DNA of 64,000 bases from a cyanobacterium endosymbiont of Rhopalodia gibberula. Lineage in GTDB: Bacteria; Cyanobacteriota; Cyanobacteriia; Cyanobacteriales; Microcystaceae. This document shows, piece by piece, positions 1 through 64,000 of the stretch. The notes below the pieces were generated by a model. The model was not told the origin of the DNA, searched no databases, and worked only from the letters and a program-made list of their open reading frames with translations. The position numbers and the translations under genes are program-made. The stretch is taken from contig NZ_AP018341.1 in the NCBI RefSeq assembly GCF_003574135.1, positions 992,001 through 1,056,000 on the forward strand, given 5' to 3'. Numbering within the stretch: position 1 is the first letter of the stretch; each line of letters begins with the position of its first letter.

Positions 1-449
1 TCTCACTGCACTAAGATTAAAGGTTTCAACTTCTCATCATTATCTACCAAATATACCAACTTTATTTTCCAGTGATTATAAGCGACTTCACGTTCTTTTT
101 ACTCGATACACTCATCACATTGTAAATATTAGGATGGATTTTTTCCATATCATTCGGAACCTTAAGTAACCCACATATGAAATAACTTTGTTTTAAAATC
201 TCATGTTTAGCTAACAAACAAACTTATCCCAGCATTAATAACAGCTAATTTTTGGCTAGGGTACTTTAAATTCCAATAGTTGACAGAAAGAATGATCTTC
301 AATAAAATTGTCAGACTCTTCATTAATATTCCGTCTTAACCCAGACCTACAGTCTACTGAAGTTAAACACTATTGCTAAATCATTCAAAACTTGTTACTC
401 TGACTTGCAGTAGTTGACGATGTACATTTTTTCTAAATTGCTACTCACC
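1..449. other. Left-end intergenic, nothing recognised
   Basis: AT-rich sequence with no open frame of useful length and no recognisable homology. It must hold the promoter of the small hli gene that follows. An in-frame ATG at 420 could extend that gene by ten codons. Confidence 0.4.
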
Positions 450-602
450 ATGACTAATTCTAGTCAATATGAAAAAAGATTTGGTTTCACCGCCTACGCT
501 GAAACTTTGAATGTCCGTCTAGCGATGATTGGTTTTATTGCTGTCTTGATCACTGAGTTAGTGACCGGATAGGGAGTTCTCCATTTCTGGGATCTGCTTT
601 AA
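450..602 (+). pseudogene. hli: High-light-inducible protein (Hlip/SCP) cut by an amber codon
   Basis: Hlips are one-helix thylakoid proteins that bind chlorophyll and carotenoid and protect photosystem assembly. The frame from ATG 450 gives 40 residues ending ITELVTG. It contains the full chlorophyll-binding signature AETLNVRLAMIGF, with Glu, Asn, Arg and Gly all present. A TAG at 570-572 stops it. Reading through the TAG gives GVLHFWDLL and a TAA at 600-602, which matches the usual Hlip tail where a Gln (CAG) normally sits, so a single C-to-T change explains the truncation. The transmembrane helix survives, so a shortened product could still insert. An alternative in-frame ATG lies at 420. 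A strong terminator follows. This gene is too short for most ORF callers. Confidence 0.8.
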
Positions 603-650
603 ACCCGTAGTTTGGGTAATATAATCACCTTTGTTAATTTCGCTGTCTGA

Positions 651-680
651 CTGGGTTCTCCTCAGACAACCCAGTTTTTT
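651..680 (+). terminator. Intrinsic terminator of hli
   Basis: The stem CTGGGTT (651-657) pairs with AACCCAG (668-674) and is followed directly by six T. A competing stem GTCTGA/TCAGAC overlaps it. It separates hli from the convergent sigma-factor gene. Confidence 0.8.
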
Positions 681-695
681 AAGTGATTAACTGTA

Positions 696-1835
696 CTAAC
701 GGACATATTCTTTGAGAATACTATTGCGATTGGGATGTCGCAATTTCCGTAGAGCCTTAGCTTCGATTTGACGAATTCGCTCACGAGTGACATTGAAAAT
801 TTGTCCAATTTCCTCTAGGGTTTTCATGCGTCCGTCATCTAAACCATAACGTAAGCGGAGAACATCCCGTTCTCGTGGACTTAAAGTATCCAGAACATTT
901 TCTAAATCTTCCCGCAGTAGATTTTTAGAGACTTCATCTTCTGGATTTTCTCCATCAGCTTCAATAAAATCCCCCAGACGGGAGTCCTCTTCCTTACCAA
1001 TAGGAGTTTCTAGTGAGATAGGTAATTGGGCTGATTTAGCAATAAAACGAAGCTTCTCGATGGTCATTTCCATACGTGTGGCAATCTCTTCTTCAGTGGG
1101 TTTACGGCGCATTTCTTGGGAAAGAATCTTAGTGGTTTTCTTTATTCTAGAAATGGTTTCGTAAAGATGAACTGGAAGGCGAATGGTGCGCGATTGATCG
1201 GCAATCGCTCTAGTAATAGCTTGACGAATCCACCAAGTAGCATAGGTCGAGAATTTATAACCCTTTTCGTGGTCAAATTTTTCGGCTGCCCGAATTAAGC
1301 CCAGAGATCCTTCTTGAATCAAATCCTGGAAAGATAGCCCCCGATTCATATATTTTTTAGCAATAGAAACTACCAGACGTAGGTTAGAATGAACCATTTT
1401 GTCCTTAGCTCTACGCCCTAAAAAGAGACGGCGTTGGAAAGCATGCCAATCAACATTGACGGCTTCTGCCCATTCCTTCTCAGTGGGGAAGCGTCCCATG
1501 TGTTCACTAAGTTGTTCTCGAATTCGTTCCAATTCAAGAAGATCAGCAATTTTACGAGCCAATTCAATTTCTTCTTCAGCACGCAAGAGTCGAATACGAC
1601 CAATTTCTTGAAGATAAACCCGAATTGAATCCTCTGTGTAAGGCTTTTTCTTACTTTGATCGCGACGGCGAGAAGCACTCAGTTTTCGGGTTTTTTTCCC
1701 TTCTGGTTCAGTTAGTCCCTCATCGAGTACCACATCATCAGCCGATGCTTGTATGGCTTCATCATCATCGGGGATGAAGAATCCCACATCAATCTGAGGT
1801 TCAGTAAGGGTTAATAGCTCATTAGCCTGCGTCAT
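696..1835 (-). CDS. sigA: RNA polymerase primary sigma factor SigA (RpoD)
   Basis: This group 1 sigma-70 factor directs RNA polymerase to housekeeping promoters. It is 379 aa from the ATG at 1835. That start follows the purine-rich GAGGAAAA and gives the usual cyanobacterial MTQANELL N-terminus; the open frame extends upstream to a GTG at 1865. Region 1.2 ([11 protein letters not shown]) follows a basic linker near residue 65. Core-binding and -10 regions 2.1-2.4 are intact, including [17 protein letters not shown] and IRLPVH. Region 4.2 ends the protein with the helix-turn-helix [15 protein letters not shown]. Its length is typical of cyanobacterial SigA. It is monocistronic. Group 2 sigma factors are similar, but the complete region 1.2 and close fit to SigA favour the primary factor. 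Confidence 0.93.
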
Positions 1836-2855
1836 GCCGTTTTCCTCTTGCTCCTTGAAGTGCACAACTAGAAGATAGGGTGTGATAGTAGAGTTTATGA
1901 ATTCAACTTCCCTAAAGTAGACTTACCTGGGAGTGATTCGTAAGGTTTCTTGGGAAAAAGCAGTTAGAACTGGCCTGCTTGGGGTTGACTATCATAAGAA
2001 CTATGAGTCTGAAGCTACCAGTTTGGAAAGTTCCCAAGAACAAAGTCGGGGGTCAAAAAAATTCAAGACCTCTCCGATTGTAGCCTCGATTACAAAAAAT
2101 CGGGTAAGGTTTTTGTTTTAATTGCACAAGATCATTTAAGATTTCAGATAGTGTTAGGAACACTGGATAAGAAATAACTAGACATTTAGATTTAATCAAG
2201 TGAAGACATGGCTAATGAAAGTCATTAACAAACATATCTCGAGTGAATTGCGTTGATAACAACGCTTATCTTCAAATATACTTACCTAACTAGTCTTAGA
2301 AAGACTGGAGAATGGACCCAAGTCTTACTCGAGCTCAGGGAGGCTCTGGCTTAGGTATCCTTAGCAGTCTTAATTTTCAAAGCTAGGCAAGGCTCCTCAA
2401 CACTTGTTAAATCTTCAGTCATCATTTTGAATTTCCCATCAAAGACCGAGGACATTCATCCCCGATAAACAAAAATGTTTATTGACAGAAAAAGAGTACG
2501 TTTGTCCTTGAAAAAGAAAAATTTTGTGCCCTTGCTATTCATACGTTAGCAAAGTTTCTTCTGTGCCGATCACTTAAGCATCAAGAAAATCGAACTAATG
2601 TGAAAGTTTGATGACCTAGACTTTTATATCAATCGCTGCACTTACTCCAAAGTTGCCTTAGTAATAATCCCGTTATAATCGTTGAACTCTGCATTTGACT
2701 ATGACTTTCACCATACTTCCCTAAAGAGAAGTTAATAAACATAGTGGTCAAAAAAAGCCTTTAATGTTGGTAATACTGGTCTACCTTTTTCCGTTGCTTG
2801 TCCGACTTAGTGTAAAAAGTCTCAGTTAAGAGCGTTAGAGAGGTAGCGGCTAATA
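1836..2855. other. 1-kb intergenic with a possible histidine-kinase remnant
   Basis: No intact gene is visible. On the plus strand near 2312-2365 the translation DPSLTRAQGGSGLG resembles the G2 box that ends histidine-kinase ATPase domains, but the flanks do not align, so this is weak. The part next to 1835 should contain the sigA promoter. Confidence 0.3.
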
Positions 2856-3311
2856 TCAAAAAGCAGGTAAAGCCAACACTGAAATACCGACTCCCCAAGC
2901 CAAGCCGACAAAAACCTGAAAGGGTGTGTGGCCCAACAGTTCTTTCAACCGCTCTTGATTGAGATGGTGCCCATCTTGAAAAAATTCATCTAGGAGTTGA
3001 TTGAGAATCTTTGCTTGGGCTCCTGCGGCTTGACGAACGCCGGCCGCATCATACATCACGATTACCGCAAATAAAGAAGCAATGGCAAATTCTGGACTAT
3101 TCCAGCCGACAGTTAATCCTACGCCAGTAGCTAATGATCCTACTAGAGCAGAATGAGAGCTAGGCATTCCTCCAGTAGTGACGAGATAGCGTAGATCCAC
3201 TTTACCGTTACGAAATAGCTCAATAATTGTTTTTAATCCTTGAGCCGAAAAACAAGCCAGCAAAGACGCCAAAAGAATTGGATTGTGGAAAATCGTCTCA
3301 AAATCGTGCAT
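2856..3311 (-). CDS. Divergent PAP2-family (YuiD/DUF212) membrane protein
   Basis: A 151-aa small membrane protein related to acid phosphatase/vanadium haloperoxidase proteins. The motif GGMPSSHSALVGSLATG near residues 47-63 carries the conserved SSHSA core. The start MHDFETIFHNPILLASLLAC leads into the first of about four hydrophobic segments. Full length for the family. The start lies 20 bp from the end of crtE on the same strand, so it is probably the second gene of a crtE operon. Family members are presumed lipid- or isoprenyl-phosphate phosphatases, so pairing with a prenyl-diphosphate synthase is suggestive, but the substrate is unknown. Confidence 0.85.
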   Translation of the reverse strand: MHDFETIFHNPILLASLLACFSAQGLKTIIELFRNGKVDLRYLVTTGGMPSSHSALVGSLATGVGLTVGWNSPEFAIASLFAVIVMYDAAGVRQAAGAQAKILNQLLDEFFQDGHHLNQERLKELLGHTPFQVFVGLAWGVGISVLALPAF

Positions 3312-3331
3312 GGTTAATTTTTTAAGAGCAT

Positions 3332-4261
3332 TTAATTTTTACGGGTGACGATAAAGTTGGCGATCGCCCTTAAGGGGTCAGCCTTAGCTCCGTAGGGTAT
3401 TAACTCGGTAATCGCTCCACTTACTAAGTTTTGGGCCTGTCTTTTTGATTCCTCAAGGCCCCAAAGGCTTGGATAAGTAACTTTTTGGTCTCGCAGATCT
3501 TTCCCAGATGTTTTACCTAATTCTTCTTTGGTGGAGGTGACATCTAAAATATCATCAACAATTTGAAATGCTAAACCAATATTTTGAGCATATTGAGATA
3601 ATCGTTGCACTTCTTCTTCTGAAGCCCCGGCTAAAATAGCCCCTGACACTACTGATGTTTCTAATAAAGCTCCGGTCTTATGAGTATGAATGAACTTTAA
3701 AGTATCAACGCTAATATTATCTTGCCCTTCTGATTCTAAATCCAATACTTGACCGCCGACTAATCCGGCCGCGCCTACTGTGCGACCTAAGCGAGCAAGA
3801 ACAGTAATTAAATTGTGGGGAGCAACGTTACGCGTTTGGGTAGCTGCATATTCAAACGCATAGGCTAGTAAACCATCTCCAGCCAAAATTGCAATGTCTT
3901 CCCCATAAACCTTATGATTTGTTAATTTTCCTCGACGATAGTCGTCATTATCCATTGCCGGGAGATCATCATGAATTAAAGACATGGTGTGAATCATTTC
4001 TAAGGCACAGGCAGTAGGCAATGCTATTTCGTTGGTGCCACCCATCAACTCGCAAGTAGTTAAGCAAAGAATTGGGCGCAGTCGCTTTCCTCCGGCTAGT
4101 AGCGAGTAGCGCATTGCTTCATAAATTTTTTTGGGACAAGTAATGGAAAGAGAACTATCTAATGCTGCTTCAACGAGTTGTTGTTTTTCGTTAAGATAGG
4201 ACGCAAGGTCGAAATGTAATACTTCTCGTTGCGCCACAAGGTTTTCGCCTGTTGTGACCAT
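3332..4261 (-). CDS. crtE: Geranylgeranyl diphosphate synthase
   Basis: Trans-polyprenyl synthase that condenses isopentenyl diphosphate with allylic diphosphates to GGPP (C20), the precursor of carotenoids, phytol and quinone tails. I chose ATG 4261 (309 aa), which gives MVTTGENL as in relatives; the open frame runs up to a TTG at 4285. The first aspartate-rich motif DDLPAMDND and the second DDILD, both binding Mg-diphosphate, are intact, as is GGKRLRP near the N-terminus. A HIP1 site (GCGATCGC) lies in the 3' end. With ispE, crtB and crtP elsewhere in the window it shows that the early carotenoid route is kept. Confidence 0.93.
3360..3367. repeat. HIP1 octamer GCGATCGC in crtE
   Basis: Highly iterated palindrome typical of many cyanobacteria. 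It contains CGATCG, the site methylated by M.Ssp6803I-type enzymes such as the one encoded at 36757-38055. Confidence 0.8.
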
Positions 4262-4949
4262 GTCTAAATGCCTTGAACCAAGCAACTTTTTTGATATTAT
4301 CTTTATTCAGTTTACACTGAGATCTTCTTACTCGACTTTAAGCAGCCATTTTTAACTCTCCTAGTCACAATGTTCTCATAGTTTATCTTATGCTTGAAAG
4401 ACGTGTGATAAACAGCATTTGTCTTTAGATGAAGTGAAAATTTGTTACTATATTTTTGATGGTGAAGCATGTAAAATATTCTCTGGCGTTTCTCAATATG
4501 AGGTTTTTGGGAATTCTGTACTCGGAACAGCTATAGTAAACTCTCTCTAAGAGGTTTTCCTTAACGTACAAAGCCTGCCCACAAGCATCTGTTTGCAGTT
4601 TGTTGACTGCAAACAGATACTTGTGGAGGAAAATTTGAAAGATATTTTTAATAGATAAAATCTAAAAACCATAAAAACCTGATAAAGCAGGAGTCCCACA
4701 TGGAAATTACTTTTCGATCAAAGGGAGAATTTCTCGGTATTGAATGTTGCGTGTGTACTCAATAAATATTTTTGTGAGGGATATCCAAGGCAGTTAATTA
4801 ACCACTGCGGTGATGGTAAGCTTATGTATTGGTTAAATGTTAGGCTATCGGCGGTCTGAAATTAACTTAATGGAAAGGACTCCAGAAAATGTAAAGATAA
4901 TGATATAGTCGGTAATAGTCAATGCATATTACAATGTGTACTCGAAATA
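4262..4949. other. Intergenic upstream of crtE
   Basis: No intact gene. It holds the crtE promoter side and the long inverted repeat listed separately at 4579-4626. A weak frame begins MEITFRSKGEFLG near 4700 and stops within 25 codons. Confidence 0.4.
4579..4626. repeat. 21-nt-arm inverted repeat
   Basis: The left arm at 4579-4599 and the right arm at 4606-4626 pair over 20 of 21 positions (one C/A mismatch) around a six-base loop TTGTTG. There is no T-run on either side, so it is not a standard terminator. GC content is higher than in the surrounding DNA. Confidence 0.85.
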
Positions 4950-5334
4950 GAGCTTGCTAATGTTATGGAACTGACTGCTAATCTAACGCGTTCGTTTTAG
5001 AGTCTGTCGTTTGTTGAAGTTGTCATTAATAATCAAGCTCAATGTCTAACTTATATCAGTAAGTTGAAGACCGAGAAGTTATTTACTTAAAAATATTTAA
5101 TATAATATCCAATTAGCTTAAATTTAGCAATAATTTTTGGGGGAAGGAGTTAAATACTACCAAATTTTATGTCAAACGAGTTACGCTAGAGATATCAAGG
5201 GCATTAGCATTAATGAGGAGGAAAAGCTTGGTACCATGATTAACATGCCAAAAGTTTGTTCTAAACTGAGCCAATTTCTTTCCTTAGTTAGAGCAACTAG
5301 CTCAGTCAATCCATTGATAACAGTTACCATTTAG
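4950..5334 (+). pseudogene. Decayed protein gene, unrecognised
   Basis: The plus strand carries two stretches with protein-like composition in different frames. At 4950-5090 the reading starts ELANVMELTANLTRS, has one in-frame TAG, continues FVEVVINNQAQCLTYISKL and ends in TAA. At 5137-5334 about 65 codons read through GVKYYQILCQTSYARDIKGI and MPKVCSKLSQFLSLV to a TAG. The frame change and stops suggest one dead gene of perhaps 130 codons or more. I do not recognise the family. It could instead be chance open frame. Confidence 0.35.
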
Positions 5335-5606
5335 GGGTTAGTCGAGTAGATAGATATGTTCAGTAATAATTCGTTTGGTGTTTGGGCTGTATTTTGATTT
5401 AAAGAGGATTTAGTAATGATGAATAGTTTAAGCAATCTTTAAGAGTGCTTGTGTTACTAGTCGTTAATGCTTCAAATACCAAATTGTCGGCCACGCCGCA
5501 AGGACTCCCATCAGTTTTTTTCCCAGTAAAAAGCTTTGGGGAGTGGGAGGGTTGGTTTAAGTTATCCAGTGTTGAGGTTAAATTCTCCTATAAACGGATT
5601 AATTGA
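5335..5606. other. Intergenic, weak coding-like remnant
   Basis: A plus-strand reading between about 5440 and 5600 is protein-like (NASNTKLSATPQGLPSVFF) but has no start and no family I recognise. Confidence 0.25.
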
Positions 5607-5789
5607 TTACTTGGGAACTCCTTCACTTGAAATAAAGACTGTCTTCTTAGGAAACAAAGCGATTTCTTCAGTCCCAATAATTTGGGGGATAGAGTTTTCT
5701 TGTTGATTGTTCAGCACGGTGACACTTTCTGTCTTTATCCTTTCAATTGGAGGGTTGTCTATTTCTAAGGAGGATAAGGACAATTGCAT
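5607..5789 (-). CDS. Possible small protein, 60 aa
   Basis: An ATG-started frame without membrane segments or known domain. It begins MQLSLSSLEIDNPP and ends FPKKTVFISSEGVPK. The composition is balanced rather than Lys/Ile/Phe-rich like chance frames in this AT-rich DNA, which is the only reason to list it. No Shine-Dalgarno sequence is visible. It may be a real small cyanobacterial protein, a fragment or noise. Confidence 0.3.
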   Translation of the reverse strand: MQLSLSSLEIDNPPIERIKTESVTVLNNQQENSIPQIIGTEEIALFPKKTVFISSEGVPK

Positions 5790-6452
5790 GATATAGAATG
5801 GAGTAGATATACCTTATAAACGATTATCAGACAAGATATAAAAGGAGCAGTTTAGCGAACATTAAGTAACAGTTGATAATTAGCCTAAAGGTTTTGCAAA
5901 AAATTTGTGTTAGTGTCTAATATTCTCCCAAAAAACTCCGGGGAAAGATTGGAAAACAATTTTTATTTATCTCTAACTTAAAGGTTTGTTTTACAAGCAG
6001 TTAAAACAATGATTAAACTGAGACTAATAATCGCCCTAGGAACATTCTACACTCTCTTACTTCTAAACTTTATTAGTTCATTAATATTTTTTTATAAAAA
6101 AATATGTCCCTTCTAGACCGATTATGATAGATTAATAGCTAATAACCTCCAAAACTCTTGTTATAAAAACATTCTATAACTCCGATAACTTTATCTTGAA
6201 TAATAATTAATTTTTTGGAATACTCGAAACCTTGTCCAGTGCAACTTTCAAATTTTTTTATTACAATTTTGTCATAGCTAGTATAGAACAACTATAAGTG
6301 TTATATTGATTGACCGTAGCAATCCTAAATCATTCGTGAATAATTCGTGAAATTCATGGTTGCTTTTCCTTTGAGATTTTTCTTGCATCTAATTCGGTAA
6401 TTGCTGTATCGATTTGTTTTAATCGTTAATCATCACTAGTTAATAGAATTTT
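5790..6452. other. Intergenic upstream of the TPR gene
   Basis: AT-rich, with no gene or repeat recognised. It should contain the promoter of the TPR-protein gene at 6453. Confidence 0.4.
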
Positions 6453-7688
6453 ATGTTACACTTTTCACAAAAAATTGGTAAGATTTTCCCTTTAATTACT
6501 GTACTAATAACAGTCAAGAACCCTAATATTTGGATCCATTCATTACCGGTATTGGCTCAAGTTCAACAACTTGAGCCCAACCCTTTAGCGACTCTTATTG
6601 AGGATCCTCTTCTTCCTTCAGTTCCCCGTCCTCTCACTCCATTTGAACAGCGTAAACTGAGAGAACAACTAAATACTTTAAATACTGAAGCTCAAACTCA
6701 ATTACATGCGGGTAATCATAATGTAGCCTTCGAAATTTGGTATCGGGAATTGAGATTACGGAGAGTTTTAGGACGTTTAGAGGAGATTAAATCGTTAGGA
6801 AGAGTAGGAGAAATTGCTTGGAATCGGACAAGGACTGAGGATGTCCAAATTATTAACAAACGATTAGTTACTTTACAAGAAGTATCAGAAAAAGAAGATT
6901 CTTTAAGTCCCGCTTTATTAATGGCATTAGCGGATGCTTATAAAAAACTACATGCTCTAGATAATTCCTTAGCAATCTATCAAAAAGTCCTCAAGAATGC
7001 CCGTCAAAATAATAACTTTATTGCTGAAGAAACTGCTATCAAAGAGTTAGGTCAATTGTATTTAGCTAAATTTGACTATCCTAAAGCTGCTCCTATTTAC
7101 GAAGATTTACTTAATCGCGCCAAAACTAGACAGAATATCTTAGAAGAAGGAGCATATTTGCAAATATTAGCTGAGATTTATGAACGATCTTTACAACCAG
7201 AAAATGCAGCTAAAATTAAACAGAAGTTAGTTGAAAACTATCTATCAAGTCAAGAATTAGAGTTAATTCCTTCTCTAAAAACTGCCATAGGGAAAGATTA
7301 CGAAATTTTAGGAAAACCAGAAATTGCAAGTCAAAACTATCAAGAAGCTTACTCATTAGCTTGGTCATTCCAATTATTTGGAGCAGCAGCAGAAGCGTTA
7401 ACACAATTAGGAAAACTTTATCAAAAATATGATCAAAATGACTATGCTTTACAAATTTATAAAAATTTAATTCAAATAGAACAATTATCTTATAACTATT
7501 ATGGATTAATGAGAGTCTATGAGAGAATTGGTCAGATTTACATGGTTAGTCAACAATATGAATTAGCTTTGGAATTTTTTAAAAAAGGATTAATATTGGC
7601 CCAATCTCTTAACTATAAACAAAATGACTTTTTAGCTTATATACGAAAAGCTAATACAAGAATAGAGGGAGGAGAAATTAGAAAATAA
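6453..7688 (+). CDS. Exported tetratricopeptide-repeat protein
   Basis: A 411-aa protein with a hydrophobic N-terminus (FPLITVLITV, then HSLPVLAQV, which looks like a signal-peptidase site near residue 36), so probably periplasmic or membrane anchored. From about residue 150 it consists of helical TPR units, for example LADAYKKLHALDNSLAIYQK, LGQLYLAKFDYPKAAPIYED, LGKLYQKYDQNDYALQIYKN and IGQIYMVSQQYELALEFFKK. Such repeats make protein-protein scaffolds. Single-copy relatives occur across cyanobacteria without assigned function. It is monocistronic with long gaps on both sides. Codons are more AT-rich at the 3' end but the frame is open throughout. Confidence 0.85.
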   Translation: MLHFSQKIGKIFPLITVLITVKNPNIWIHSLPVLAQVQQLEPNPLATLIEDPLLPSVPRPLTPFEQRKLREQLNTLNTEAQTQLHAGNHNVAFEIWYRELRLRRVLGRLEEIKSLGRVGEIAWNRTRTEDVQIINKRLVTLQEVSEKEDSLSPALLMALADAYKKLHALDNSLAIYQKVLKNARQNNNFIAEETAIKELGQLYLAKFDYPKAAPIYEDLLNRAKTRQNILEEGAYLQILAEIYERSLQPENAAKIKQKLVENYLSSQELELIPSLKTAIGKDYEILGKPEIASQNYQEAYSLAWSFQLFGAAAEALTQLGKLYQKYDQNDYALQIYKNLIQIEQLSYNYYGLMRVYERIGQIYMVSQQYELALEFFKKGLILAQSLNYKQNDFLAYIRKANTRIEGGEIRK

Positions 7689-7923
7689 GTTAGTTTTTGA
7701 CCAAAAAGATAGCCCTAATATCTATTGGGAATAGAGATTTCTCGTCTTCAGACATTAAAAATTATTAACTACTTTTTTATCTCATAGATTTTCTAAAATT
7801 TTTTCTATATTTACAGAGTTAAACTAAGAAAAAGAAATTATTTTTTCAAATCTATTATAAGTTTTACTTAGAGATTTGCAATAGGTATGGCTATAGTGAG
7901 TTACCAATAAATCTTGTACTGAA

Positions 7924-8790
7924 TTAAACTATTTTTTCTTTACTATAACGAGATTTAAGATGAATTAATCTATTTTTTAGAATATTAGGATAGGTGATTA
8001 AATAAGTATATTCTTGTAGTAAAAAGTTAACTTTTTCGGGGAAAGTAAGTTGTACTTCAAAACAAGGTGATTTTTTCATTTTATACCAAAGTTTTGAAGG
8101 CAGGTAAACTTCACCAATTTTATAACTTTCTGGTTTAACCTATATAGATTTAGTAAGATCAAAGCTTTTGAATTGTTGTAATAAAAGTGAATCAAAATAT
8201 TTTTGTGAAGGCTGATAATCTATTTTTTTCTATTGTTTTCCTAAAAGTGAACCTCGATAATTTGCTATCTTTTCTAGGTCTAAAACTTGATATCCTTGTT
8301 TAGAAAGCTGATGTAATAAATTGGTTTTGCCAGTTCCTGTTAATCTACAAAGAACATTGTAATTAAACTTTAAGGGTAATACTTCTAACTTTTGTCTTAC
8401 ATGTTGACGATAGGTTTTATAGCCTCCTTCTAATACCTGAACTTGCCAACCAATTTGGCTTGAAATAACGGCTAAACTATTTGATCGTTGACCCCCTCGC
8501 CAACAATAAATTAAAGGAACATAATTTTTATCTTTTTTAAAAAAGCATTTTTTTAAATAATGACTAATATTTTTTTCGATTAGTGAAGCTCATATTTTTC
8601 TAGCTTTAAAAGTTGGAATATGTTATAAACATATTCCAACTTTTACCCTTTCTTGGTTATTAAGAACGGGTAAGTTAATGGCTCCAGGAATATGATCTTC
8701 CATGAACTAATTTTCAGAACGGACATCAATAATTTCACTGCAATTATTTATCTCGTTAATTTGATTAACAAAATGAGGCGCTCTTACCAT
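7924..8790 (-). pseudogene. selU: tRNA 2-selenouridine synthase, decayed
   Basis: SelU/MnmH exchanges sulfur for selenium in the tRNA wobble base 2-thiouridine. Reading the minus strand from ATG 8790 gives MVRAPHFVNQINEINNC, then a rhodanese domain with its active-site loop intact (IYCWRGGQRSNSLAV), the segment VLEGGYKTYRQHV, a P-loop remnant LTGTGKTNLLHQLSK and YRGSLLGKQ. In-frame stops interrupt it after SEN, after VGICL, before ASLIEK, after LLGKQ and in the C-terminal part. The reading frame is otherwise nearly preserved, so inactivation is recent. A perfect 18-bp hairpin at 8607-8645 lies inside the rhodanese domain where family members have no palindrome. Confidence 0.85.
8607..8645. 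repeat. 18-bp perfect hairpin inside dead selU
   Basis: Arms 8607-8624 and 8628-8645 pair perfectly around a 3-nt loop. In the selU frame the right arm encodes the conserved HIPTFK stretch, while the left arm encodes the aberrant VKVGICL followed by a stop. The left arm therefore looks rewritten to match the right one. Confidence 0.85.
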
Positions 8791-9545
8791 AATATAGTTT
8801 GATTTACTATCAATCTATAGAAATTAAATCTGTTATAGATAGTTTTTAATAAAAATTTTCTGTTAAATATTTAAATACTAACACACTTAACTTACTTTAG
8901 TAAAACACCCCAAAAAACTAGCGATTAAAATAAAATTAGTACTCTTTATGACAAAGCCGCTATCAATTTTGTAAACTTTATCTTTTAATACTTAGATTAT
9001 GGCATCATTAAGTCCTTTTTTTAGGTAAATTAAATGGGGGAACGATTGATAATAAATACGAATTACATTAGTTATCTCGACAACACTCATTTAATGTTCA
9101 ATAACACTCATAAGAATTTTCAATATTGATGGTACTAATAGTATATTTTCTTTAACTTACTTTTAATAACTAAGGTTTTTTGTATTTCATTATAAGAGCA
9201 GAAGTTATGGAACTGAGTATCTATTTTTTAGTACCAAGACTATTGTTTGTTATCCGATAAGTTTATAAGCATTTATAACTCTAGGTTTAGCTACCAAATC
9301 ATTTATTTAATAAAATAATAAAATTCTAGTTTCTGAAACGGTTAAGTAACTACCATAACTAAAGTTCAAGGTAGTCTAAGTATTAGAAACATTATTTTCA
9401 CAAAGATCTATGATAGAATAGTAAGTTACTTATATAATTTCACTAAATTATAATAAAAGTTAAGAAAAAATATTTTCTTAGGAAAAACTTTTTTTTATTG
9501 ATTTAATCCTTGATTTAATTAATAAAAAGTCTAGAGATTAAATAA

Positions 9546-9595
9546 ATAATAATAACTTGAATAAAAAAATATTTTTTTATTCAAGTTATTATTAT
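9546..9595. repeat. 50-bp perfect palindrome
   Basis: The centre is between 9570 and 9571. All 25 base pairs match with no loop, in AT-rich sequence built around CTTGAATAAAAAAAT. Confidence 0.85.
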
Positions 9596-10267
9596 AATAA
9601 ATAAACCTATAATTTTTTACTATATTCACTACTATTTTATCAGCAATTTTCTTGAAAAAATATACTATATTAACTATTAGTAATAAATTTTGCTATCAAC
9701 TTTATAAATAATTCCTAAACTAAAAAATACTTGTGTAAATTTTAAAAACTAAAAGTAGTTATAAAATTCTTGATTAAAAAATATTTTTATGTTAGTCTAA
9801 CAGTAGATTATAAAGATAGTTAAAAAATAAACTGTACTTTTCTAAAGCTATTAAAAACTCTACAATCGTTCTCAAAATTATACTTATTAACAAATTATTT
9901 TGACCTTTTTTTTTTAAAAATTATCTCTATAAAAGAGTATATATTCATTAATGGTTAGGAAATTTTCTTATTTAAAATAAGAAGCAATATTAGTATTTTT
10001 TATTACTAAGCTAAATAAAATAATATAAATTATCTATTTTTTGAATTTTAAGTGTAAGGGAAATGCCCGCTAGTGTGAGTCCAGTTATTATTGCTGTGAT
10101 AATTATATTTATTCCTTATTTTAATACTTACAAACTGGGCTAGTGTAATCAGTATTTTTGAGAAGTCACTATATAGTTTTTAATAAAAAAATTTTAAAAT
10201 AAAAATAGTATTTTGATTACTTTAGTTTTAAAGAAATAAATAATGGTAAATATTTTATAAACTCTAC

Positions 10268-10323
10268 TTATATTTCTTCATCCAATTTAGCTATATATAG
10301 CTAAATTGGATGAAGAAATATAA
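10268..10323. repeat. 56-bp perfect palindrome
   Basis: The centre is between 10295 and 10296. 28 of 28 positions pair with zero spacer. The arm includes the more complex segment CTTCATCCAATTTAGC, so this is not a simple low-complexity coincidence. Confidence 0.9.
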
Positions 10324-10950
10324 AATTATAATAAATCATAAATTTTTTTTATTAGAAATTATCATTACTAATTGTTTAACTACAATCATCTTTTATGCAA
10401 TCTCCGTATCTACTAATATTAGATAATCTGTTTCTCATCTATGTAGAGGTAATAAACATAACATAAAAATATACTAATAATTCTACTGCTCTTAGTGTCT
10501 ATATGACTGCCTATAAAGCACAAATTAAAGAAACCTTTAACAAAAATATTAATTATCTCTATCGTCAGCGTATCTTGAATATTAAACTGAGTAAGAATTA
10601 GAAAATTATTATTTATGAATATCTTAAATCTGTTAACTTTGAGTAGGTTTATAGTAGTTTTAAAACCTCAAAAATAACGAATGCTAATTAGATGGTTTTC
10701 AGTAGAAGTATGTTTATCCAATATTTATGTTGTAGTAACAATTATTAATATTTTTTATCAAATGGGAGTAGATACTTGAAATAATGGATGAGATTATAAT
10801 GATAATTGAGTTTAAATTTAAATAAATGAGTTATACAAATATCGTTAGGTTACTCAATACTATTTGATAGTACTATATTGGTTCAAGTGTATGAATTAAG
10901 AATAGAATAGTTCAATTACTGAGATAAAAAATTTTTTAATAAAAATGAAT

Positions 10951-11700
10951 CTAAGATTGAATAGCTGTAATGACTACTTTATTAAAAGTATCCCCGACCG
11001 TGCAATCTCAGCTAATGTTATCGACAGATATTTTTACTAACTAAAAATCAATTATATTCATGGTGCTTGATCTATCTCCGTAGCTCTGCACACAGCTTTA
11101 TTAGATAAAATTTCTAGTATAAAATTAGAAAATATAAACATAGTTGCCTGTCCCACAGCCTTAGAATTATGTATATCTCACACTCCGACTTTGGGATCAA
11201 AATCTACATGATATTAGATGTGTCTCTCCATGCAAAATTCTTGACAGTGTTGCTGGTAAATTCGGATTACTTTTTAGTATTTTTCTACTTTTTTCTTAAC
11301 TAAGATCTTCTTAAGACTAGATTTATATGAGAATTTACGTCTGTTTATATAAACTAAAACTGTACCGATATAAGCAATATTTATAATACAATTATGGGCA
11401 ACCTATAGAGCCGTTTATATTGAATTTTTTTAAGTAGTTAACAAATATTGAGTTAAATATTGTGAGTTTCAATGTTTTATTTCTGACTTGTTACCGACCT
11501 AATAAAGGTAAAATCAACAATTTTCTTTGAGAGTGAAACTTCTACTATTTTAAGGACGCGGAGTTTATTACCTTCTGGTAGGATAACATGACTTTTTTAC
11601 ACCTTAGTTTTTCAGATTTTAGTCTGTTGAATCAGGTTTTCAGTAAATTCTTTTTAAGAATTTCTTGAATATCAATGATACTTATTCTATTTATATAGAG
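10951..11700 (-). pseudogene. pta: Phosphate acetyltransferase, decayed
   Basis: Pta converts acetyl-CoA and phosphate to acetyl phosphate. On the minus strand near 11590 the reading SHVILPEGNKLRVLK followed by KKIVDFT matches the start of the Pta catalytic domain. Near 11150 AVGQATMFIFSNF matches the conserved GQAT-FIFPDLN segment. Near 11000-10951 DCTVGDTFNKVVITAIQS matches the C-terminus. These pieces are in order but in different frames, with many stops and a shortened middle. An N-terminal part may be lost in the desert upstream. The family assignment rests on three ordered motifs, and I could not align the rest. Confidence 0.7.
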
Positions 11701-13416
11701 TTGTTAAATTGACAAAAGTATTAGTAGATATGTTTGTTTGTAGCGTTATAATAATTATACTTTTTCAGTATAGAAGGAGTAACAACTCAATAGTTTTCTT
11801 CTAAGTCAAGGATGGTGTTTAGTATTTGTACAGCTATAACGAGATTATTAAAAATAAGGTTGTTAAGATAGTAGTAACTATAAAAAATTTAGGCGCTAAA
11901 TTATTTGGTAATTCCCTTTATTTTAGGATTTTATAAGTTAAAACAAAAAAAATAAAAAATAGTATGATTGTGCCTCTTTTATAGTGCTTTTAATATTGTC
12001 AATTCTGTATATATAGAAAAACTCTGATCGCTTTACTTTCTTTATTTAAGTATTAATATTATCTTCGATAACAGCAATTATATTTACTTTTCTTTTTTTT
12101 AGATTTTCTAAAAAATATTAGAAATTATCATTTCTAGTTTTTACTAGACTATAAATTTACTAATTTTTTAGTAATCTAATCTGATAGGACTTGTTACACT
12201 TTTGGGGTAGTTTAAAATGAAAAGTAATCAAGTTTCAATATTTATTGAGTTAGTTATAGATTTTTTTCTAAAAAAATAGAGCTAAAAAAATAATTTTTTG
12301 TTATTTTAAAAGAAGAAAATATTTTCTTTTATAAAAGAACTGTAAATTTATTAGTTTTTATCTTTAAGTTAGATCCGTATAGGAAATTTTATATCATTAC
12401 TGGTTGTATTAAAACTACTTGTAGGTATTACATAATTAAATATTTATAAATCAATAGTTATTTTGCTTTTTTATATAAAAAAGTGATCTTATATTTTGTT
12501 TAATTAAACTTGATTTCTTATCTTATAAAATTTTTAATAAATAAATTGAAGTATACAATACAGTTTTATGCAGATATCTCTAATAGAGACAGTTATTATT
12601 GAGATAACTTATACTGTTGTTGATAATCATCTAATGATGTAAAGATTAGCTTTACTGGGTTATGTTATTAGCTAATCTTTTTTACCAGGATTTGTCATTG
12701 TTTTTATTTTAGATATGAATATATTTGTTGGAACATTTATTTATTAGAGGTTTATTTAGTACTATTCTAGACTAATTTGATTAAAACATAATATTTTTTA
12801 GATAAAAAACACAATAGAGCTGAAATAGATATGCTAATAACTACTATTGTAGTTATTATTACTACAGTGACATAACATAAAAAATAACTCTTATTTACTT
12901 TTAACAGAGTAAACATATAAGTAGTGAAATTAACAGTGTAACTACTAAACTTAAGAGTTAAATTATTAGTATTGCTAATAATTTTTGCCAATTTAAAACT
13001 GTTAAAGCCATACTAGTTTGATATTTATTGACTATCTTAGTAGCAGCATATCAGTGAGTTTACATCATTTAAGGATGATAGTGAAGGTAGTAATTAGAGA
13101 TAATTGCTAGTATCAACGGGATGTATCTAAATTGTTTTTATAATTTCCAGTTAAGACCTACCATTATTTTAGTTGTATCTAGATTGTTTATAATAGTTTT
13201 GTTGTTTATTATTCGATATAGCTTACTTACCTAGTTTATTTTAAAAGCTTCAAGTTCTCAGAATAAATTTATTATTTATTTATTATTTCTCTTGTATGAA
13301 TTATAATAATTTTGTGTTTTAAATCTTTAGTTTTAGCTATTTTCTTAAATTAAGATAAGATGACGAAATGTCTGTCTTCAGTTAACATTAGGTTTACATT
13401 TTAAACAGTAAATTAC
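11701..13416. other. 1.7-kb gene desert
   Basis: Extremely AT-rich. The only open frame, 74 codons on the minus strand at 12767-12991, has the Lys/Ile/Val/Ser bias of chance translation. The N-terminal half of the dead pta may once have been here but nothing is recognisable. An orphan terminator-like hairpin lies at 12641. Confidence 0.45.
12641..12684 (+). terminator. Orphan terminator-like hairpin
   Basis: AAAGATTAGCT (12641-12651) pairs with AGCTAATCTTT (12670-12680) and is followed by a T-run. No plus-strand gene remains upstream, so this may mark a vanished transcription unit. Confidence 0.45.
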
Positions 13417-14343
13417 ATGAGAATTCTAGTAACAGGCGGTGCTGGTTTTATCGGCTCCCATTTAATTGATCGCTTAATGGAACAGGGACACGATGTCTTG
13501 TGCTTAGATAACTTCTATACAGGTCACAAACGCAATATTGAGAAGTGGTTTGATAATCCTTATTTTGAACTAATCCGTCATGACATTACTGAACCTATTC
13601 GTCTTGAAGTAGATCAAGTTTATCATCTTGCTTGTCCAGCCTCTCCGATTCACTATCAATTTAATCCTGTTAAAACGATTAAAACCAACGTTCTAGGAAC
13701 CTTGTATATGTTGGGATTAGCTAAACGGGTTAAGGCAAGATTCTTGTTAGCGTCTACCTCGGAAGTTTATGGAGATCCTGATGTACATCCCCAACCTGAA
13801 GAATATAGAGGCAGTGTTAACTGTACAGGGTTGCGAGCTTGTTATGATGAGGGAAAACGGGTCGCTGAAACCCTGGCTTTTGAATATCATCGAGAACATA
13901 AAGTTGATATTCGGGTTGCGCGGATTTTCAACACTTATGGGCCACGAATGTTAAAAAATGACGGTCGTGTTGTTAGTAATTTTATCGTCCAAGCCCTAGA
14001 CAAAAAACCTCTGACAGTTTATGGAGATGGCTCTCAAACCAGGAGTTTCTGCTATGTCTCCGACTTAGTTGAAGGTTTAATTGGACTTATGAATAATGAT
14101 TATATTGGCCCAATCAATTTAGGCAATCCTGGAGAGTATTCTGTTCTAGAACTTGCCAAAATTATCCGAGAAATGATTAATCCTGATATGGAATTAGTCT
14201 ATAAAGCTTTACCTCAAGACGATCCCCGGAAACGCCAACCTGATATTACTAAGGCCAGCACCTACCTAGGTTGGGAACCAATGATTTCTTTAAAAGAAGG
14301 TTTAGAGTTAACTATCAGAGATTTCCAGCAACGAGTTTCTTAA
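13417..14343 (+). CDS. uxs: UDP-glucuronate decarboxylase (UDP-xylose synthase)
   Basis: A short-chain dehydrogenase/reductase that oxidises and decarboxylates UDP-glucuronate to UDP-xylose with bound NAD. 308 aa, full length. The N-terminal Rossmann motif [10 protein letters not shown], the SSxEVYGDP-type substrate loop ([16 protein letters not shown]), the catalytic YxxxK ([10 protein letters not shown]) and the family segment [10 protein letters not shown] are present. ugd follows after 44 bp on the same strand and makes this enzyme's substrate, so the two form a pathway operon feeding cell-surface polysaccharide. dTDP-glucose dehydratases are related, but the [13 protein letters not shown] region and overall match favour UXS. 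Confidence 0.92.
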
Positions 14344-14387
14344 ACAATTATTGACATTCAAATCATCAATTTAGAGGATAGAAAACC

Positions 14388-15734
14388 ATGCGCGTTTGTG
14401 TCATTGGAACTGGTTATGTTGGTTTGGTAACAGGAGTTTGTTTAGCCTATATTGGTCATAACGTTATTTGTGTTGACAACAACGAAGAAAAAGTTAAGTT
14501 AATGAAATCGGGACAGTCACCCATTTATGAGCCTGGACTTTCGCAATTAATGCACGAATCGGCCGATGTCGGACGGTTAGAATTTACAGTAGATTTGTCT
14601 ACAGGGGTGAACCACGGAGAAGTTCTTTTTATTGCAGTGGGAACCCCTGCTCTACCTACCGGAGAAAGTGATACCCGCTATGTAGAAGCGGTTGCACGTA
14701 GTATTGGCACTAATTTATATCAAGGGTACAAAGTAATCGTCAATAAATCTACTGTTCCCATTGGTTCAGGGGACTGGGTAAGAATGATTGTGATGGATGG
14801 CTTAAACGAACGCCCCCATAATGGTAATGTCGAGTTTGATGTGGTTAGTAACCCAGAGTTTTTACGAGAAGGGTCAGCCGTTTACGATACTTTCAATCCT
14901 GAGCGTATTGTTTTAGGGAGCAATAGCAATAAAGCCATTGCCATGATGCAAGAACTCTATAGTCCTTTAGTAGAGCGTAAATTTGCTAGTAATACCGCTC
15001 TAAATCCTGTTCCAGTGGTAGTAACTGACTTAAACTCTGCAGAAATGATCAAATATGCGGCAAACGCATTCTTAGCAACCAAAATCAGCTTTATTAATGA
15101 AGTTGCTAACATCTGTGATCGCGTCGGAGCCGATGTAACTCAAGTAGCTAAGGGGATTGGATTGGATTCCCGTATTGGTAATAAATTCTTGCAAGCGGGC
15201 ATCGGTTGGGGGGGATCTTGTTTCCCAAAAGATATTCTAGCTTTAATTCATACTGCAACCGATTATGGTTATGAGACAAAGTTACTCAATGCTGCCGTAG
15301 CTGTTAATAAACATCAGCGATTGATTGTTATTGAAAAGCTACAACAGGAACTAAAGATTCTTAAAGGTAAAACCATTGGCTTGTTGGGGTTAACCTTTAA
15401 ACCTAATACTGACGACATGCGAGACGCTCCATCTTTAGTAATTATTGAACAACTGAATCGTTTAGGGGCTAAAGTTAAAGCCTATGATCCGATTGTTTCA
15501 CAATCAGGGTTGAGTTATGGACTATCAGGAGTTATCATTGAGACCAACCCCGAAATGTTAGCCGATAGCTGCGATGCGTTAGTGTTAATAACAGACTGGC
15601 AAGAGTTTCTTAAACTAGATTTTGAAAAAATGGCTAATTTGATGGTTAGTCCTGTAATAATTGATGGCCGTAATTTCTTAGATCGATCTAAGCTTGAATT
15701 TTTTGGCTTTCGCTATTTAGGAATTGGTCGATAA
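14388..15734 (+). CDS. ugd: UDP-glucose 6-dehydrogenase
   Basis: Oxidises UDP-glucose twice to UDP-glucuronate using two NAD. 448 aa, typical length. The N-terminal NAD motif is VIGTGYVGLVTGVCLA. The conserved nucleotide-sugar binding segments follow (EPGL, PEFLREGSA). The catalytic cysteine lies in GWGGSCFPKDILAL near residue 270. The C-terminal UDP-binding domain includes GLTFKPNTDDMRDAPS. A GAGG Shine-Dalgarno sequence precedes the ATG. Second gene of the uxs-ugd pair. Confidence 0.95.
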   Translation: MRVCVIGTGYVGLVTGVCLAYIGHNVICVDNNEEKVKLMKSGQSPIYEPGLSQLMHESADVGRLEFTVDLSTGVNHGEVLFIAVGTPALPTGESDTRYVEAVARSIGTNLYQGYKVIVNKSTVPIGSGDWVRMIVMDGLNERPHNGNVEFDVVSNPEFLREGSAVYDTFNPERIVLGSNSNKAIAMMQELYSPLVERKFASNTALNPVPVVVTDLNSAEMIKYAANAFLATKISFINEVANICDRVGADVTQVAKGIGLDSRIGNKFLQAGIGWGGSCFPKDILALIHTATDYGYETKLLNAAVAVNKHQRLIVIEKLQQELKILKGKTIGLLGLTFKPNTDDMRDAPSLVIIEQLNRLGAKVKAYDPIVSQSGLSYGLSGVIIETNPEMLADSCDALVLITDWQEFLKLDFEKMANLMVSPVIIDGRNFLDRSKLEFFGFRYLGIGR

Positions 15735-15826
15735 TTTGTAAACAAAGCTCGCTACTAACTATTAATAGTCTAACGATAGATTTATCAATTGAGCAAGGTC
15801 TACCTGAAAAAAGATTATATATTTAG

Positions 15827-16507
15827 CTAGGGTAAACACCATTGTTTAGGTTCAAATTCTTCTAAGGAATTGAGGACTTGATCGGCCTGGTCGAATAATT
15901 GGCAATTACTCGTTTTCTCAGGAACTACTACCGTCGACATTCCTGCCGCAATTGCAGCTTTCATCCCTGCCAAAGAGTCTTCAAATACTAAACAATCACG
16001 GGGATCTGCCTCTAATCTTTGTGCCGTTAATAGGAAAATATCAGGGGCAGGTTTACATTGTTTTAAATCAGGATCATCTCCAAAAACAAAATGGTCAAAA
16101 CAAGATACCCAAGAAGGATGAGACGACATTTTCAACTCAAAATGATACCGAATAGAACTCGAGGCAATGGCCTGGGGAATACCTTGTCTAGCAAAATGCT
16201 GAGTTAATTCCTTTGCACCAGGAAGGGGTTGGACATTAGCATAGAGTGGATAGAGTAGGGCATAACGTTCCTTTATGTATTCTTCGGGAGTTAGGGGAAT
16301 ATCGAGTAATTCTACAAACAATTGTGCTGACTCCTGAGTGCGGCGGCCAGCCATTTTTGCTTGAACCGAGTGATCAAAAATTTTGCCATAGCGTTGGGCA
16401 ATAATTTGGTTTACCTTTTGGTAAAGAGTTTCTGTTCCCAGGAGTAGTCCGTCCAAATCGTAAATTAAATGAGTGATAGGTTTGAAAGAATGGGATGAGT
16501 AATTCAT
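15827..16507 (-). CDS. HAD-superfamily phosphatase, subfamily IA
   Basis: A haloacid dehalogenase-like hydrolase of 226 aa resembling small-metabolite phosphatases and beta-phosphoglucomutase-type enzymes. Motif I is YDLDGLLLGTE near residue 16, with the nucleophile Asp and the acid/base Asp. Motif II is SSS near residue 118. Motif III Lys is in KPAPDIFL and motif IV is FEDSLAGMKAA. The helical cap lies between residues 25 and 90. Relatives include sugar-phosphate, glycerol-phosphate and pseudouridine-phosphate phosphatases; the substrate cannot be read from the sequence. It stands alone, convergent with ugd. Confidence 0.85.
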   Translation of the reverse strand: MNYSSHSFKPITHLIYDLDGLLLGTETLYQKVNQIIAQRYGKIFDHSVQAKMAGRRTQESAQLFVELLDIPLTPEEYIKERYALLYPLYANVQPLPGAKELTQHFARQGIPQAIASSSIRYHFELKMSSHPSWVSCFDHFVFGDDPDLKQCKPAPDIFLLTAQRLEADPRDCLVFEDSLAGMKAAIAAGMSTVVVPEKTSNCQLFDQADQVLNSLEEFEPKQWCLP

Positions 16508-16691
16508 AATAAAATGCTTATCTTAGTCATTCAATGGCAATAATTTAAATTCCTAGTTTTTTATTCTCGAAAGAGTGTCGAAACTTCTAGATCATATCAT
16601 TCTGGTTAAAGTTGTTAAGTTTTTCAAAAAGTCGAAATGAAAAGAAATATTTATTTGTAATCCGTTATCATGCCTTAATAAGTAGTGAATT

Positions 16692-18092
16692 ATGAAAAAT
16701 GTAACGGACATGAATCAATTCTCTTATCAAACGGCAACTATCGCCAAACACACCAAGACAAATAACCTTTTAAAGCAAAGTATTAGTCTAATCAGTGGAC
16801 TTAGTGTAGCCGGTGGTCAGCTATTTCTAGCTCCAGTTAATGCCTCCACTAACACTTTAATTATCCCCGATACCATAACATCATCAGGTAAACCGGGGAC
16901 GGTTGAGTCGTCTTTCCAAAAAATTCCGAAATCTTTTCCTCGTATAGTTCCTAGCCGTCCTGCCGCCAATAAACCTGTTTTAAGTCCTCCCTCTATTAAA
17001 CCTGCCACTCCGAAAATAGCTCCCAAACCTTCGGTATCCAACCGCACTAGTGGAAATGCTGCTCCAAAAGTACAATTATCAGCCCCCGAAGTTTTGCCAT
17101 CAACCTCTAAAAAGTCTTCTGCTGCTCCTGTAAGTCAACCGCTAGCATCTTTTCAGCCAAAAGAAATTAAAATCACTCCCTCAATAGCTGCCCAAGGTAA
17201 AAATAGTTATATAGATTTTACTAATTACGGCACAAATCTTAAACAATCAGTAGTTACTTCCAGTTCTGTTATTCTTACCGAACGGTCAACAGGATGCCAA
17301 ATTGTTTCCCAAAACGGTCAACTGCTTAAAGGTAGTTGTGGTTCAGTTGCTAAGGCGGGTTTTACTTTGGAAAACTCCGCCTTAGCAAACCATCACGTTA
17401 ATCTCGTCAGTTATCGAAGAAAAGCTCCCTCTAAGGTTATTAGTTATTCCCGTAATGCTTCTTCAGTGCAACCTGTCCATCTCAAATCTCTTTCGGTCAA
17501 TCCTCAACAAGTGGTCAGTTTAAAACCCATCACTAGAAAAAGATCCTTAGAACCTACTCCTAAATACAATCGAGCTGCCAGTCTCTATAATCGTCTAAAT
17601 TCTATCGCTCCTGAACAAAACCAAACAGACTTAATGTATCCTTTACCTCTGGTTGCCAGTATTACTTCGGCTTTTGGGTGGCGTACTCATCCTATTTCAG
17701 GAACTGGTCGTCAACATAGCGGGACAGATATCGGTGCCCCTATTGGGACCCCTGTTTTAGCTGCCTATGACGGGGAAGTTTCCCAGTCCGACTGGCTTGG
17801 AGGGTATGGTTTAACAGTGATTCTGCGCCATCTAGAGGGGACTCAAGAATCTCGTTATGCTCATTTATCCAAGGTTTATGTCCAACCTGGAGAATGGGTT
17901 GACCAGGGAGCTGTAATCGGACGAGTAGGAAGTACGGGTTATTCCACTGGTCCCCATTTACACTTTGAATGGCGACATTTAACTGACCAAGGTTGGGTCG
18001 CTGTTGATGCGGGATTACATTTAGAATATGCTTTAGAAAATTTGATGCGTTCGATGCAGATAGTTGAGGCTTTAAAAACTTCTAAAGGCTAA
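16692..18092 (+). CDS. M23-family (LytM) peptidoglycan endopeptidase
   Basis: A cell-wall hydrolase or divisome regulator of 466 aa. A hydrophobic segment at about residues 32-50 (ISLISGLSVAGGQLFLAPVNA) is a signal peptide or anchor placed after a polar N-terminus. A long Pro/Ser/Lys-rich low-complexity linker runs to about residue 310. The C-terminal peptidase M23 domain has the zinc ligands in HSGTDIGAP and HLHFEWR plus the conserved GWRTHPISG and GYGLTVILRH. Both zinc motifs are intact, so it should be catalytic rather than an EnvC/NlpD-like activator. A terminator follows. Confidence 0.9.
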   Translation: MKNVTDMNQFSYQTATIAKHTKTNNLLKQSISLISGLSVAGGQLFLAPVNASTNTLIIPDTITSSGKPGTVESSFQKIPKSFPRIVPSRPAANKPVLSPPSIKPATPKIAPKPSVSNRTSGNAAPKVQLSAPEVLPSTSKKSSAAPVSQPLASFQPKEIKITPSIAAQGKNSYIDFTNYGTNLKQSVVTSSSVILTERSTGCQIVSQNGQLLKGSCGSVAKAGFTLENSALANHHVNLVSYRRKAPSKVISYSRNASSVQPVHLKSLSVNPQQVVSLKPITRKRSLEPTPKYNRAASLYNRLNSIAPEQNQTDLMYPLPLVASITSAFGWRTHPISGTGRQHSGTDIGAPIGTPVLAAYDGEVSQSDWLGGYGLTVILRHLEGTQESRYAHLSKVYVQPGEWVDQGAVIGRVGSTGYSTGPHLHFEWRHLTDQGWVAVDAGLHLEYALENLMRSMQIVEALKTSKG

Positions 18093-18146
18093 ATTTAACT
18101 ACTAAAATTAACTACTCAAACTCATTTTAATAAAAGTATTATCGAG

Positions 18147-18180
18147 CCCCCTGTAATATATTTATAGGGGGTTTATTTTT
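18147..18180 (+). terminator. Intrinsic terminator of the M23 peptidase gene
   Basis: CCCCCT at 18147-18152 pairs with AGGGGG at 18166-18171, extended by G-U and A-T pairs, followed by TTTATTTTTT. Confidence 0.85.
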
Positions 18181-19976
18181 TGTCGTCACAGTTATGTATT
18201 AATAACTGAATACATAGTTATTCTTTTAGTTGCATAATACTTATTGATTTTATCTGTGTAAATTGTCTTATTTATTTAAATTTAGTACAAGCAATATTGT
18301 AAAAAATTATCGAATATTTTATCTATAAATTTTTAAAAAAAGTTAAAAATATTCAAGGAGTGATTAAGCCTTAGATTAGTTTAAAACTAATTTCGCTAAA
18401 CTAGTGTTGGCTGTTATTACAACTTATATTACTTTTTTAAAGTTTACATTATTTAAGCATTTTTTTATACTCATAGTTAGATAATATCTAAAGCTAGCGA
18501 TAATCATATCCTTACTTAATAGTAAATTTGCAATATTATTGAGTTGTTATAATTAACTATTTTGAACATTATGATTTTTAATTAAGTAAACTTAAATAAG
18601 TCTAAGAGAGGATAGTAGTTTAAAAAACGATCACTAAAGACAAGTTTACTGAAGAATTAAGCGGACATAATCAGAATAGCAGGGACTATCAAAATTGATT
18701 TGTTACTCGAAAATCATCTCTAAAATAAGCGCATAAACATGGTGTTTAAATTAAAAAGAATGAAAAATAGAAAAAATATCTTTGGTTAAATCATAAAAAA
18801 AATACAAAAAAATATTTTATAAATTGATTATTTAATAAAATAAATATAGTCAAAATATATAAACCTAGTAATAATTTTTATTATGCTGTATATTGACACA
18901 GCTAAAAGAAGAAAAATTTTGTAAAACCTAAAAATAAAAGGTATATAAGCCTGAAAAATAATAAAAAATAAGACAATAGACATAAGAATTGTTTTTGATA
19001 ATAAATCAGTACATACAAGTAGTTTTGTTAAACTGAAACAATAAAAATAAAAAAAATGATATTTATATATCAAACTAACTTATAGTACGGAAGTAAACTC
19101 AATAAAAGTGTAATTGCATAAAATAAACTAATAAAAATGAGTAAAATAAGTAATTCTACGATACCTTGCTTATTCCTGTAATCACTTATCCGTATAATTA
19201 AAATTATATGATCAATTCTTGGAGTTTCAATTAATACCTATCCTATATTCCATTCTTAGATGATAAAATAATTAAAACTTTTATCTCCTAATTTTAGGAT
19301 AGTTAGGATAGTTAATAACCTTGATTTTAAGATAATCTTGAGTTCAATTATGAATTTGATTAATAATAGTTTGTCGTCACAGAAGATAAACACTTTATCT
19401 CAATAATCTAACCTCACTAACTTCATTGCTATTTTTTAGAATTCAATGTAAAAAATATGGCTATATATTTTAATATAGCTTATATTTTAATAATGTCGAT
19501 TTTTCTAAAATAGAGCTTATTAAATAACTTTAATTAGCTCTATTTAGCGTTCTAATTATACTTTTTTATTTTTTTAAAAAAAGGTAAAATTATTTATTAT
19601 TTCTCTTTAACTAAAGAGAAATAAATTACATTTAAATTAAGTACACTTTACTTATTTTCGAGAGTATTGAAGTCTAACTAATCACAACTAAATACAAAAA
19701 TTGTATCTAAAAGTTGTATTGTTTTTTATATCATAAAATTATTCTTAAATTTTAATGATAAATATTGAAACTCTTTACATTAAATATTTGAACTTTTTAA
19801 GCATTACCGAGACAAATTTAAGAACTCATTGACAGACTTTCTAATGCTAAAGAAGCACTCTAAAATATCCACCGACTTATCTTTGATTAATTATTCTCGA
19901 CAAATTTTAGTTAAAATAACGGCAATAAAGAACCTATTTGTCAATTTTCTATTCTCTGTCCCCTTTACCGAAATCA
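18181..19976. other. 1.8-kb gene desert
   Basis: Very AT-rich. It contains copy A of the dispersed repeat (18648-18737) and a 12-bp hairpin at 19597-19624 (TTATTTCTCTTT / AAAGAGAAATAA). The open frames at 18828-19073 and 19829-20011 have chance composition, and the latter runs antisense into the Pmp3-like gene. Confidence 0.45.
18648..18737 (+). repeat. Dispersed repeat, copy A
   Basis: Shares with copies B (31018) and C (58031) a core resembling ATCAGAATAGCAAGGACTAT followed by CAAAGTTGACTCACGAC-like sequence and an AAATCATCTC-like block. In copies B and C the core can be read as (M)(A/I)(R/K)TIKV(D/N)S, so it may be the 5' end of a dead multicopy gene family. In this copy it reads IAGTIKID. 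Confidence 0.6.
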
Positions 19977-20141
19977 TTACTTTCTTGCAATTACCCAAAC
20001 AGCATGAATAATTCCAAGAATATAGAACCCAAAAATCGTTAATAATAAATTAATCCAAAAATCTTTACCTAATCCAACTTGTAGAAAAACTCCAAGAGGA
20101 GGCAAAAAAATAGCACAAAGAATCCGAATTAAATCACCCAC
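19977..20141 (-). CDS. Pmp3/YqaE-family small membrane protein
   Basis: A 54-aa proteolipid with two hydrophobic helices. Reading from GTG 20141 gives VGDLIRILCAIFLPPLGVFL, then QVGLGKDFWINLLLT and FGFYILGIIHAVWVIARK. The CAIFLPPLGVFL and G-FYILGIIHA-W pattern is the UPF0057 signature. GGAGG lies seven bases before the GTG, which decides the start. Family members (yeast Pmp3, bacterial YqaE) affect membrane potential and salt stress tolerance. It is intact despite lying at the edge of a desert. It is too short for the usual ORF threshold. Confidence 0.88.
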   Translation of the reverse strand: MGDLIRILCAIFLPPLGVFLQVGLGKDFWINLLLTIFGFYILGIIHAVWVIARK

Positions 20142-20274
20142 AAAACTAACCTCCAAGAGACAATCAGACTATAGACCATAGCAAAACGGATAAATGAACT
20201 GTTTTGACTAACCATTCATCACTGAACTTCTATCAATTCTAGGACATATTCTAATTGTATCCGAGTAAATCAGT

Positions 20275-20316
20275 AAAAAAAACCATAGAGGCATAAGAGA
20301 TTATGCCTCTATGGTT
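20275..20316 (-). terminator. Terminator of the asd-dapA-rnj strand
   Basis: A 16-bp perfect stem (20281-20296 with 20301-20316, loop GAGA) is followed on the minus strand by a run of T (A-run at 20275-20280). It lies 43 bp past the rnj stop. Confidence 0.88.
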
Positions 20317-20358
20317 TAATCTATTAAATTCAAAATTTCTACAATCAATAATAAACGT

Positions 20359-22131
20359 TTAAGACATTGCAGATGCAGTTGAACGACGACGACGATAGGT
20401 TTTCGTTACTGGACGTTCTCCAGGTTCGGGTTCTTCAGGAGTTTGAAGAAGGAACAGCACCATCGGCTGAGTTCGTAGTTCGCGCCTGACTAACCGTTGT
20501 AACATGGTTTCGATTTCCTCTTGGAGAAATTTCCAATTAACCTCAATCCCACTACGATTATTATCGTGGGAAAATTCATCCCAGCGTTCAGTTAAAATTC
20601 GTTCAATAGCACGAATGATCAACTGTTCTAATAACGATCGCTCTACTTTTGTCACCACACCCCGCAGATGCACTTCCGGTTTCGCCATCAGTTTGCCCTG
20701 CCAATTAATAGCAGTGGCTACTGTAACCACCCCTTCCTCAGCTAACTGTTGGCGATCATGCATAACATGATCATGCACCACGCCAGCCTGATCTACTAAC
20801 TCAATTCCAGAGGGAACTTGACCAAGAACATCTATATTATCCGGAGAAACTTCAACAATATCTCCGTTCTTTACAATCACCATGTTTTCCGTAGGTACAC
20901 CCATGCTGTGGGCAGTCTGAGCGTGTTTAAGCAACATTCGGTGTTCCCCGTGAACCGGAATAAAGAATTTTGGACGAGTCAAAGCCAGCATTAATTTATG
21001 CTCTTCTTGGCAACCATGACCTGATACATGAATTCCTTGATGACGACCATAAATGACCTCAGCCCCCTGCATCATTAAGCGATCAATGGTATTCACCACC
21101 GCAATGGTATTCCCTGGAATGGGGTTAGCAGAGAAGACAATCGTATCTCCTTTTTGAACTCTGATGTGGGGATGTTGTCCTTTAGAAATACGCGTTAACG
21201 CTGCTAAGGGTTCTCCTTGAGAGCCTGTGGTTAGGATTAATACTTTTTCATCAGATAAATTCCTCATTGCTTTGAGGGACACAAAAACGTCATCAGGACA
21301 TTTAATGTAGCCTAATTCCCGCGCGTGGGCGATGACATTAAGCATCGAACGTCCTACAACCGCCACTTTTCGTTTGTGCTTTTGGGCTAGTTGCAAAATA
21401 ATATTGACTCGATGTACCGAAGAAGCAAAAGTCGTAATCAACAACCGTCCAGGGGCTTGACTTATAATGCGATCAAGGTTGGGATAAACTGATCTTTCCG
21501 AAGGGGTTATCCCTAGAACTTCAGCGTTGGTAGAGTCACTTAGCAGACATAAAACACCTTTCTCTCCATGTTCAGCAAGTCTTTGTAGATCAAAGTGCTG
21601 GCCATCAACGGGAGTATAATCAACCTTAAAGTCTCCTGTATGAATAACCACTCCTAACGGTGTGTGAATGGCTATGGTGAAACTGTCGGTAATGGAATGG
21701 GTATTACGAATGAATTCTACCAAAAAAGAATCACTGATCCGTACCATATCTCTGGGTTCAGCTGTCTTTAGAGTTGTGCGATCGCTGACTCCGGCCTCTT
21801 CCAACTTATCACGCAATAGGGCAATCGCTAGTTTTGGTCCATAAATTACCGGAATATCAAATTGTTTTAGATGATAGGGAATGCCCCCAATATGGTCTTC
21901 ATGACCATGGGTTGCAATCATTCCCCTAATCTTAGTGCGATTTTCTCGCAAATAGGTCATGTCGGGGAGAACAATATTCACCCCGTGCATTCCGTCAGTC
22001 GGAAAAGCAATTCCCGCATCTATCAGCAAGATCTCATCCCCATACTCAAAAATACAAGTATTCTTGCCGATCTCGTGTAATCCCCCTAAAGGAATAATTT
22101 TTAACGTTGGTTTTGTCAGTTTTTGACTCAT
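20359..22131 (-). CDS. rnj: Ribonuclease J
   Basis: A metallo-beta-lactamase fold RNase with 5' exonuclease and endonuclease activity in mRNA turnover and rRNA maturation. About 590 aa. The zinc motif is THGHEDHIGGIPY near residue 75. The beta-CASP domain has LLSDSTNAE and TTGSQGEPLAAL, and later PVHGEHRML. A C-terminal domain and a basic tail (KTYRRRRST) end it. I prefer ATG 22131 (MSQKLTKPT), preceded by AAGGAGG although only three bases away. ATG 22146 would add MKRRP but has no ribosome site. It lies downstream of dapA and asd on the same strand. Confidence 0.93.
   Translation of the reverse strand: MSQKLTKPTLKIIPLGGLHEIGKNTCIFEYGDEILLIDAGIAFPTDGMHGVNIVLPDMTYLRENRTKIRGMIATHGHEDHIGGIPYHLKQFDIPVIYGPKLAIALLRDKLEEAGVSDRTTLKTAEPRDMVRISDSFLVEFIRNTHSITDSFTIAIHTPLGVVIHTGDFKVDYTPVDGQHFDLQRLAEHGEKGVLCLLSDSTNAEVLGITPSERSVYPNLDRIISQAPGRLLITTFASSVHRVNIILQLAQKHKRKVAVVGRSMLNVIAHARELGYIKCPDDVFVSLKAMRNLSDEKVLILTTGSQGEPLAALTRISKGQHPHIRVQKGDTIVFSANPIPGNTIAVVNTIDRLMMQGAEVIYGRHQGIHVSGHGCQEEHKLMLALTRPKFFIPVHGEHRMLLKHAQTAHSMGVPTENMVIVKNGDIVEVSPDNIDVLGQVPSGIELVDQAGVVHDHVMHDRQQLAEEGVVTVATAINWQGKLMAKPEVHLRGVVTKVERSLLEQLIIRAIERILTERWDEFSHDNNRSGIEVNWKFLQEEIETMLQRLVRRELRTQPMVLFLLQTPEEPEPGERPVTKTYRRRRSTASAMS
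21778..21785. repeat. HIP1 octamer GCGATCGC in rnj
   Basis: Contains CGATCG, the presumed target of the C5-methylase encoded at 36757-38055. Confidence 0.8.
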
Positions 22132-22308
22132 TGGCCTCCTTTTCATTCAGCTACTTTGATTGTCAACGGGTTAGTTATCCAAAAATATAATCTTTCAGAA
22201 AAATTTATCTAGTCTTCTTCCTAGAATTAGCTTAAGTAAATTTTACAATTGCCGTTTATTTAACTTCAATTGATCTTAGCCTATTTATTCCATCATAAAG
22301 CCTAATTC

Positions 22309-23199
22309 TTAAACAAGAGATAGGTGTCGTAAAACTGATTCTAATTCTTGTTTTAAGTCAGGAGATAGTTCCACTAGAGGAGGTCTTAGTCCTCCTACTT
22401 CCCACCCTTTTAAATTGAGTGCGGCCTTGATTGGAATAGGGTTAGTTGTGCAAAATAGTGCTTTGAATAAGGGAAAAAGCTTTAAATTAATGTCTCTTGC
22501 AACCGTGGCTTTTCCTGTTTCAAATGCTTGAACCATTTCTTGTATCTGTTGCCCTACTAGATGACTAGCCACGCTGACCACTCCTATTCCACCAACGGTC
22601 AACAAAGGTAGGGTCATAAAGTCATCTCCTGCATAAATCGCAAAAGATTCAGGGGTTAAACGACGAATTTGACAAGCTTGCTCTAAGTTTCCAGCAGCTT
22701 CTTTAATGGCAACAATATTTTCAATTTCTGCTAATTTAGCGACTGTTTCCGGTAAAAGATTTTGTCCAGTACGCCCCGGCACGTTGTACAACATAATGGG
22801 TAAATTAGGGGACTTTTGAGCAATTTCTTTAAAGTGTTGATACAGTCCCTCTTGAGGGGGTTTATTGTAATAGGGAACCACTTGCAATGATCCGTCTAAA
22901 CCTAATTTAGATGCCTTTTCTGTCGCTTCTACCCCTTCTCTTGTGGCGTTAGAACCTGTCCCCGCAATAATTTTTCCTCGATCACCAACGGCTTTTTTAA
23001 CTACCTGAAACAACTTATATTCTTCAGACCAACTTAAGGTAGGAGATTCCCCCGTTGTGCCGCAAATTACTAAGCCGTCGCTACCATTTTCCACTAAATA
23101 GTTAGCTAGTTCCTCGGCTACTGTGTAATTTACTTGACCATTTTTATTGAAGGGAGTCACCATGGCGGTGATTACTCGTCCAAAACTGCGATCACTCAT
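22309..23199 (-). CDS. dapA: 4-Hydroxy-tetrahydrodipicolinate synthase
   Basis: Condenses pyruvate with aspartate semialdehyde in the first dedicated step to diaminopimelate and lysine. 296 aa, normal length, TIM barrel. [10 protein letters not shown] near residue 44 is the conserved pyruvate-binding loop. YNVPGRTG carries the catalytic Tyr, and AIKEAAGNL contains the Schiff-base Lys. The end of asd lies 58 bp upstream and its product is this enzyme's substrate. DAP is needed for peptidoglycan, in keeping with retained wall hydrolase genes. Confidence 0.95.
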
Positions 23200-23257
23200 T
23201 CTTTCGTTTACTTTTTCAAAGTTAGTGGTTAATTTTTATTCTAAAAGCTTTTATTTA

Positions 23258-24304
23258 TTAGCTGGGTGCAACCATTGAGGCAGAAGATTTCAGCCATTTT
23301 TTTTTGATTAATAACTCCGCAATCTGCACTGCATTTAGGGCGGCTCCTTTGCGAATTTGATCTCCACAGATCCATAATTCTAAGCCATTAGGGTGAGAAA
23401 TATCCTGACGAATTCGCCCTACCAACACCTCGTCTCGGCCTGAAGCGTCCATGGGCATAGGGAAGTAATTTCTCGGCCAATCTTCAACTAGTTTAAGTCC
23501 TGGGGAATTTGCTATAATCGCCCTAGCATCGGTCACAGAAAATTGAGCAGAGAATTCTAAGTTAACAGCTTCTGAGTGAGCACGTAGTACGGGCACCCGT
23601 ACGCAGGTGGCCGTCACTCTTAAATCGGGCTCGTTAAAGATCTTGCGGGTTTCATTGACCATTTTCATCTCTTCGGTACAATATCCTTCGCGGTTGAGAG
23701 GAGAATTGTGGGGAAATAGATTAAAAGCTAAGGGATAGGGAAATATTTCTGTTTGAGGAGGTTGACCGTTTAAAATAGCCTGAGACTGGACTTTCACTTC
23801 TTCCATCGCTCTGGCCCCTGCACCACTTGCTGATTGATATGTGGAGACAACAATCCTCCTAATAGGTTGAACTCGATGGAGAGGGTAAATCGCGATCCCC
23901 ATCAGAATTGTTGTGCAGTTGGGATTGGCAATGATTCCTCGGTGGTACTTAGCCGTTTCAGGATTTATCTCGGGAACAATCAGAGGAATCTCTGGCTCCA
24001 TACGAAAAGCGCTGGAATTATCTACCATTACCGCTCCCGATTCTACGATATTTTTTGCCCAGGTTTTAGAAGTTATTCCTCCCGCTGAGGCTAATACTAA
24101 ATCAATATCCTTAAAAGAATTTTCTGTGACTGCTTCGACCAGCAGTGTTTCTCCTTTAAAAGTTAAGGAACTTCCCACAGAGCGTTCAGAAGCCAAGAGT
24201 TTAAGACTAGCGACAGGAAAGTCACGTTGTTCTAATAAGTCAAGCAACTCGGTGCCAACGGCCCCCGTTGCCCCCAGAATAGCTACCCTAACTGGTTTAG
24301 ACAA
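23258..24304 (-). CDS. asd: Aspartate-semialdehyde dehydrogenase
   Basis: Reduces aspartyl phosphate to aspartate semialdehyde with NADPH, feeding lysine/DAP, threonine and methionine. 348 aa. The N-terminal NADP motif is ILGATGAVGTELLDLL. The catalytic cysteine is in NPNCTTILMG near residue 131. The substrate-binding Arg and His lie in the segment VRVPVLRAHSEAVN. First gene of the asd-dapA-rnj strand and divergent from tig. Confidence 0.95.
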   Translation of the reverse strand: MSKPVRVAILGATGAVGTELLDLLEQRDFPVASLKLLASERSVGSSLTFKGETLLVEAVTENSFKDIDLVLASAGGITSKTWAKNIVESGAVMVDNSSAFRMEPEIPLIVPEINPETAKYHRGIIANPNCTTILMGIAIYPLHRVQPIRRIVVSTYQSASGAGARAMEEVKVQSQAILNGQPPQTEIFPYPLAFNLFPHNSPLNREGYCTEEMKMVNETRKIFNEPDLRVTATCVRVPVLRAHSEAVNLEFSAQFSVTDARAIIANSPGLKLVEDWPRNYFPMPMDASGRDEVLVGRIRQDISHPNGLELWICGDQIRKGAALNAVQIAELLIKKKWLKSSASMVAPS

Positions 24305-24764
24305 TGAATACTACCTCCTAGCAGATCGGTTAAAATCATAGACTGCCGTCGATTAATTTTCTGTTCTGAAGTTAAGAAAATTTTGACTTATTAAGACTTA
24401 TAAGAGTTAGATTATTAACACTTGATAAGAACTTACACAGAGAAAAATATGTTTTAGTTTTGTTTATAATATCCCTATGTATTGAGACTATGCCAGCTTG
24501 ATTTAGCGGAAAGGCTTATCTTGATTCGGTCTAAAGGTGTTGTAAATGATCTAGTTTATCCTATCATAATAGAATGATGCGACAATGCACTATTATCAAT
24601 AGGGGCAGATCCCGGCAAACCCTGTCAACCGACAAAAAGCTAAGGGATTAATGATTGATCCTTAATGTTTTTAGGATATCACGAGCTGCGTGCCCTTGAA
24701 TCATTAAGTTTAATTTAGACTTGTATCACTGTAGTTTAATGTAATTGTTTGAGATAAAACGTCG
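24305..24764. other. Divergent asd/tig intergenic with possible structured leader
   Basis: 460 bp between two divergent genes, less AT-rich than other gaps. A TATAAT at 24465-24470 is a candidate -10 box for tig. The stretch 24599-24680 includes GGGGCAGATCCCGGCAAACC, then GACAAAAAGCTAAGGG and a short imperfect hairpin around 24648-24667. It looks like folded RNA but I match it to no known riboswitch or sRNA. Confidence 0.4.
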
Positions 24765-26159
24765 ATGAAAGTAACTCAGGAAAGACTCCCTGACAGTCAG
24801 ATTGGCTTAGAAATTAAAATTCCGGCTGAAACCTTAGAGAAAGCCTACGAAAAAAAGGTCAATACCTTGGCGCGTACTGCCAATATCCCTGGGTTTCGTA
24901 AAGGAAAAGTTCCCCGCAAAATCTTGCTTCAACGCCTAGGAACTAAATATGTTAAGGCTGCGACTCTCGAAGAATTGATTCAAGAAAGTGTAGAAAAAGC
25001 TATCAAGCAAGAAGAGCTAGAATCGTTGGGTAATTATCGGCTATGCTCTGATTTTGAAGAATTGCTTGGTAAATTTAGTCTAGGACAGCCTCTAACTTTC
25101 TCTGCCGTTGTAGATGTTCCCCCCAGCGTAGAACTGGGAGATTATAAAACCTTGAGTGTGAAAGCTGAAGAAACCATCTATGATCCTAAACAGGTGGAAA
25201 TCTGGTTAGAAGAACGGCGAGAACAACAAGCTGCCCTAATTCCCGTCGAAGATCGTTCCGCCCAAATGGGAGATGTGGCCATTATCGATTATGTTGCATA
25301 TTTTGTACCAGAAGATGGGCAAGAAGTTGCTGGTAAAGCAATTTCAGGGGTGCAAGGGACAGATTTTCGTGTGGATCTAGCCGAAGGACGTTTCATTGAA
25401 GGCATGGTAGAAGGAATAGTTGGAATGAAACCTGAAGAGACCAAAGAACTTAAGGTGACGTTTCCTGAAGACTATCCCAGAGAAGATTTAGCCGGACGAC
25501 CATCGATTTTTAGCATTACTCTCAAAGAACTCAAAGAAAAAGAATTTCTTGAATTTAATGACGATTTAGCCGGAGAAATCAGCGAATTTGAGACAATAGC
25601 CGAGTTAAGGGAATCCCTAGAAAAACGTTTTATACAAGAAGCCGAAGAAGCAACTAAGAAAAGCATTCATGATAGCATTATTGCTCAGCTAATGACAATC
25701 TGCACAGTTGATATTCCCGAGACTCTGGTTCAAAACGAAGTAACTCAAGTTTTGACTCAAACAGCCATGCAGATGGAACAAATGGGTATGGAGATTGGCC
25801 GACTGTTTACTCAAGAAAATCTTCCAAAACTGCGGGAAAATGCTCGTCCAGAAGCAATAGAAAGGTTAAAGCAATCCTTAATTCTTAAGGAATTAGCTAA
25901 AGTTGAAGGCATCGAAATTAAACAAGCCATTTTTGACGAAAAAGTTAACAAGATTAAAGAACAACTTTCAGACCGGGAGGTAGATCTCGATAGATTAAAC
26001 CAGATGGTCACAGACGAACTTTTAATAGAAGCGACTCTCGACTGGCTACAAGGGCAAGCTACCATAGAACTAGTTCCTGCAGGAACCTTAAAGAAAAAAG
26101 AAGCTGAACAATCTTCAGCCGATTCTGGGCAACCATTGACAGCTACGGCAGAAAGATAA
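24765..26159 (+). CDS. tig: Trigger factor
   Basis: A ribosome-associated chaperone and peptidyl-prolyl isomerase that meets nascent chains at the exit tunnel. 464 aa. The ribosome-binding signature GFRKGKVPRK is near residue 45. The FKBP-type domain spans about residues 155-240. A helical C-terminal chaperone domain ends in a polar tail. The start MKVTQERLPDSQ fits cyanobacterial Tig. First of tig-clpP-clpX, the classic bacterial gene order linking folding and proteolysis. Confidence 0.95.
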   Translation: MKVTQERLPDSQIGLEIKIPAETLEKAYEKKVNTLARTANIPGFRKGKVPRKILLQRLGTKYVKAATLEELIQESVEKAIKQEELESLGNYRLCSDFEELLGKFSLGQPLTFSAVVDVPPSVELGDYKTLSVKAEETIYDPKQVEIWLEERREQQAALIPVEDRSAQMGDVAIIDYVAYFVPEDGQEVAGKAISGVQGTDFRVDLAEGRFIEGMVEGIVGMKPEETKELKVTFPEDYPREDLAGRPSIFSITLKELKEKEFLEFNDDLAGEISEFETIAELRESLEKRFIQEAEEATKKSIHDSIIAQLMTICTVDIPETLVQNEVTQVLTQTAMQMEQMGMEIGRLFTQENLPKLRENARPEAIERLKQSLILKELAKVEGIEIKQAIFDEKVNKIKEQLSDREVDLDRLNQMVTDELLIEATLDWLQGQATIELVPAGTLKKKEAEQSSADSGQPLTATAER

Positions 26160-26174
26160 ACCTCTCTTCAGTTG

Positions 26175-26237
26175 TGTCAACATTATGCCTTGGTTAATCT
26201 GATTCACTTTTTTCACACTTGAGGCATAATGTTGACA
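26175..26237. repeat. 16-bp perfect inverted repeat between tig and clpP
   Basis: TGTCAACATTATGCCT (26175-26190) matches AGGCATAATGTTGACA (26222-26237) across a 31-nt loop containing TTTTTT. It could act as an attenuator or RNA-processing hairpin between tig and clpP. Confidence 0.75.
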
Positions 26238-26355
26238 GAGGGTATCAGTTCGCTGATCCGGTTCAGGTGGACTAAAAATAAAGAATGTACAACTAAGCCT
26301 ATTAGGAAATGAGCCATTATTCAAAATCTTTCCCTTGACAGTTTAATTAAAGGCT

Positions 26356-27036
26356 ATGAATAAATTGCGATTACTAGACTATTCCATCACCAACCAGCGT
26401 CCTTCAGAAATCTATTCCATGAGTCAAAATATCGTTCCCATGGTAATAGAACAATCTGGAGTAGGGGAAAGAGCCTTTGATATTTATTCGAGATTATTGC
26501 GAGAGCGTATCGTTTTTCTGGGAACCCCTGTTGACGATCAAGTCGCAGACTCAATTGTCGCACAACTACTTTTCCTCGACGCTGAAGACCCAGAAAAAGA
26601 TATTCAGCTTTACATTAATTCCCCCGGAGGGTCTGTTTATGCTGGCCTAGCTATTTATGATACCATGCAGCAAATTCGTCCCGATATAGTCACCATTTGT
26701 TTTGGGTTGGCTGCTAGCATGGGAGCGTTTCTTCTATGTGGAGGAGCTCAAGGTAAGCGGATGTCTTTACCTAGTTCTCGCATGATGATTCACCAACCTT
26801 TAGGAGGAGCTCAAGGGCAAGCCGTGGAGATTGAAATTCAAGCCAAAGAAATTCTCTATATCAAACGGCGGTTGAATGAAATGCTGGCCTATCATACCGG
26901 TAAACCCATCGATGCCATTGCAGCTGATACAGAACGAGACTTCTTTCTGTCGGCGCAAGAGGCAAAAGAATACGGTTTAATCGACAAAGTGATTTCTCGG
27001 CAAGATCTGTCTGACTCCACCATTCCCGTTACCTAA
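26356..27036 (+). CDS. clpP: ATP-dependent Clp protease proteolytic subunit
   Basis: A serine peptidase forming the heptameric barrel that works with ClpX or ClpC. 226 aa from ATG 26356; an internal ATG (MSQNIVPMV, 26419) would give 205 aa, nearer the mature enzyme, so the first 21 residues may be a propeptide or untranslated. The catalytic Ser is in [13 protein letters not shown], the His in MMIHQPLGG, and an Asp lies further on. [16 protein letters not shown] is the conserved handle region. clpX begins 22 bp downstream on the same strand. Confidence 0.94.
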
Positions 27037-27057
27037 CTCAACTAACTCCAAGAGCTT

Positions 27058-28401
27058 ATGTCTAAATACGACTCCCACCTAAAATGTTCATTTTGCGGCA
27101 AATCCCAGGAACAAGTGCGAAAATTGATCGCCGGTCCAGGAGTCTACATCTGCGATGAATGTGTTGAGCTATGCAACGAGATTTTAGATGAGGAATTGAT
27201 GGATACTCCGGCAACGGCAGTGTCCGCAGGTTCCTCAAGAACTGAAGAGTCCCAACCTAAACGTCGTTCAAGTCGCGAACATCTTTCCCTAAATCAGATC
27301 CCCAAACCTAGAGAAATTAAAAACTATCTCGATGAGTACGTTATTGGACAAGATGAAGCTAAAAAAGTTCTCTCCGTAGCAGTTTATAACCACTACAAGC
27401 GTCTGAGTCTTAGCCCGTCTCCAGAGGGAGATGGTCCAGACGATTTTGTTGAACTGCAAAAATCGAATATTTTGTTAATGGGTCCAACAGGTTCGGGAAA
27501 AACCCTTCTAGCGCAAACCCTGGCCCAGATCCTACAAGTACCCTTTGCCGTTGCTGATGCGACCACTTTGACTGAGGCGGGTTATGTGGGGGAGGATGTA
27601 GAAAACATTCTACTACGGCTGTTACAGGTAGCTGACTTGGATGTCGAAGAAGCCCAACGGGGTATAATTTATATAGACGAAATTGATAAAATTGCTCGTA
27701 AGAGTGAAAATCCTTCTATCACCCGTGATGTTTCTGGGGAAGGCGTCCAACAAGCCTTACTTAAAATGTTGGAAGGAACAGTAGCCAATGTTCCTCCCCA
27801 GGGCGGAAGAAAACACCCTTACCAAGACTGCATTCAAATTGACACCAGTAACATTCTCTTTATTTGTGGTGGAGCTTTTGTCGGTTTAGATAAAGTGATT
27901 GAACAACGACGGGGTAAAAAATCCATAGGCTTTATTCGCCCTGGAGATGGTAGTCAAGCTAAAGACAGGCGGGCAGCTGACTTAATGCAACAAACAGAAC
28001 CAGACGATTTAGTTAAATTTGGCATGATCCCTGAATTTGTGGGACGAATTCCGGTAATGGCTGCCTTAGATCCCCTAGATGAAGATGCTCTTATTGCCAT
28101 TCTAACTCAACCCCGCAACGCCTTGGTAAAACAGTATCAAAAACTTTTGAAGATGGACAATGTTCAGTTAGAGTTTAATAAAGAAGCAGTGCGGGCGATC
28201 GCGAAAGAAGCCCATCGTCGCAAAACAGGAGCAAGAGCATTGCGGGGAATTGTTGAAGAATTGATGTTGGAGGTGATGTATGAATTGCCTTCCCGTAAGG
28301 ATGTTAAGCGGTGTATGATTACTGAAGAAATGGTCGAAAACCGTTCAACGGCTGACCTGTTAGTCCATCCATCATCTTTACCGACTCCAGAGTCTGCTTA
28401 G
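27058..28401 (+). CDS. clpX: Clp protease ATPase subunit ClpX
   Basis: An AAA+ unfoldase that selects and feeds substrates to ClpP. 447 aa. The N-terminal C4 zinc-binding domain has CSFCGKSQ and CDECVELC. The Walker A motif is [12 protein letters not shown], the Walker B motif [13 protein letters not shown], and sensor and pore-loop segments ([17 protein letters not shown]) follow. The C-terminal small domain carries [17 protein letters not shown]1 site occurs at 28195. It forms an operon with tig and clpP. Confidence 0.96.
28195..28202. repeat. HIP1 octamer GCGATCGC in clpX
   Basis: Third of four HIP1 copies in the window, all inside intact coding sequence. Confidence 0.8.
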
Positions 28402-28981
28402 AGTTAGTTAAGCGCCATCCACGATTTTAGTAAGCACAACGATTATGGATTGACTAAACTAATTAGAGGTCTCACTAAAGGCATGTAGAGGGCATTTAGG
28501 TGCTTAATTTTGCTAGTGACTTTTTTCTTCTAAGCTTTCCGAGATATGATGAGTCCCCCCTAATAAGGAAATAACAAAGACTGCTAGGACAGTTGGCGTT
28601 CATGGTGTTTGTTGATCGTTACTATGAGCGGGTGCGCCATGAAAGAAAGTCAACCGGGAACAACCCGAAAAAGTCAGTAATAGTTTACATTTATGTCAGG
28701 GTAGGTTTGACTCGATACTAACACAAAAGAGTATAAAAGTTATGTGACATCTATCATTGTCCACATTATGATTTACGAGGGTTCGAGAGGTCTAAACTAT
28801 TCTGTAATCTCGTATGTCTAGATTATGACCTAGAGGAGTATACCCAAGATTTAAACATACTTCTGGCGTTTTGGGAATTGAGAAAAGTTATTTCATTGTA
28901 CTTTTTACAAATTTTGCGGATACATTATTGAATTTTCTTGTTATTTAGTTTTTAAAGGTTTCTATTGCTGATTGATTATTT
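28402..28981. other. Decayed intergenic after clpX
   Basis: 580 bp with no intact gene. A plus-strand reading at about 28600-28720 (VDRYYERVRHERKS and on to VIVYIYVRVGLTRY) is protein-like, but I do not recognise it. Confidence 0.3.
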
Positions 28982-29206
28982 ATGGCAATATTTTTTTATC
29001 GTCCGATTAATCAAGTAGAACAGAGTACTTTTTGGGAAAATTTTATCCTGGCAGATTATTAAACAACATTAGGAACAATTTATATATCTGTTATGCTCCA
29101 ATTTGCAGACAGATCGGTTCCGACATTATTGATTTCAGGAGAAAAAGGTATTATTCTCTCAGCTGAGATGGGGTAAGTGGCAGCGCGGTTGACTCAAAAT
29201 ATTTAA
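28982..29206 (+). pseudogene. Small uncharacterised protein with two in-frame stops
   Basis: From ATG 28982 one frame reads MAIFFYRPINQVEQSTFWEN, then FILADY, a TAA, TTLGTIYISVMLQFADRS, SVPTLLISGEKGIILSAEMG, another TAA and VAARLTQNI before the final TAA. Apart from the two stops, the composition is that of a real 74-residue protein. I do not know the family. It lies 52 bp upstream of the formyl-THF cyclo-ligase gene. Confidence 0.45.
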
Positions 29207-29258
29207 TATGTAAAAGTAAAAACTGCCCTCTGAGCAAAATGTAATCTTTGGGACTAAA

Positions 29259-29831
29259 ATGATCTCTTCTGAGAAAAAAAAGTTACGACGTAAACTCTTA
29301 AAACAACGTCAATCTTTAAATAAAAAAATATGGCAGAAAAAAAGCAATTGTCTCTGTAAAAGGATAAAATCCTTATCTTTATTTCAGGAAGCCAAAACAA
29401 TTCTAGCGTATTTTGCTTTTCGCCAGGAACCTATTCTTAATTCTCTCTTTACAATGGAACACTGTTGGGGGTTTCCTCGTTGTGTCGGTCAATCCTTAAT
29501 TTGGCATTATTGGACTCCTGGAGATGCTCTAAATGAAGGAACTTATGGGATTTTAGAACCCGACTTAAATGCCCCAATTTTAAACTCTTTTGACGTTGAT
29601 TTGATCTTGGTTCCTGCTGTGGCTTGTGATAGTCAAGGGTATCGCTTAGGGTATGGAGGAGGGTTTTATGATCGTTTATTGAATTCTCCTCAATGGCAAC
29701 ATATTCCTACCATAGGAATTATTTTTGATTTTGCCTATGTTAGTCGACTATCAGTTGAGCCTTGGGATCGTAAATTAAAGGCAATTTGCACCGAAACACA
29801 ATACTTAAATTTATCAGAATCAGATAATTGA
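29259..29831 (+). CDS. 5-Formyltetrahydrofolate cyclo-ligase
   Basis: MTHFS converts 5-formyl-THF to 5,10-methenyl-THF with ATP, salvaging folate. 190 aa, the family norm. The basic N-terminus KKKLRRKLLKQRQSL includes the conserved R-x-x-R pattern. FPRCVG and the C-terminal signature GYRLGYGGGFYDRLL identify the family. It stands alone between decayed segments. The 5' third is strongly Lys-rich with AAA codons, showing AT pressure within an intact gene. Confidence 0.92.
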   Translation: MISSEKKKLRRKLLKQRQSLNKKIWQKKSNCLCKRIKSLSLFQEAKTILAYFAFRQEPILNSLFTMEHCWGFPRCVGQSLIWHYWTPGDALNEGTYGILEPDLNAPILNSFDVDLILVPAVACDSQGYRLGYGGGFYDRLLNSPQWQHIPTIGIIFDFAYVSRLSVEPWDRKLKAICTETQYLNLSESDN

Positions 29832-30387
29832 GTATATCTGCTTAGAAATAAATAACTTTATTTATCATTAAAATTTATTGATTTACTTAAAGATTATCTA
29901 ACACTTTCGTTAGTATAAAGTCGCGTGATAATACTCAGTCGGTTGATATTAGGTCCGGTAAAAAGAATTTGTAGAAATAAAATTTATTAGACGAATAATA
30001 AAGCATGATGACCGTATTAGAAGGTGGTGTGACCATAATGGATGGACAGATTTACTTAGAGGAAGATACAATGACCATCAAACATCTCATCTCCTAGCAG
30101 TAATACCTAAACCGATCTCTGTTGATACACTTCTGGTTATCAAAATGACGAAAGGATTGTATTTTAAGGGAAAAGATTGACTAATTGAAGAAATTATTAC
30201 TTAGAGTAATAACAGTCGTTTTTACTTATTTTCTCAAGAGTCCTATACTGATTGTTTCTACTTTAGCCTTCGATGCTGTCACATTGGCTGAATTAAAAGT
30301 TGAAGACATCTAATCTGTATAGAGAAAACTGGATTATCTGCATTATCCAATAATACTGAAATTTAGTTGTTTTAATCAAGAAAAAAT
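29832..30387. other. Decayed intergenic
   Basis: AT-rich; no intact gene. Short plus-strand readings (MMTVLEGGVTIMDGQIYLEE near 30004; FTYFLKSPILIVSTLAF near 30220) end quickly and are not recognised. Confidence 0.3.
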
Positions 30388-30824
30388 ATGATTCAATTTG
30401 TAACTTTTTTACCCGATGATGGAACCAAGCAATGGCGATATAAATTAGATAATTTTGTGGAAGAAAATCAACGATATTTAGCGGCGTTGGACTGGTGATT
30501 ATTACAAGAGTAGGGTAATGATAAAGATGTGTTAGGAATTGACTTGTAACTCCAACCTTGTTTTGTTCGTTGTTCTCGTCAAGCAATTAAAGAACTTAAT
30601 AAAAATTCAAGCGACAGATTAAAGAAATTCTAGGCGTTCTAAATGAATCTAATTCTGAAGAAGAAGTAGTCATAATTGTTATTACTAAAGAGTAAATTAA
30701 ACTAATTAGTTTTAAAACTAAACCTTTTCTTCCAATTCTTCTAATTTCTTTTGAAGATACGTCTACTAGTTTAGATGAGTTAATTAAAAACTCAGAAGAG
30801 TTAATGGTTAAACAACTTAATTAA
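30388..30824 (+). pseudogene. Conserved-looking hypothetical protein, decayed
   Basis: From ATG 30388 the reading MIQFVTFLPDDGTKQWRYKL, then DNFVEENQRYLAALDW, meets TGA, TAG and TAA, continues as LQPCFVRCSRQAIKELNKN, and after a -1/+2 frame change goes on as EILGVLNESNSEEEVVIIV, ISFEDTSTSLDELIKN and a TAA at 30822. It looks like a soluble protein of about 140 residues. I have no functional name for it. The antisense open frame at 30293-30586 is a shadow. Confidence 0.55.
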
Positions 30825-31017
30825 TGTTGATTATAAAGATGCATGCTTTTTTTTATTCAGCTTTGTTTTACTTTAAAGTAAATCTCCACCAGTTACATAG
30901 TGATAAGAAAAAAGAAAGAATGCCAACCGAATAAAGAAATGGATAGTAAGTAAGTCGACTTTTAATTAACATAAAATAAAAAAGTAGTTTTTAAAAAAAT
31001 TACTATATACTAGCCAG

Positions 31018-31107
31018 ACTGAAGAATTCAGCCAATAAAATCAGAAGAGCAAGAACTATCAAAGTTAACTCACGACTTAAAAATTATCTCTATAAGAATA
31101 CGAGCAA
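31018..31107 (+). repeat. Dispersed repeat, copy B
   Basis: Shares ACTGAAGAATT and the ATCAGAA..GCAAGAACTATCAA core with copy A, and CAAAGTTAACTCACGAC with copy C. Read as protein: RARTIKVNSRLKNYLYKN. Confidence 0.6.
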
Positions 31108-31445
31108 AAATTTAAAAAAAAAATAAAAGAAATATGAGAGAAGCTCGTTGATGGACATAAATTATTTATTCTTTTTATGGTGGTTTAGTTACTTTTTATA
31201 CAGGCTACATTTATAACCAATATTTTTATTTTTGCCGTGTAGAGAAAATTACCTCCCTTTTTCGGGATGGTGTATTCAGTCTTTAACAAACTTTCCTAAT
31301 AGTTGCGGTAAACTCTCATCTACATCCCGATATCCTAGCTAAATACAGAGCTTGATTAATTGAGAATGTAACTTTTTGATAGATTCCACAATTTCTCTTT
31401 TAAATATTGAGCTACTAAATAGGAGAGGAAGTGGTTAATTTACTT

Positions 31446-31486
31446 TAAATAGTTCACTATTCACGCTGTGAATGGTGAACTATTTA
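31446..31486. repeat. 19-bp inverted repeat
   Basis: Arms 31446-31464 and 31468-31486 pair except for one G-T position; the loop is GCT. There is no T-run and no neighbouring gene to terminate. Confidence 0.8.
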
Positions 31487-31861
31487 GCTATGATGATTTA
31501 GTTAAAAAACGTGATAAGTAAGCCTGTAATTACCTATTTGGTCTGCTATTCAAGTAATACTATAAGTCTAATTATATTAGATTAATTTAAGAATATTAAG
31601 TTTAGAAATTAGACTGAAAAAGGAGATTAATTTTTAAATGTTAACTTTTAAAAATAAACTTGGATGTTTAGAGACCCCTTATAAGGTATATCTTTAAGAA
31701 GATAACTATAAGCTGTTGTAGTGTAGGTTCATAACATCACCAAATTAATTTGGGTGTGTTTTGGCAGAAGAAAAAAGATAAATTAGCAAAAAATTATAGG
31801 TTATATAACGTCTAATACTTAATATTTTATTTATGAAAAGTATCTCAAATAAATCTATTAT

Positions 31862-32845
31862 CTATCTAGAAAAAATCTGACATAATTCAATCGCTTTAGT
31901 TTGTAAACTGGCTAAAGCATAACCACCCTGTTTTAACGCAAATTCTAATTCTAATAAAACAGGTAAAGTTGCTAAGAGTTGTTGACCAGAAAAAGATTTT
32001 AATTCTCTTCGCAAAAAATAGAGGCGTTTGGGGTTAGCAATATCAGCAGCTTTGGCAATCACCTTATCATCTTTTTGACCAGATTCAATTTGAAGTTTAA
32101 CCATTGCCCAAGTGCGGAATTGTCCCACTAAAGTTGCTACAAGTTTTAAAGCAGGTTCATTATGAGCAATCAAATCAGCAATTAATTGTAAAGATCGTTC
32201 TTTATTTCCCTGACGAATAGCTTGAGCAAGTTGTAAACTGCTTTGGCTACTAGCATTGACTAAAGTAGTAATAATATCTATATCTAAGGGCATGGTTTGA
32301 TCTAGACTATAGAGACGTAACTTTTCTAGTTCATAACTTAATTTTCGTGTGTTATTCCCGATAAACTCTACTAATAACTCTGTTGCTTTAGGCGTTAGTT
32401 GAACGCCAATTTCCTGAGAAATACACTTAACTTGGTTAATTAATTCATCAGTTTTCCAGGGAGAAATAAGAGAAAATTCTTGAACTTCGGCATATTTTTT
32501 TAAAAGCTTAGTAGATTTTAGTCGAAAATCAGGTTTTTTGCTCGATGTTAACAACAGATGAGAATCTTCGGGAATAGCGGGTAAAATTTGTTGTAGTTGA
32601 GAAAAGACCTCTTCGGAACACTCTTGACAGATTGTAGTGTTTATAACCCAAACAAGTCTTTTTCCCATGCCAAAAACTGAAGTCATTGCTTGATTTAATG
32701 CTTTTTCCATGGCATTAGGCTGATCTCCATAGATTTTATCGTAATTAAATTGAAGCCAATTAGGATCGAGGAGGGTTTCTAGTTTTTTCTTAACAGTTTT
32801 GGTGATCGCAAAGTCATCTTCACCCCACAATAAATAAATTGGCAT
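31862..32845 (-). CDS. holA: DNA polymerase III subunit delta
   Basis: The clamp-loader subunit that opens the beta clamp. 327 aa, normal for HolA. It starts MPIYLLWGEDDFAITKTVKK, the expected N-terminal segment replacing an AAA+ P-loop. LLTSSKKPDFR is the family's equivalent of the ATPase core strand, and the C-terminal helical collar contains LARAIRQGN-like LAQAIRQGNKERSL and LVGQFRTWAMVK. Divergent from the DUF1868 gene by 66 bp. Essential replication function. Confidence 0.9.
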   Translation of the reverse strand: MPIYLLWGEDDFAITKTVKKKLETLLDPNWLQFNYDKIYGDQPNAMEKALNQAMTSVFGMGKRLVWVINTTICQECSEEVFSQLQQILPAIPEDSHLLLTSSKKPDFRLKSTKLLKKYAEVQEFSLISPWKTDELINQVKCISQEIGVQLTPKATELLVEFIGNNTRKLSYELEKLRLYSLDQTMPLDIDIITTLVNASSQSSLQLAQAIRQGNKERSLQLIADLIAHNEPALKLVATLVGQFRTWAMVKLQIESGQKDDKVIAKAADIANPKRLYFLRRELKSFSGQQLLATLPVLLELEFALKQGGYALASLQTKAIELCQIFSR

Positions 32846-32911
32846 AGAAAATCTAAGATAAATTAGAGAAAATAATAATATCAGGTTGTTGAATTCTTAG
32901 AGGAAGAAAGC

Positions 32912-33685
32912 TTGGACGAAACTTATCAAACCTATGTTAATCGGGTGGCACGACTGACCATACCGGATATTTATCAAACCCAACTTCAGAATATCCAAAA
33001 ATCACCTAAATTTCAGGGTGGAAAATTTGTTGCTTTTCCCGGTTATACAGTTCTTACTCCTCCTTATGCAGAAGATTCTCTTAATGAGGAATTTTATCAT
33101 CATTTGGAAACCATACAACAGCAATTGTCGGAACAGATAGATTCAGATATGGTTGCTTGGGTTCCCCCAAATAGTTTTCATTTAACCTTGGCTGATTTAA
33201 TTTGGGATAAAAGTTATCAAGAAGCGGTTCAAGATAGTCCTGACTTCGATCAAAAAATTAAAGTTTATATGGAGGAAAGTTTTAAAAACTACCAAAAATT
33301 TGAACTAGAAAAAAATGAAACTAAATGGCAATTATTAGGTTTACTGGTGTTTCCTCGTGCTCTAGTCGCAGGATTAGTACCTTGTGATGAGTTATCCTAC
33401 AAAAAAATTGTTCAATTAAGGCGGTCAATTTATCAAAATATGGATTTAATAGCTTTAGGAATTGAACAACAGTATTACTTTACAGCTCATATTTCTTTGG
33501 GATATTTTACAGAAAATATATGTGAGCTCGATCGGGACTACTTAGCCTCTGTTTTAACTACCTTTGATGATAAATGGTTGGAAGCTGAACCAAAAGTTTT
33601 AACAATTAGCCAAGTTGAGTTACGTAAATTTGAAGATATGACTAGTTTTTTACCAAGGAATGATAATCCTAGAGTAGAACTTTAA
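32912..33685 (+). CDS. DUF1868-family 2H phosphoesterase-like protein
   Basis: 257 aa with the two short His motifs of the 2H (LigT/cyclic phosphodiesterase) superfamily: FHLTLAD near residue 90 and AHISLGYF near residue 194. These suggest a fold acting on 2',3'-cyclic or similar nucleotides, but no substrate is established for DUF1868. The start is a TTG (MDETYQTYVNRVARL after initiation) with AGAGGAA eight bases upstream. No ATG is available nearby, so an unusual start codon is likely. It shares a short divergent promoter region with holA. Confidence 0.82.
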   Translation: MDETYQTYVNRVARLTIPDIYQTQLQNIQKSPKFQGGKFVAFPGYTVLTPPYAEDSLNEEFYHHLETIQQQLSEQIDSDMVAWVPPNSFHLTLADLIWDKSYQEAVQDSPDFDQKIKVYMEESFKNYQKFELEKNETKWQLLGLLVFPRALVAGLVPCDELSYKKIVQLRRSIYQNMDLIALGIEQQYYFTAHISLGYFTENICELDRDYLASVLTTFDDKWLEAEPKVLTISQVELRKFEDMTSFLPRNDNPRVEL

Positions 33686-35904
33686 ATTTTTAATTTGGTT
33701 AAAAAATAGGGAGAATTAGATATAGTTTTTAACTATTGTAGAGATTGTTTGTTAATCAGAAAATTAAGTAAAATTTTGTCTTTTTTTAGGTTAGTTAAGT
33801 TTTAAACTATCTAATAGTTAGTCAAAATGGTTACCGTAATTTCCCACCCTATGGTCTTCAATTTTTATTGATAAACAGTCTCTTCAGATTTTCCTAAATT
33901 TATAATTTATCATCTATGAAATTATGGTATTAGCATACAAAATACCTGATACTGAAACTGTATCAACATTAATTTTAGGAGGAAACTGCACTCTTAGGCA
34001 ATACAGTTCTTTAATAAGAAAGAGCATGGCAACTGGGAAAATGGCCTGTTATGCTCTGATTTCTGGTCTATAGATTTTTTGATAACGGCGTAGAAGTAAG
34101 CCATAAGTAAGAGTAGTTTTAATTAATTTTAAAACTACTCATTTACGAATATCAGAAATTTTTTTTTATAAAACACTATAAAAGGGTTGTAATTGCTCTT
34201 TTTTTACAAGTTAATAGTCCTTAAGGATTTAATATTATTATCGCTGTAATAGACCATAATATTATATTCCATTAATTTCTATATTCCCTCTGATTTAATT
34301 GATATATAGATTAATAAAAAGCTTTAGAATAGGTATTTTTAAGACTGTTTTACATTTTTTATACAAAATACTCAGGAATAGATAAGTCTTTATTTAATCC
34401 TTTAACCAAAACATTAACAATAGCTTTACTTTCGCCTAGGAGATATTCAACTCCTGTATCGGTACCAATGAGAAAGATTTTAAACCTAATAAGGAAAAAC
34501 ATTCTAAATCAATTACAGCGAAGTACCCAAAAATATTTAACAGTAAACTCTCTACAGAACTATTAAGAATTTGTAGTTAAAATTAACTTTTAATTAAGCT
34601 CAAAAAAAATTAGCTCATAATTTTATGGGATAAATCTCTTTTAAATAATGATAAAGAGCCAACATTTTTATTTAAGCTATTCTAACTTTTTTGCGCTTGA
34701 AGGGGTTATTTGAACAACGATTTGAAAAAAATGATATAAATCAACAAAAATAGGAAACACACCATCAGGCAAATGATAGATTTTTAGCGATTTATAGATA
34801 ACAACTAAAATTAAATTCTTAGTGTAAAAAAACTACACTCTGCTTTGCTATCAATGATATGAATTTTAAAAATAACTATTATTTGCAATATTTAGCTAGT
34901 AATGCTTCTGTAGTTAAGTCTCTAATCCTACTTATAAAGCTATTATTTATATGACTACAAAACACTTGATAATTAGTATTTATTAACTCTACCAAATTTA
35001 GAATAGTAAAAATTACCGAGTCCTAACATAGTACTTTTTAAAAGGTTAACATTAATGGTTTGACACGATAAATTGATTATAAACTATTTTTTTTGTGGAT
35101 TATATCATCTATATTGTGAGTATAATCTAGACCAAATATTTTTATTTTATCGCAATTTAGAGGTTTTTTTATATAAAAAGTATATTTTATGCCATCGAAC
35201 TTCTGAGATAAAACTTATACTTTAAGAGAAAAAAACAAGGACCGGGTAATATATTATAATTTTCAATTTTTTGATAAGACTAATAGTTATTCTATTTTCC
35301 CCTTTTAAGAAAGTTAAGAACTATTTTTAATGTATCTTCTTTTGTGTCCTCTTGTTAGATTAGCCTTGAAGGAACAGCACTTTTTTATAAAAAATATATT
35401 TTTTTCAGAATTATTAAGTTTTTAAAATCGTTAATTTATATCTAATATTTTTAAAATTTTTTCTCTTAACTGTTTCCTACTCCTAATTATTAGCTTACTA
35501 TCTTAGGTCTAGTAAAGCTACATATTTAGAATATCTTGGCTCTAAAATAATATAAGAACTATGAACAATATATCTATTTTTTGTAAAGCCAAAATTGTAC
35601 TATTAAGTTCTCTGAACTCTTCTACAATTAGGAGGGTTATGTTCCATACAATTAACATAATAGATGAATTAATTTTTATTTTTTCTTATTTTTCTAATCT
35701 GAATTTAGTATTGGAAATACTAGGGCTTTATCTAGTAACTATTTTTATCTATTGCTAGTCTTTACTAATCTTATTAATTCAACCAGTGAGTAACCCTATA
35801 AATTTTTATTTATGGTCTAAATCTAACTAGATTTATGTTCTCAGACTTTAAGAATTTTTATTAAAGCTTTTTAATAAGCTTTTTTTTAGGTTCAATTAAA
35901 ATGA
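33686..35904. other. 2.2-kb gene desert
   Basis: Very AT-rich with no intact gene. Minus-strand readings near 34370-34500 (for example VIDLECFSLLGLKSFSL) look like traces of a protein but cannot be named. The frame at 35561-35758 has chance composition. Confidence 0.4.
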
Positions 35905-35940
35905 ACTAGACCATACGCTAATATTGGCGTATGGTCTAGT
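35905..35940 (-). terminator. Hairpin directly after the small membrane protein gene
   Basis: 17-bp arms (35905-35921 and 35924-35940, one G-T pair) containing CTAGACCATACGC. It abuts the minus-strand stop at 35942, and TCATTTTAATT follows on the minus strand, so it is probably a terminator with a weak T-run. Confidence 0.6.
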
Positions 35941-35941
35941 C

Positions 35942-36259
35942 TTAAGAAGACTTGTTATTAAATAAAGCTTTATACAAAGCAAACAAAATTGACCCTAAAA
36001 TTCCGAGCATGATTACAGAGGTCACTAACCGTAAGATACTATTGAGTAAGGACAGAGCAACAATAATAGCTACAATAGTCAGTCCTACTTTTGTAGGGAT
36101 AGCTAAGCTATCATACCATTGTTTGAAGCGAACTAGGATATTTTTAGGATTTTCATTAGCCTTAAAAGGCCGCACAGGAGATAGTTCAGATTCTTGGTTT
36201 ATTTCCGCTTCTAAATCTTTGAGGCGTTGTTCCCAGTCTTGAGGATTTTGCTGACTCAT
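35942..36259 (-). CDS. Small cyanobacterial membrane protein of unknown function
   Basis: 105 aa. The polar N-terminal half (MSQQNPQDWEQRLKDLEAEI, coiled-coil like) is followed by ENPKNILVRFKQWYDSLAIP and two adjacent hydrophobic helices from about residue 57 (VGLTIVAIIVALSLLNSI and SVIMLGILGSILFALYKALF). This is the usual form of a conserved but unstudied cyanobacterial protein. ATG start at 36259 and a hairpin at the 3' end. Intact in a decayed neighbourhood, so probably under selection. Confidence 0.78.
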   Translation of the reverse strand: MSQQNPQDWEQRLKDLEAEINQESELSPVRPFKANENPKNILVRFKQWYDSLAIPTKVGLTIVAIIVALSLLNSILRLVTSVIMLGILGSILFALYKALFNNKSS

Positions 36260-36756
36260 AGGATGTGAGTGTTAACTGAAATTACTATCTAGATTCTGTG
36301 TCTATTATAAGGGCAATGCTAGTAAGGGCGATATTAGAACATTGGGATTGAATAAATATTAGTGTCCTTAATCTTTGTAATAGCCTTTCAAAGAATTTTT
36401 ATTACAATAAAATCAAGAAATCATCTTATTATTTTGTAGTCTAGATACTCATTCAGCAATCTATATGTTTTAAACATAGCTGTCGTATTTATCCAACTTA
36501 ATTCTAATTTTTTTAGAATTATAAAAATCTCAAAGCAGGAAGAGTTAAAACGTATATTTATTTATCAACAGTAAAATTAGCAAAAATTACACACAACAAT
36601 CCTGTTAACCATCTTAGTTAAATCTAAAATAGTCAAGATGAAGTAATTGATTAGTCGGTATAAGTTTAATTCAATAATCTAACTAGAATATAATCTTTAT
36701 CTAGATTATGCGTTATCTATGTTACTTTTTACATTTTTATTAAATTCTCTTAGAGA
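36260..36756. other. Intergenic, nothing recognised
   Basis: About 500 bp of AT-rich sequence between the methylase stop and the small membrane protein gene. No frame, repeat or RNA recognised. Confidence 0.4.
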
Positions 36757-38055
36757 CTATTTATTACTGTTTTTCCGAACTCTTTTTTTGATTAAACTAG
36801 AATTAACTCCATAATATTGAGCTGCTTGGGACATATTAAAGCTTAGCATTTCTTCTTTACTGAGTGGATATTGAGCTATAGGTTTAATTAATTTAACGTC
36901 AAGACATTTGATGATTTCCATTGCAATTGCTTTGGCTAATAAAGGAGGAACAGAATTACCAACCTGACGAAATCCATGCCATTTAGTAACATGAAATCTA
37001 AACCAATCAGGATAAGAATGAAGTCTTGCAGCTTCTCTCACAGTAATACATCTAGGGGTAATAGGATGGATAGGACGGGGGGAAGTGTACGCTCCCCTAC
37101 TACTAGGAGTTCCTGCTCTTAAAGTATTACATATACTATCACGATCTAACCTCAGAAATCTACTAATAGGTTCTGTTTTTCCTGGGAGGGTTTTATCAAA
37201 TCTTTCCTTAGATTTAAAAGTATGTTTTGTCCTCAAACTCGATGTCAAAAGATTTTGATCATAGCTTCTTTTATAAGAAAAATCATTGTCTAAATCTACT
37301 AAAGATCTTAATCTTTTCACGTAATTACTTTGTGCTCCGTATTCAACAATAGTCCAATCTTTCTTTTCAAGTTCGGGATAATTATTAACTTCAGGCAAGT
37401 CCTTGATTGCATCCCAAACGGTAGGACAATTAGGCAAACTATATCTATTTTTTACTACTGATTTATGGGGGAAATTATTACTAATAGCTTGAGGATAGTT
37501 AGGTAAAGTTAATTCCTTCTGACATCCCAATAGAAAAAGTCTTTCTCTATTTTGGGGAACTCCATAATTAGCAGCATTTAAAATTTGATAATTAGTCTCC
37601 ATCTTATAATTATTTTGACTGAATTTATTAAAAATTTTTTGTAAAAGTTTTTGGTGTTTCCCAATAGCCATTCCTGGAACATTTTCAATAACAAAATACT
37701 TTGGTTTTAACTCCAAAATCAATCTAATAAAATCATAGACTAATACATTTCTTTCATCTTCTAAAAGGCGTTTACCTATCAAAGAAAATCCTTGACAGGG
37801 AGGTCCACCAAATATAACATCTATGGAACGATCACCAATTTTTGATAGTCGTTTAATTTCTGATCCAGTAATTTCTTGTATATCCCGACAAATGATTGTC
37901 CAAAATGGAAAGTTATACTCATGAGTAGCGCAATGAATGGGATCTATTTCGACTGATGCGAGAACATCAAACCCAGCTTGTTCAAAGCCTAATGTCATTC
38001 CTCCTGCACCGGCAAATAAATCAATAGCAATCGGTCTTTTGTAACTAATTTGCAA
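36757..38055 (-). CDS. DNA (cytosine-5-)-methyltransferase, M.Ssp6803I-like
   Basis: C5-methylases transfer methyl from SAM to cytosine. 432 aa. Motif I is AIDLFAGAGGMTLGFEQAGF, motif IV with the catalytic Cys is GGPPCQGFSLIG, motif VI is ENVPG, motif VIII is NRERLFLLG, and motifs IX-X end with GFRQVGNSVPPLLAKAIA. The N-terminal 50 residues closely resemble the Synechocystis enzyme that methylates CGATCG within HIP1; that target is an inference. No restriction endonuclease gene is beside it, so it is a solitary methylase. It lies 14 bp after exonuclease III, so the two are probably co-transcribed. Codons are AT-rich but the frame is intact. Confidence 0.88.
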   Translation of the reverse strand: MQISYKRPIAIDLFAGAGGMTLGFEQAGFDVLASVEIDPIHCATHEYNFPFWTIICRDIQEITGSEIKRLSKIGDRSIDVIFGGPPCQGFSLIGKRLLEDERNVLVYDFIRLILELKPKYFVIENVPGMAIGKHQKLLQKIFNKFSQNNYKMETNYQILNAANYGVPQNRERLFLLGCQKELTLPNYPQAISNNFPHKSVVKNRYSLPNCPTVWDAIKDLPEVNNYPELEKKDWTIVEYGAQSNYVKRLRSLVDLDNDFSYKRSYDQNLLTSSLRTKHTFKSKERFDKTLPGKTEPISRFLRLDRDSICNTLRAGTPSSRGAYTSPRPIHPITPRCITVREAARLHSYPDWFRFHVTKWHGFRQVGNSVPPLLAKAIAMEIIKCLDVKLIKPIAQYPLSKEEMLSFNMSQAAQYYGVNSSLIKKRVRKNSNK

Positions 38056-38069
38056 ATTGCAATTACTCC

Positions 38070-38858
38070 TTAAAATTCAACAATAACTGGAGCATGATCG
38101 CTCGGTCTTATCAATTTCCTTGGTTCAACATCAATAGTACAACTAAGAGCTTTTTTATAAAGTTTTGGGGTAAGATAATGGTGATCAATCCGCCATCCCC
38201 GATTGTGCTGAAATCCGCCTGATCTATAGTCCCACCAGCTAAAATACCCCCCCTCTGATGTAAATTTTCGAAAGGCATCTTTTAACCCTAACGAAAGAAT
38301 GTCCTGTAAAGCTTCCCGTTCTGACGGAGAAGACATAATATGATTCTCTTTAGACTCATAATTATAAATATCTTTATCTTCTAAGGCGATGTTAAAATCG
38401 CCACAAATACATAACTTGTGATTAGATTTATCTAAAATCTTAGTTATATATTGTTTTAGGACTTTCAACCACCTTAACTTATAATCGTATTTTTTACTTC
38501 CTACAGAAGTACCATTAGGAACATACACATTGACAATCCTTACCTCATCTAAAGTTCCTGCAATCACTCGTTTTTGCTCATCAAACTCTTCTAATGAAAA
38601 ATCCTTAATAATAGGGTTAAATCCAGTGTTGACATCTTCTAGAGGTTGACGACTAAGAATAGCGACTCCATTGTAGGTTTTTTGTCCATAAACATAAATA
38701 TGATAACCCAATTTTTCAAAAGTGCTTTTAGGAAAATCGTGATCAATCACCTTAGTTTCTTGTAAACAAAGAGCATCCACAGAATTACTGTTTAACCAGT
38801 CTATGACATGGGGTTGTCTAATACGAATTGAGTTAATATTCCAAGTAGCAATTTTCAT
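38070..38858 (-). CDS. xth: Exodeoxyribonuclease III
   Basis: An AP endonuclease/3'-5' exonuclease of base-excision repair. 262 aa. It starts MKIATWNINSIRIRQPHVID, the family hallmark. The catalytic Glu is in LCLQETKV, the Asn/Asp pair in CGDFNIA near residue 150, and the terminal His in PSDHAPVIVEF. Full length. Upstream partner of the methylase on the minus strand: a plausible pairing because 5-methylcytosine deamination raises the repair load, though Xth itself acts on abasic sites. Confidence 0.94.
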   Translation of the reverse strand: MKIATWNINSIRIRQPHVIDWLNSNSVDALCLQETKVIDHDFPKSTFEKLGYHIYVYGQKTYNGVAILSRQPLEDVNTGFNPIIKDFSLEEFDEQKRVIAGTLDEVRIVNVYVPNGTSVGSKKYDYKLRWLKVLKQYITKILDKSNHKLCICGDFNIALEDKDIYNYESKENHIMSSPSEREALQDILSLGLKDAFRKFTSEGGYFSWWDYRSGGFQHNRGWRIDHHYLTPKLYKKALSCTIDVEPRKLIRPSDHAPVIVEF

Positions 38859-38914
38859 ATATTATGATAGTCTTTGTTAGTTGATAATGTTAGCTTTATT
38901 TTAAGCTACAGTGG

Positions 38915-38964
38915 TTCATACACAATCAAAAATTTACATTTGTGAAATTTTGATTGTGTATGAA
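38915..38964. repeat. 17-bp perfect inverted repeat between xth and ctpA
   Basis: Arms 38915-38931 and 38948-38964, loop 16 nt. It lies 176 bp beyond the ctpA stop on the minus strand but has no T-run there, so its role as a terminator is doubtful. Confidence 0.7.
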
Positions 38965-39139
38965 CAGGGGTCTAAGTTCTTTATTATATAAATCAACTAG
39001 CAATTGATAATAATAGAAAAAAAGTAATGAATGGACAGTTTTTATTGATTTAGACTATGTCCACTTCAAAAGTGCAATAATTTGCAAGGAAAAATCATGA
39101 GAAAAAAATATCTCCATAAATGCTCCAACAAACTTTAAT

Positions 39140-40432
39140 TTAAGAAGCATGAGCCATCGCTATATTACTTGTTAAAAGCTTAATAGCAGCTTGGTATTGT
39201 AAATCTACATCAGTCCCAATTTCTCGATAATTAATAGGGTCTTGGGAAACGACTTCATCAGGAACAATTCCTAACTTATGAATATCTTTGTGGTTAGGAG
39301 TCTCATATTTAGCTACTGTTACTGCTAATCCTGCTCCATCAGGTAACTCGAATAATGACTGAATCAAACCTTTGCCAAAAGTCTTTTCGCCGACTAATAT
39401 ACCTCGACCATTATCTTGTAATGCCCCGGCTAAAATTTCACTAGCACTGGCGGTTCCTTTGTTTACTAGTACTGCCAAAGGAGCTTTTGTTAACGCAGAA
39501 CCAAAGGCAGAAAAACTATCTCGGATTCCTTGACGGTTAACTGTGTGAACTATGGTACCATCATCTAGCCAAAGACGAGCGACTTCAATACCTACCTGTA
39601 ACAATCCCCCTGGGTTATTTCGTAAATCCAAAATATAAGCTTTAGTTCCTTGTTGTTCTAAATTAGCCACTGCATCAGCAACATCTTGGGCTGCATTAGC
39701 ACTAAATTGATTAAGGCGAATATAACCAATAGGAATGCTTTGGTTTTGACTATCAATATCAGCAAAAACTGGACTCAGAGAAATATTAGCTCGTATAATG
39801 TTGACTTTACGAATGACTTTTCCAGCTTGATAAGGTTCAATAGTCAGAGAAACTTGTGTTCCATTCGATCCACGCATTTTGGCAGCTGCTTCATCAAGAG
39901 TTAAAGTGGTAGTGTCTACTCCGTCAATTTTTAATATGCGATCACGTGCCTTAATACCAGCGGACTCAGCTGGTGATCCTGTTAAGGGGGCAACTACTTC
40001 CAAATTGCCCGTCTCGGGATTGATGTTAATCTGTAAACCTACTCCTGATAACTCTCCAGCCGTACTTACTTGTAAGTTGTGATATTGTCCTGGTCGTAGA
40101 AGTCGAGTAAAAGGTTCATCGAGGGTAGCTAACATTTCGTCAATGGTGTCGTAAGTCTCTTCACGATCATGAAGATGTCGTTGCAGAAACTGTTGACGTA
40201 GTGACCACCAATCTTGGTTATTAAATGAATTATCTATGTAGGCTTGATTAACCAATCGCCAAGATTGAAGTAAGAGTTTTTGATCTTGTGTAAACGCTGA
40301 AACAATTGGATTCCCAACGAAGCAATTGAGCAAAAGGGAACAGATAACTAAGATGGTAACCCAGAACGCACGTTTTCTCATGAGAAAGGTAGATAATTGA
40401 TATTTTGTCTTTTTTTTAAAAAAAGGACTCAT
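39140..40432 (-). CDS. ctpA: Carboxyl-terminal processing protease CtpA
   Basis: A lumenal S41 serine protease that in photosynthetic cyanobacteria removes the C-terminal extension of D1 so that the manganese cluster of photosystem II can assemble. 430 aa. The basic N-terminus and a signal segment (AFWVTILVICSLLLNCFVG) are followed by the mature start near FTQDQKLLLQSWRLVNQ. A PDZ domain spans about residues 105-190. The catalytic Ser is in GTASASEILAGAL and the Lys in EKTFGKGLIQ. It resembles CtpA rather than CtpB/C (TAGELSGVGLQI). ATG 40432 may be replaced by an internal ATG at 40381 (MRKRAF). Retention matters if the organism no longer makes photosystem II. Confidence 0.9.
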   Translation of the reverse strand: MSPFFKKKTKYQLSTFLMRKRAFWVTILVICSLLLNCFVGNPIVSAFTQDQKLLLQSWRLVNQAYIDNSFNNQDWWSLRQQFLQRHLHDREETYDTIDEMLATLDEPFTRLLRPGQYHNLQVSTAGELSGVGLQININPETGNLEVVAPLTGSPAESAGIKARDRILKIDGVDTTTLTLDEAAAKMRGSNGTQVSLTIEPYQAGKVIRKVNIIRANISLSPVFADIDSQNQSIPIGYIRLNQFSANAAQDVADAVANLEQQGTKAYILDLRNNPGGLLQVGIEVARLWLDDGTIVHTVNRQGIRDSFSAFGSALTKAPLAVLVNKGTASASEILAGALQDNGRGILVGEKTFGKGLIQSLFELPDGAGLAVTVAKYETPNHKDIHKLGIVPDEVVSQDPINYREIGTDVDLQYQAAIKLLTSNIAMAHAS

Positions 40433-42144
40433 GGCGGAAGTTAAAAATGATAAGTCAAAAGTAAAATTTCTTTATCAGGTTAGGTTTGAGAAAAAAGTTT
40501 TATCAATCCCTATACTTCCAATGCTATGGTCTCACTGTGTCGAAAATTTTAGCAAAAATTTCACTAAAAACTTCCATGTTAGTTTTACTCATAAATCTAA
40601 CCGATAGGTTTTGTAACAAAAATAAGAGTAGTTATTCAAGCGACCGGAGTAGTTTCTGCCATTATCTACAGAAGTACTGTTAAGAGTGACACACAATGGA
40701 CAATCACCATATGAGTGGACCATCACGGGATGAAGGAAAGTCTTTGACTGAATCTCTCTTTTTGGCAAAATCTAACAGGAAATAATTAAATTGTTATTAT
40801 GCTCTCCTTGCCTCTTTTAGGAAGCTAGATTGTTGTAAATTCACCCAAAAAAGTTAAAATTAATAAAGTATTATCGTTAATATTCAAGGCAACTCCTCAA
40901 TAGCGAAAAAAATTAATTCAAATCGGTAACGAAGTTTATACAGCAACTTTAGCCTAATTTCCAGTTTTTTAAAAAATAAAGCTAGATTGTTTCTAATTTA
41001 CCTCAGAAACTTATCCTAGTGACTTTTTTAAAAACTTATTAATAATGAAAAGCCATTCTCTGGATTAATTTTAGCAGAAAGGGATCGAAAGTTCGCTCAA
41101 ACTATAGATGTAAAATAATATAATGAGGTCTCAATCAATTAAACTATCAATAAAGCGATTAGTTGAGTAACTGAATGAATACATGATTGTCCGGTTCTAA
41201 TACTGCTATTATTATGGGCTATCCAATTGAAAGCCATCATATTTCTCTTTGGAAGGAAGAACAGTCCACGAGCAAGAGCAAAATTTTAGTTGAAATTAAA
41301 ATCATTTCGTTTTTTCTCTTCTTCCAGTCAATAGATTCAATTTCAAGTTACATGCTTTTCGGCATTGCCTTTTGTATTTAAATAACGATTAAAGTCTTAG
41401 AAGAATAGAAGAGAACTTATGAAATATTCTTCTTTACTTCTAGATGTAAAAAGCCACAATTATCTATCGATAATGCTAAATTCAACTAAGCATAATTATA
41501 AAGATTAATTTATATATGTTTAGGAACAGAATAACTTGTTAATATAATAGTCTGATGGTAAAAAAAAAATAATATTTTTGCCCTATTCCTAATTATATAT
41601 TTGTTGCAATGGTTATAGTTATTGTTATGAAATAACAGGCTAGATTATTAATAGTTGTTCTACAAGTTATGCATTATCGTAAAAATGACTACGCTTCTGT
41701 TCTAAACATTTAGATTGAAAAATCTAAAAATATCTTCACTTTTTTATTTTCAATCAAATTTATTTAGATAAACATAAATTTTAAAGTTTTAACAAGCTAA
41801 ATTATTGACACTAAAAAAATTAATTTTACTCAAAGTATCACTTCTACTTTTGTTATACTTTTTATTTTATAAAAAAAATAATCTAATTAACTTTTTTTTC
41901 ATTAGATCTATGAAAAATGATAATTTAAGAAATTAATAGCTTAAAGTCTAATCAAGTATAGTTGAGTCTATAAAAGCTGTTTTTTAAATAAAAAAATCCT
42001 TAAAGTTTGTTATTAACTATCTCTTATTCTCTTCTCTAAAACTTAGAGATTAAGCGAAAATAAAATTTCTCCACTTTTACTTTATTGAGAGTTTTAGGAA
42101 AAAATGTCATACTGAATAAGTATTAACTCCCCCAAGAAAAAATC
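40433..42144. other. 1.7-kb gene desert
   Basis: No intact gene. Plus-strand traces such as MDNHHMSGPSRDEGKSL (40696), IGNEVYTATLA (near 40920) and LILAERDRKFAQTID (near 41070) lie in different frames and may be one dead protein gene of about 150 codons that I cannot name. The frame at 41187-41381 has chance composition. Confidence 0.35.
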
Positions 42145-43869
42145 TTGAATAAAACTACTTTTTACTCTATTAGTCAGAATATCTCTGTTGTTCGAAAAAA
42201 ACTGAAGTCCTATTCTTGGCAAAGGTCTGTTATTTGGTTATTGTTAACAGGACTTATATTACGTTTAATAATTGCTTTATGGCTGTTTTCTGGTTATGAT
42301 GAAGGTTATTATTATCTGTATACTCGCCATTTAGATTGGAGTTATTTTGATCATCCGCTATTAGTTGCTCTAACGACAAATTTTGGTGTTTGGATCACTG
42401 GTATCACTTCCATTTTTACCCTACGTTTGGGAACAGTAATTTTATATACAGGAAGTCTATGGTTACTATATTTAACTAGTGCTAGACTATTTGATCATAA
42501 AACAGCTAAATTAACTCTAGCAATCGTCTCAGTAGTTCCTATTTTTACTATAGGATTTGGGGTGATTACTCTTCCTGATAGTCCTTTAATCTTTTTTTGG
42601 ACTGCAACTCTATATTGTGCAGCTGTTGAGTTTTTCCCCAATTCTGGTCGAAATTTCTATCCTACTTATCGCCTTGCTATTTTAGGAGTGCTTGTGGGAT
42701 TAACTTGTTTGGGTAAATATCATGGATTTATCCTAGGATTAGGATTAATTGGATTTTGTTTAACCAGTCCTCCCCATCGCTGCATCTTCCTATCTCGTTG
42801 GACAGGATTAGGGATCATATTATGTATATTAACTTTATTTCCCCTTTGGTTTTGGAATTTAAACCACGACTGGATTTCATTTCGTTTTCAATTATCAAAT
42901 CGCTTTGAAACTCCTCCAGGAGGACAGATATCATCGTCAAGATACAGTTTATTAAATGTATTTTCTGTTTTTATAACAGAACTTGGTTTACTGTTTCCTA
43001 CTATTGGTATTCCTTTATGGTGGGTTATTTTTAAGTCAAGCTATTCTCAATTCATGAGATTATTTAATAAAAAATTACCTAAAGTTTTCAGAAAATCAAA
43101 TCAGACATTTAGTGAGTACAATTTAGGTCAAAAACAATTATTTATTTTATGGGTTTCTCTTCCATTGATGCTAGGATTTACTCTGCTTGGAGGTAAACAG
43201 CAAATTATTGTTACTTGGCCAGTTCCAGGGTTTTGGAGTGCGACTTTATTATTGGGATTTTATAGTATTCAATGGAAACAGAAATCACCCAATTTAATTC
43301 GATGGTGGATTAGAGGAACAGGGATAATAACTACTATTATTCTACTTTTATTGCTACTTCATACAACAACGGGAACCTTTTATAAATCTAGTCAATATTC
43401 TCCTTTTAGTAATTTTTTTACTCCTCAAAATGATCCTACAAAAGAATTAATTGATATTAAACAATTGCGAAAAGTTTTTGTACAATCTCCAGAACTTATG
43501 AATGCTTTAGATGAAACAACTTTTATTTTTACTAATGCATATTACTTAGCTGGATTAATCGATTTAGCTTTGCGACCTTTAAAAGATATTCCTGTAACTT
43601 GTTTTAGTTATGATATGCGGGGATTTATTTTCTGGTATGATACTAATCAATGGGTCGGAAAAGATGGACTTTATATTACTTTAGAACAATTCCATAAGAT
43701 GCCTCATTTAAAGAATGATTTTAGTCGTTACTTTGAAGAGTTTCAGGAAATTGGTACTGTTCCTATCCGTTTAGGAGGAGTAGTGGTTAATGTATTTCAT
43801 GTTTATAAAGCAAAAACTTTCCTTAAACCCTATTCTCTAGAAGAATCTTTCTTGTTTTATAAAAACTAG
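42145..43869 (+). CDS. GT39/ArnT-type membrane glycosyltransferase
   Basis: A 574-aa polytopic membrane protein of the dolichyl/undecaprenyl-phosphate-sugar-dependent glycosyltransferase superfamily. The first helix (VIWLLLTGLILRLIIALWLF) is followed by the acidic first external loop GYDEGYYYLY, the signature of this fold, and FDHPLLVALT. About ten more hydrophobic segments continue to residue 420, then a soluble C-terminal part. Only non-ATG starts are available: TTG 42145 gives the full N-terminus. Its acceptor could be lipid A, protein or polysaccharide. It is flanked by two deserts yet intact. Confidence 0.8.
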   Translation: MNKTTFYSISQNISVVRKKLKSYSWQRSVIWLLLTGLILRLIIALWLFSGYDEGYYYLYTRHLDWSYFDHPLLVALTTNFGVWITGITSIFTLRLGTVILYTGSLWLLYLTSARLFDHKTAKLTLAIVSVVPIFTIGFGVITLPDSPLIFFWTATLYCAAVEFFPNSGRNFYPTYRLAILGVLVGLTCLGKYHGFILGLGLIGFCLTSPPHRCIFLSRWTGLGIILCILTLFPLWFWNLNHDWISFRFQLSNRFETPPGGQISSSRYSLLNVFSVFITELGLLFPTIGIPLWWVIFKSSYSQFMRLFNKKLPKVFRKSNQTFSEYNLGQKQLFILWVSLPLMLGFTLLGGKQQIIVTWPVPGFWSATLLLGFYSIQWKQKSPNLIRWWIRGTGIITTIILLLLLLHTTTGTFYKSSQYSPFSNFFTPQNDPTKELIDIKQLRKVFVQSPELMNALDETTFIFTNAYYLAGLIDLALRPLKDIPVTCFSYDMRGFIFWYDTNQWVGKDGLYITLEQFHKMPHLKNDFSRYFEEFQEIGTVPIRLGGVVVNVFHVYKAKTFLKPYSLEESFLFYKN

Positions 43870-44615
43870 TTGCTAGTGTTATTAGTAACATAATTAATAA
43901 TTATTAAATCTTCTAAAAGAAGATCGGTTTAAAAACTTAGATAACCTTATATAATTTTAAAAAAATGAAGTTATTCTTGTTAATTTTATTTTAAAAAATA
44001 TATATAATCAATTTTAATTATTACTTATATATTTTCCATTTTTTAAATAAGAAAGGGGAAATATATAAATTAGAGCTTAAAAACTTAATTAAAACAATAA
44101 AAAAATATCTTTGAAAAGGTTTATTTTTGCTCAGGATATAAAGGTGGTTACTTTTGATAAACCCAGACTAGAAATAACAATGTTTTCTCAAAACTATCTT
44201 TTTCTAAAAAATGAGATAATTAATTGTATTTTTTTAACTAGTTGAGAAAATTTAAACTCAATAATTTATAATAAAAAAATTATATTTATAAGTATTTTTT
44301 TAACAAAAAATTGAATTATTTACTACTATTAGTATAGTCTAGAATGTTCATAATATTTTAGTTATTATTAAATAATAATAAATTACAATAACAGTTTTAA
44401 AAACTATTTAATATGAGCTTAAATTGTCTTTAGATAATCTATAAAGAAGACTATCAAACTTAGAATATAAGTCGATAGTAGGAAATTATAAGAAGCAATA
44501 AATATTGCTAAAATGTGTATTCTCTAATTTTTTATAAAAAACTCAATTATTTAATTATCTAAAAAGAATCAGAATATATGAGTTAGTGTTTATCTTGATT
44601 GAATTGACTATTAAC

Positions 44616-44647
44616 AAGTTAATTAATATTTTAATATTAATTAACTT
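44616..44647. repeat. 15-bp perfect inverted repeat
   Basis: Arms 44616-44630 and 44633-44647 (AAGTTAATTAATATT and its complement) around TT. Its low sequence complexity makes a chance origin more possible here. Confidence 0.6.
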
Positions 44648-45200
44648 ATATTTATATAATAATATTTTTTAGTCTACAATTAATACTACAAGAAGCTAAA
44701 AATCATCTTTTATAAAATAAACATCGTTATTCTTCTTAGCTTTTATTCTATCAAATTTACTAAAAACTCTCTGATTAAATATATTCTGTTTATCAGCAAT
44801 TACTAAAACTAAATATTAGATAGATGAATATTTTGATAATTTATATTCTCTAGTTTAGGAGTATTTAGAGTAAGTATAGAACAGTTTATAATTTGATATA
44901 CATTTTATTCTCTATATATACGACTGTAAATTTATCTCTAAGTTAAAGATGTATTTAATCAGTAATTTTTAAAAAAATTTAGTATTAAAATAATGATAAT
45001 ATATTGCTCAAAAATTATTTTATATATTCTATAAAAAAGACTTCAATTAATTATTACTACCAATATAGTATAAGGTAAAAGTCAATGTTGAAATTATATC
45101 ATATAAGTACTTAACTCTGGAGTTGTTTTGTTAATCTTTTTTTAATTGCTTATACTTATTTCTTTAAAAACTATTTTTTGATTTAGGAAAAAATTTTAGT

Positions 45201-45238
45201 TAGCATTATTTTATTTTTGAACAAATAAAATAATGCTA
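45201..45238. repeat. 16-bp perfect inverted repeat upstream of crtP
   Basis: Arms 45201-45216 and 45223-45238 with loop TTGAAC, 334 bp before the crtP start. Confidence 0.75.
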
Positions 45239-45571
45239 TTGAAGATTGTTATTTTAGACAATTATTAATATTGTCGTATTTTGATTTAATTGTTGAAAAC
45301 AATAACCGTTTTTTAAAAATATATCGAACTTACGTTTATTTCCGTGAAATATTTCGGTTTTTATTTTATTTGGTTTCATCGTATCAATTTTTTAAAAATC
45401 ATAAATATTGACGTTTGGATATCCTAGTGTATCTACTAATTTTCATTCATAACTGATTCCCATTTATGGATTTTGACTGATGAGAATTTCAAAATTTTTT
45501 TAAAATGTAACGAAATGCAAAGTACAATAAAAATAATTATGAACACACCTATCAAGATGAGAAAATTATAA

Positions 45572-46966
<1,395 letters not shown>

Positions 46967-47144
46967 TCTAAACAACTCAAGAAAACATTATTAGTTTAAA
47001 TGAATTAAACTAAAGACTATTTTAGTAATTTAAACTAATGACGAAAAGCTCATTAAAATGCGACAATAAATGCTAAATGTCTAACGGTCAACCATTAGGT
47101 AAAGCCCCTTTTTTCTCTATAAACAATCATTCTGCTTGTGCTGA

Positions 47145-48077
47145 ATGCTGCAACTGCCTGAACCATCCCAAATCAAAAAAAAACTCGTCTCCTTGACGGA
47201 ATCTTACGAACTCTGTCGCCAAATTACGGCAAAATTTTCCAAAACATTTTATCTAGGAACGTTATTAATGCCTCCCGAAAAGCGTCAAGCAATTTGGGCA
47301 ATCTATGTTTGGTGCCGTCGCACTGATGAATTAGTTGATGGACCCCAAGCTCAATTGACAACCGTAGAAACTCTGCAACTGTGGGAGAAACATTTGAAGA
47401 TGATATTTTCAGGTCATCCTTTTGATAATGAGGATGTAGCCCTAGTTGATACTCTCCGACGCTTTCCTATCGAAATTGAACCATTTCAGGAAATGATTGC
47501 AGGACAACAAATGGATTTGTATCATAGTAGGTATGAAACTTTTGAAGAATTACAATTGTACTGTTACCGTGTAGCGGGAACGGTGGGGTTGATGTCCAGT
47601 TCGGTGTTAGGAGTCAATGGAGATAAGTATAGCGTTCCTTGGCAAGAGAATCAAAACCGTTATATTCCAAGAGACGAAGCAATCGCTCTCGGAATTGCCA
47701 ACCAATTAACTAATATTTTACGGGATGTAGGAGAAGATGCCCAACGGGGACGGATTTATCTTCCTCTAGAAGATTTAGAAAAATTTAATTACTCTCAAGA
47801 AGATTTATTAGAAGGTGTTATTGACGAACGGTGGTGTAGCCTAATGCGTTTTGAAATTGAACGCGCCCGCCAATATTATCGGGATGCCGAACGAGGAATT
47901 CGTTTTCTATGTCGAGATTCTCGTTGGCCAGTGTGGGCAGCACTGATGCTCTATAAAAGTATCTTAACCGTAATAGAAGCTAATAAATATGATGTGTTTA
48001 CCAAACGGGCCTTTGTTCGGATTCCTAGGAAAATACTTTATCTTCCGGTAGCTTGGTTACGAGCACAAGTTCTTTGA
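47145..48077 (+). CDS. crtB: Phytoene synthase CrtB
   Basis: Joins two GGPP molecules head to head into phytoene. 310 aa. FSKTFYLGTLLMP is the N-terminal signature. The first aspartate-rich motif is RRTDELVDGP near residue 62 and the second is LTNILRDVGEDAQRGRIYLP near residue 190. Full length, ATG at 47145. With crtE upstream in the pathway and crtP next door, production of zeta-carotene is complete on paper. Confidence 0.96.
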   Translation: MLQLPEPSQIKKKLVSLTESYELCRQITAKFSKTFYLGTLLMPPEKRQAIWAIYVWCRRTDELVDGPQAQLTTVETLQLWEKHLKMIFSGHPFDNEDVALVDTLRRFPIEIEPFQEMIAGQQMDLYHSRYETFEELQLYCYRVAGTVGLMSSSVLGVNGDKYSVPWQENQNRYIPRDEAIALGIANQLTNILRDVGEDAQRGRIYLPLEDLEKFNYSQEDLLEGVIDERWCSLMRFEIERARQYYRDAERGIRFLCRDSRWPVWAALMLYKSILTVIEANKYDVFTKRAFVRIPRKILYLPVAWLRAQVL

Positions 48078-48189
48078 AAGAACGATTAAAAGTTAACTGC
48101 CAATACGTTTCATAGAAATTATTAATAGAAACTAACAACAAGACCAATCAACTCAATAAATAGCAGGGGATTTTCAAGTCAATTGTATT

Positions 48190-49027
48190 AGATTATGGTG
48201 TTGTCGGTTATTTCCTTAGACGTTATGAAACAACATAAAGAATAGAACAACTCCTCATGGACTAAGAAGATCTCCTTTAATTTAAGACCGAACAACTTGA
48301 TATCTTAGAACAATTGCTAGAATAAGATGACGATGCGACTCTACAAGAACTAAGTATTCGTCTATGTAAAACAATAGATGTTACAGTTAGTATTCCTGTC
48401 AGATGCCGTTTGGTCCAAAAATCTAAGTTAACTTGAAGAAAAACACTTCAGGACTTGAAGGCTTACAGATGTAAAGTACTAACCTTAAGGCAAGAATATT
48501 AAACGACATCTGGGCAACTCAAAGTTTTAGACCTGATTTTCATTGACAGAACCGGAGTTTATATAGCCATTACTCGTTACTTTACTAAGATAAAAGAAAA
48601 TGAGTTTATAGAAAATGTCCAGATAATCTAGAAAAAATATTACACTACTTGAAATATTGACTACATCAGTTTTTTAACTATTTTTATTTTTTAATACTTG
48701 GCAAAGAAACTTTTATCACTGATTAAATAGAAGTGTTGATATCATAATTGTGGCTGAGAGCTTGTATAGTCATGGGGAATTGACTGGCTCATAAAGCAAT
48801 AAAACATTAAAGAACTGATAGAATTCATAGGCATGAGACTCTTGTTTTTATCTACTTACTCTCCTTATTTTAACCAAATTAAAAATTATTAGTTGAAATA
48901 AGGAGAATATTTGTAAGCTCAAGAATTCAGAAAATCTTGAGCCTTCAATCAGGTAATTAGTGTAATAACCAATGAAGGTATAATTGACTGGTTTATCTAC
49001 TGTCTTTATTATGAGCTACCTAATTGA
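48190..49027 (+). pseudogene. IS630-family transposase, decayed
   Basis: A DDE transposase remnant spread over three frames. Readings in order are FLRRYETT, FKTEQLDILEQLLE, DDDATLQELSIRLCKT, QEY-TTSGQLKVLDLIFIDR, IDRTGVYIAITRYFTK (catalytic Asp region, family FIDETGVN), then after a damaged middle HETLVFIYLLSLF / YSPYFNQIKNYWLKIR, where the catalytic Glu of the usual SPIE is lost, and a final GWF-like DWFIYCLYYELPN. There are more than ten stops. No intact terminal repeats were recognised. It shows that the ancestor carried IS630 elements that are now dead. Confidence 0.8.
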
Positions 49028-49157
49028 AAATCGCTGTAAAAAAATATCAGGGTTCTTATCCATAAACAGATTTAGATTGCACAATCAAGACCCTTAAGTT
49101 TACCTTATATTAACTGAAGATTAATATGAGATAAGCACTAGTGTATCTGATAGATCA

Positions 49158-50395
49158 CTTCAAAACTACTCCTCATCCTGCAAATTTAATTTAGGACATG
49201 GACTAACTATTAGTTATTAGTATAAACTCACAATTCCCGTGGCTGTCGTTGATGTTTGAGTCAAAGCTAAAGTTACGGTTGAGCTTGATCACTAGTCAAG
49301 CATAGCTCACTTTTTGGAGCATATGGTTTTTAAAAAAGTAAGTAGGTTTTACCAGGAGTATTTGATCTGATTATTGAAAGTAATGGAGAAATGACTAATA
49401 TAGCCACAAATTACGATTATGCTTATTTGTTCTTAACTATTGTTGCTTCCTATTTACCGGATATTCTATCCTATCTGGTAGAAATCATTGTTCTCGAACA
49501 AGTTATTTCCCAGGAATTTATTCGAGAACGAGAGATAATCTTTGAAGGAATCCGCTTTTGTCAATATAATCCTGACTGGTTAGGTTGACAGACTCTATAT
49601 GAGAGTCTATGCCAACGCCATACCTATGGACGTTCTATTCTACGTCATGAAACTTAATTACAGCATTATTCTCCTCAACCAATGCGTTGTTATTATCGAA
49701 TCTATTATCAATCTGATCGGATGATCATTGCAGTGGTAAGGAATGTGAAATAAAAAGTAGTTGTTTCTTTAGTGAAGAAGAATTTTAGCCAATTTAATAT
49801 CCTCGATCACTGTTGTTCCAACCATACTGATGTCAAACCCCCTCTACCCGATATTCGACAGACACAAATGGCTCTTCCCAGACTAGAACAAGAAAGATTA
49901 TTAATAGATTTGATAGGATCTGGTGTAGATTTTCTAAGAAAATGGATGCTGGTTGGACTTACTTTCCATAATTTTAGGCATGGGACAGTCTTCTCTCTTG
50001 GTTCATGAACTAGGCAAACACAAGCAGTTTCATAGGATCGAAAGTAACTTTTCCTTGCAACTAGAATCTGTTGGAGCATGGTTGAAGCCTCAGCATTTAG
50101 AAATACTAAAAGACTTAATCTTCGACTTGCTAGATACACTACAAGTCGAACCTGTCACTAGAGAAGAATTAGCTAAAGCACAACATTTATTGTCTCATGA
50201 TTATATTTTTTCTACGAAAACCCCAAATCAATTAGCAGGGTTAGTACGACCACTATTATACTATCGCCTCAGTAGGATTGTTTTTGTTCCATCGCTGTAT
50301 CATTAAAGCATTTTCAGTCTTAGAATTACAGCGTGTTGCCTATCAATATTTGTCAAGTGAACGGATATGCTATTACAGTAGTGCAACCATGTTAA
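49158..50395 (+). pseudogene. M16 peptidase, catalytic subunit, decayed
   Basis: The catalytic partner of a two-subunit processing-peptidase-like protease. The zinc motif survives in AHFLEHMVFK (HxxEH at 49308-49322), but the frame around it is broken. Recognisable pieces are PVAVVDV then TGA, DLIIESNGEMTNIATNYDYA, LFLTIVASYLPDILSYL, FIREREIIFEGIR, NPDWLG then TGA, LPDIRQTQMALPRLEQERLL, SLLVHELGKHKQFHR, VEPVTREELAKAQHLL and a C-terminal ITVVQPC with TAA at 50395. At least six frameshifts or stops occur. The intact non-catalytic partner starts 24 bp downstream. Confidence 0.88.
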
Positions 50396-50419
50396 TTTTC
50401 CAAAAATTGTTAACACAAT

Positions 50420-51700
50420 ATGCAAAAAGTTCAAGTAACAAACAGCCAGCAATCACCTCATTATCTAAAATTAGACAATGGAATAACAATCATTTTAAAA
50501 GAAAACCCCACAGTAGATTTAATTTCAGGTCGAATTTTTCTAAAAAACGCTGGAGGCTTATGGGAACCAAGAGAAAAAACTGGACTGTTCCATCTTTTAA
50601 CTACGGTAATTACCAAAGGAACTGATAACTTGTCTTCAGTAGAAATTGCTGAAGCGGTTGAATCTATTGGAGCCAGTTTAGGAGCTAATGCCACGGCTGA
50701 CTATTTAGTGATAGGGGTAAAAACCGTTTCTTCAGATTTTCAGGAAATGTTGGCGTTAGTCGGAGAGATATTGCGAGTACCGACTTTTCCTGAAGCCGAA
50801 GTCGCTTTAGAAAAAAACCTAATCCGTCAAAGCATTCGGTCTCAACGAGAACAACTGTTGAGTATAGCTTTTAATCAGTTACGAGCATCTATTTATGGAG
50901 ATCACCCTTATGGAACTCCTATTTTAGGACAAGAGGAAACCGTGATAAATTTGACTCGGGAAGATTTACAGCGTTATCATCAGAATTATTTTCGTCCCGA
51001 TAATCTAATTATTAGTTTATCAGGTTTTTTAAATATCGATCAGGCTGTTTCTTGGGTAGAAAAAACCTTTGGTGATTGGTCAATTCCTTATGACCATAAC
51101 ATAAGTATACCTACTTTACCTAATCTTGAAGTTCGTCCCTGTGATAAATTTACCTTCCAAGAAACTCAACAATCCATTGTCATGTTAGGATATTTGACTG
51201 CAGAAGTCCACAGTCCTGACTATCCTGTTTTAAAATTATTAAGTACCTATCTAGGTAATGGGTTATCGAGTCGTTTATTTACAGAATTGCGTAAAAAACA
51301 AGGATTAGCTTATGATATTTCGGCAATTTATCCTACTCATTTAAAACCATCTCAATTTGTCATTTATATGGGAACTGCTGCTCACAAAACTACTATTGCT
51401 ATTGAACGATTGCGACAAGAAACTGAACGTTTATCGTATCAGGAATTAACCCCACAAGAATTGCAGTATACCAAAAATAAGCTACTGGGACAATACGCAT
51501 TAGGTAAACAAACTAATTCAAAAATAGCTAACTTATATGGCTGGTATGAAACTTTGGGACTAGGAATCGAATTTGATCGGGAGTTTCAAGATCAAATTAA
51601 CCAAGTAACTTCGAAAATGATACAAACAGTTTCTAATAAATATTTACTGTCTCCCTATGTTTCTGTTGTAGGACCTAATACTGTAGGAGCCAATAATTAA
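50420..51700 (+). CDS. M16 peptidase, non-catalytic subunit
   Basis: 426 aa with the pitrilysin-family fold in two homologous halves. Where active enzymes have HxxEH it reads GLFHLLTTVITKGT, so both the Glu and the second His are missing and it cannot bind catalytic zinc. The glycine-rich loop region of partner subunits is present near LLSTYLGNGLSSRLFTELR. ATG 50420. In free-living relatives such subunits work with the catalytic gene directly upstream, which is dead here. The gene itself has no lesion. It may serve another role, pair with a catalytic subunit elsewhere, or be newly unselected. Confidence 0.88.
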   Translation: MQKVQVTNSQQSPHYLKLDNGITIILKENPTVDLISGRIFLKNAGGLWEPREKTGLFHLLTTVITKGTDNLSSVEIAEAVESIGASLGANATADYLVIGVKTVSSDFQEMLALVGEILRVPTFPEAEVALEKNLIRQSIRSQREQLLSIAFNQLRASIYGDHPYGTPILGQEETVINLTREDLQRYHQNYFRPDNLIISLSGFLNIDQAVSWVEKTFGDWSIPYDHNISIPTLPNLEVRPCDKFTFQETQQSIVMLGYLTAEVHSPDYPVLKLLSTYLGNGLSSRLFTELRKKQGLAYDISAIYPTHLKPSQFVIYMGTAAHKTTIAIERLRQETERLSYQELTPQELQYTKNKLLGQYALGKQTNSKIANLYGWYETLGLGIEFDREFQDQINQVTSKMIQTVSNKYLLSPYVSVVGPNTVGANN

Positions 51701-52085
51701 TTATTAATACAATTTTTCATAGTTGAACCGAATAACTTTCGGAAAACACTTTTAATTACCAGGATTAAACTATACAATATAGGAAGATTTTTCGATAATC
51801 CTCTCTATTCTATTTTAGAGATATAATTTTAACTGTTCTATTATAAACTTTTTTCAAAGTGACTACTTTTATCAGAATTATAATAAATGGATTTTGTGAA
51901 GGTAATTCAGGTCATGGATTCTAATATCTATATTGATTTATGAAGAAATTCTCTTTGTCTTTCAGGATTTGGAGAGTCCCGAATCATGCCCTATAAGATT
52001 GATATTAAGAGTCGTCACAAAAAAGGTGATGTGTGTGGGAAGATAGGGAAAGACATTGAAGTCTGATTTGTTAATTCACTCGATT
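51701..52085. other. Intergenic, nothing recognised
   Basis: 385 bp between the M16 gene and ispE. No gene or repeat recognised. It should hold the ispE promoter. Confidence 0.4.
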
Positions 52086-53027
52086 ATGCAATCCTATACT
52101 TTAATTGCTCCAGCCAAAATTAATCTGTATCTAGAAATCATTCGTGATCGTCCAGATGGTTATCATGAATTGGTAATGATTCTTCAAAGTATTGATTTAG
52201 CTGATCGTTTAGAAATTCGTTCTCATGGGACCCAAGACTTTCGTTTAACTTGTTCCCATCCTCAAGTTCCCACCAATGAGACTAATTTAGCTTATCGTGC
52301 GGCACAATTAATGAAACTTGAATTTAGTGAAGCTTTCGCTAACTATGGGGGAGTTGATATAACTATAAATAAGCGTATCCCTGTGGCTGCTGGATTAGCT
52401 GGAGGCTCAACTAATGCGGCAGCAGTATTAGTCGGGTTAAACTTAATCTGGAAATTGGGGTTAACTATACCTGAATTACAACGGTTGGGAGGAAAATTGG
52501 GATCGGATGTTCCTTTTTGTATTGCAGGAGGGACTGTGGTCGCTACTGGAAGAGGAGAAAAATTAGTTCCAATAGGAGATCTTGATAGCTTATGGGTGGT
52601 ATTAGGAAAATACCAAAGCTTAGCGGTTTCTACTTCTTGGGCTTATCAAACTTATCGGCAACAATTTAGCCATAAATATGTCAGTGATCGCGCTGTAATC
52701 ACCTCTCGAATATTTAAAGTTCATTCAGGTCCTTTAATTCAGGCTATTAGTCACAAAGATAACCAGAAAATTGGTCAGTTATTACATAATGATTTAGAGA
52801 AAGTAGTTTTACCTAAATATTCTCAGGTTATGAAGTTAAGAGAAACATTAAAAGAAACAGGAGGATTGGGGACGATGATGTCAGGATCAGGACCAACAGT
52901 ATTTACTTTGTGTCAATCTCAACAAGAAGCTGAAAATATTAAAAATCAAGCTAGACAAGCTATTTTAAATCCTGATTTAGAATTATTAATAACAAGGTTA
53001 TCAAGTACAGGAATTCAAGTTGTTTAA
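52086..53027 (+). CDS. ispE: 4-Diphosphocytidyl-2-C-methyl-D-erythritol kinase
   Basis: Phosphorylates CDP-ME in the MEP route to IPP and DMAPP. 313 aa from ATG 52086, giving MQSYTLIAPAKINLYLEI, the expected N-terminus; the frame is open upstream to a TTG at 52056. The GHMP-kinase ATP loop is PVAAGLAGGSTNAAAVLV near residue 96. Catalytic Lys is in APAKINL and Asp in GSDVPFC. The C-terminal GTMMSGSGPTVFTL is also typical. It supplies the C5 units used by crtE. Confidence 0.95.
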   Translation: MQSYTLIAPAKINLYLEIIRDRPDGYHELVMILQSIDLADRLEIRSHGTQDFRLTCSHPQVPTNETNLAYRAAQLMKLEFSEAFANYGGVDITINKRIPVAAGLAGGSTNAAAVLVGLNLIWKLGLTIPELQRLGGKLGSDVPFCIAGGTVVATGRGEKLVPIGDLDSLWVVLGKYQSLAVSTSWAYQTYRQQFSHKYVSDRAVITSRIFKVHSGPLIQAISHKDNQKIGQLLHNDLEKVVLPKYSQVMKLRETLKETGGLGTMMSGSGPTVFTLCQSQQEAENIKNQARQAILNPDLELLITRLSSTGIQVV

Positions 53028-53565
53028 GTTAACCTAACAATCTTTACAAAAGCAGACTTATAATTAGTGTGTATAGACATTTTAATTTTTATTAAAAGTT
53101 AAATAAACGCTAATATAAATATCGTTACGGTAATTTTATAAGCCTTTACTTGATTCGATTTCCCTTCTATTATATTTTTTTCTAAAATAAAAGTTAGTTT
53201 ACAAAATAAATATAATATTTTTTATCCAATTGGTTTAATTTTATTTACCTATTTATTTTTTATAAAAACAGAATTTTTTCTTTAGAGACTACTTTTTAAT
53301 ATATAAAAACCAGAACTTAAATTTAGTCTTAATATTTTTATTATATTTAATTTATTTAAAAAATATAACATATTCTTATTAGTTAAAATTAGAAATTATA
53401 TCAAAAATTAACTATTTCAATACCTGAAGTTTATATTTATAATTTAACTAAATTTCTTTTAATTATATTTTTAATGTCTCTTCAATAATTTTTATCTTAA
53501 ATATTTAACTATATGTTCTTTTCTTCTTAAGAAAACTTAACTTTACTGTAGATGTATTTATACAT
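53028..53565. other. Intergenic, very AT-rich
   Basis: About 540 bp with no gene. A 10-bp hairpin TGTAGATGTA-TTTA-TACATCTACA lies at 53547-53570 just at the end of dead cruG. Confidence 0.4.
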
Positions 53566-53570
53566 CTACA
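53547..53570. repeat. 10-bp perfect hairpin
   Basis: Arms 53547-53556 and 53561-53570, loop TTTA. It overlaps the stop of the cruG remnant, so it could be the old terminator of cruF-cruG. Confidence 0.6.
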
Positions 53571-53716
53571 ATATTTGATTTGAAAACAAATGAATTAATA
53601 ATAATCCTAAATTGACAGTGATCGCTAGTTTTAAACAAAGAAAATTATATCCTAATATCCAACAAGTTCCCAAAACCATCAATTCCCCAAAAGAAAATTG
53701 TTGAGTTAACAATGAT

Positions 53717-53759
53717 AAAGATGCGTCATCCAAAATCGTATTCTGGATGACGCGTCTTT
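53717..53759. repeat. 15-16-bp inverted repeat inside dead cruG
   Basis: Arms 53717-53732 and 53744-53759, one G-T pair. One arm encodes the conserved LKDASS segment; the other is not expected there and coincides with loss of the frame. Confidence 0.75.
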
Positions 53760-53906
53760 GAGAGCAAGAGATCATCTCCATTCAGTTCGGGTTTTCTTAA
53801 TGCCTTCATACATTCGTACTCAAATTAGGTAGCCCCATCGAGAAAACCTACCCTGAAATCCTATTGAGCCGCCCGATGTGCCAAAGTGACATCATCAAAA
53901 AAGAAC

Positions 53907-53948
53907 CAGTTGCTCTAGAACATTCTTCCAATTGTTCTAGAGCAACTG
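53907..53948. repeat. 16-bp perfect inverted repeat inside dead cruG
   Basis: CAGTTGCTCTAGAACA (53907-53922) and its complement (53933-53948), loop 10 nt. Both arms lie in the reading VALEQLEECSRATGSF of the dead glycosyltransferase. Confidence 0.8.
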
Positions 53949-54586
53949 CCGAGATAAAAAACACTGACTGTTGGACATCACTAATTTTGGGGATTATTTT
54001 CGAACTCCGGCTGAATCAAACTGATACAACAGGGTCATTAATAATATTGTTTTAACAACCATTCTTTCATATATTTAAGGATAAATTGAGGAAACCAAGA
54101 AACTAATATCGTATCTTTCTTTCTCCATCGCAAGGATAAAACTAGCTACTTAAACCCTGTTGGGGTTGAATACCAGCATCAATGCTTAATACCTATTGAC
54201 TTTTAGGAGAACTATTCAAAAATTCTGTATGCAATGCTCAAGGGCGGACAACCTATTGAAAAGACAAGAGATTACCTGTTTAACCCTATCTCGAATGCCG
54301 TCTGAAGAATAAATATCGATTACCAAAAACCCCCGAATTTCGTAACTTTGCTGACTTAATCTTTGCAAACATGAATCAATGCGATGGACTTTGTTGAGAG
54401 TGGAAAGAGTCACGCCAATAGTCTCTAACTATTCAGGGGTGAAAAATTTAAGTTTGAGAGAAAGAAGACCAATCGTCCCCTTAATTAGACTAGATAGGAG
54501 AATAGAGGTGGTAATTTCCTAAAAAATTAGGATTTATAAAGAAATCACCCTTAAAACATTATTTTTAAGCAATATAAACAAACTAA

Positions 54587-55409
54587 TTACTTAGACAGAA
54601 CTTTAACAGGATTTACTGATGAGATACTAACCCTGTTTTCGAAGAAATTAGCTGAGCCGTTGATAACTACTATGCAATAAAGGGAAACAAAAAGAATTAA
54701 ACCAAAGATAATAAAGGGATAAATATCCGTCCCCAAACTAATGAAAGTAGAATGACTCATATGAATTGCTAAGGGTAGATTCAGTCCAGTTTTAAGTAAA
54801 GTTGGGTGGTTAACTGTTTGTATGAAATTTGCCACAGTCATAAAGGTTGCTCCTGTCCCAAACCCAAAAAAGCATAATGGTTTAATTCATGGTAGGCTCT
54901 GATATAAAATTCCAAGAAGTTACATAGAATCGCCACTAGTACAATAGCACTTAAGGTTTGTATTTAGACTGGACAAGAAAAACTCTTTAATCTTACAACG
55001 GCAATAAGGTGACACTAAATCCAATATAAAACCAGGATAAAGGAATTGCAAATGAAACTAAACCTGCAATTTTATAAGCCCAATCAGTTTAAATAGCTAT
55101 AAGAACCTAAAGTAAATCCTGTACTAGCCCCAAGCAATTCACTACTTAAAGAGATAGTTAAAGCTAGTAACATAGATCCGAAACAGTACCATCTTCCTAG
55201 ATAACGGTAGTTATTTTTAATATAAGCATAAACGACTCCTTCCCAAGCCATTGAACAATTAAAAGAGGTTTGACCGATAGTCGGTAAGCTGGCAATGAAG
55301 TCAAAATGGGATCAAATCAGTAAAAGTTAGGCTAGCCCAAATGTCATTGAGAGGACATGACCTATCATTAGAGACTGTTCCACGCGAATTAGAGTGTTTA
55401 TTGATATTT
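54587..55409 (-). pseudogene. cruF: Carotenoid 1',2'-hydratase CruF, decayed
   Basis: CruF hydrates gamma-carotene-type carotenoids on the way to myxol glycosides. The minus strand reads RVEQSLMIGHVLSMTFGLA then a stop, HFDFIASLPTIGQTSFN, MAWEGVVYAYIKNNYRYLGR, RWYCFGSMLLALTISLSSEL, LLGASTGFTLGSYSYLN then a stop and frameshift, and AILVAILCNFLEFYIRA-like later pieces with HELNHYAFLG, ending in an 84-codon open piece at 54587-54841 (MTVANFIQTVNHPTLL). The SSELLGASTGFTLGSYSYL block is diagnostic. Several stops and at least two frameshifts kill it. Confidence 0.8.
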
Positions 55410-55684
55410 AAGTTGTCTATTCAAGCAACCTACCTTCTAGCTTACAAATTTTCATGAACAAGTGCTTATCTAGATTTAATTAGGATCAGTTTTTATCTCA
55501 AATCTCCAACCACAAAAACTAATCATATTTAAGTAGAGATCAAGTCTTGGCAACAAATAAACTGGCAAAACATCTATAGTTTTTTTAATTCCTCCCTTAC
55601 CTCGATCTTTAGCGAAGGAAGGTGACAACTATGGAAAAATGGTTAAGATAGAGCCAGTAAGCGACATACTCTCCACCGCGATCC

Positions 55685-56938
55685 ATGAATTCTTCTTTAG
55701 ATGATGCCCCTAACCCCATAATTCGTTCTGTACAGTATCGGGATTTAGATCCTATAGAACATTTGATTGTTCAGATAGCTCAAGAACAGCCCGGGTTAAA
55801 TCTTGTTGGGTTTATTCAACAATTACAACAAGCACGGCGTTGGTTTGGACTTCTCAAATTCTTGAGTTGGTTTCCTAACTTGTTCCAACACCATTTTTGT
55901 GTTTTCATTGCTGAACCAAAAACACTATTAAATCAAGGAACAGAACGGTTACAAGGGTTTATTCAAATTAGTCCCTTTAATAGGGGTCGTAGTACCTGGT
56001 GTGTAGAACAAGTGGTGATTAACAACCAAGATTCTCAACCCCAGTTGATGACTGATTCTAAAGGAGTGGGATCTCAACTATTGCGCCACTGTTTTGAAAC
56101 TATTTGGGAAGCCAGAACTTGGGTTTTAGAGGTCAATATCAGCCAAAAAAGTACTCTTGCTCTCTACCGTCAGAATGGCTTTCAACCCTTGGCCCAATTA
56201 ACATATTGGTCTTTGGCACCGAAACTACTGCAAGAACTTGCCCCAGGAGACTCTGATTTTCCTAACCTGTTACCTGTGAGTAATGCCGATGCTCATTTAC
56301 TTTATCAGCTTGACTGCGTTTCCATGCCACCTCTGTTGCGTCAGGTTTTTGATCGCCACCTCCCTGATTTTAAGACTCCCTTTTTAGCGGGGTTAGTCTC
56401 TAAGTTTCAACAATGGTGCGACCACACTGATGTTGCCCAAGGATATGTGTTTGAACCTCAGCGTAAGGCGGCTGTTGGCTATTTTAAACTAATTCTATGT
56501 ACCAATGGGTCTAGTCCTCATCAAGCTCAGTTAACGGTGCATCCAGCTTACACTTGGCTCTATCCCAAGTTGTTCACAAAAATGGCACAGATTGTGCAGA
56601 ATTTCCCATCCCAAAGCTTAGAGTTGGTCTCGACAGATTATCAGCATGAACGCGAAGAATATCTGGAGAAATTGGGAGCGCAACGCAACCAACACACTCT
56701 GTTGATGTCACGTTCAGTATGGCATAAATTAAAAGAAGCTAAGCCTGAAGGATTACACTTATCAGAGATGTTACAAGGATTACAGGCAGTTCCTCGGACT
56801 CCTATTCCCAGTCGGATATCTTGGTTCAAAATATCTTTTAATTCCTCAGAAAAAAAACCTAATTCACGTAAGGAAAAACAATCTAGACATAAGCCACAAA
56901 TCTTAGGAAAGTCTTCTGAGTTTAATGATGAGCCATAA
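55685..56938 (+). CDS. GNAT-family N-acetyltransferase, cyanobacterial type
   Basis: 417 aa. The N-terminal part is a GCN5-related acetyltransferase fold: IIRSVQYRDLDPIEHLIVQI at the start, then GVGSQLLRHCFETIW near residue 120 as the acetyl-CoA loop region and LEVNISQKSTLALYRQNGF as the GNAT motif B. A second, less clear half (about residues 200-350) may be a degenerate GNAT repeat, and the tail is basic and Ser-rich. The substrate is unknown. ruvX follows 98 bp downstream on the same strand, so they may be co-transcribed. ATG 55685. Confidence 0.8.
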   Translation: MNSSLDDAPNPIIRSVQYRDLDPIEHLIVQIAQEQPGLNLVGFIQQLQQARRWFGLLKFLSWFPNLFQHHFCVFIAEPKTLLNQGTERLQGFIQISPFNRGRSTWCVEQVVINNQDSQPQLMTDSKGVGSQLLRHCFETIWEARTWVLEVNISQKSTLALYRQNGFQPLAQLTYWSLAPKLLQELAPGDSDFPNLLPVSNADAHLLYQLDCVSMPPLLRQVFDRHLPDFKTPFLAGLVSKFQQWCDHTDVAQGYVFEPQRKAAVGYFKLILCTNGSSPHQAQLTVHPAYTWLYPKLFTKMAQIVQNFPSQSLELVSTDYQHEREEYLEKLGAQRNQHTLLMSRSVWHKLKEAKPEGLHLSEMLQGLQAVPRTPIPSRISWFKISFNSSEKKPNSRKEKQSRHKPQILGKSSEFNDEP

Positions 56939-57036
56939 AAGCAGTAGGATGAGGGAGCTCATGGCAATAGGTAAACGAGCTGATGGAGAAATATTTTAAC
57001 TTCTACCTTCTGGCTTACTTGATATAACTAGATCTA

Positions 57037-57489
57037 ATGATGAAACGAATTTCGGCCTTAGGCTTAGATGTTGGTAAAAAGCGAATCGGGGTAGCGGGAT
57101 GTGATGGAACTGGATTAATTGCAACGGGGTTGACAACAATTTACCGTACTTCATTTTGGGAGGATATTCGACAGCTTCAACAATTGATTCACCAAAGGGA
57201 AGCACAAGTATTAATTGTAGGACTTCCTTATAATATGGATGGGAGCTTAGGATTTCAAGCTAAACAAGTCCAAAAATTTGCGTTGCGTATTTCTCGAACC
57301 TTACAATTACCAGTAGAGTATGTCGATGAACGATTAACCTCTATCGAAGCTATCGCACAACTCAAGGCGCAAAAACGTTTTTCTACTTGGGATAAAGGGG
57401 CAATTGATCGTCAAGCTGCTTGCATCATTTTACAACAGTGGTTGAATTATAGGTGTTCAAGAGTAGGTAACAATCTGAATTTAACTTGA
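57037..57489 (+). CDS. ruvX: RuvX/YqgF RNase H-like nuclease
   Basis: 150 aa with the RNase H-like fold used in 16S rRNA 5' maturation, also proposed as a Holliday-junction resolvase. GLDVGKKRIGVAGCDGTG holds the first catalytic Asp, and EYVDERLTSIEA and DRQAACIILQQWL the remaining acidic sites. The second ATG (57040) is equally possible as a start. Widely essential in bacteria, consistent with retention. Confidence 0.92.
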   Translation: MMKRISALGLDVGKKRIGVAGCDGTGLIATGLTTIYRTSFWEDIRQLQQLIHQREAQVLIVGLPYNMDGSLGFQAKQVQKFALRISRTLQLPVEYVDERLTSIEAIAQLKAQKRFSTWDKGAIDRQAACIILQQWLNYRCSRVGNNLNLT

Positions 57490-59388
57490 GCAATATTCGG
57501 TTATGTCTTGATTTTAATTAGATAGACTTCGTGCGATGGATCATAATTTTATATTAAATATTTTTTTGTTTATAAAAATTTTTATAAACTTTTCTAGTGA
57601 CATGATAAATCACAAGAATATAAATTATACTAACAAACTATTTATTAAAAGTTTACTCTTTTTTATCAACAAAATATTCAGAAAACTCCTGAATTCTATA
57701 AAAGTGTTTACCTATAAAAGGTTTGTATTTCTTCTCGCGGTAAATATTTTCAATAAATAGTTGTTTATACGGAGTATTGCGCAAATTAATTTGGTTTCAA
57801 TAAAATCTTGAGTTACTGTTACCTTTAAATTGAGTATCTTATCGAAATAAGATTTTCTTATTCTATATATTTCGCAAACCGCTTAACATATTGTTGGAAT
57901 TGATATATTTATATTAATTGTTGATTTTTGGGTAAATATCTTTACAGTCTTACTAAGTAAATTATGCAATATTATTAATTAATAATAACTTTTTAAAAGC
58001 TTTATTTATAAATTGTTTGAGTTTTTAAGGCTGACATAATTAGAATGATAAAAACTATCAAAGTTGACTCAGGACAAAAAAATCTCCTTGAGAATTAGAA
58101 AAAAGATAGAAATCTTTTATAAGGATGGAAAGTTAGAGAAATTACACATTGGGTGAAACTGTCAGAAAATACAATAAAAAAACAATGTCTAGATAAATTT
58201 TTCAAGAAAAAGAAGGATTTACAAGTTATTTATTTTATACATTGACAGATAAACTCAAATAAGGTCTGTCTGAAGGCATAAAATGATCGCTATAAATAAA
58301 GAGTAAAAAATCAATAAATATAGATAAAATTGTCAAAAATAAGAGATTATGTCAGAAATATTACGAACAAATCAACGGCTAAGTGTCATTTATATCTCTA
58401 TACTTGTATGTTTTGTTTAATCCTAATACTCAGGCTGTAATCGTTTATCAAATATTTTTTAAAATTTATCTCATAACCAGAAATTAGAGCTTATCACGGG
58501 AATAACTGAAAATCTATAAGTATTAATCAAAATGGAGGAATACCAATAAATTAAAATCCTATAAAGACATAAATAGGATAACCGTTTATTTAAAAAAGTT
58601 TATAAAGTACAAAATTTGGGAAAAAAATAAAGAAAATATCTTTAATCTTGCTCGAATTTGTATTTTATTTTACCAATATAATTAAGACTGAAACAAAGTT
58701 AGTGAAATTCCAGTTGTTAAACTGTAAATAAAGTGTTAATATGTTCAACGTTACTATCAGATATTAAATTAATTAAGTAGAATCAATGAATTTACAGTCA
58801 AAAAATCTTAGGCGACTTTTACTCACCTTTTTGGTACTTCGTGAACTCTAATCAAGCAGAGCCTTAATGAAGGCTACAAAATTGATTAAAAGTTAGTATC
58901 AAATTCAGATAGCATCATATCCTGCAATTAATAACAATTTTACTTTAGAGCACTCAAACTAAAATCTAGTCTACTTATTTCTTAGAATACCTAGTCATTA
59001 CCGAAGAATTTCGAATTATTCCAATATATAGCAACTACCTTGTCTGTTCTAAACAACATATGTTTATTTGACGTAATTTTTCAGTGCACAATCCCCACTA
59101 TATGCAAATATACCAAATATAGTACACGTCATTTATTTATCTGCATCAAAGCTTCTAAAAGACTTTGCAGTGTTGTTTAAGTCAGTGAAAACTTCTGTAT
59201 AAAGTAGTATTATGATGCTTTATATCAAAACTTCTCAACGATGTGGTCAGTGGCATAATTATATTCAAGCCATCTGTAATAATAATCAACATTTTTTCAC
59301 TTGTTTTCGATCTCGCTATTGGTAGATGTTATGAATAATAACTTTACCGAATTAAATATTCTAGCGGCTTTAGAGTCCATAATTATAC
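57490..59388. other. 1.9-kb gene desert with repeat copy C
   Basis: AT-rich. It holds dispersed repeat copy C (58031). The 74-codon frame at 57536-57760 is Phe/Ile/Lys/Asn-rich like chance translation. Near 59212 a 36-codon reading MMLYIKTSQRCGQWHNYIQA, ending RSRYW, is protein-like but unknown. Confidence 0.4.
58031..58100 (+). repeat. Dispersed repeat, copy C
   Basis: Shares GACATAAT, AAAACTATCAAAGTTGACTC and AAATCTCCTTGAG with copies A and B. Read as protein from 58048 it gives MIKTIKVDSGQKNLLEN and a stop, followed later by KLSENTIKK, which looks helix-turn-helix like. Confidence 0.6.
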
Positions 59389-60708
59389 TTACAAACTAAT
59401 CTCATCAATCATTTTAGGAACCCCAGCAGTTAAAACTTCATGACCTGTTTTTGTAACCAATACATCATCCTCAATTCTAATGCCAATACCGTGCCATCGT
59501 TCAGGAACTTCTGGTTGTCCCTCAGTAGGTTTAATATTAGGACTAATATAAAGTCCAGGTTCAACCGTCAATAGATGACCAGATTCTAACGGTTGCCAAG
59601 TTCCTTCCCCCTGTTTATAAATCCCCACATCATGAACATCTAACCCTAACCAGTGTCCAGTTTTATGCATATAAAAAGGTTTATATTTTTCTTCTTTGAT
59701 AATTTCTTCTAAATCTCCTTTTAGTAACCCTAAATCAATCAACCCTTGGACTAAAACACAGACCGCCATGTCATGAAACTCATTATAAGGTTTTCCAGGT
59801 CTAACCGATTCTATGGCTTTCAATTGTGCCTCTAAAACCAACTCATAAATGGCTTTTTGTTCCCCTGTAAACTTGTTACTAACGGGAAAGGTTCTGGTAA
59901 TGTCTCCATTGTAATAGCCATAGGAACAACCAGCATCAATCAAGAGCAACTCATTTTCTTGAATCTGACGACGATTTTCAATATAGTGGAGGATGCAGCT
60001 ATTAGCTCCTGATGCTACGATAGAGGGGTAGGCTGGACCTGTACCTCCATGTAGACGGAAAGTATGTTCTATTTCTGCCTGGATTTCGTACTCATAATGC
60101 CCTACCTGAACAAATTCTCTGGCTCGGTTATGAGCAATGACTGAGATGTCTATCGCTGTGCGTAACATCTCTAACTCAGTAAGACTTTTTACCTGACGCA
60201 TGGGGTGAAGGATAGGGTTGGGATCTTCAATAGCAATAGGCCCGGTTCCCCGCTTTGAATAAACTGCCATTAACCGTTGCCAATGGGACAAAATCATCTC
60301 ATTAAAATTCTTATCCCGTCCGAGATGATAATAGATACGGTCAGCTTTTTCGATGTATTGGGGTAGCCTTTTATGTAATTCATTAATGGGATATGCCTCA
60401 TCTGCACCATAGAATTCTTTAGCTTTTTCTACACCACAACGATAACCTGTCCAAGTTTCTTTTTCAGGATCCTTTGGTTGAACAAAAAGTACAAAATGGT
60501 GTTCTTCATGATGGGGAGCTAATACTGCTACGGCTTCAGGTTCATTAAATCCCGTAAGGTAAAAAAAATCACTGTCTTGACGAAAAACATGTTCTACATC
60601 ATTGTGCATAACTACGGTCGGCGCACTGCGAAAAATTGCAGTTCCCGTGCCAATTTTTTTCATCAAGCGTTTTCGACGCTGACCATACTCTGTTAGTTTA
60701 ATTTCCAT
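59389..60708 (-). CDS. pepP: Xaa-Pro aminopeptidase
   Basis: An M24B metallopeptidase that removes N-terminal residues preceding proline. 439 aa. It has an N-terminal creatinase-like domain (RRKRLMKKIGTGTAIF, then DSDFFYLTGFNEPEAV). Dinuclear metal ligands are seen in LLIDAGCSYGYYNGDITRTF (two Asp), HKTGHWLGLDVHDVG (His), LTVEPGLYI (Glu) and GIRIEDDVLVT (Glu). All are intact and the length is normal for PepP. Monocistronic. Confidence 0.94.
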   Translation of the reverse strand: MEIKLTEYGQRRKRLMKKIGTGTAIFRSAPTVVMHNDVEHVFRQDSDFFYLTGFNEPEAVAVLAPHHEEHHFVLFVQPKDPEKETWTGYRCGVEKAKEFYGADEAYPINELHKRLPQYIEKADRIYYHLGRDKNFNEMILSHWQRLMAVYSKRGTGPIAIEDPNPILHPMRQVKSLTELEMLRTAIDISVIAHNRAREFVQVGHYEYEIQAEIEHTFRLHGGTGPAYPSIVASGANSCILHYIENRRQIQENELLLIDAGCSYGYYNGDITRTFPVSNKFTGEQKAIYELVLEAQLKAIESVRPGKPYNEFHDMAVCVLVQGLIDLGLLKGDLEEIIKEEKYKPFYMHKTGHWLGLDVHDVGIYKQGEGTWQPLESGHLLTVEPGLYISPNIKPTEGQPEVPERWHGIGIRIEDDVLVTKTGHEVLTAGVPKMIDEISL

Positions 60709-61589
60709 AATTGTTCTAAATAATCTGTAATTGATCTTAATCTAAAGTTAACTCACAAAATTACTCAATAGTCACCTAAATTTGTCTCATGACATTGGTC
60801 AGTCTATGATCTTTATCAATAATTCTTAATTTTACCCAAGAATGTTGCCAATTTTAATCTCAACTGTGGGCAATTGAGACAATTTAATAATGTTTTCCTT
60901 GTAAAACTAGGACATGGAGACTGTTGAGCTTAATATTGACTGGTATAGGTGACATATTAATATTATGGTGAAAGCGATCACTGTTCCTCGTAGGATAAGC
61001 TAACAACTCTTCCGTCTCATGCCATTATTTGACTTTCATTTCCCCTATATATTCCTAACGTACGGTTAAGAAATTAAAACTTAGGTGCAAGTGACATTAA
61101 CTTTTGTACTTAAAAATATTTTTCCCTCAACTATGATATGGTTACTCCTTCTAAACTCAAACCAATGAAGATAATAGCAGTTTTAGGATTGACAAGTTAG
61201 ACGGCAACTTGTTGCAACTGTCCTGTTAGGGTTAAACCAGAATAATCTTATTGATTAAGATTAGGAATAGTTAAAGAGATTTGACGTTTTTCAAAATGAT
61301 TGCTTAAGTATTAAGCTTTAATAAAATCGGGATTCGACGTGAATCCATATAAACGGATATATTTTAATTAATTGGTTCTATTGAGAGTTTGGTACAAACT
61401 GTGTGTAAATTACAAAATATAGTGTTTGGCGGATTACAATTCGGATGAAGACTTATTCTTTTTTTCCAAGAACAGAGATTATATCCAACCGGGCTTACAA
61501 GGCATAAAACTTTTTCGTCGTCATTGAGTATAGGAAGACTATATATGTTAAAAAAATCCTTACTCGTTAACTTGGACAATAGAATAAGT
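60709..61589. other. Decayed intergenic
   Basis: Minus-strand readings such as NIYSLPILNDDEKVLCLVSP, WKKRISLHPNCNPPNTIF and VYMDSRRIPILLKLN (about 61300-61580) look like a dead protein gene of about 100 codons or more that I cannot name. Confidence 0.35.
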
Positions 61590-62021
61590 CTAGACCAAAA
61601 GCCTAATAATGTCTAATTTTCTCAGTGAGAAGTCGTTACTAACTTGAAATAATCCAATTTCAGTTTTATGGTAATTCTTGCCAATGTTTGAACCGTCTTT
61701 TTTAGCTTTTTTTTCTTTTTCTGGAGATCGACTCTGTAACAAATTGTACAAAGTATCACGTTGTTATCTTACATCTTCAACCGTCACCGAACGCATCACT
61801 AATAATGGTTCATTAGTGGTATTTTCTATCTCATCTAGTAACTCAGGATGAACAATTTTTTGAGCATTTTACCAATTACTTTTTCGATTTATTAAAGTAT
61901 TTCTCTTCAGTGAATGATTATTTTGGTAATCAATACCAACCTTAATTAAACTTCGAATTTAATTACTCACAACAAGAAAAGCAATCACGGCAAACGTCAG
62001 AACGTAAAGTAGATATAACAT
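61590..62021 (-). pseudogene. DUF2973 protein, decayed
   Basis: From ATG 62021 the minus strand reads MLYLLYVLTFAVIAFLVVSN (a single membrane helix) then TAA, IRSLIKVGIDYQNN, a TAA near 61873, QKIVHPELLDEIENTTNE and EPLLVMRSVTVEDVR then TAA, QRDTLYNLLQSRSPEKEKK and on to TAG 61590. The HPELLD...NEPLLVMRS(V/I)(T/S)VEDAR block is the DUF2973 signature. One frame is kept throughout, with three stops, so inactivation is recent. It lies just downstream of the intact DUF2605 gene, its usual neighbour in cyanobacteria. Confidence 0.78.
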
Positions 62022-62174
62022 TAAAATTATCCGAAAAGCAGTAGTCACGTAAGGTTTATACAGTAGTAGAGGGCATCAAAATTAATTAAGGTTTACTTGA
62101 CTAGCTTACCAAGAATCGTGAGTGACAATTATCATTTAGTAGATTTCTGGAGCTTGGAATAAGACCAGGGGAAC

Positions 62175-62498
62175 TTAAGTCTTATTGGCTTTGTGTGATT
62201 GCCACCGCATAGAGACTTGCCAACATTCGTCCACTAATTTGTGCCAAAGGACTAAGATAGCCGTATCAATTCCCGCTTTTTGATCGGTTGCTTTAAATAA
62301 AATTTGAGCCGTAATCACTTCTTGCTGGCTCTTATTAACCCGGGCAAGCAGATTGTTTTGTTCTTCAGGGGAAAGTAAAGTAATTCTTTCTGATTCTAAT
62401 AAAGTTTGTGCGCGGAAAAACCAGTATTGAAAGTCTTCTAATAAAAGCTCAAGGGTTGTTGTCAGTAGCTCTGATTCGTTAGGTGAGGAGTCTAGCAT
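62175..62498 (-). CDS. DUF2605 protein
   Basis: A 107-aa soluble, helix-rich protein of unknown function found in cyanobacteria. ESELLTTTLELLLEDFQYWF near the start and LLSPEEQNNLLARV, QQEVITAQILFKATD and LWHKLVDECWQVSMRW at the end fit the family over its length. ATG 62498. Its usual partner DUF2973 lies 153 bp downstream as a pseudogene. Confidence 0.85.
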   Translation of the reverse strand: MLDSSPNESELLTTTLELLLEDFQYWFFRAQTLLESERITLLSPEEQNNLLARVNKSQQEVITAQILFKATDQKAGIDTAILVLWHKLVDECWQVSMRWQSHKANKT

Positions 62499-62718
62499 TT
62501 TTTTTAAAACATTTCATATGTAATCTATCTTAGCGTTTTTCATAATTATTAACATTCAGATACAAATAATTAATAAGTTTCTTCAAGCTCTCAATACTCG
62601 AGAAAGTTGATCAGAGTAACGCAACGATACAAAAATCATGAAAATTAACCGGCAAATAATCTCTAACAGTATTTTGATATTTTGTTCGTTCTCTGCTGAA
62701 AGTAAAACTAAGGAAAAT

Positions 62719-63933
62719 TTAAGATTTAGCAAAATGATACAGTAACCAGTATCCCATTCCTAAGCCAAGAAAATTAGGCAACCATGCAGCCATAAAGGGA
62801 GAAATAATACCTATTAATCCTAAACTACCGATAATAAATCCCAAGACATAATAAGTAAAAATAATCACCACACTGAAGCCAAAGCTGGTAGCTCTCCCCA
62901 TTTGCTGAGGTCTTACCCCTAAAACCGAGCCTACTAAACCAAAAACGACACAAATAAAAGGAAAAGCAAGTTTTTGTTGGATTCGCACTTGAAAAGTTCG
63001 CAAGTTTTTCTCATCCCCAATCATCCTCAATAGCTTCATGTATTGTTGAGCTTGAATGACATTCATTTCATAGGGATCTCGACTTTGAAGAGCGAATTCA
63101 AAGGGAGCTTTAGCTAAAGCTAACTGACAATGTTTAAAAGGAGACATATCTCTGTAGGAAGCATCGGGAGCTAGTTTATAAATTGTTCCATCAAAAAAAT
63201 CCCAAGTATTTTCTCTAGAATTCCAAGTAGCTGAATCGGACACAACTATTTTGTTGAGGTTAGTTCCTATCCATTCTAAAATGGTCAAGGTTTTCATGTG
63301 TTGACCGTCAAATTTTTCAGCATAAAATAAATATTTTAACCGTTTAACTGTTTCTCCATTTGGTAAATCGACTTCTTCATAGTCAGGATAAAAAATATCT
63401 TTATTTTGCCAAAAAGGATGTTCTTCTTTTAGATATTTAACTAATATAGATGTAGCTTGGTAATTAGCACCAGGGACGACTAATTCACTAAACACAAAGG
63501 TAATCCCTGTAACTAATAAACTAAAAACCAAAGCGGGGGCAATTATACGATATAAACTCACTCCACAAGCGCGTAATGCGATCAATTCACTATCGTTACT
63601 GAGACGGCCATATGTTAGTAATGTAGTTAACATAACTGAGATCGGTAGAGCATAGGCGGTGAATTCAGGTACTTTTAGAAGTAAAATCTCCAGGGCTTGT
63701 ATTAGGGGAAGATCTGATTCCACCACTTTATTTGCTAAATCTGATAAATAACCAATCGCTACCCCCAACGACGAAACCAGTCCCACGCTAAAGATAAACG
63801 GGGGGATCAGTTCGCCTCCAATGTAGCGATCCATCAAGGATAGAGAGAACCGGCCTTGTTGCGATCTCCATAAGTCGGACAGAGATTGAAGAAATTTCGT
63901 CAACATCAGAGATTTAGTAGAAGCACCCTTCAT
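62719..63933 (-). CDS. LptF/LptG (YjgP/YjgQ) family LPS-export permease
   Basis: An inner-membrane permease of the LPS transport bridge. 404 aa. Three N-terminal helices (about residues 48-155) begin after SLSLMDRYIGGELIPPFIFS; a periplasmic beta-jellyroll domain lies between about residues 160 and 310; three C-terminal helices follow (LAFPFICVVFGLVGSVLGVR and later segments). The conserved cytoplasmic coupling element is ALPISVMLTTLLTYGRLS. Cyanobacteria usually have a single such permease. It starts at ATG 63933 in a TAATG overlap with the upstream gene's stop, so translation is probably coupled. Confidence 0.9.
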   Translation of the reverse strand: MKGASTKSLMLTKFLQSLSDLWRSQQGRFSLSLMDRYIGGELIPPFIFSVGLVSSLGVAIGYLSDLANKVVESDLPLIQALEILLLKVPEFTAYALPISVMLTTLLTYGRLSNDSELIALRACGVSLYRIIAPALVFSLLVTGITFVFSELVVPGANYQATSILVKYLKEEHPFWQNKDIFYPDYEEVDLPNGETVKRLKYLFYAEKFDGQHMKTLTILEWIGTNLNKIVVSDSATWNSRENTWDFFDGTIYKLAPDASYRDMSPFKHCQLALAKAPFEFALQSRDPYEMNVIQAQQYMKLLRMIGDEKNLRTFQVRIQQKLAFPFICVVFGLVGSVLGVRPQQMGRATSFGFSVVIIFTYYVLGFIIGSLGLIGIISPFMAAWLPNFLGLGMGYWLLYHFAKS

Positions 63934-64000
63934 TAAACATCGACGGATAATTGATTGGTTAGTTGCTGTGGTAGCTCAATAGAGGCAAGTTTTCCATCAC
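63933..64000 (-). CDS. 3' end of an upstream gene, partial
   Basis: The minus strand entering the window reads DGKLASIELPQQLTNQLSVD, then V and TAA at 63935-63933. The stop overlaps the lptF start. Given the coupling it may be another LPS-export gene (lptA, lptB or lptC), but 22 residues are too few to tell. Confidence 0.5.
   Translation of the reverse strand, partial: DGKLASIELPQQLTNQLSVDV

Follow-up and report, generated by a model that had tools for sequence, protein, structure and literature searches.

In Escherichia coli, mutation by template switching at quasipalindromes has been described at a hotspot in thyA and with lacZ reporters, and a strand bias has been reported (PMC7202029). 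In Saccharomyces cerevisiae, template switching homogenises the arms of inverted repeats in 39 protein-coding genes across strains (PMC8604942). Among the 200 genomes richest in inverted repeats 28 are endosymbionts, more than their share (PMC10434271, whose reference list includes van Noort and others 2003, a study of quasipalindrome correction). The strings 'template' and 'shuffl' are absent from the text of PMC10434271. The terms 'palindrom' and 'hairpin' are absent from the spheroid-body genome papers PMC5638926 and PMC12903740. Among the matches listed for the open-licence literature, covered by titles and the beginnings of abstracts, there was no report of hairpin copying in spheroid-body genomes. 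Van Noort and others reportedly proposed in 2003 that strand misalignment causes the excess of perfect inverted repeats. The excess they described is said to be a general one across genomes, unlike the lineage-specific surge, polarised with relatives, that is described here. Decay of symbiont genomes is usually told as a story of point mutations, small deletions and mobile elements. In the diatom endosymbionts studied here, near-perfect hairpins appear to form by repeated overwriting of sequence with the reverse complement of its neighbour, mostly in non-coding DNA, and such hairpins are rare in the relatives examined.

The window is the whole stretch of 64 kb that was analysed (G000:C1:992001-1056000), and it belongs to a genome of 3.02 Mb in one contig (G000). 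Relatives of the same genus are the Epithemia clementina endosymbiont EcSB (G001), the Epithemia turgida endosymbiont EtSB (G003), uoEpiScrs1 (G004) and Unicellular cyanobacterium SU2 (G002). Genome size is 2.5-3.1 Mb in G000, EcSB, EtSB and uoEpiScrs1 and 4.6-5.2 Mb in SU2, G005 and G006. Hairpins were counted in 400-kb samples of the four reduced genomes and of the larger genomes of SU2 and G006. With a GC content of 33-34%, the symbiont samples are AT-rich, and DNA outside long ORFs makes up 37-46% of them. Hairpins were scored with +1 for a match and −3 for a mismatch and with a loop of at most 30 nt; those scoring at least 14 are called strong. Mirror repeats were found by the same search, complement-direct and direct repeats by a similar one requiring an exact run of 10. 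Shuffles preserved dinucleotides, and 40 of them were made for the window. Positions of hairpins are given without strand.

Two gene remains on the minus strand of the window, cruG (approximate limits 53588..54600; the name is provisional and comes from the first-pass annotation) and selU (7918..8739; family TIGR03167, six internal stops), were said to contain three near-perfect hairpins, and all three are present. The first cruG hairpin (53717..53759) has 20-nt arms (53717-53736 and 53740-53759) that are 90% complementary around a 3-nt loop; its score is 12 and it is counted only in the window's set of hairpins scoring at least 12. By alignment columns 18/20 positions pair in the window and 9/20 in both EcSB and SU2. 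The right arm retains the KDASSR codons, while the left arm has been overwritten: it stands in place of a GDLAL segment with a net loss of 1 nt, and it is the reverse complement of the right arm at all but 2 of 20 places. Judging from the alignment, one of these two mismatches seems to have arisen afterwards in the donor arm. The second cruG hairpin (53907..53948, arms 53907-53922 and 53933-53948) has 16-nt arms of 100% complementarity and a 10-nt loop, and pairs at 16/16 columns as compared to 9/16 in EcSB and 7/16 in SU2. Its right arm has a net loss of 1 nt, codon 4 in the frame of the orthologue is a stop, and both arms have diverged from the relatives. The same divergence of both arms is seen in the selU hairpin (8607..8645, arms 8607-8624 and 8628-8645), with 18-nt arms, 100% complementary, and a 3-nt loop. 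Here pairing is 18/18 in the window versus 9/18 in EcSB, EtSB and SU2 and 8/18 in uoEpiScrs1. Its length is unchanged and an in-frame TAA has been created, the peptide VGTIYKQISPFEA of EtSB having become VGICL*HIPTFKA. Identity to the relatives falls within each of the three hairpins, in selU to 0.67 as compared to 0.88 in the flanks (EcSB and EtSB).

As had been supposed, these palindromes are new and not ancestral, since aligned orthologues pair at 7-9 of the 16-20 positions and the window at 16-18. They also coincide with frame damage, both cruG hairpins being 1 nt short and the selU hairpin carrying the TAA. The expectation of one conserved and one replaced arm fits the first cruG hairpin, where the aberrant arm was to be the exact complement of the conserved one and is so at 18/20 places only; it does not fit the other two hairpins, in which both arms have changed. 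Arm copying was further held to explain both the palindromes and the inactivation of the genes. The first part is supported and the second is not; both genes bear other lesions. The cruG counterpart in SU2 is an intact ORF of 401 aa (L014:3718-4923, minus strand), and there is no match at the corresponding place in EtSB and uoEpiScrs1. In EcSB the gene is in pieces without either hairpin, and indels beyond those at the hairpins, including a gap of 37 columns, are present in the window copy, so that killing of cruG by the hairpins is unsupported. The selU frame is stop-free in EcSB, SU2, EtSB and uoEpiScrs1; killing by the hairpin is unsupported here too, because the window copy has a TAG codon ahead of it.

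Strong hairpins are far more numerous in the window than in its shuffles: 11 score at least 14 (shuffle mean 0.07, maximum 1) and 17 score at least 12 (mean 1.15, maximum 5). Per 400 kb there are 58 strong hairpins in G000, 71 in EcSB, 80 in EtSB and 86 in uoEpiScrs1, as compared to 1 in SU2 and 5 in G006. One shuffle of each 400-kb sample contained 0-2, and six shuffles each gave 0 or 1 for G000 and 0 for SU2. Lowering the score to 12 yields 2 hairpins in SU2, inside the range of its shuffles (0-4). The predicted surplus over composition-matched shuffles is therefore borne out in G000 and its three sister symbionts and is not seen in SU2 or G006. Mirror repeats number 0 in G000, 3 in EcSB, 1 in EtSB, 0 in uoEpiScrs1, 3 in SU2 and 2 in G006 per 400 kb; complement-direct repeats number 0, 0, 0, 1, 1 and 0 in the same order, and direct repeats 4-25. 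Since mirror repeats stay at 0-3 and complement-direct repeats at 0-1, the surplus is confined to inverted repeats and, of the genomes covered over 400 kb, to the four reduced ones. Loops are short: 256 of the 295 symbiont hairpins have a loop of at most 10 nt although up to 30 nt were allowed, and the median is 3.5-5 nt depending on the genome. In stretches L150-L154 of a relative with a 1.44-Mb genome (G013) we found 9 strong hairpins in 100 kb, two of them with 31-nt arms and one of these two perfect. G005, G008, G011, G014, G015, G016, G025 and G028 jointly have 6 hairpins in 300 kb, 4 being in G014. A loopless repeated palindrome family, GTAGGGG...CCCCTAC, occurs in L156 and L158 of G014 and in L161 of G008.

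Other hairpins of the window include one of the same class at 4579..4626 (score 17), two perfect palindromes without a loop at 9546..9595 (25-nt arms) and 10268..10323 (28-nt arms), and hairpins at 44616..44647 (score 15) and 45201..45238 (score 16). Those at 31446..31486 (score 15) and 38914..38965 (score 18, 16-nt loop) are lineage-specific. Two hairpins are mostly paired also in EcSB and EtSB. One of them (20280..20317; 15/17 and 16/17, respectively) is located 42 nt past the end of a minus-strand ORF and is possibly a terminator. The other (35905..35940; 15/18 and 17/18) lies 2 nt from a minus-strand ORF end. It is kept in both G000 and EtSB (G003:C1:1043179) despite two stem pairs that differ on both sides, and is either a conserved terminator or a site of ongoing arm-to-arm copying.

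The ancestry of a hairpin was evaluated if it had at least two reliable homologues, i.e. with identity of at least 72% over at least 200 columns; matches at about 60% identity were excluded as unreliable. This left 106 of the 295 symbiont hairpins, the other 189 having fewer than two such homologues. Among the evaluable ones, 73 are lineage-specific (14 in G000, 9 in EcSB, 34 in EtSB and 16 in uoEpiScrs1), and their homologues are paired at a median of 57%. The other 33 are shared (8, 13, 6 and 6) and thus represent fewer distinct places. After MAFFT realignment, 701 of the 1459 stem pairs of the 73 lack an unambiguous ancestor and 493 are unchanged; changes are restricted to the left side in 112 pairs and to the right side in 114, and affect both sides in 39. 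There is no left/right bias when changed pairs are counted by arm. A single event per hairpin is unlikely because both arms have changed in equal measure; several events, or another agent of copying, may lie behind the pattern. Arms changed at 433/2047 informative positions (21.2%) and flanks at 679/5664 (12.0%) in the MAFFT alignments; polarisation on BLAST alignments gives a smaller contrast (251/1902 versus 858/9842).

Selecting hairpins forces changes that raise pairing, but does not force a shared direction between neighbours. In the 73 hairpins adjacent one-sided changes agree in direction in 119 of 166 cases, and in 86 of 128 (67%) if only substitutions are considered. Shuffling within hairpins gives means of 104.1 and 74.1, and the observed value was reached in 1 of 2000 shuffles each time. 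Count-matched pseudo-hairpins from the same alignments give means of 59% and 52%, with the observed value reached in 0 and 1 of 1000. Neighbouring changes thus share direction, a pattern expected of copying in tracts and not of independent mutations or of selection on single pairs. A search blind to pairing gave a weak signal: it identified 6 of 676 derived mutation clusters as reverse-complement copies (mirror 1, complement 2, direct 4). In stems with 5-9 flanking pairs, single mismatches are corrected about as often as expected (observed/expected 0.84-1.31), and stems with at least 10 flanking pairs offer just 7 changes to score. Together with the equal change of both arms, these two results speak against a simple version of the process. 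In the samples about one new strong hairpin appeared per 340 to 1,400 derived substitutions.

A clear case (G003:C1:969475-969538) lies within an ORF that is conserved across the four symbionts: EtSB has 9 in-frame bases, absent from G000, EcSB and uoEpiScrs1, that match the reverse complement of the other arm in the form found in the relatives. We take the product of this ORF to resemble a uroporphyrinogen methyltransferase/synthase fusion. Other clear cases, with runs of changes in one arm, are G003:C1:999852, G003:C1:1009434 and G004:C1:1462745. A hairpin with 34-nt arms in EcSB (G001:C1:1199542-1199614) lacks 42 alignment columns found in G000 and EtSB, as if one switch had replaced a longer stretch. 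Another (G003:C1:1223691-1223727) lies inside an ORF, presumably the C-terminal half of a split-intein DnaE, and is mostly paired also in G000 and EcSB.

Regarding the location of hairpins, DNA was divided into ORFs of at least 100 codons, non-ORF DNA with protein homology, and the rest. Densities per 100 kb in these three classes are 0.9, 16.8 and 32.0 in G000, 0.5, 7.5 and 41.8 in EcSB, 3.6, 4.2 and 45.3 in EtSB, and 3.6, 14.9 and 53.7 in uoEpiScrs1; the corresponding values are 0, 0 and 1.4 in SU2 and 0.3, 0 and 6.3 in G006. In G000, 53 of the 58 hairpins fall in the third class, the DNA that is neither ORF nor homologous at the protein level to the sampled ORFs. Non-ORF DNA with homology amounts to 6.7-24 kb per symbiont and holds 3, 1, 1 and 1 hairpins, the recognisable dead coding sequence of G000 having its 3 in 17.9 kb. 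This class is small because the protein set was drawn only from the same samples, and many hairpins of the remaining DNA may lie in older remains of genes. The comparison of pseudogenes with intact genes that the first-pass annotation proposed thus bears out an excess for non-ORF DNA as compared to ORFs, with few hairpins in recognisable pseudogenes. Surplus outside ORFs would follow from a higher rate of formation or from better survival alike, and non-coding DNA of SU2 and G006 may be more constrained. Sixteen hairpins are located inside ORFs that have homologues (1 in G000, 0 in EcSB, 7 in EtSB and 8 in uoEpiScrs1).

Our results indicate that the hairpins are probably scars left when sequence was copied from arm to arm within imperfect inverted repeats, through template switching during replication. 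Arm-to-arm copying is supported by the directed tracts, and replication template switching, also called quasipalindrome correction, is its most likely form. A polymerase would stall at a weak inverted repeat, synthesise part of one arm as a reverse-complement copy of the other and then return to its own template, which would leave a burst of substitutions and small indels and a more perfect stem. Such a stem would fold more readily and allow further tracts to be copied in either direction; bursts would thus begin at chance inverted repeats and become likelier as the stem improves. In live genes selection would remove most of these changes, and in DNA outside long ORFs they would persist. The proposal that a polymerase is the agent draws on established work (Ripley 1982; Dutra and Lovett 2006; both cited in PMC7202029). 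As first suggested for this locus, copying from arm to arm is still the best reading, although not as one clean event per hairpin. The tracts might also come from repair: the imperfect repeat would be extruded to form a cruciform or hairpin, whose mismatched stem would then be corrected in patches, either way, by mismatch repair. This would account just as well for the equal directions (112 versus 114), and all four symbionts have intact frames for MutS and MutL. However, the 9-nt templated insertion at G003:C1:969475 and the 42 columns missing at G001:C1:1199542 are harder to fit, and isolated stem mismatches are not corrected in excess, all of which makes repair copying unlikely.

It is very unlikely that the hairpins are kept by selection in genomes that have lost other signals, be it as transcription terminators, as RNA structures or as protein sites. 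The shared hairpins do lie near gene ends, 13 of 33 being no more than 100 nt past the end of a conserved ORF (11% expected), and these may be terminators; for the lineage-specific ones the figure is 12 of 73 (16% versus 9.6%). The whole set of 295, however, is near the level of random non-ORF places both for a T-tract after the hairpin (31, 10.5% versus 8.2%) and for closeness to an ORF end (32, 10.8% versus 10.3%), and on these grounds we rejected intrinsic terminators as a general explanation. Moreover, most evaluable hairpins (73/106) are lineage-specific and the 16 mentioned above lie within ORFs. Insertion of mobile palindromes (REP-like or MITE elements) is next to negligible as an explanation. 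Such families do occur in relatives, the GTAGGGG palindrome making up 3 of the 4 hairpins of the G014 stretches, but they should leave many similar copies at non-homologous sites. There are no large sequence families in the symbionts: only 1-4 similar pairs exist among the 58-86 hairpins of a genome, a second copy of most of an arm is present elsewhere in the sample for just 4-10 hairpins per genome, and in aligned cases the arms derive from local sequence. Chance in AT-rich DNA, or errors of sequencing and assembly, could be suspected at 33-34% GC and with assemblies, not reads, as the evidence. This is highly improbable, since shuffles preserving dinucleotides yield 0-2 hairpins per 400 kb, mirror repeats are not elevated, the excess recurs in four genomes of which three are separate records, and 33 hairpins are shared between genomes (at fewer distinct places).

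The frames of SbcC, SbcD, MutS, MutL, RecJ, RecG and PolA are intact in G000, EcSB, EtSB and uoEpiScrs1, and loss of the hairpin nuclease SbcCD, or of any of the other five, was rejected as the cause. ExoI and ExoVII restrain mutations of the quasipalindrome type in E. coli. The gene for the large subunit of ExoVII, xseA, has no match in the four symbionts and G013, and a match is present in SU2. There is no match either in G005, G006, G008 and G011, which have few hairpins in their samples (none in 20 kb of G005, 5 in 400 kb of G006, 1 in 60 kb of G008 and none in 40 kb of G011), so that loss of xseA is not sufficient. RecQ-family matches over the cut-off number 1 in each of the four symbionts, 3 in SU2, 3 in G006, 2 in G008 and 0 in G013; this is a correlation only. 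Both xseA and RecQ are leads rather than causes. We suggest tentatively, and with more doubt than belief, that diatom endosymbiosis made hairpin-templated copying a leading source of complex mutations, feeding the loss of frames and sometimes inserting amino acids in live genes, with a lack of ExoVII or additional RecQ helicases, helpers in the clearing of displaced or folded DNA ends, perhaps contributing. G013 may have reached this state independently.

On the main reading, dozens of scars per 400 kb in four sister genomes go back to a distinct, recognisable process of copying, and the relatives with larger genomes serve as a control. Rates of template switching, tract lengths, directions and dependence on repair genes become measurable in nature. 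There is also a warning in this: paired changes in a stem need not signal selection for RNA structure.

How do these hairpins compare with the known systems? As in quasipalindrome mutation of E. coli, an imperfect inverted repeat is perfected by templated copying; that system was described at a hotspot gene and with reporters, whereas in the symbionts there are dozens of cases per 400 kb, in both directions, mostly outside ORFs and within one lineage (PMC7202029). S. cerevisiae shares the lineage-specific multinucleotide changes in arms, some of which alter proteins of live genes, but has an ordinary genome with no decaying DNA (PMC8604942). Template switching also creates and maintains RNA hairpins, where it accounts for the gain of stems and for paired changes across them; those are RNA genes kept for their structure, while the symbiont hairpins as a whole have no sign of such selection (PMC8794818). 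The survey of PMC10434271 counted far weaker repeats (27-113 per kb) and, in the portion available, did not polarise them with relatives. In Nematomorpha, too, a single lineage has an unusually high number of perfect inverted repeats, but these lie in coding genes of mitochondria and reach 284 bp, unlike the symbiont hairpins (PMC6649704). The copying process itself is already known, and it is its scale in the diatom endosymbionts that is unusual.
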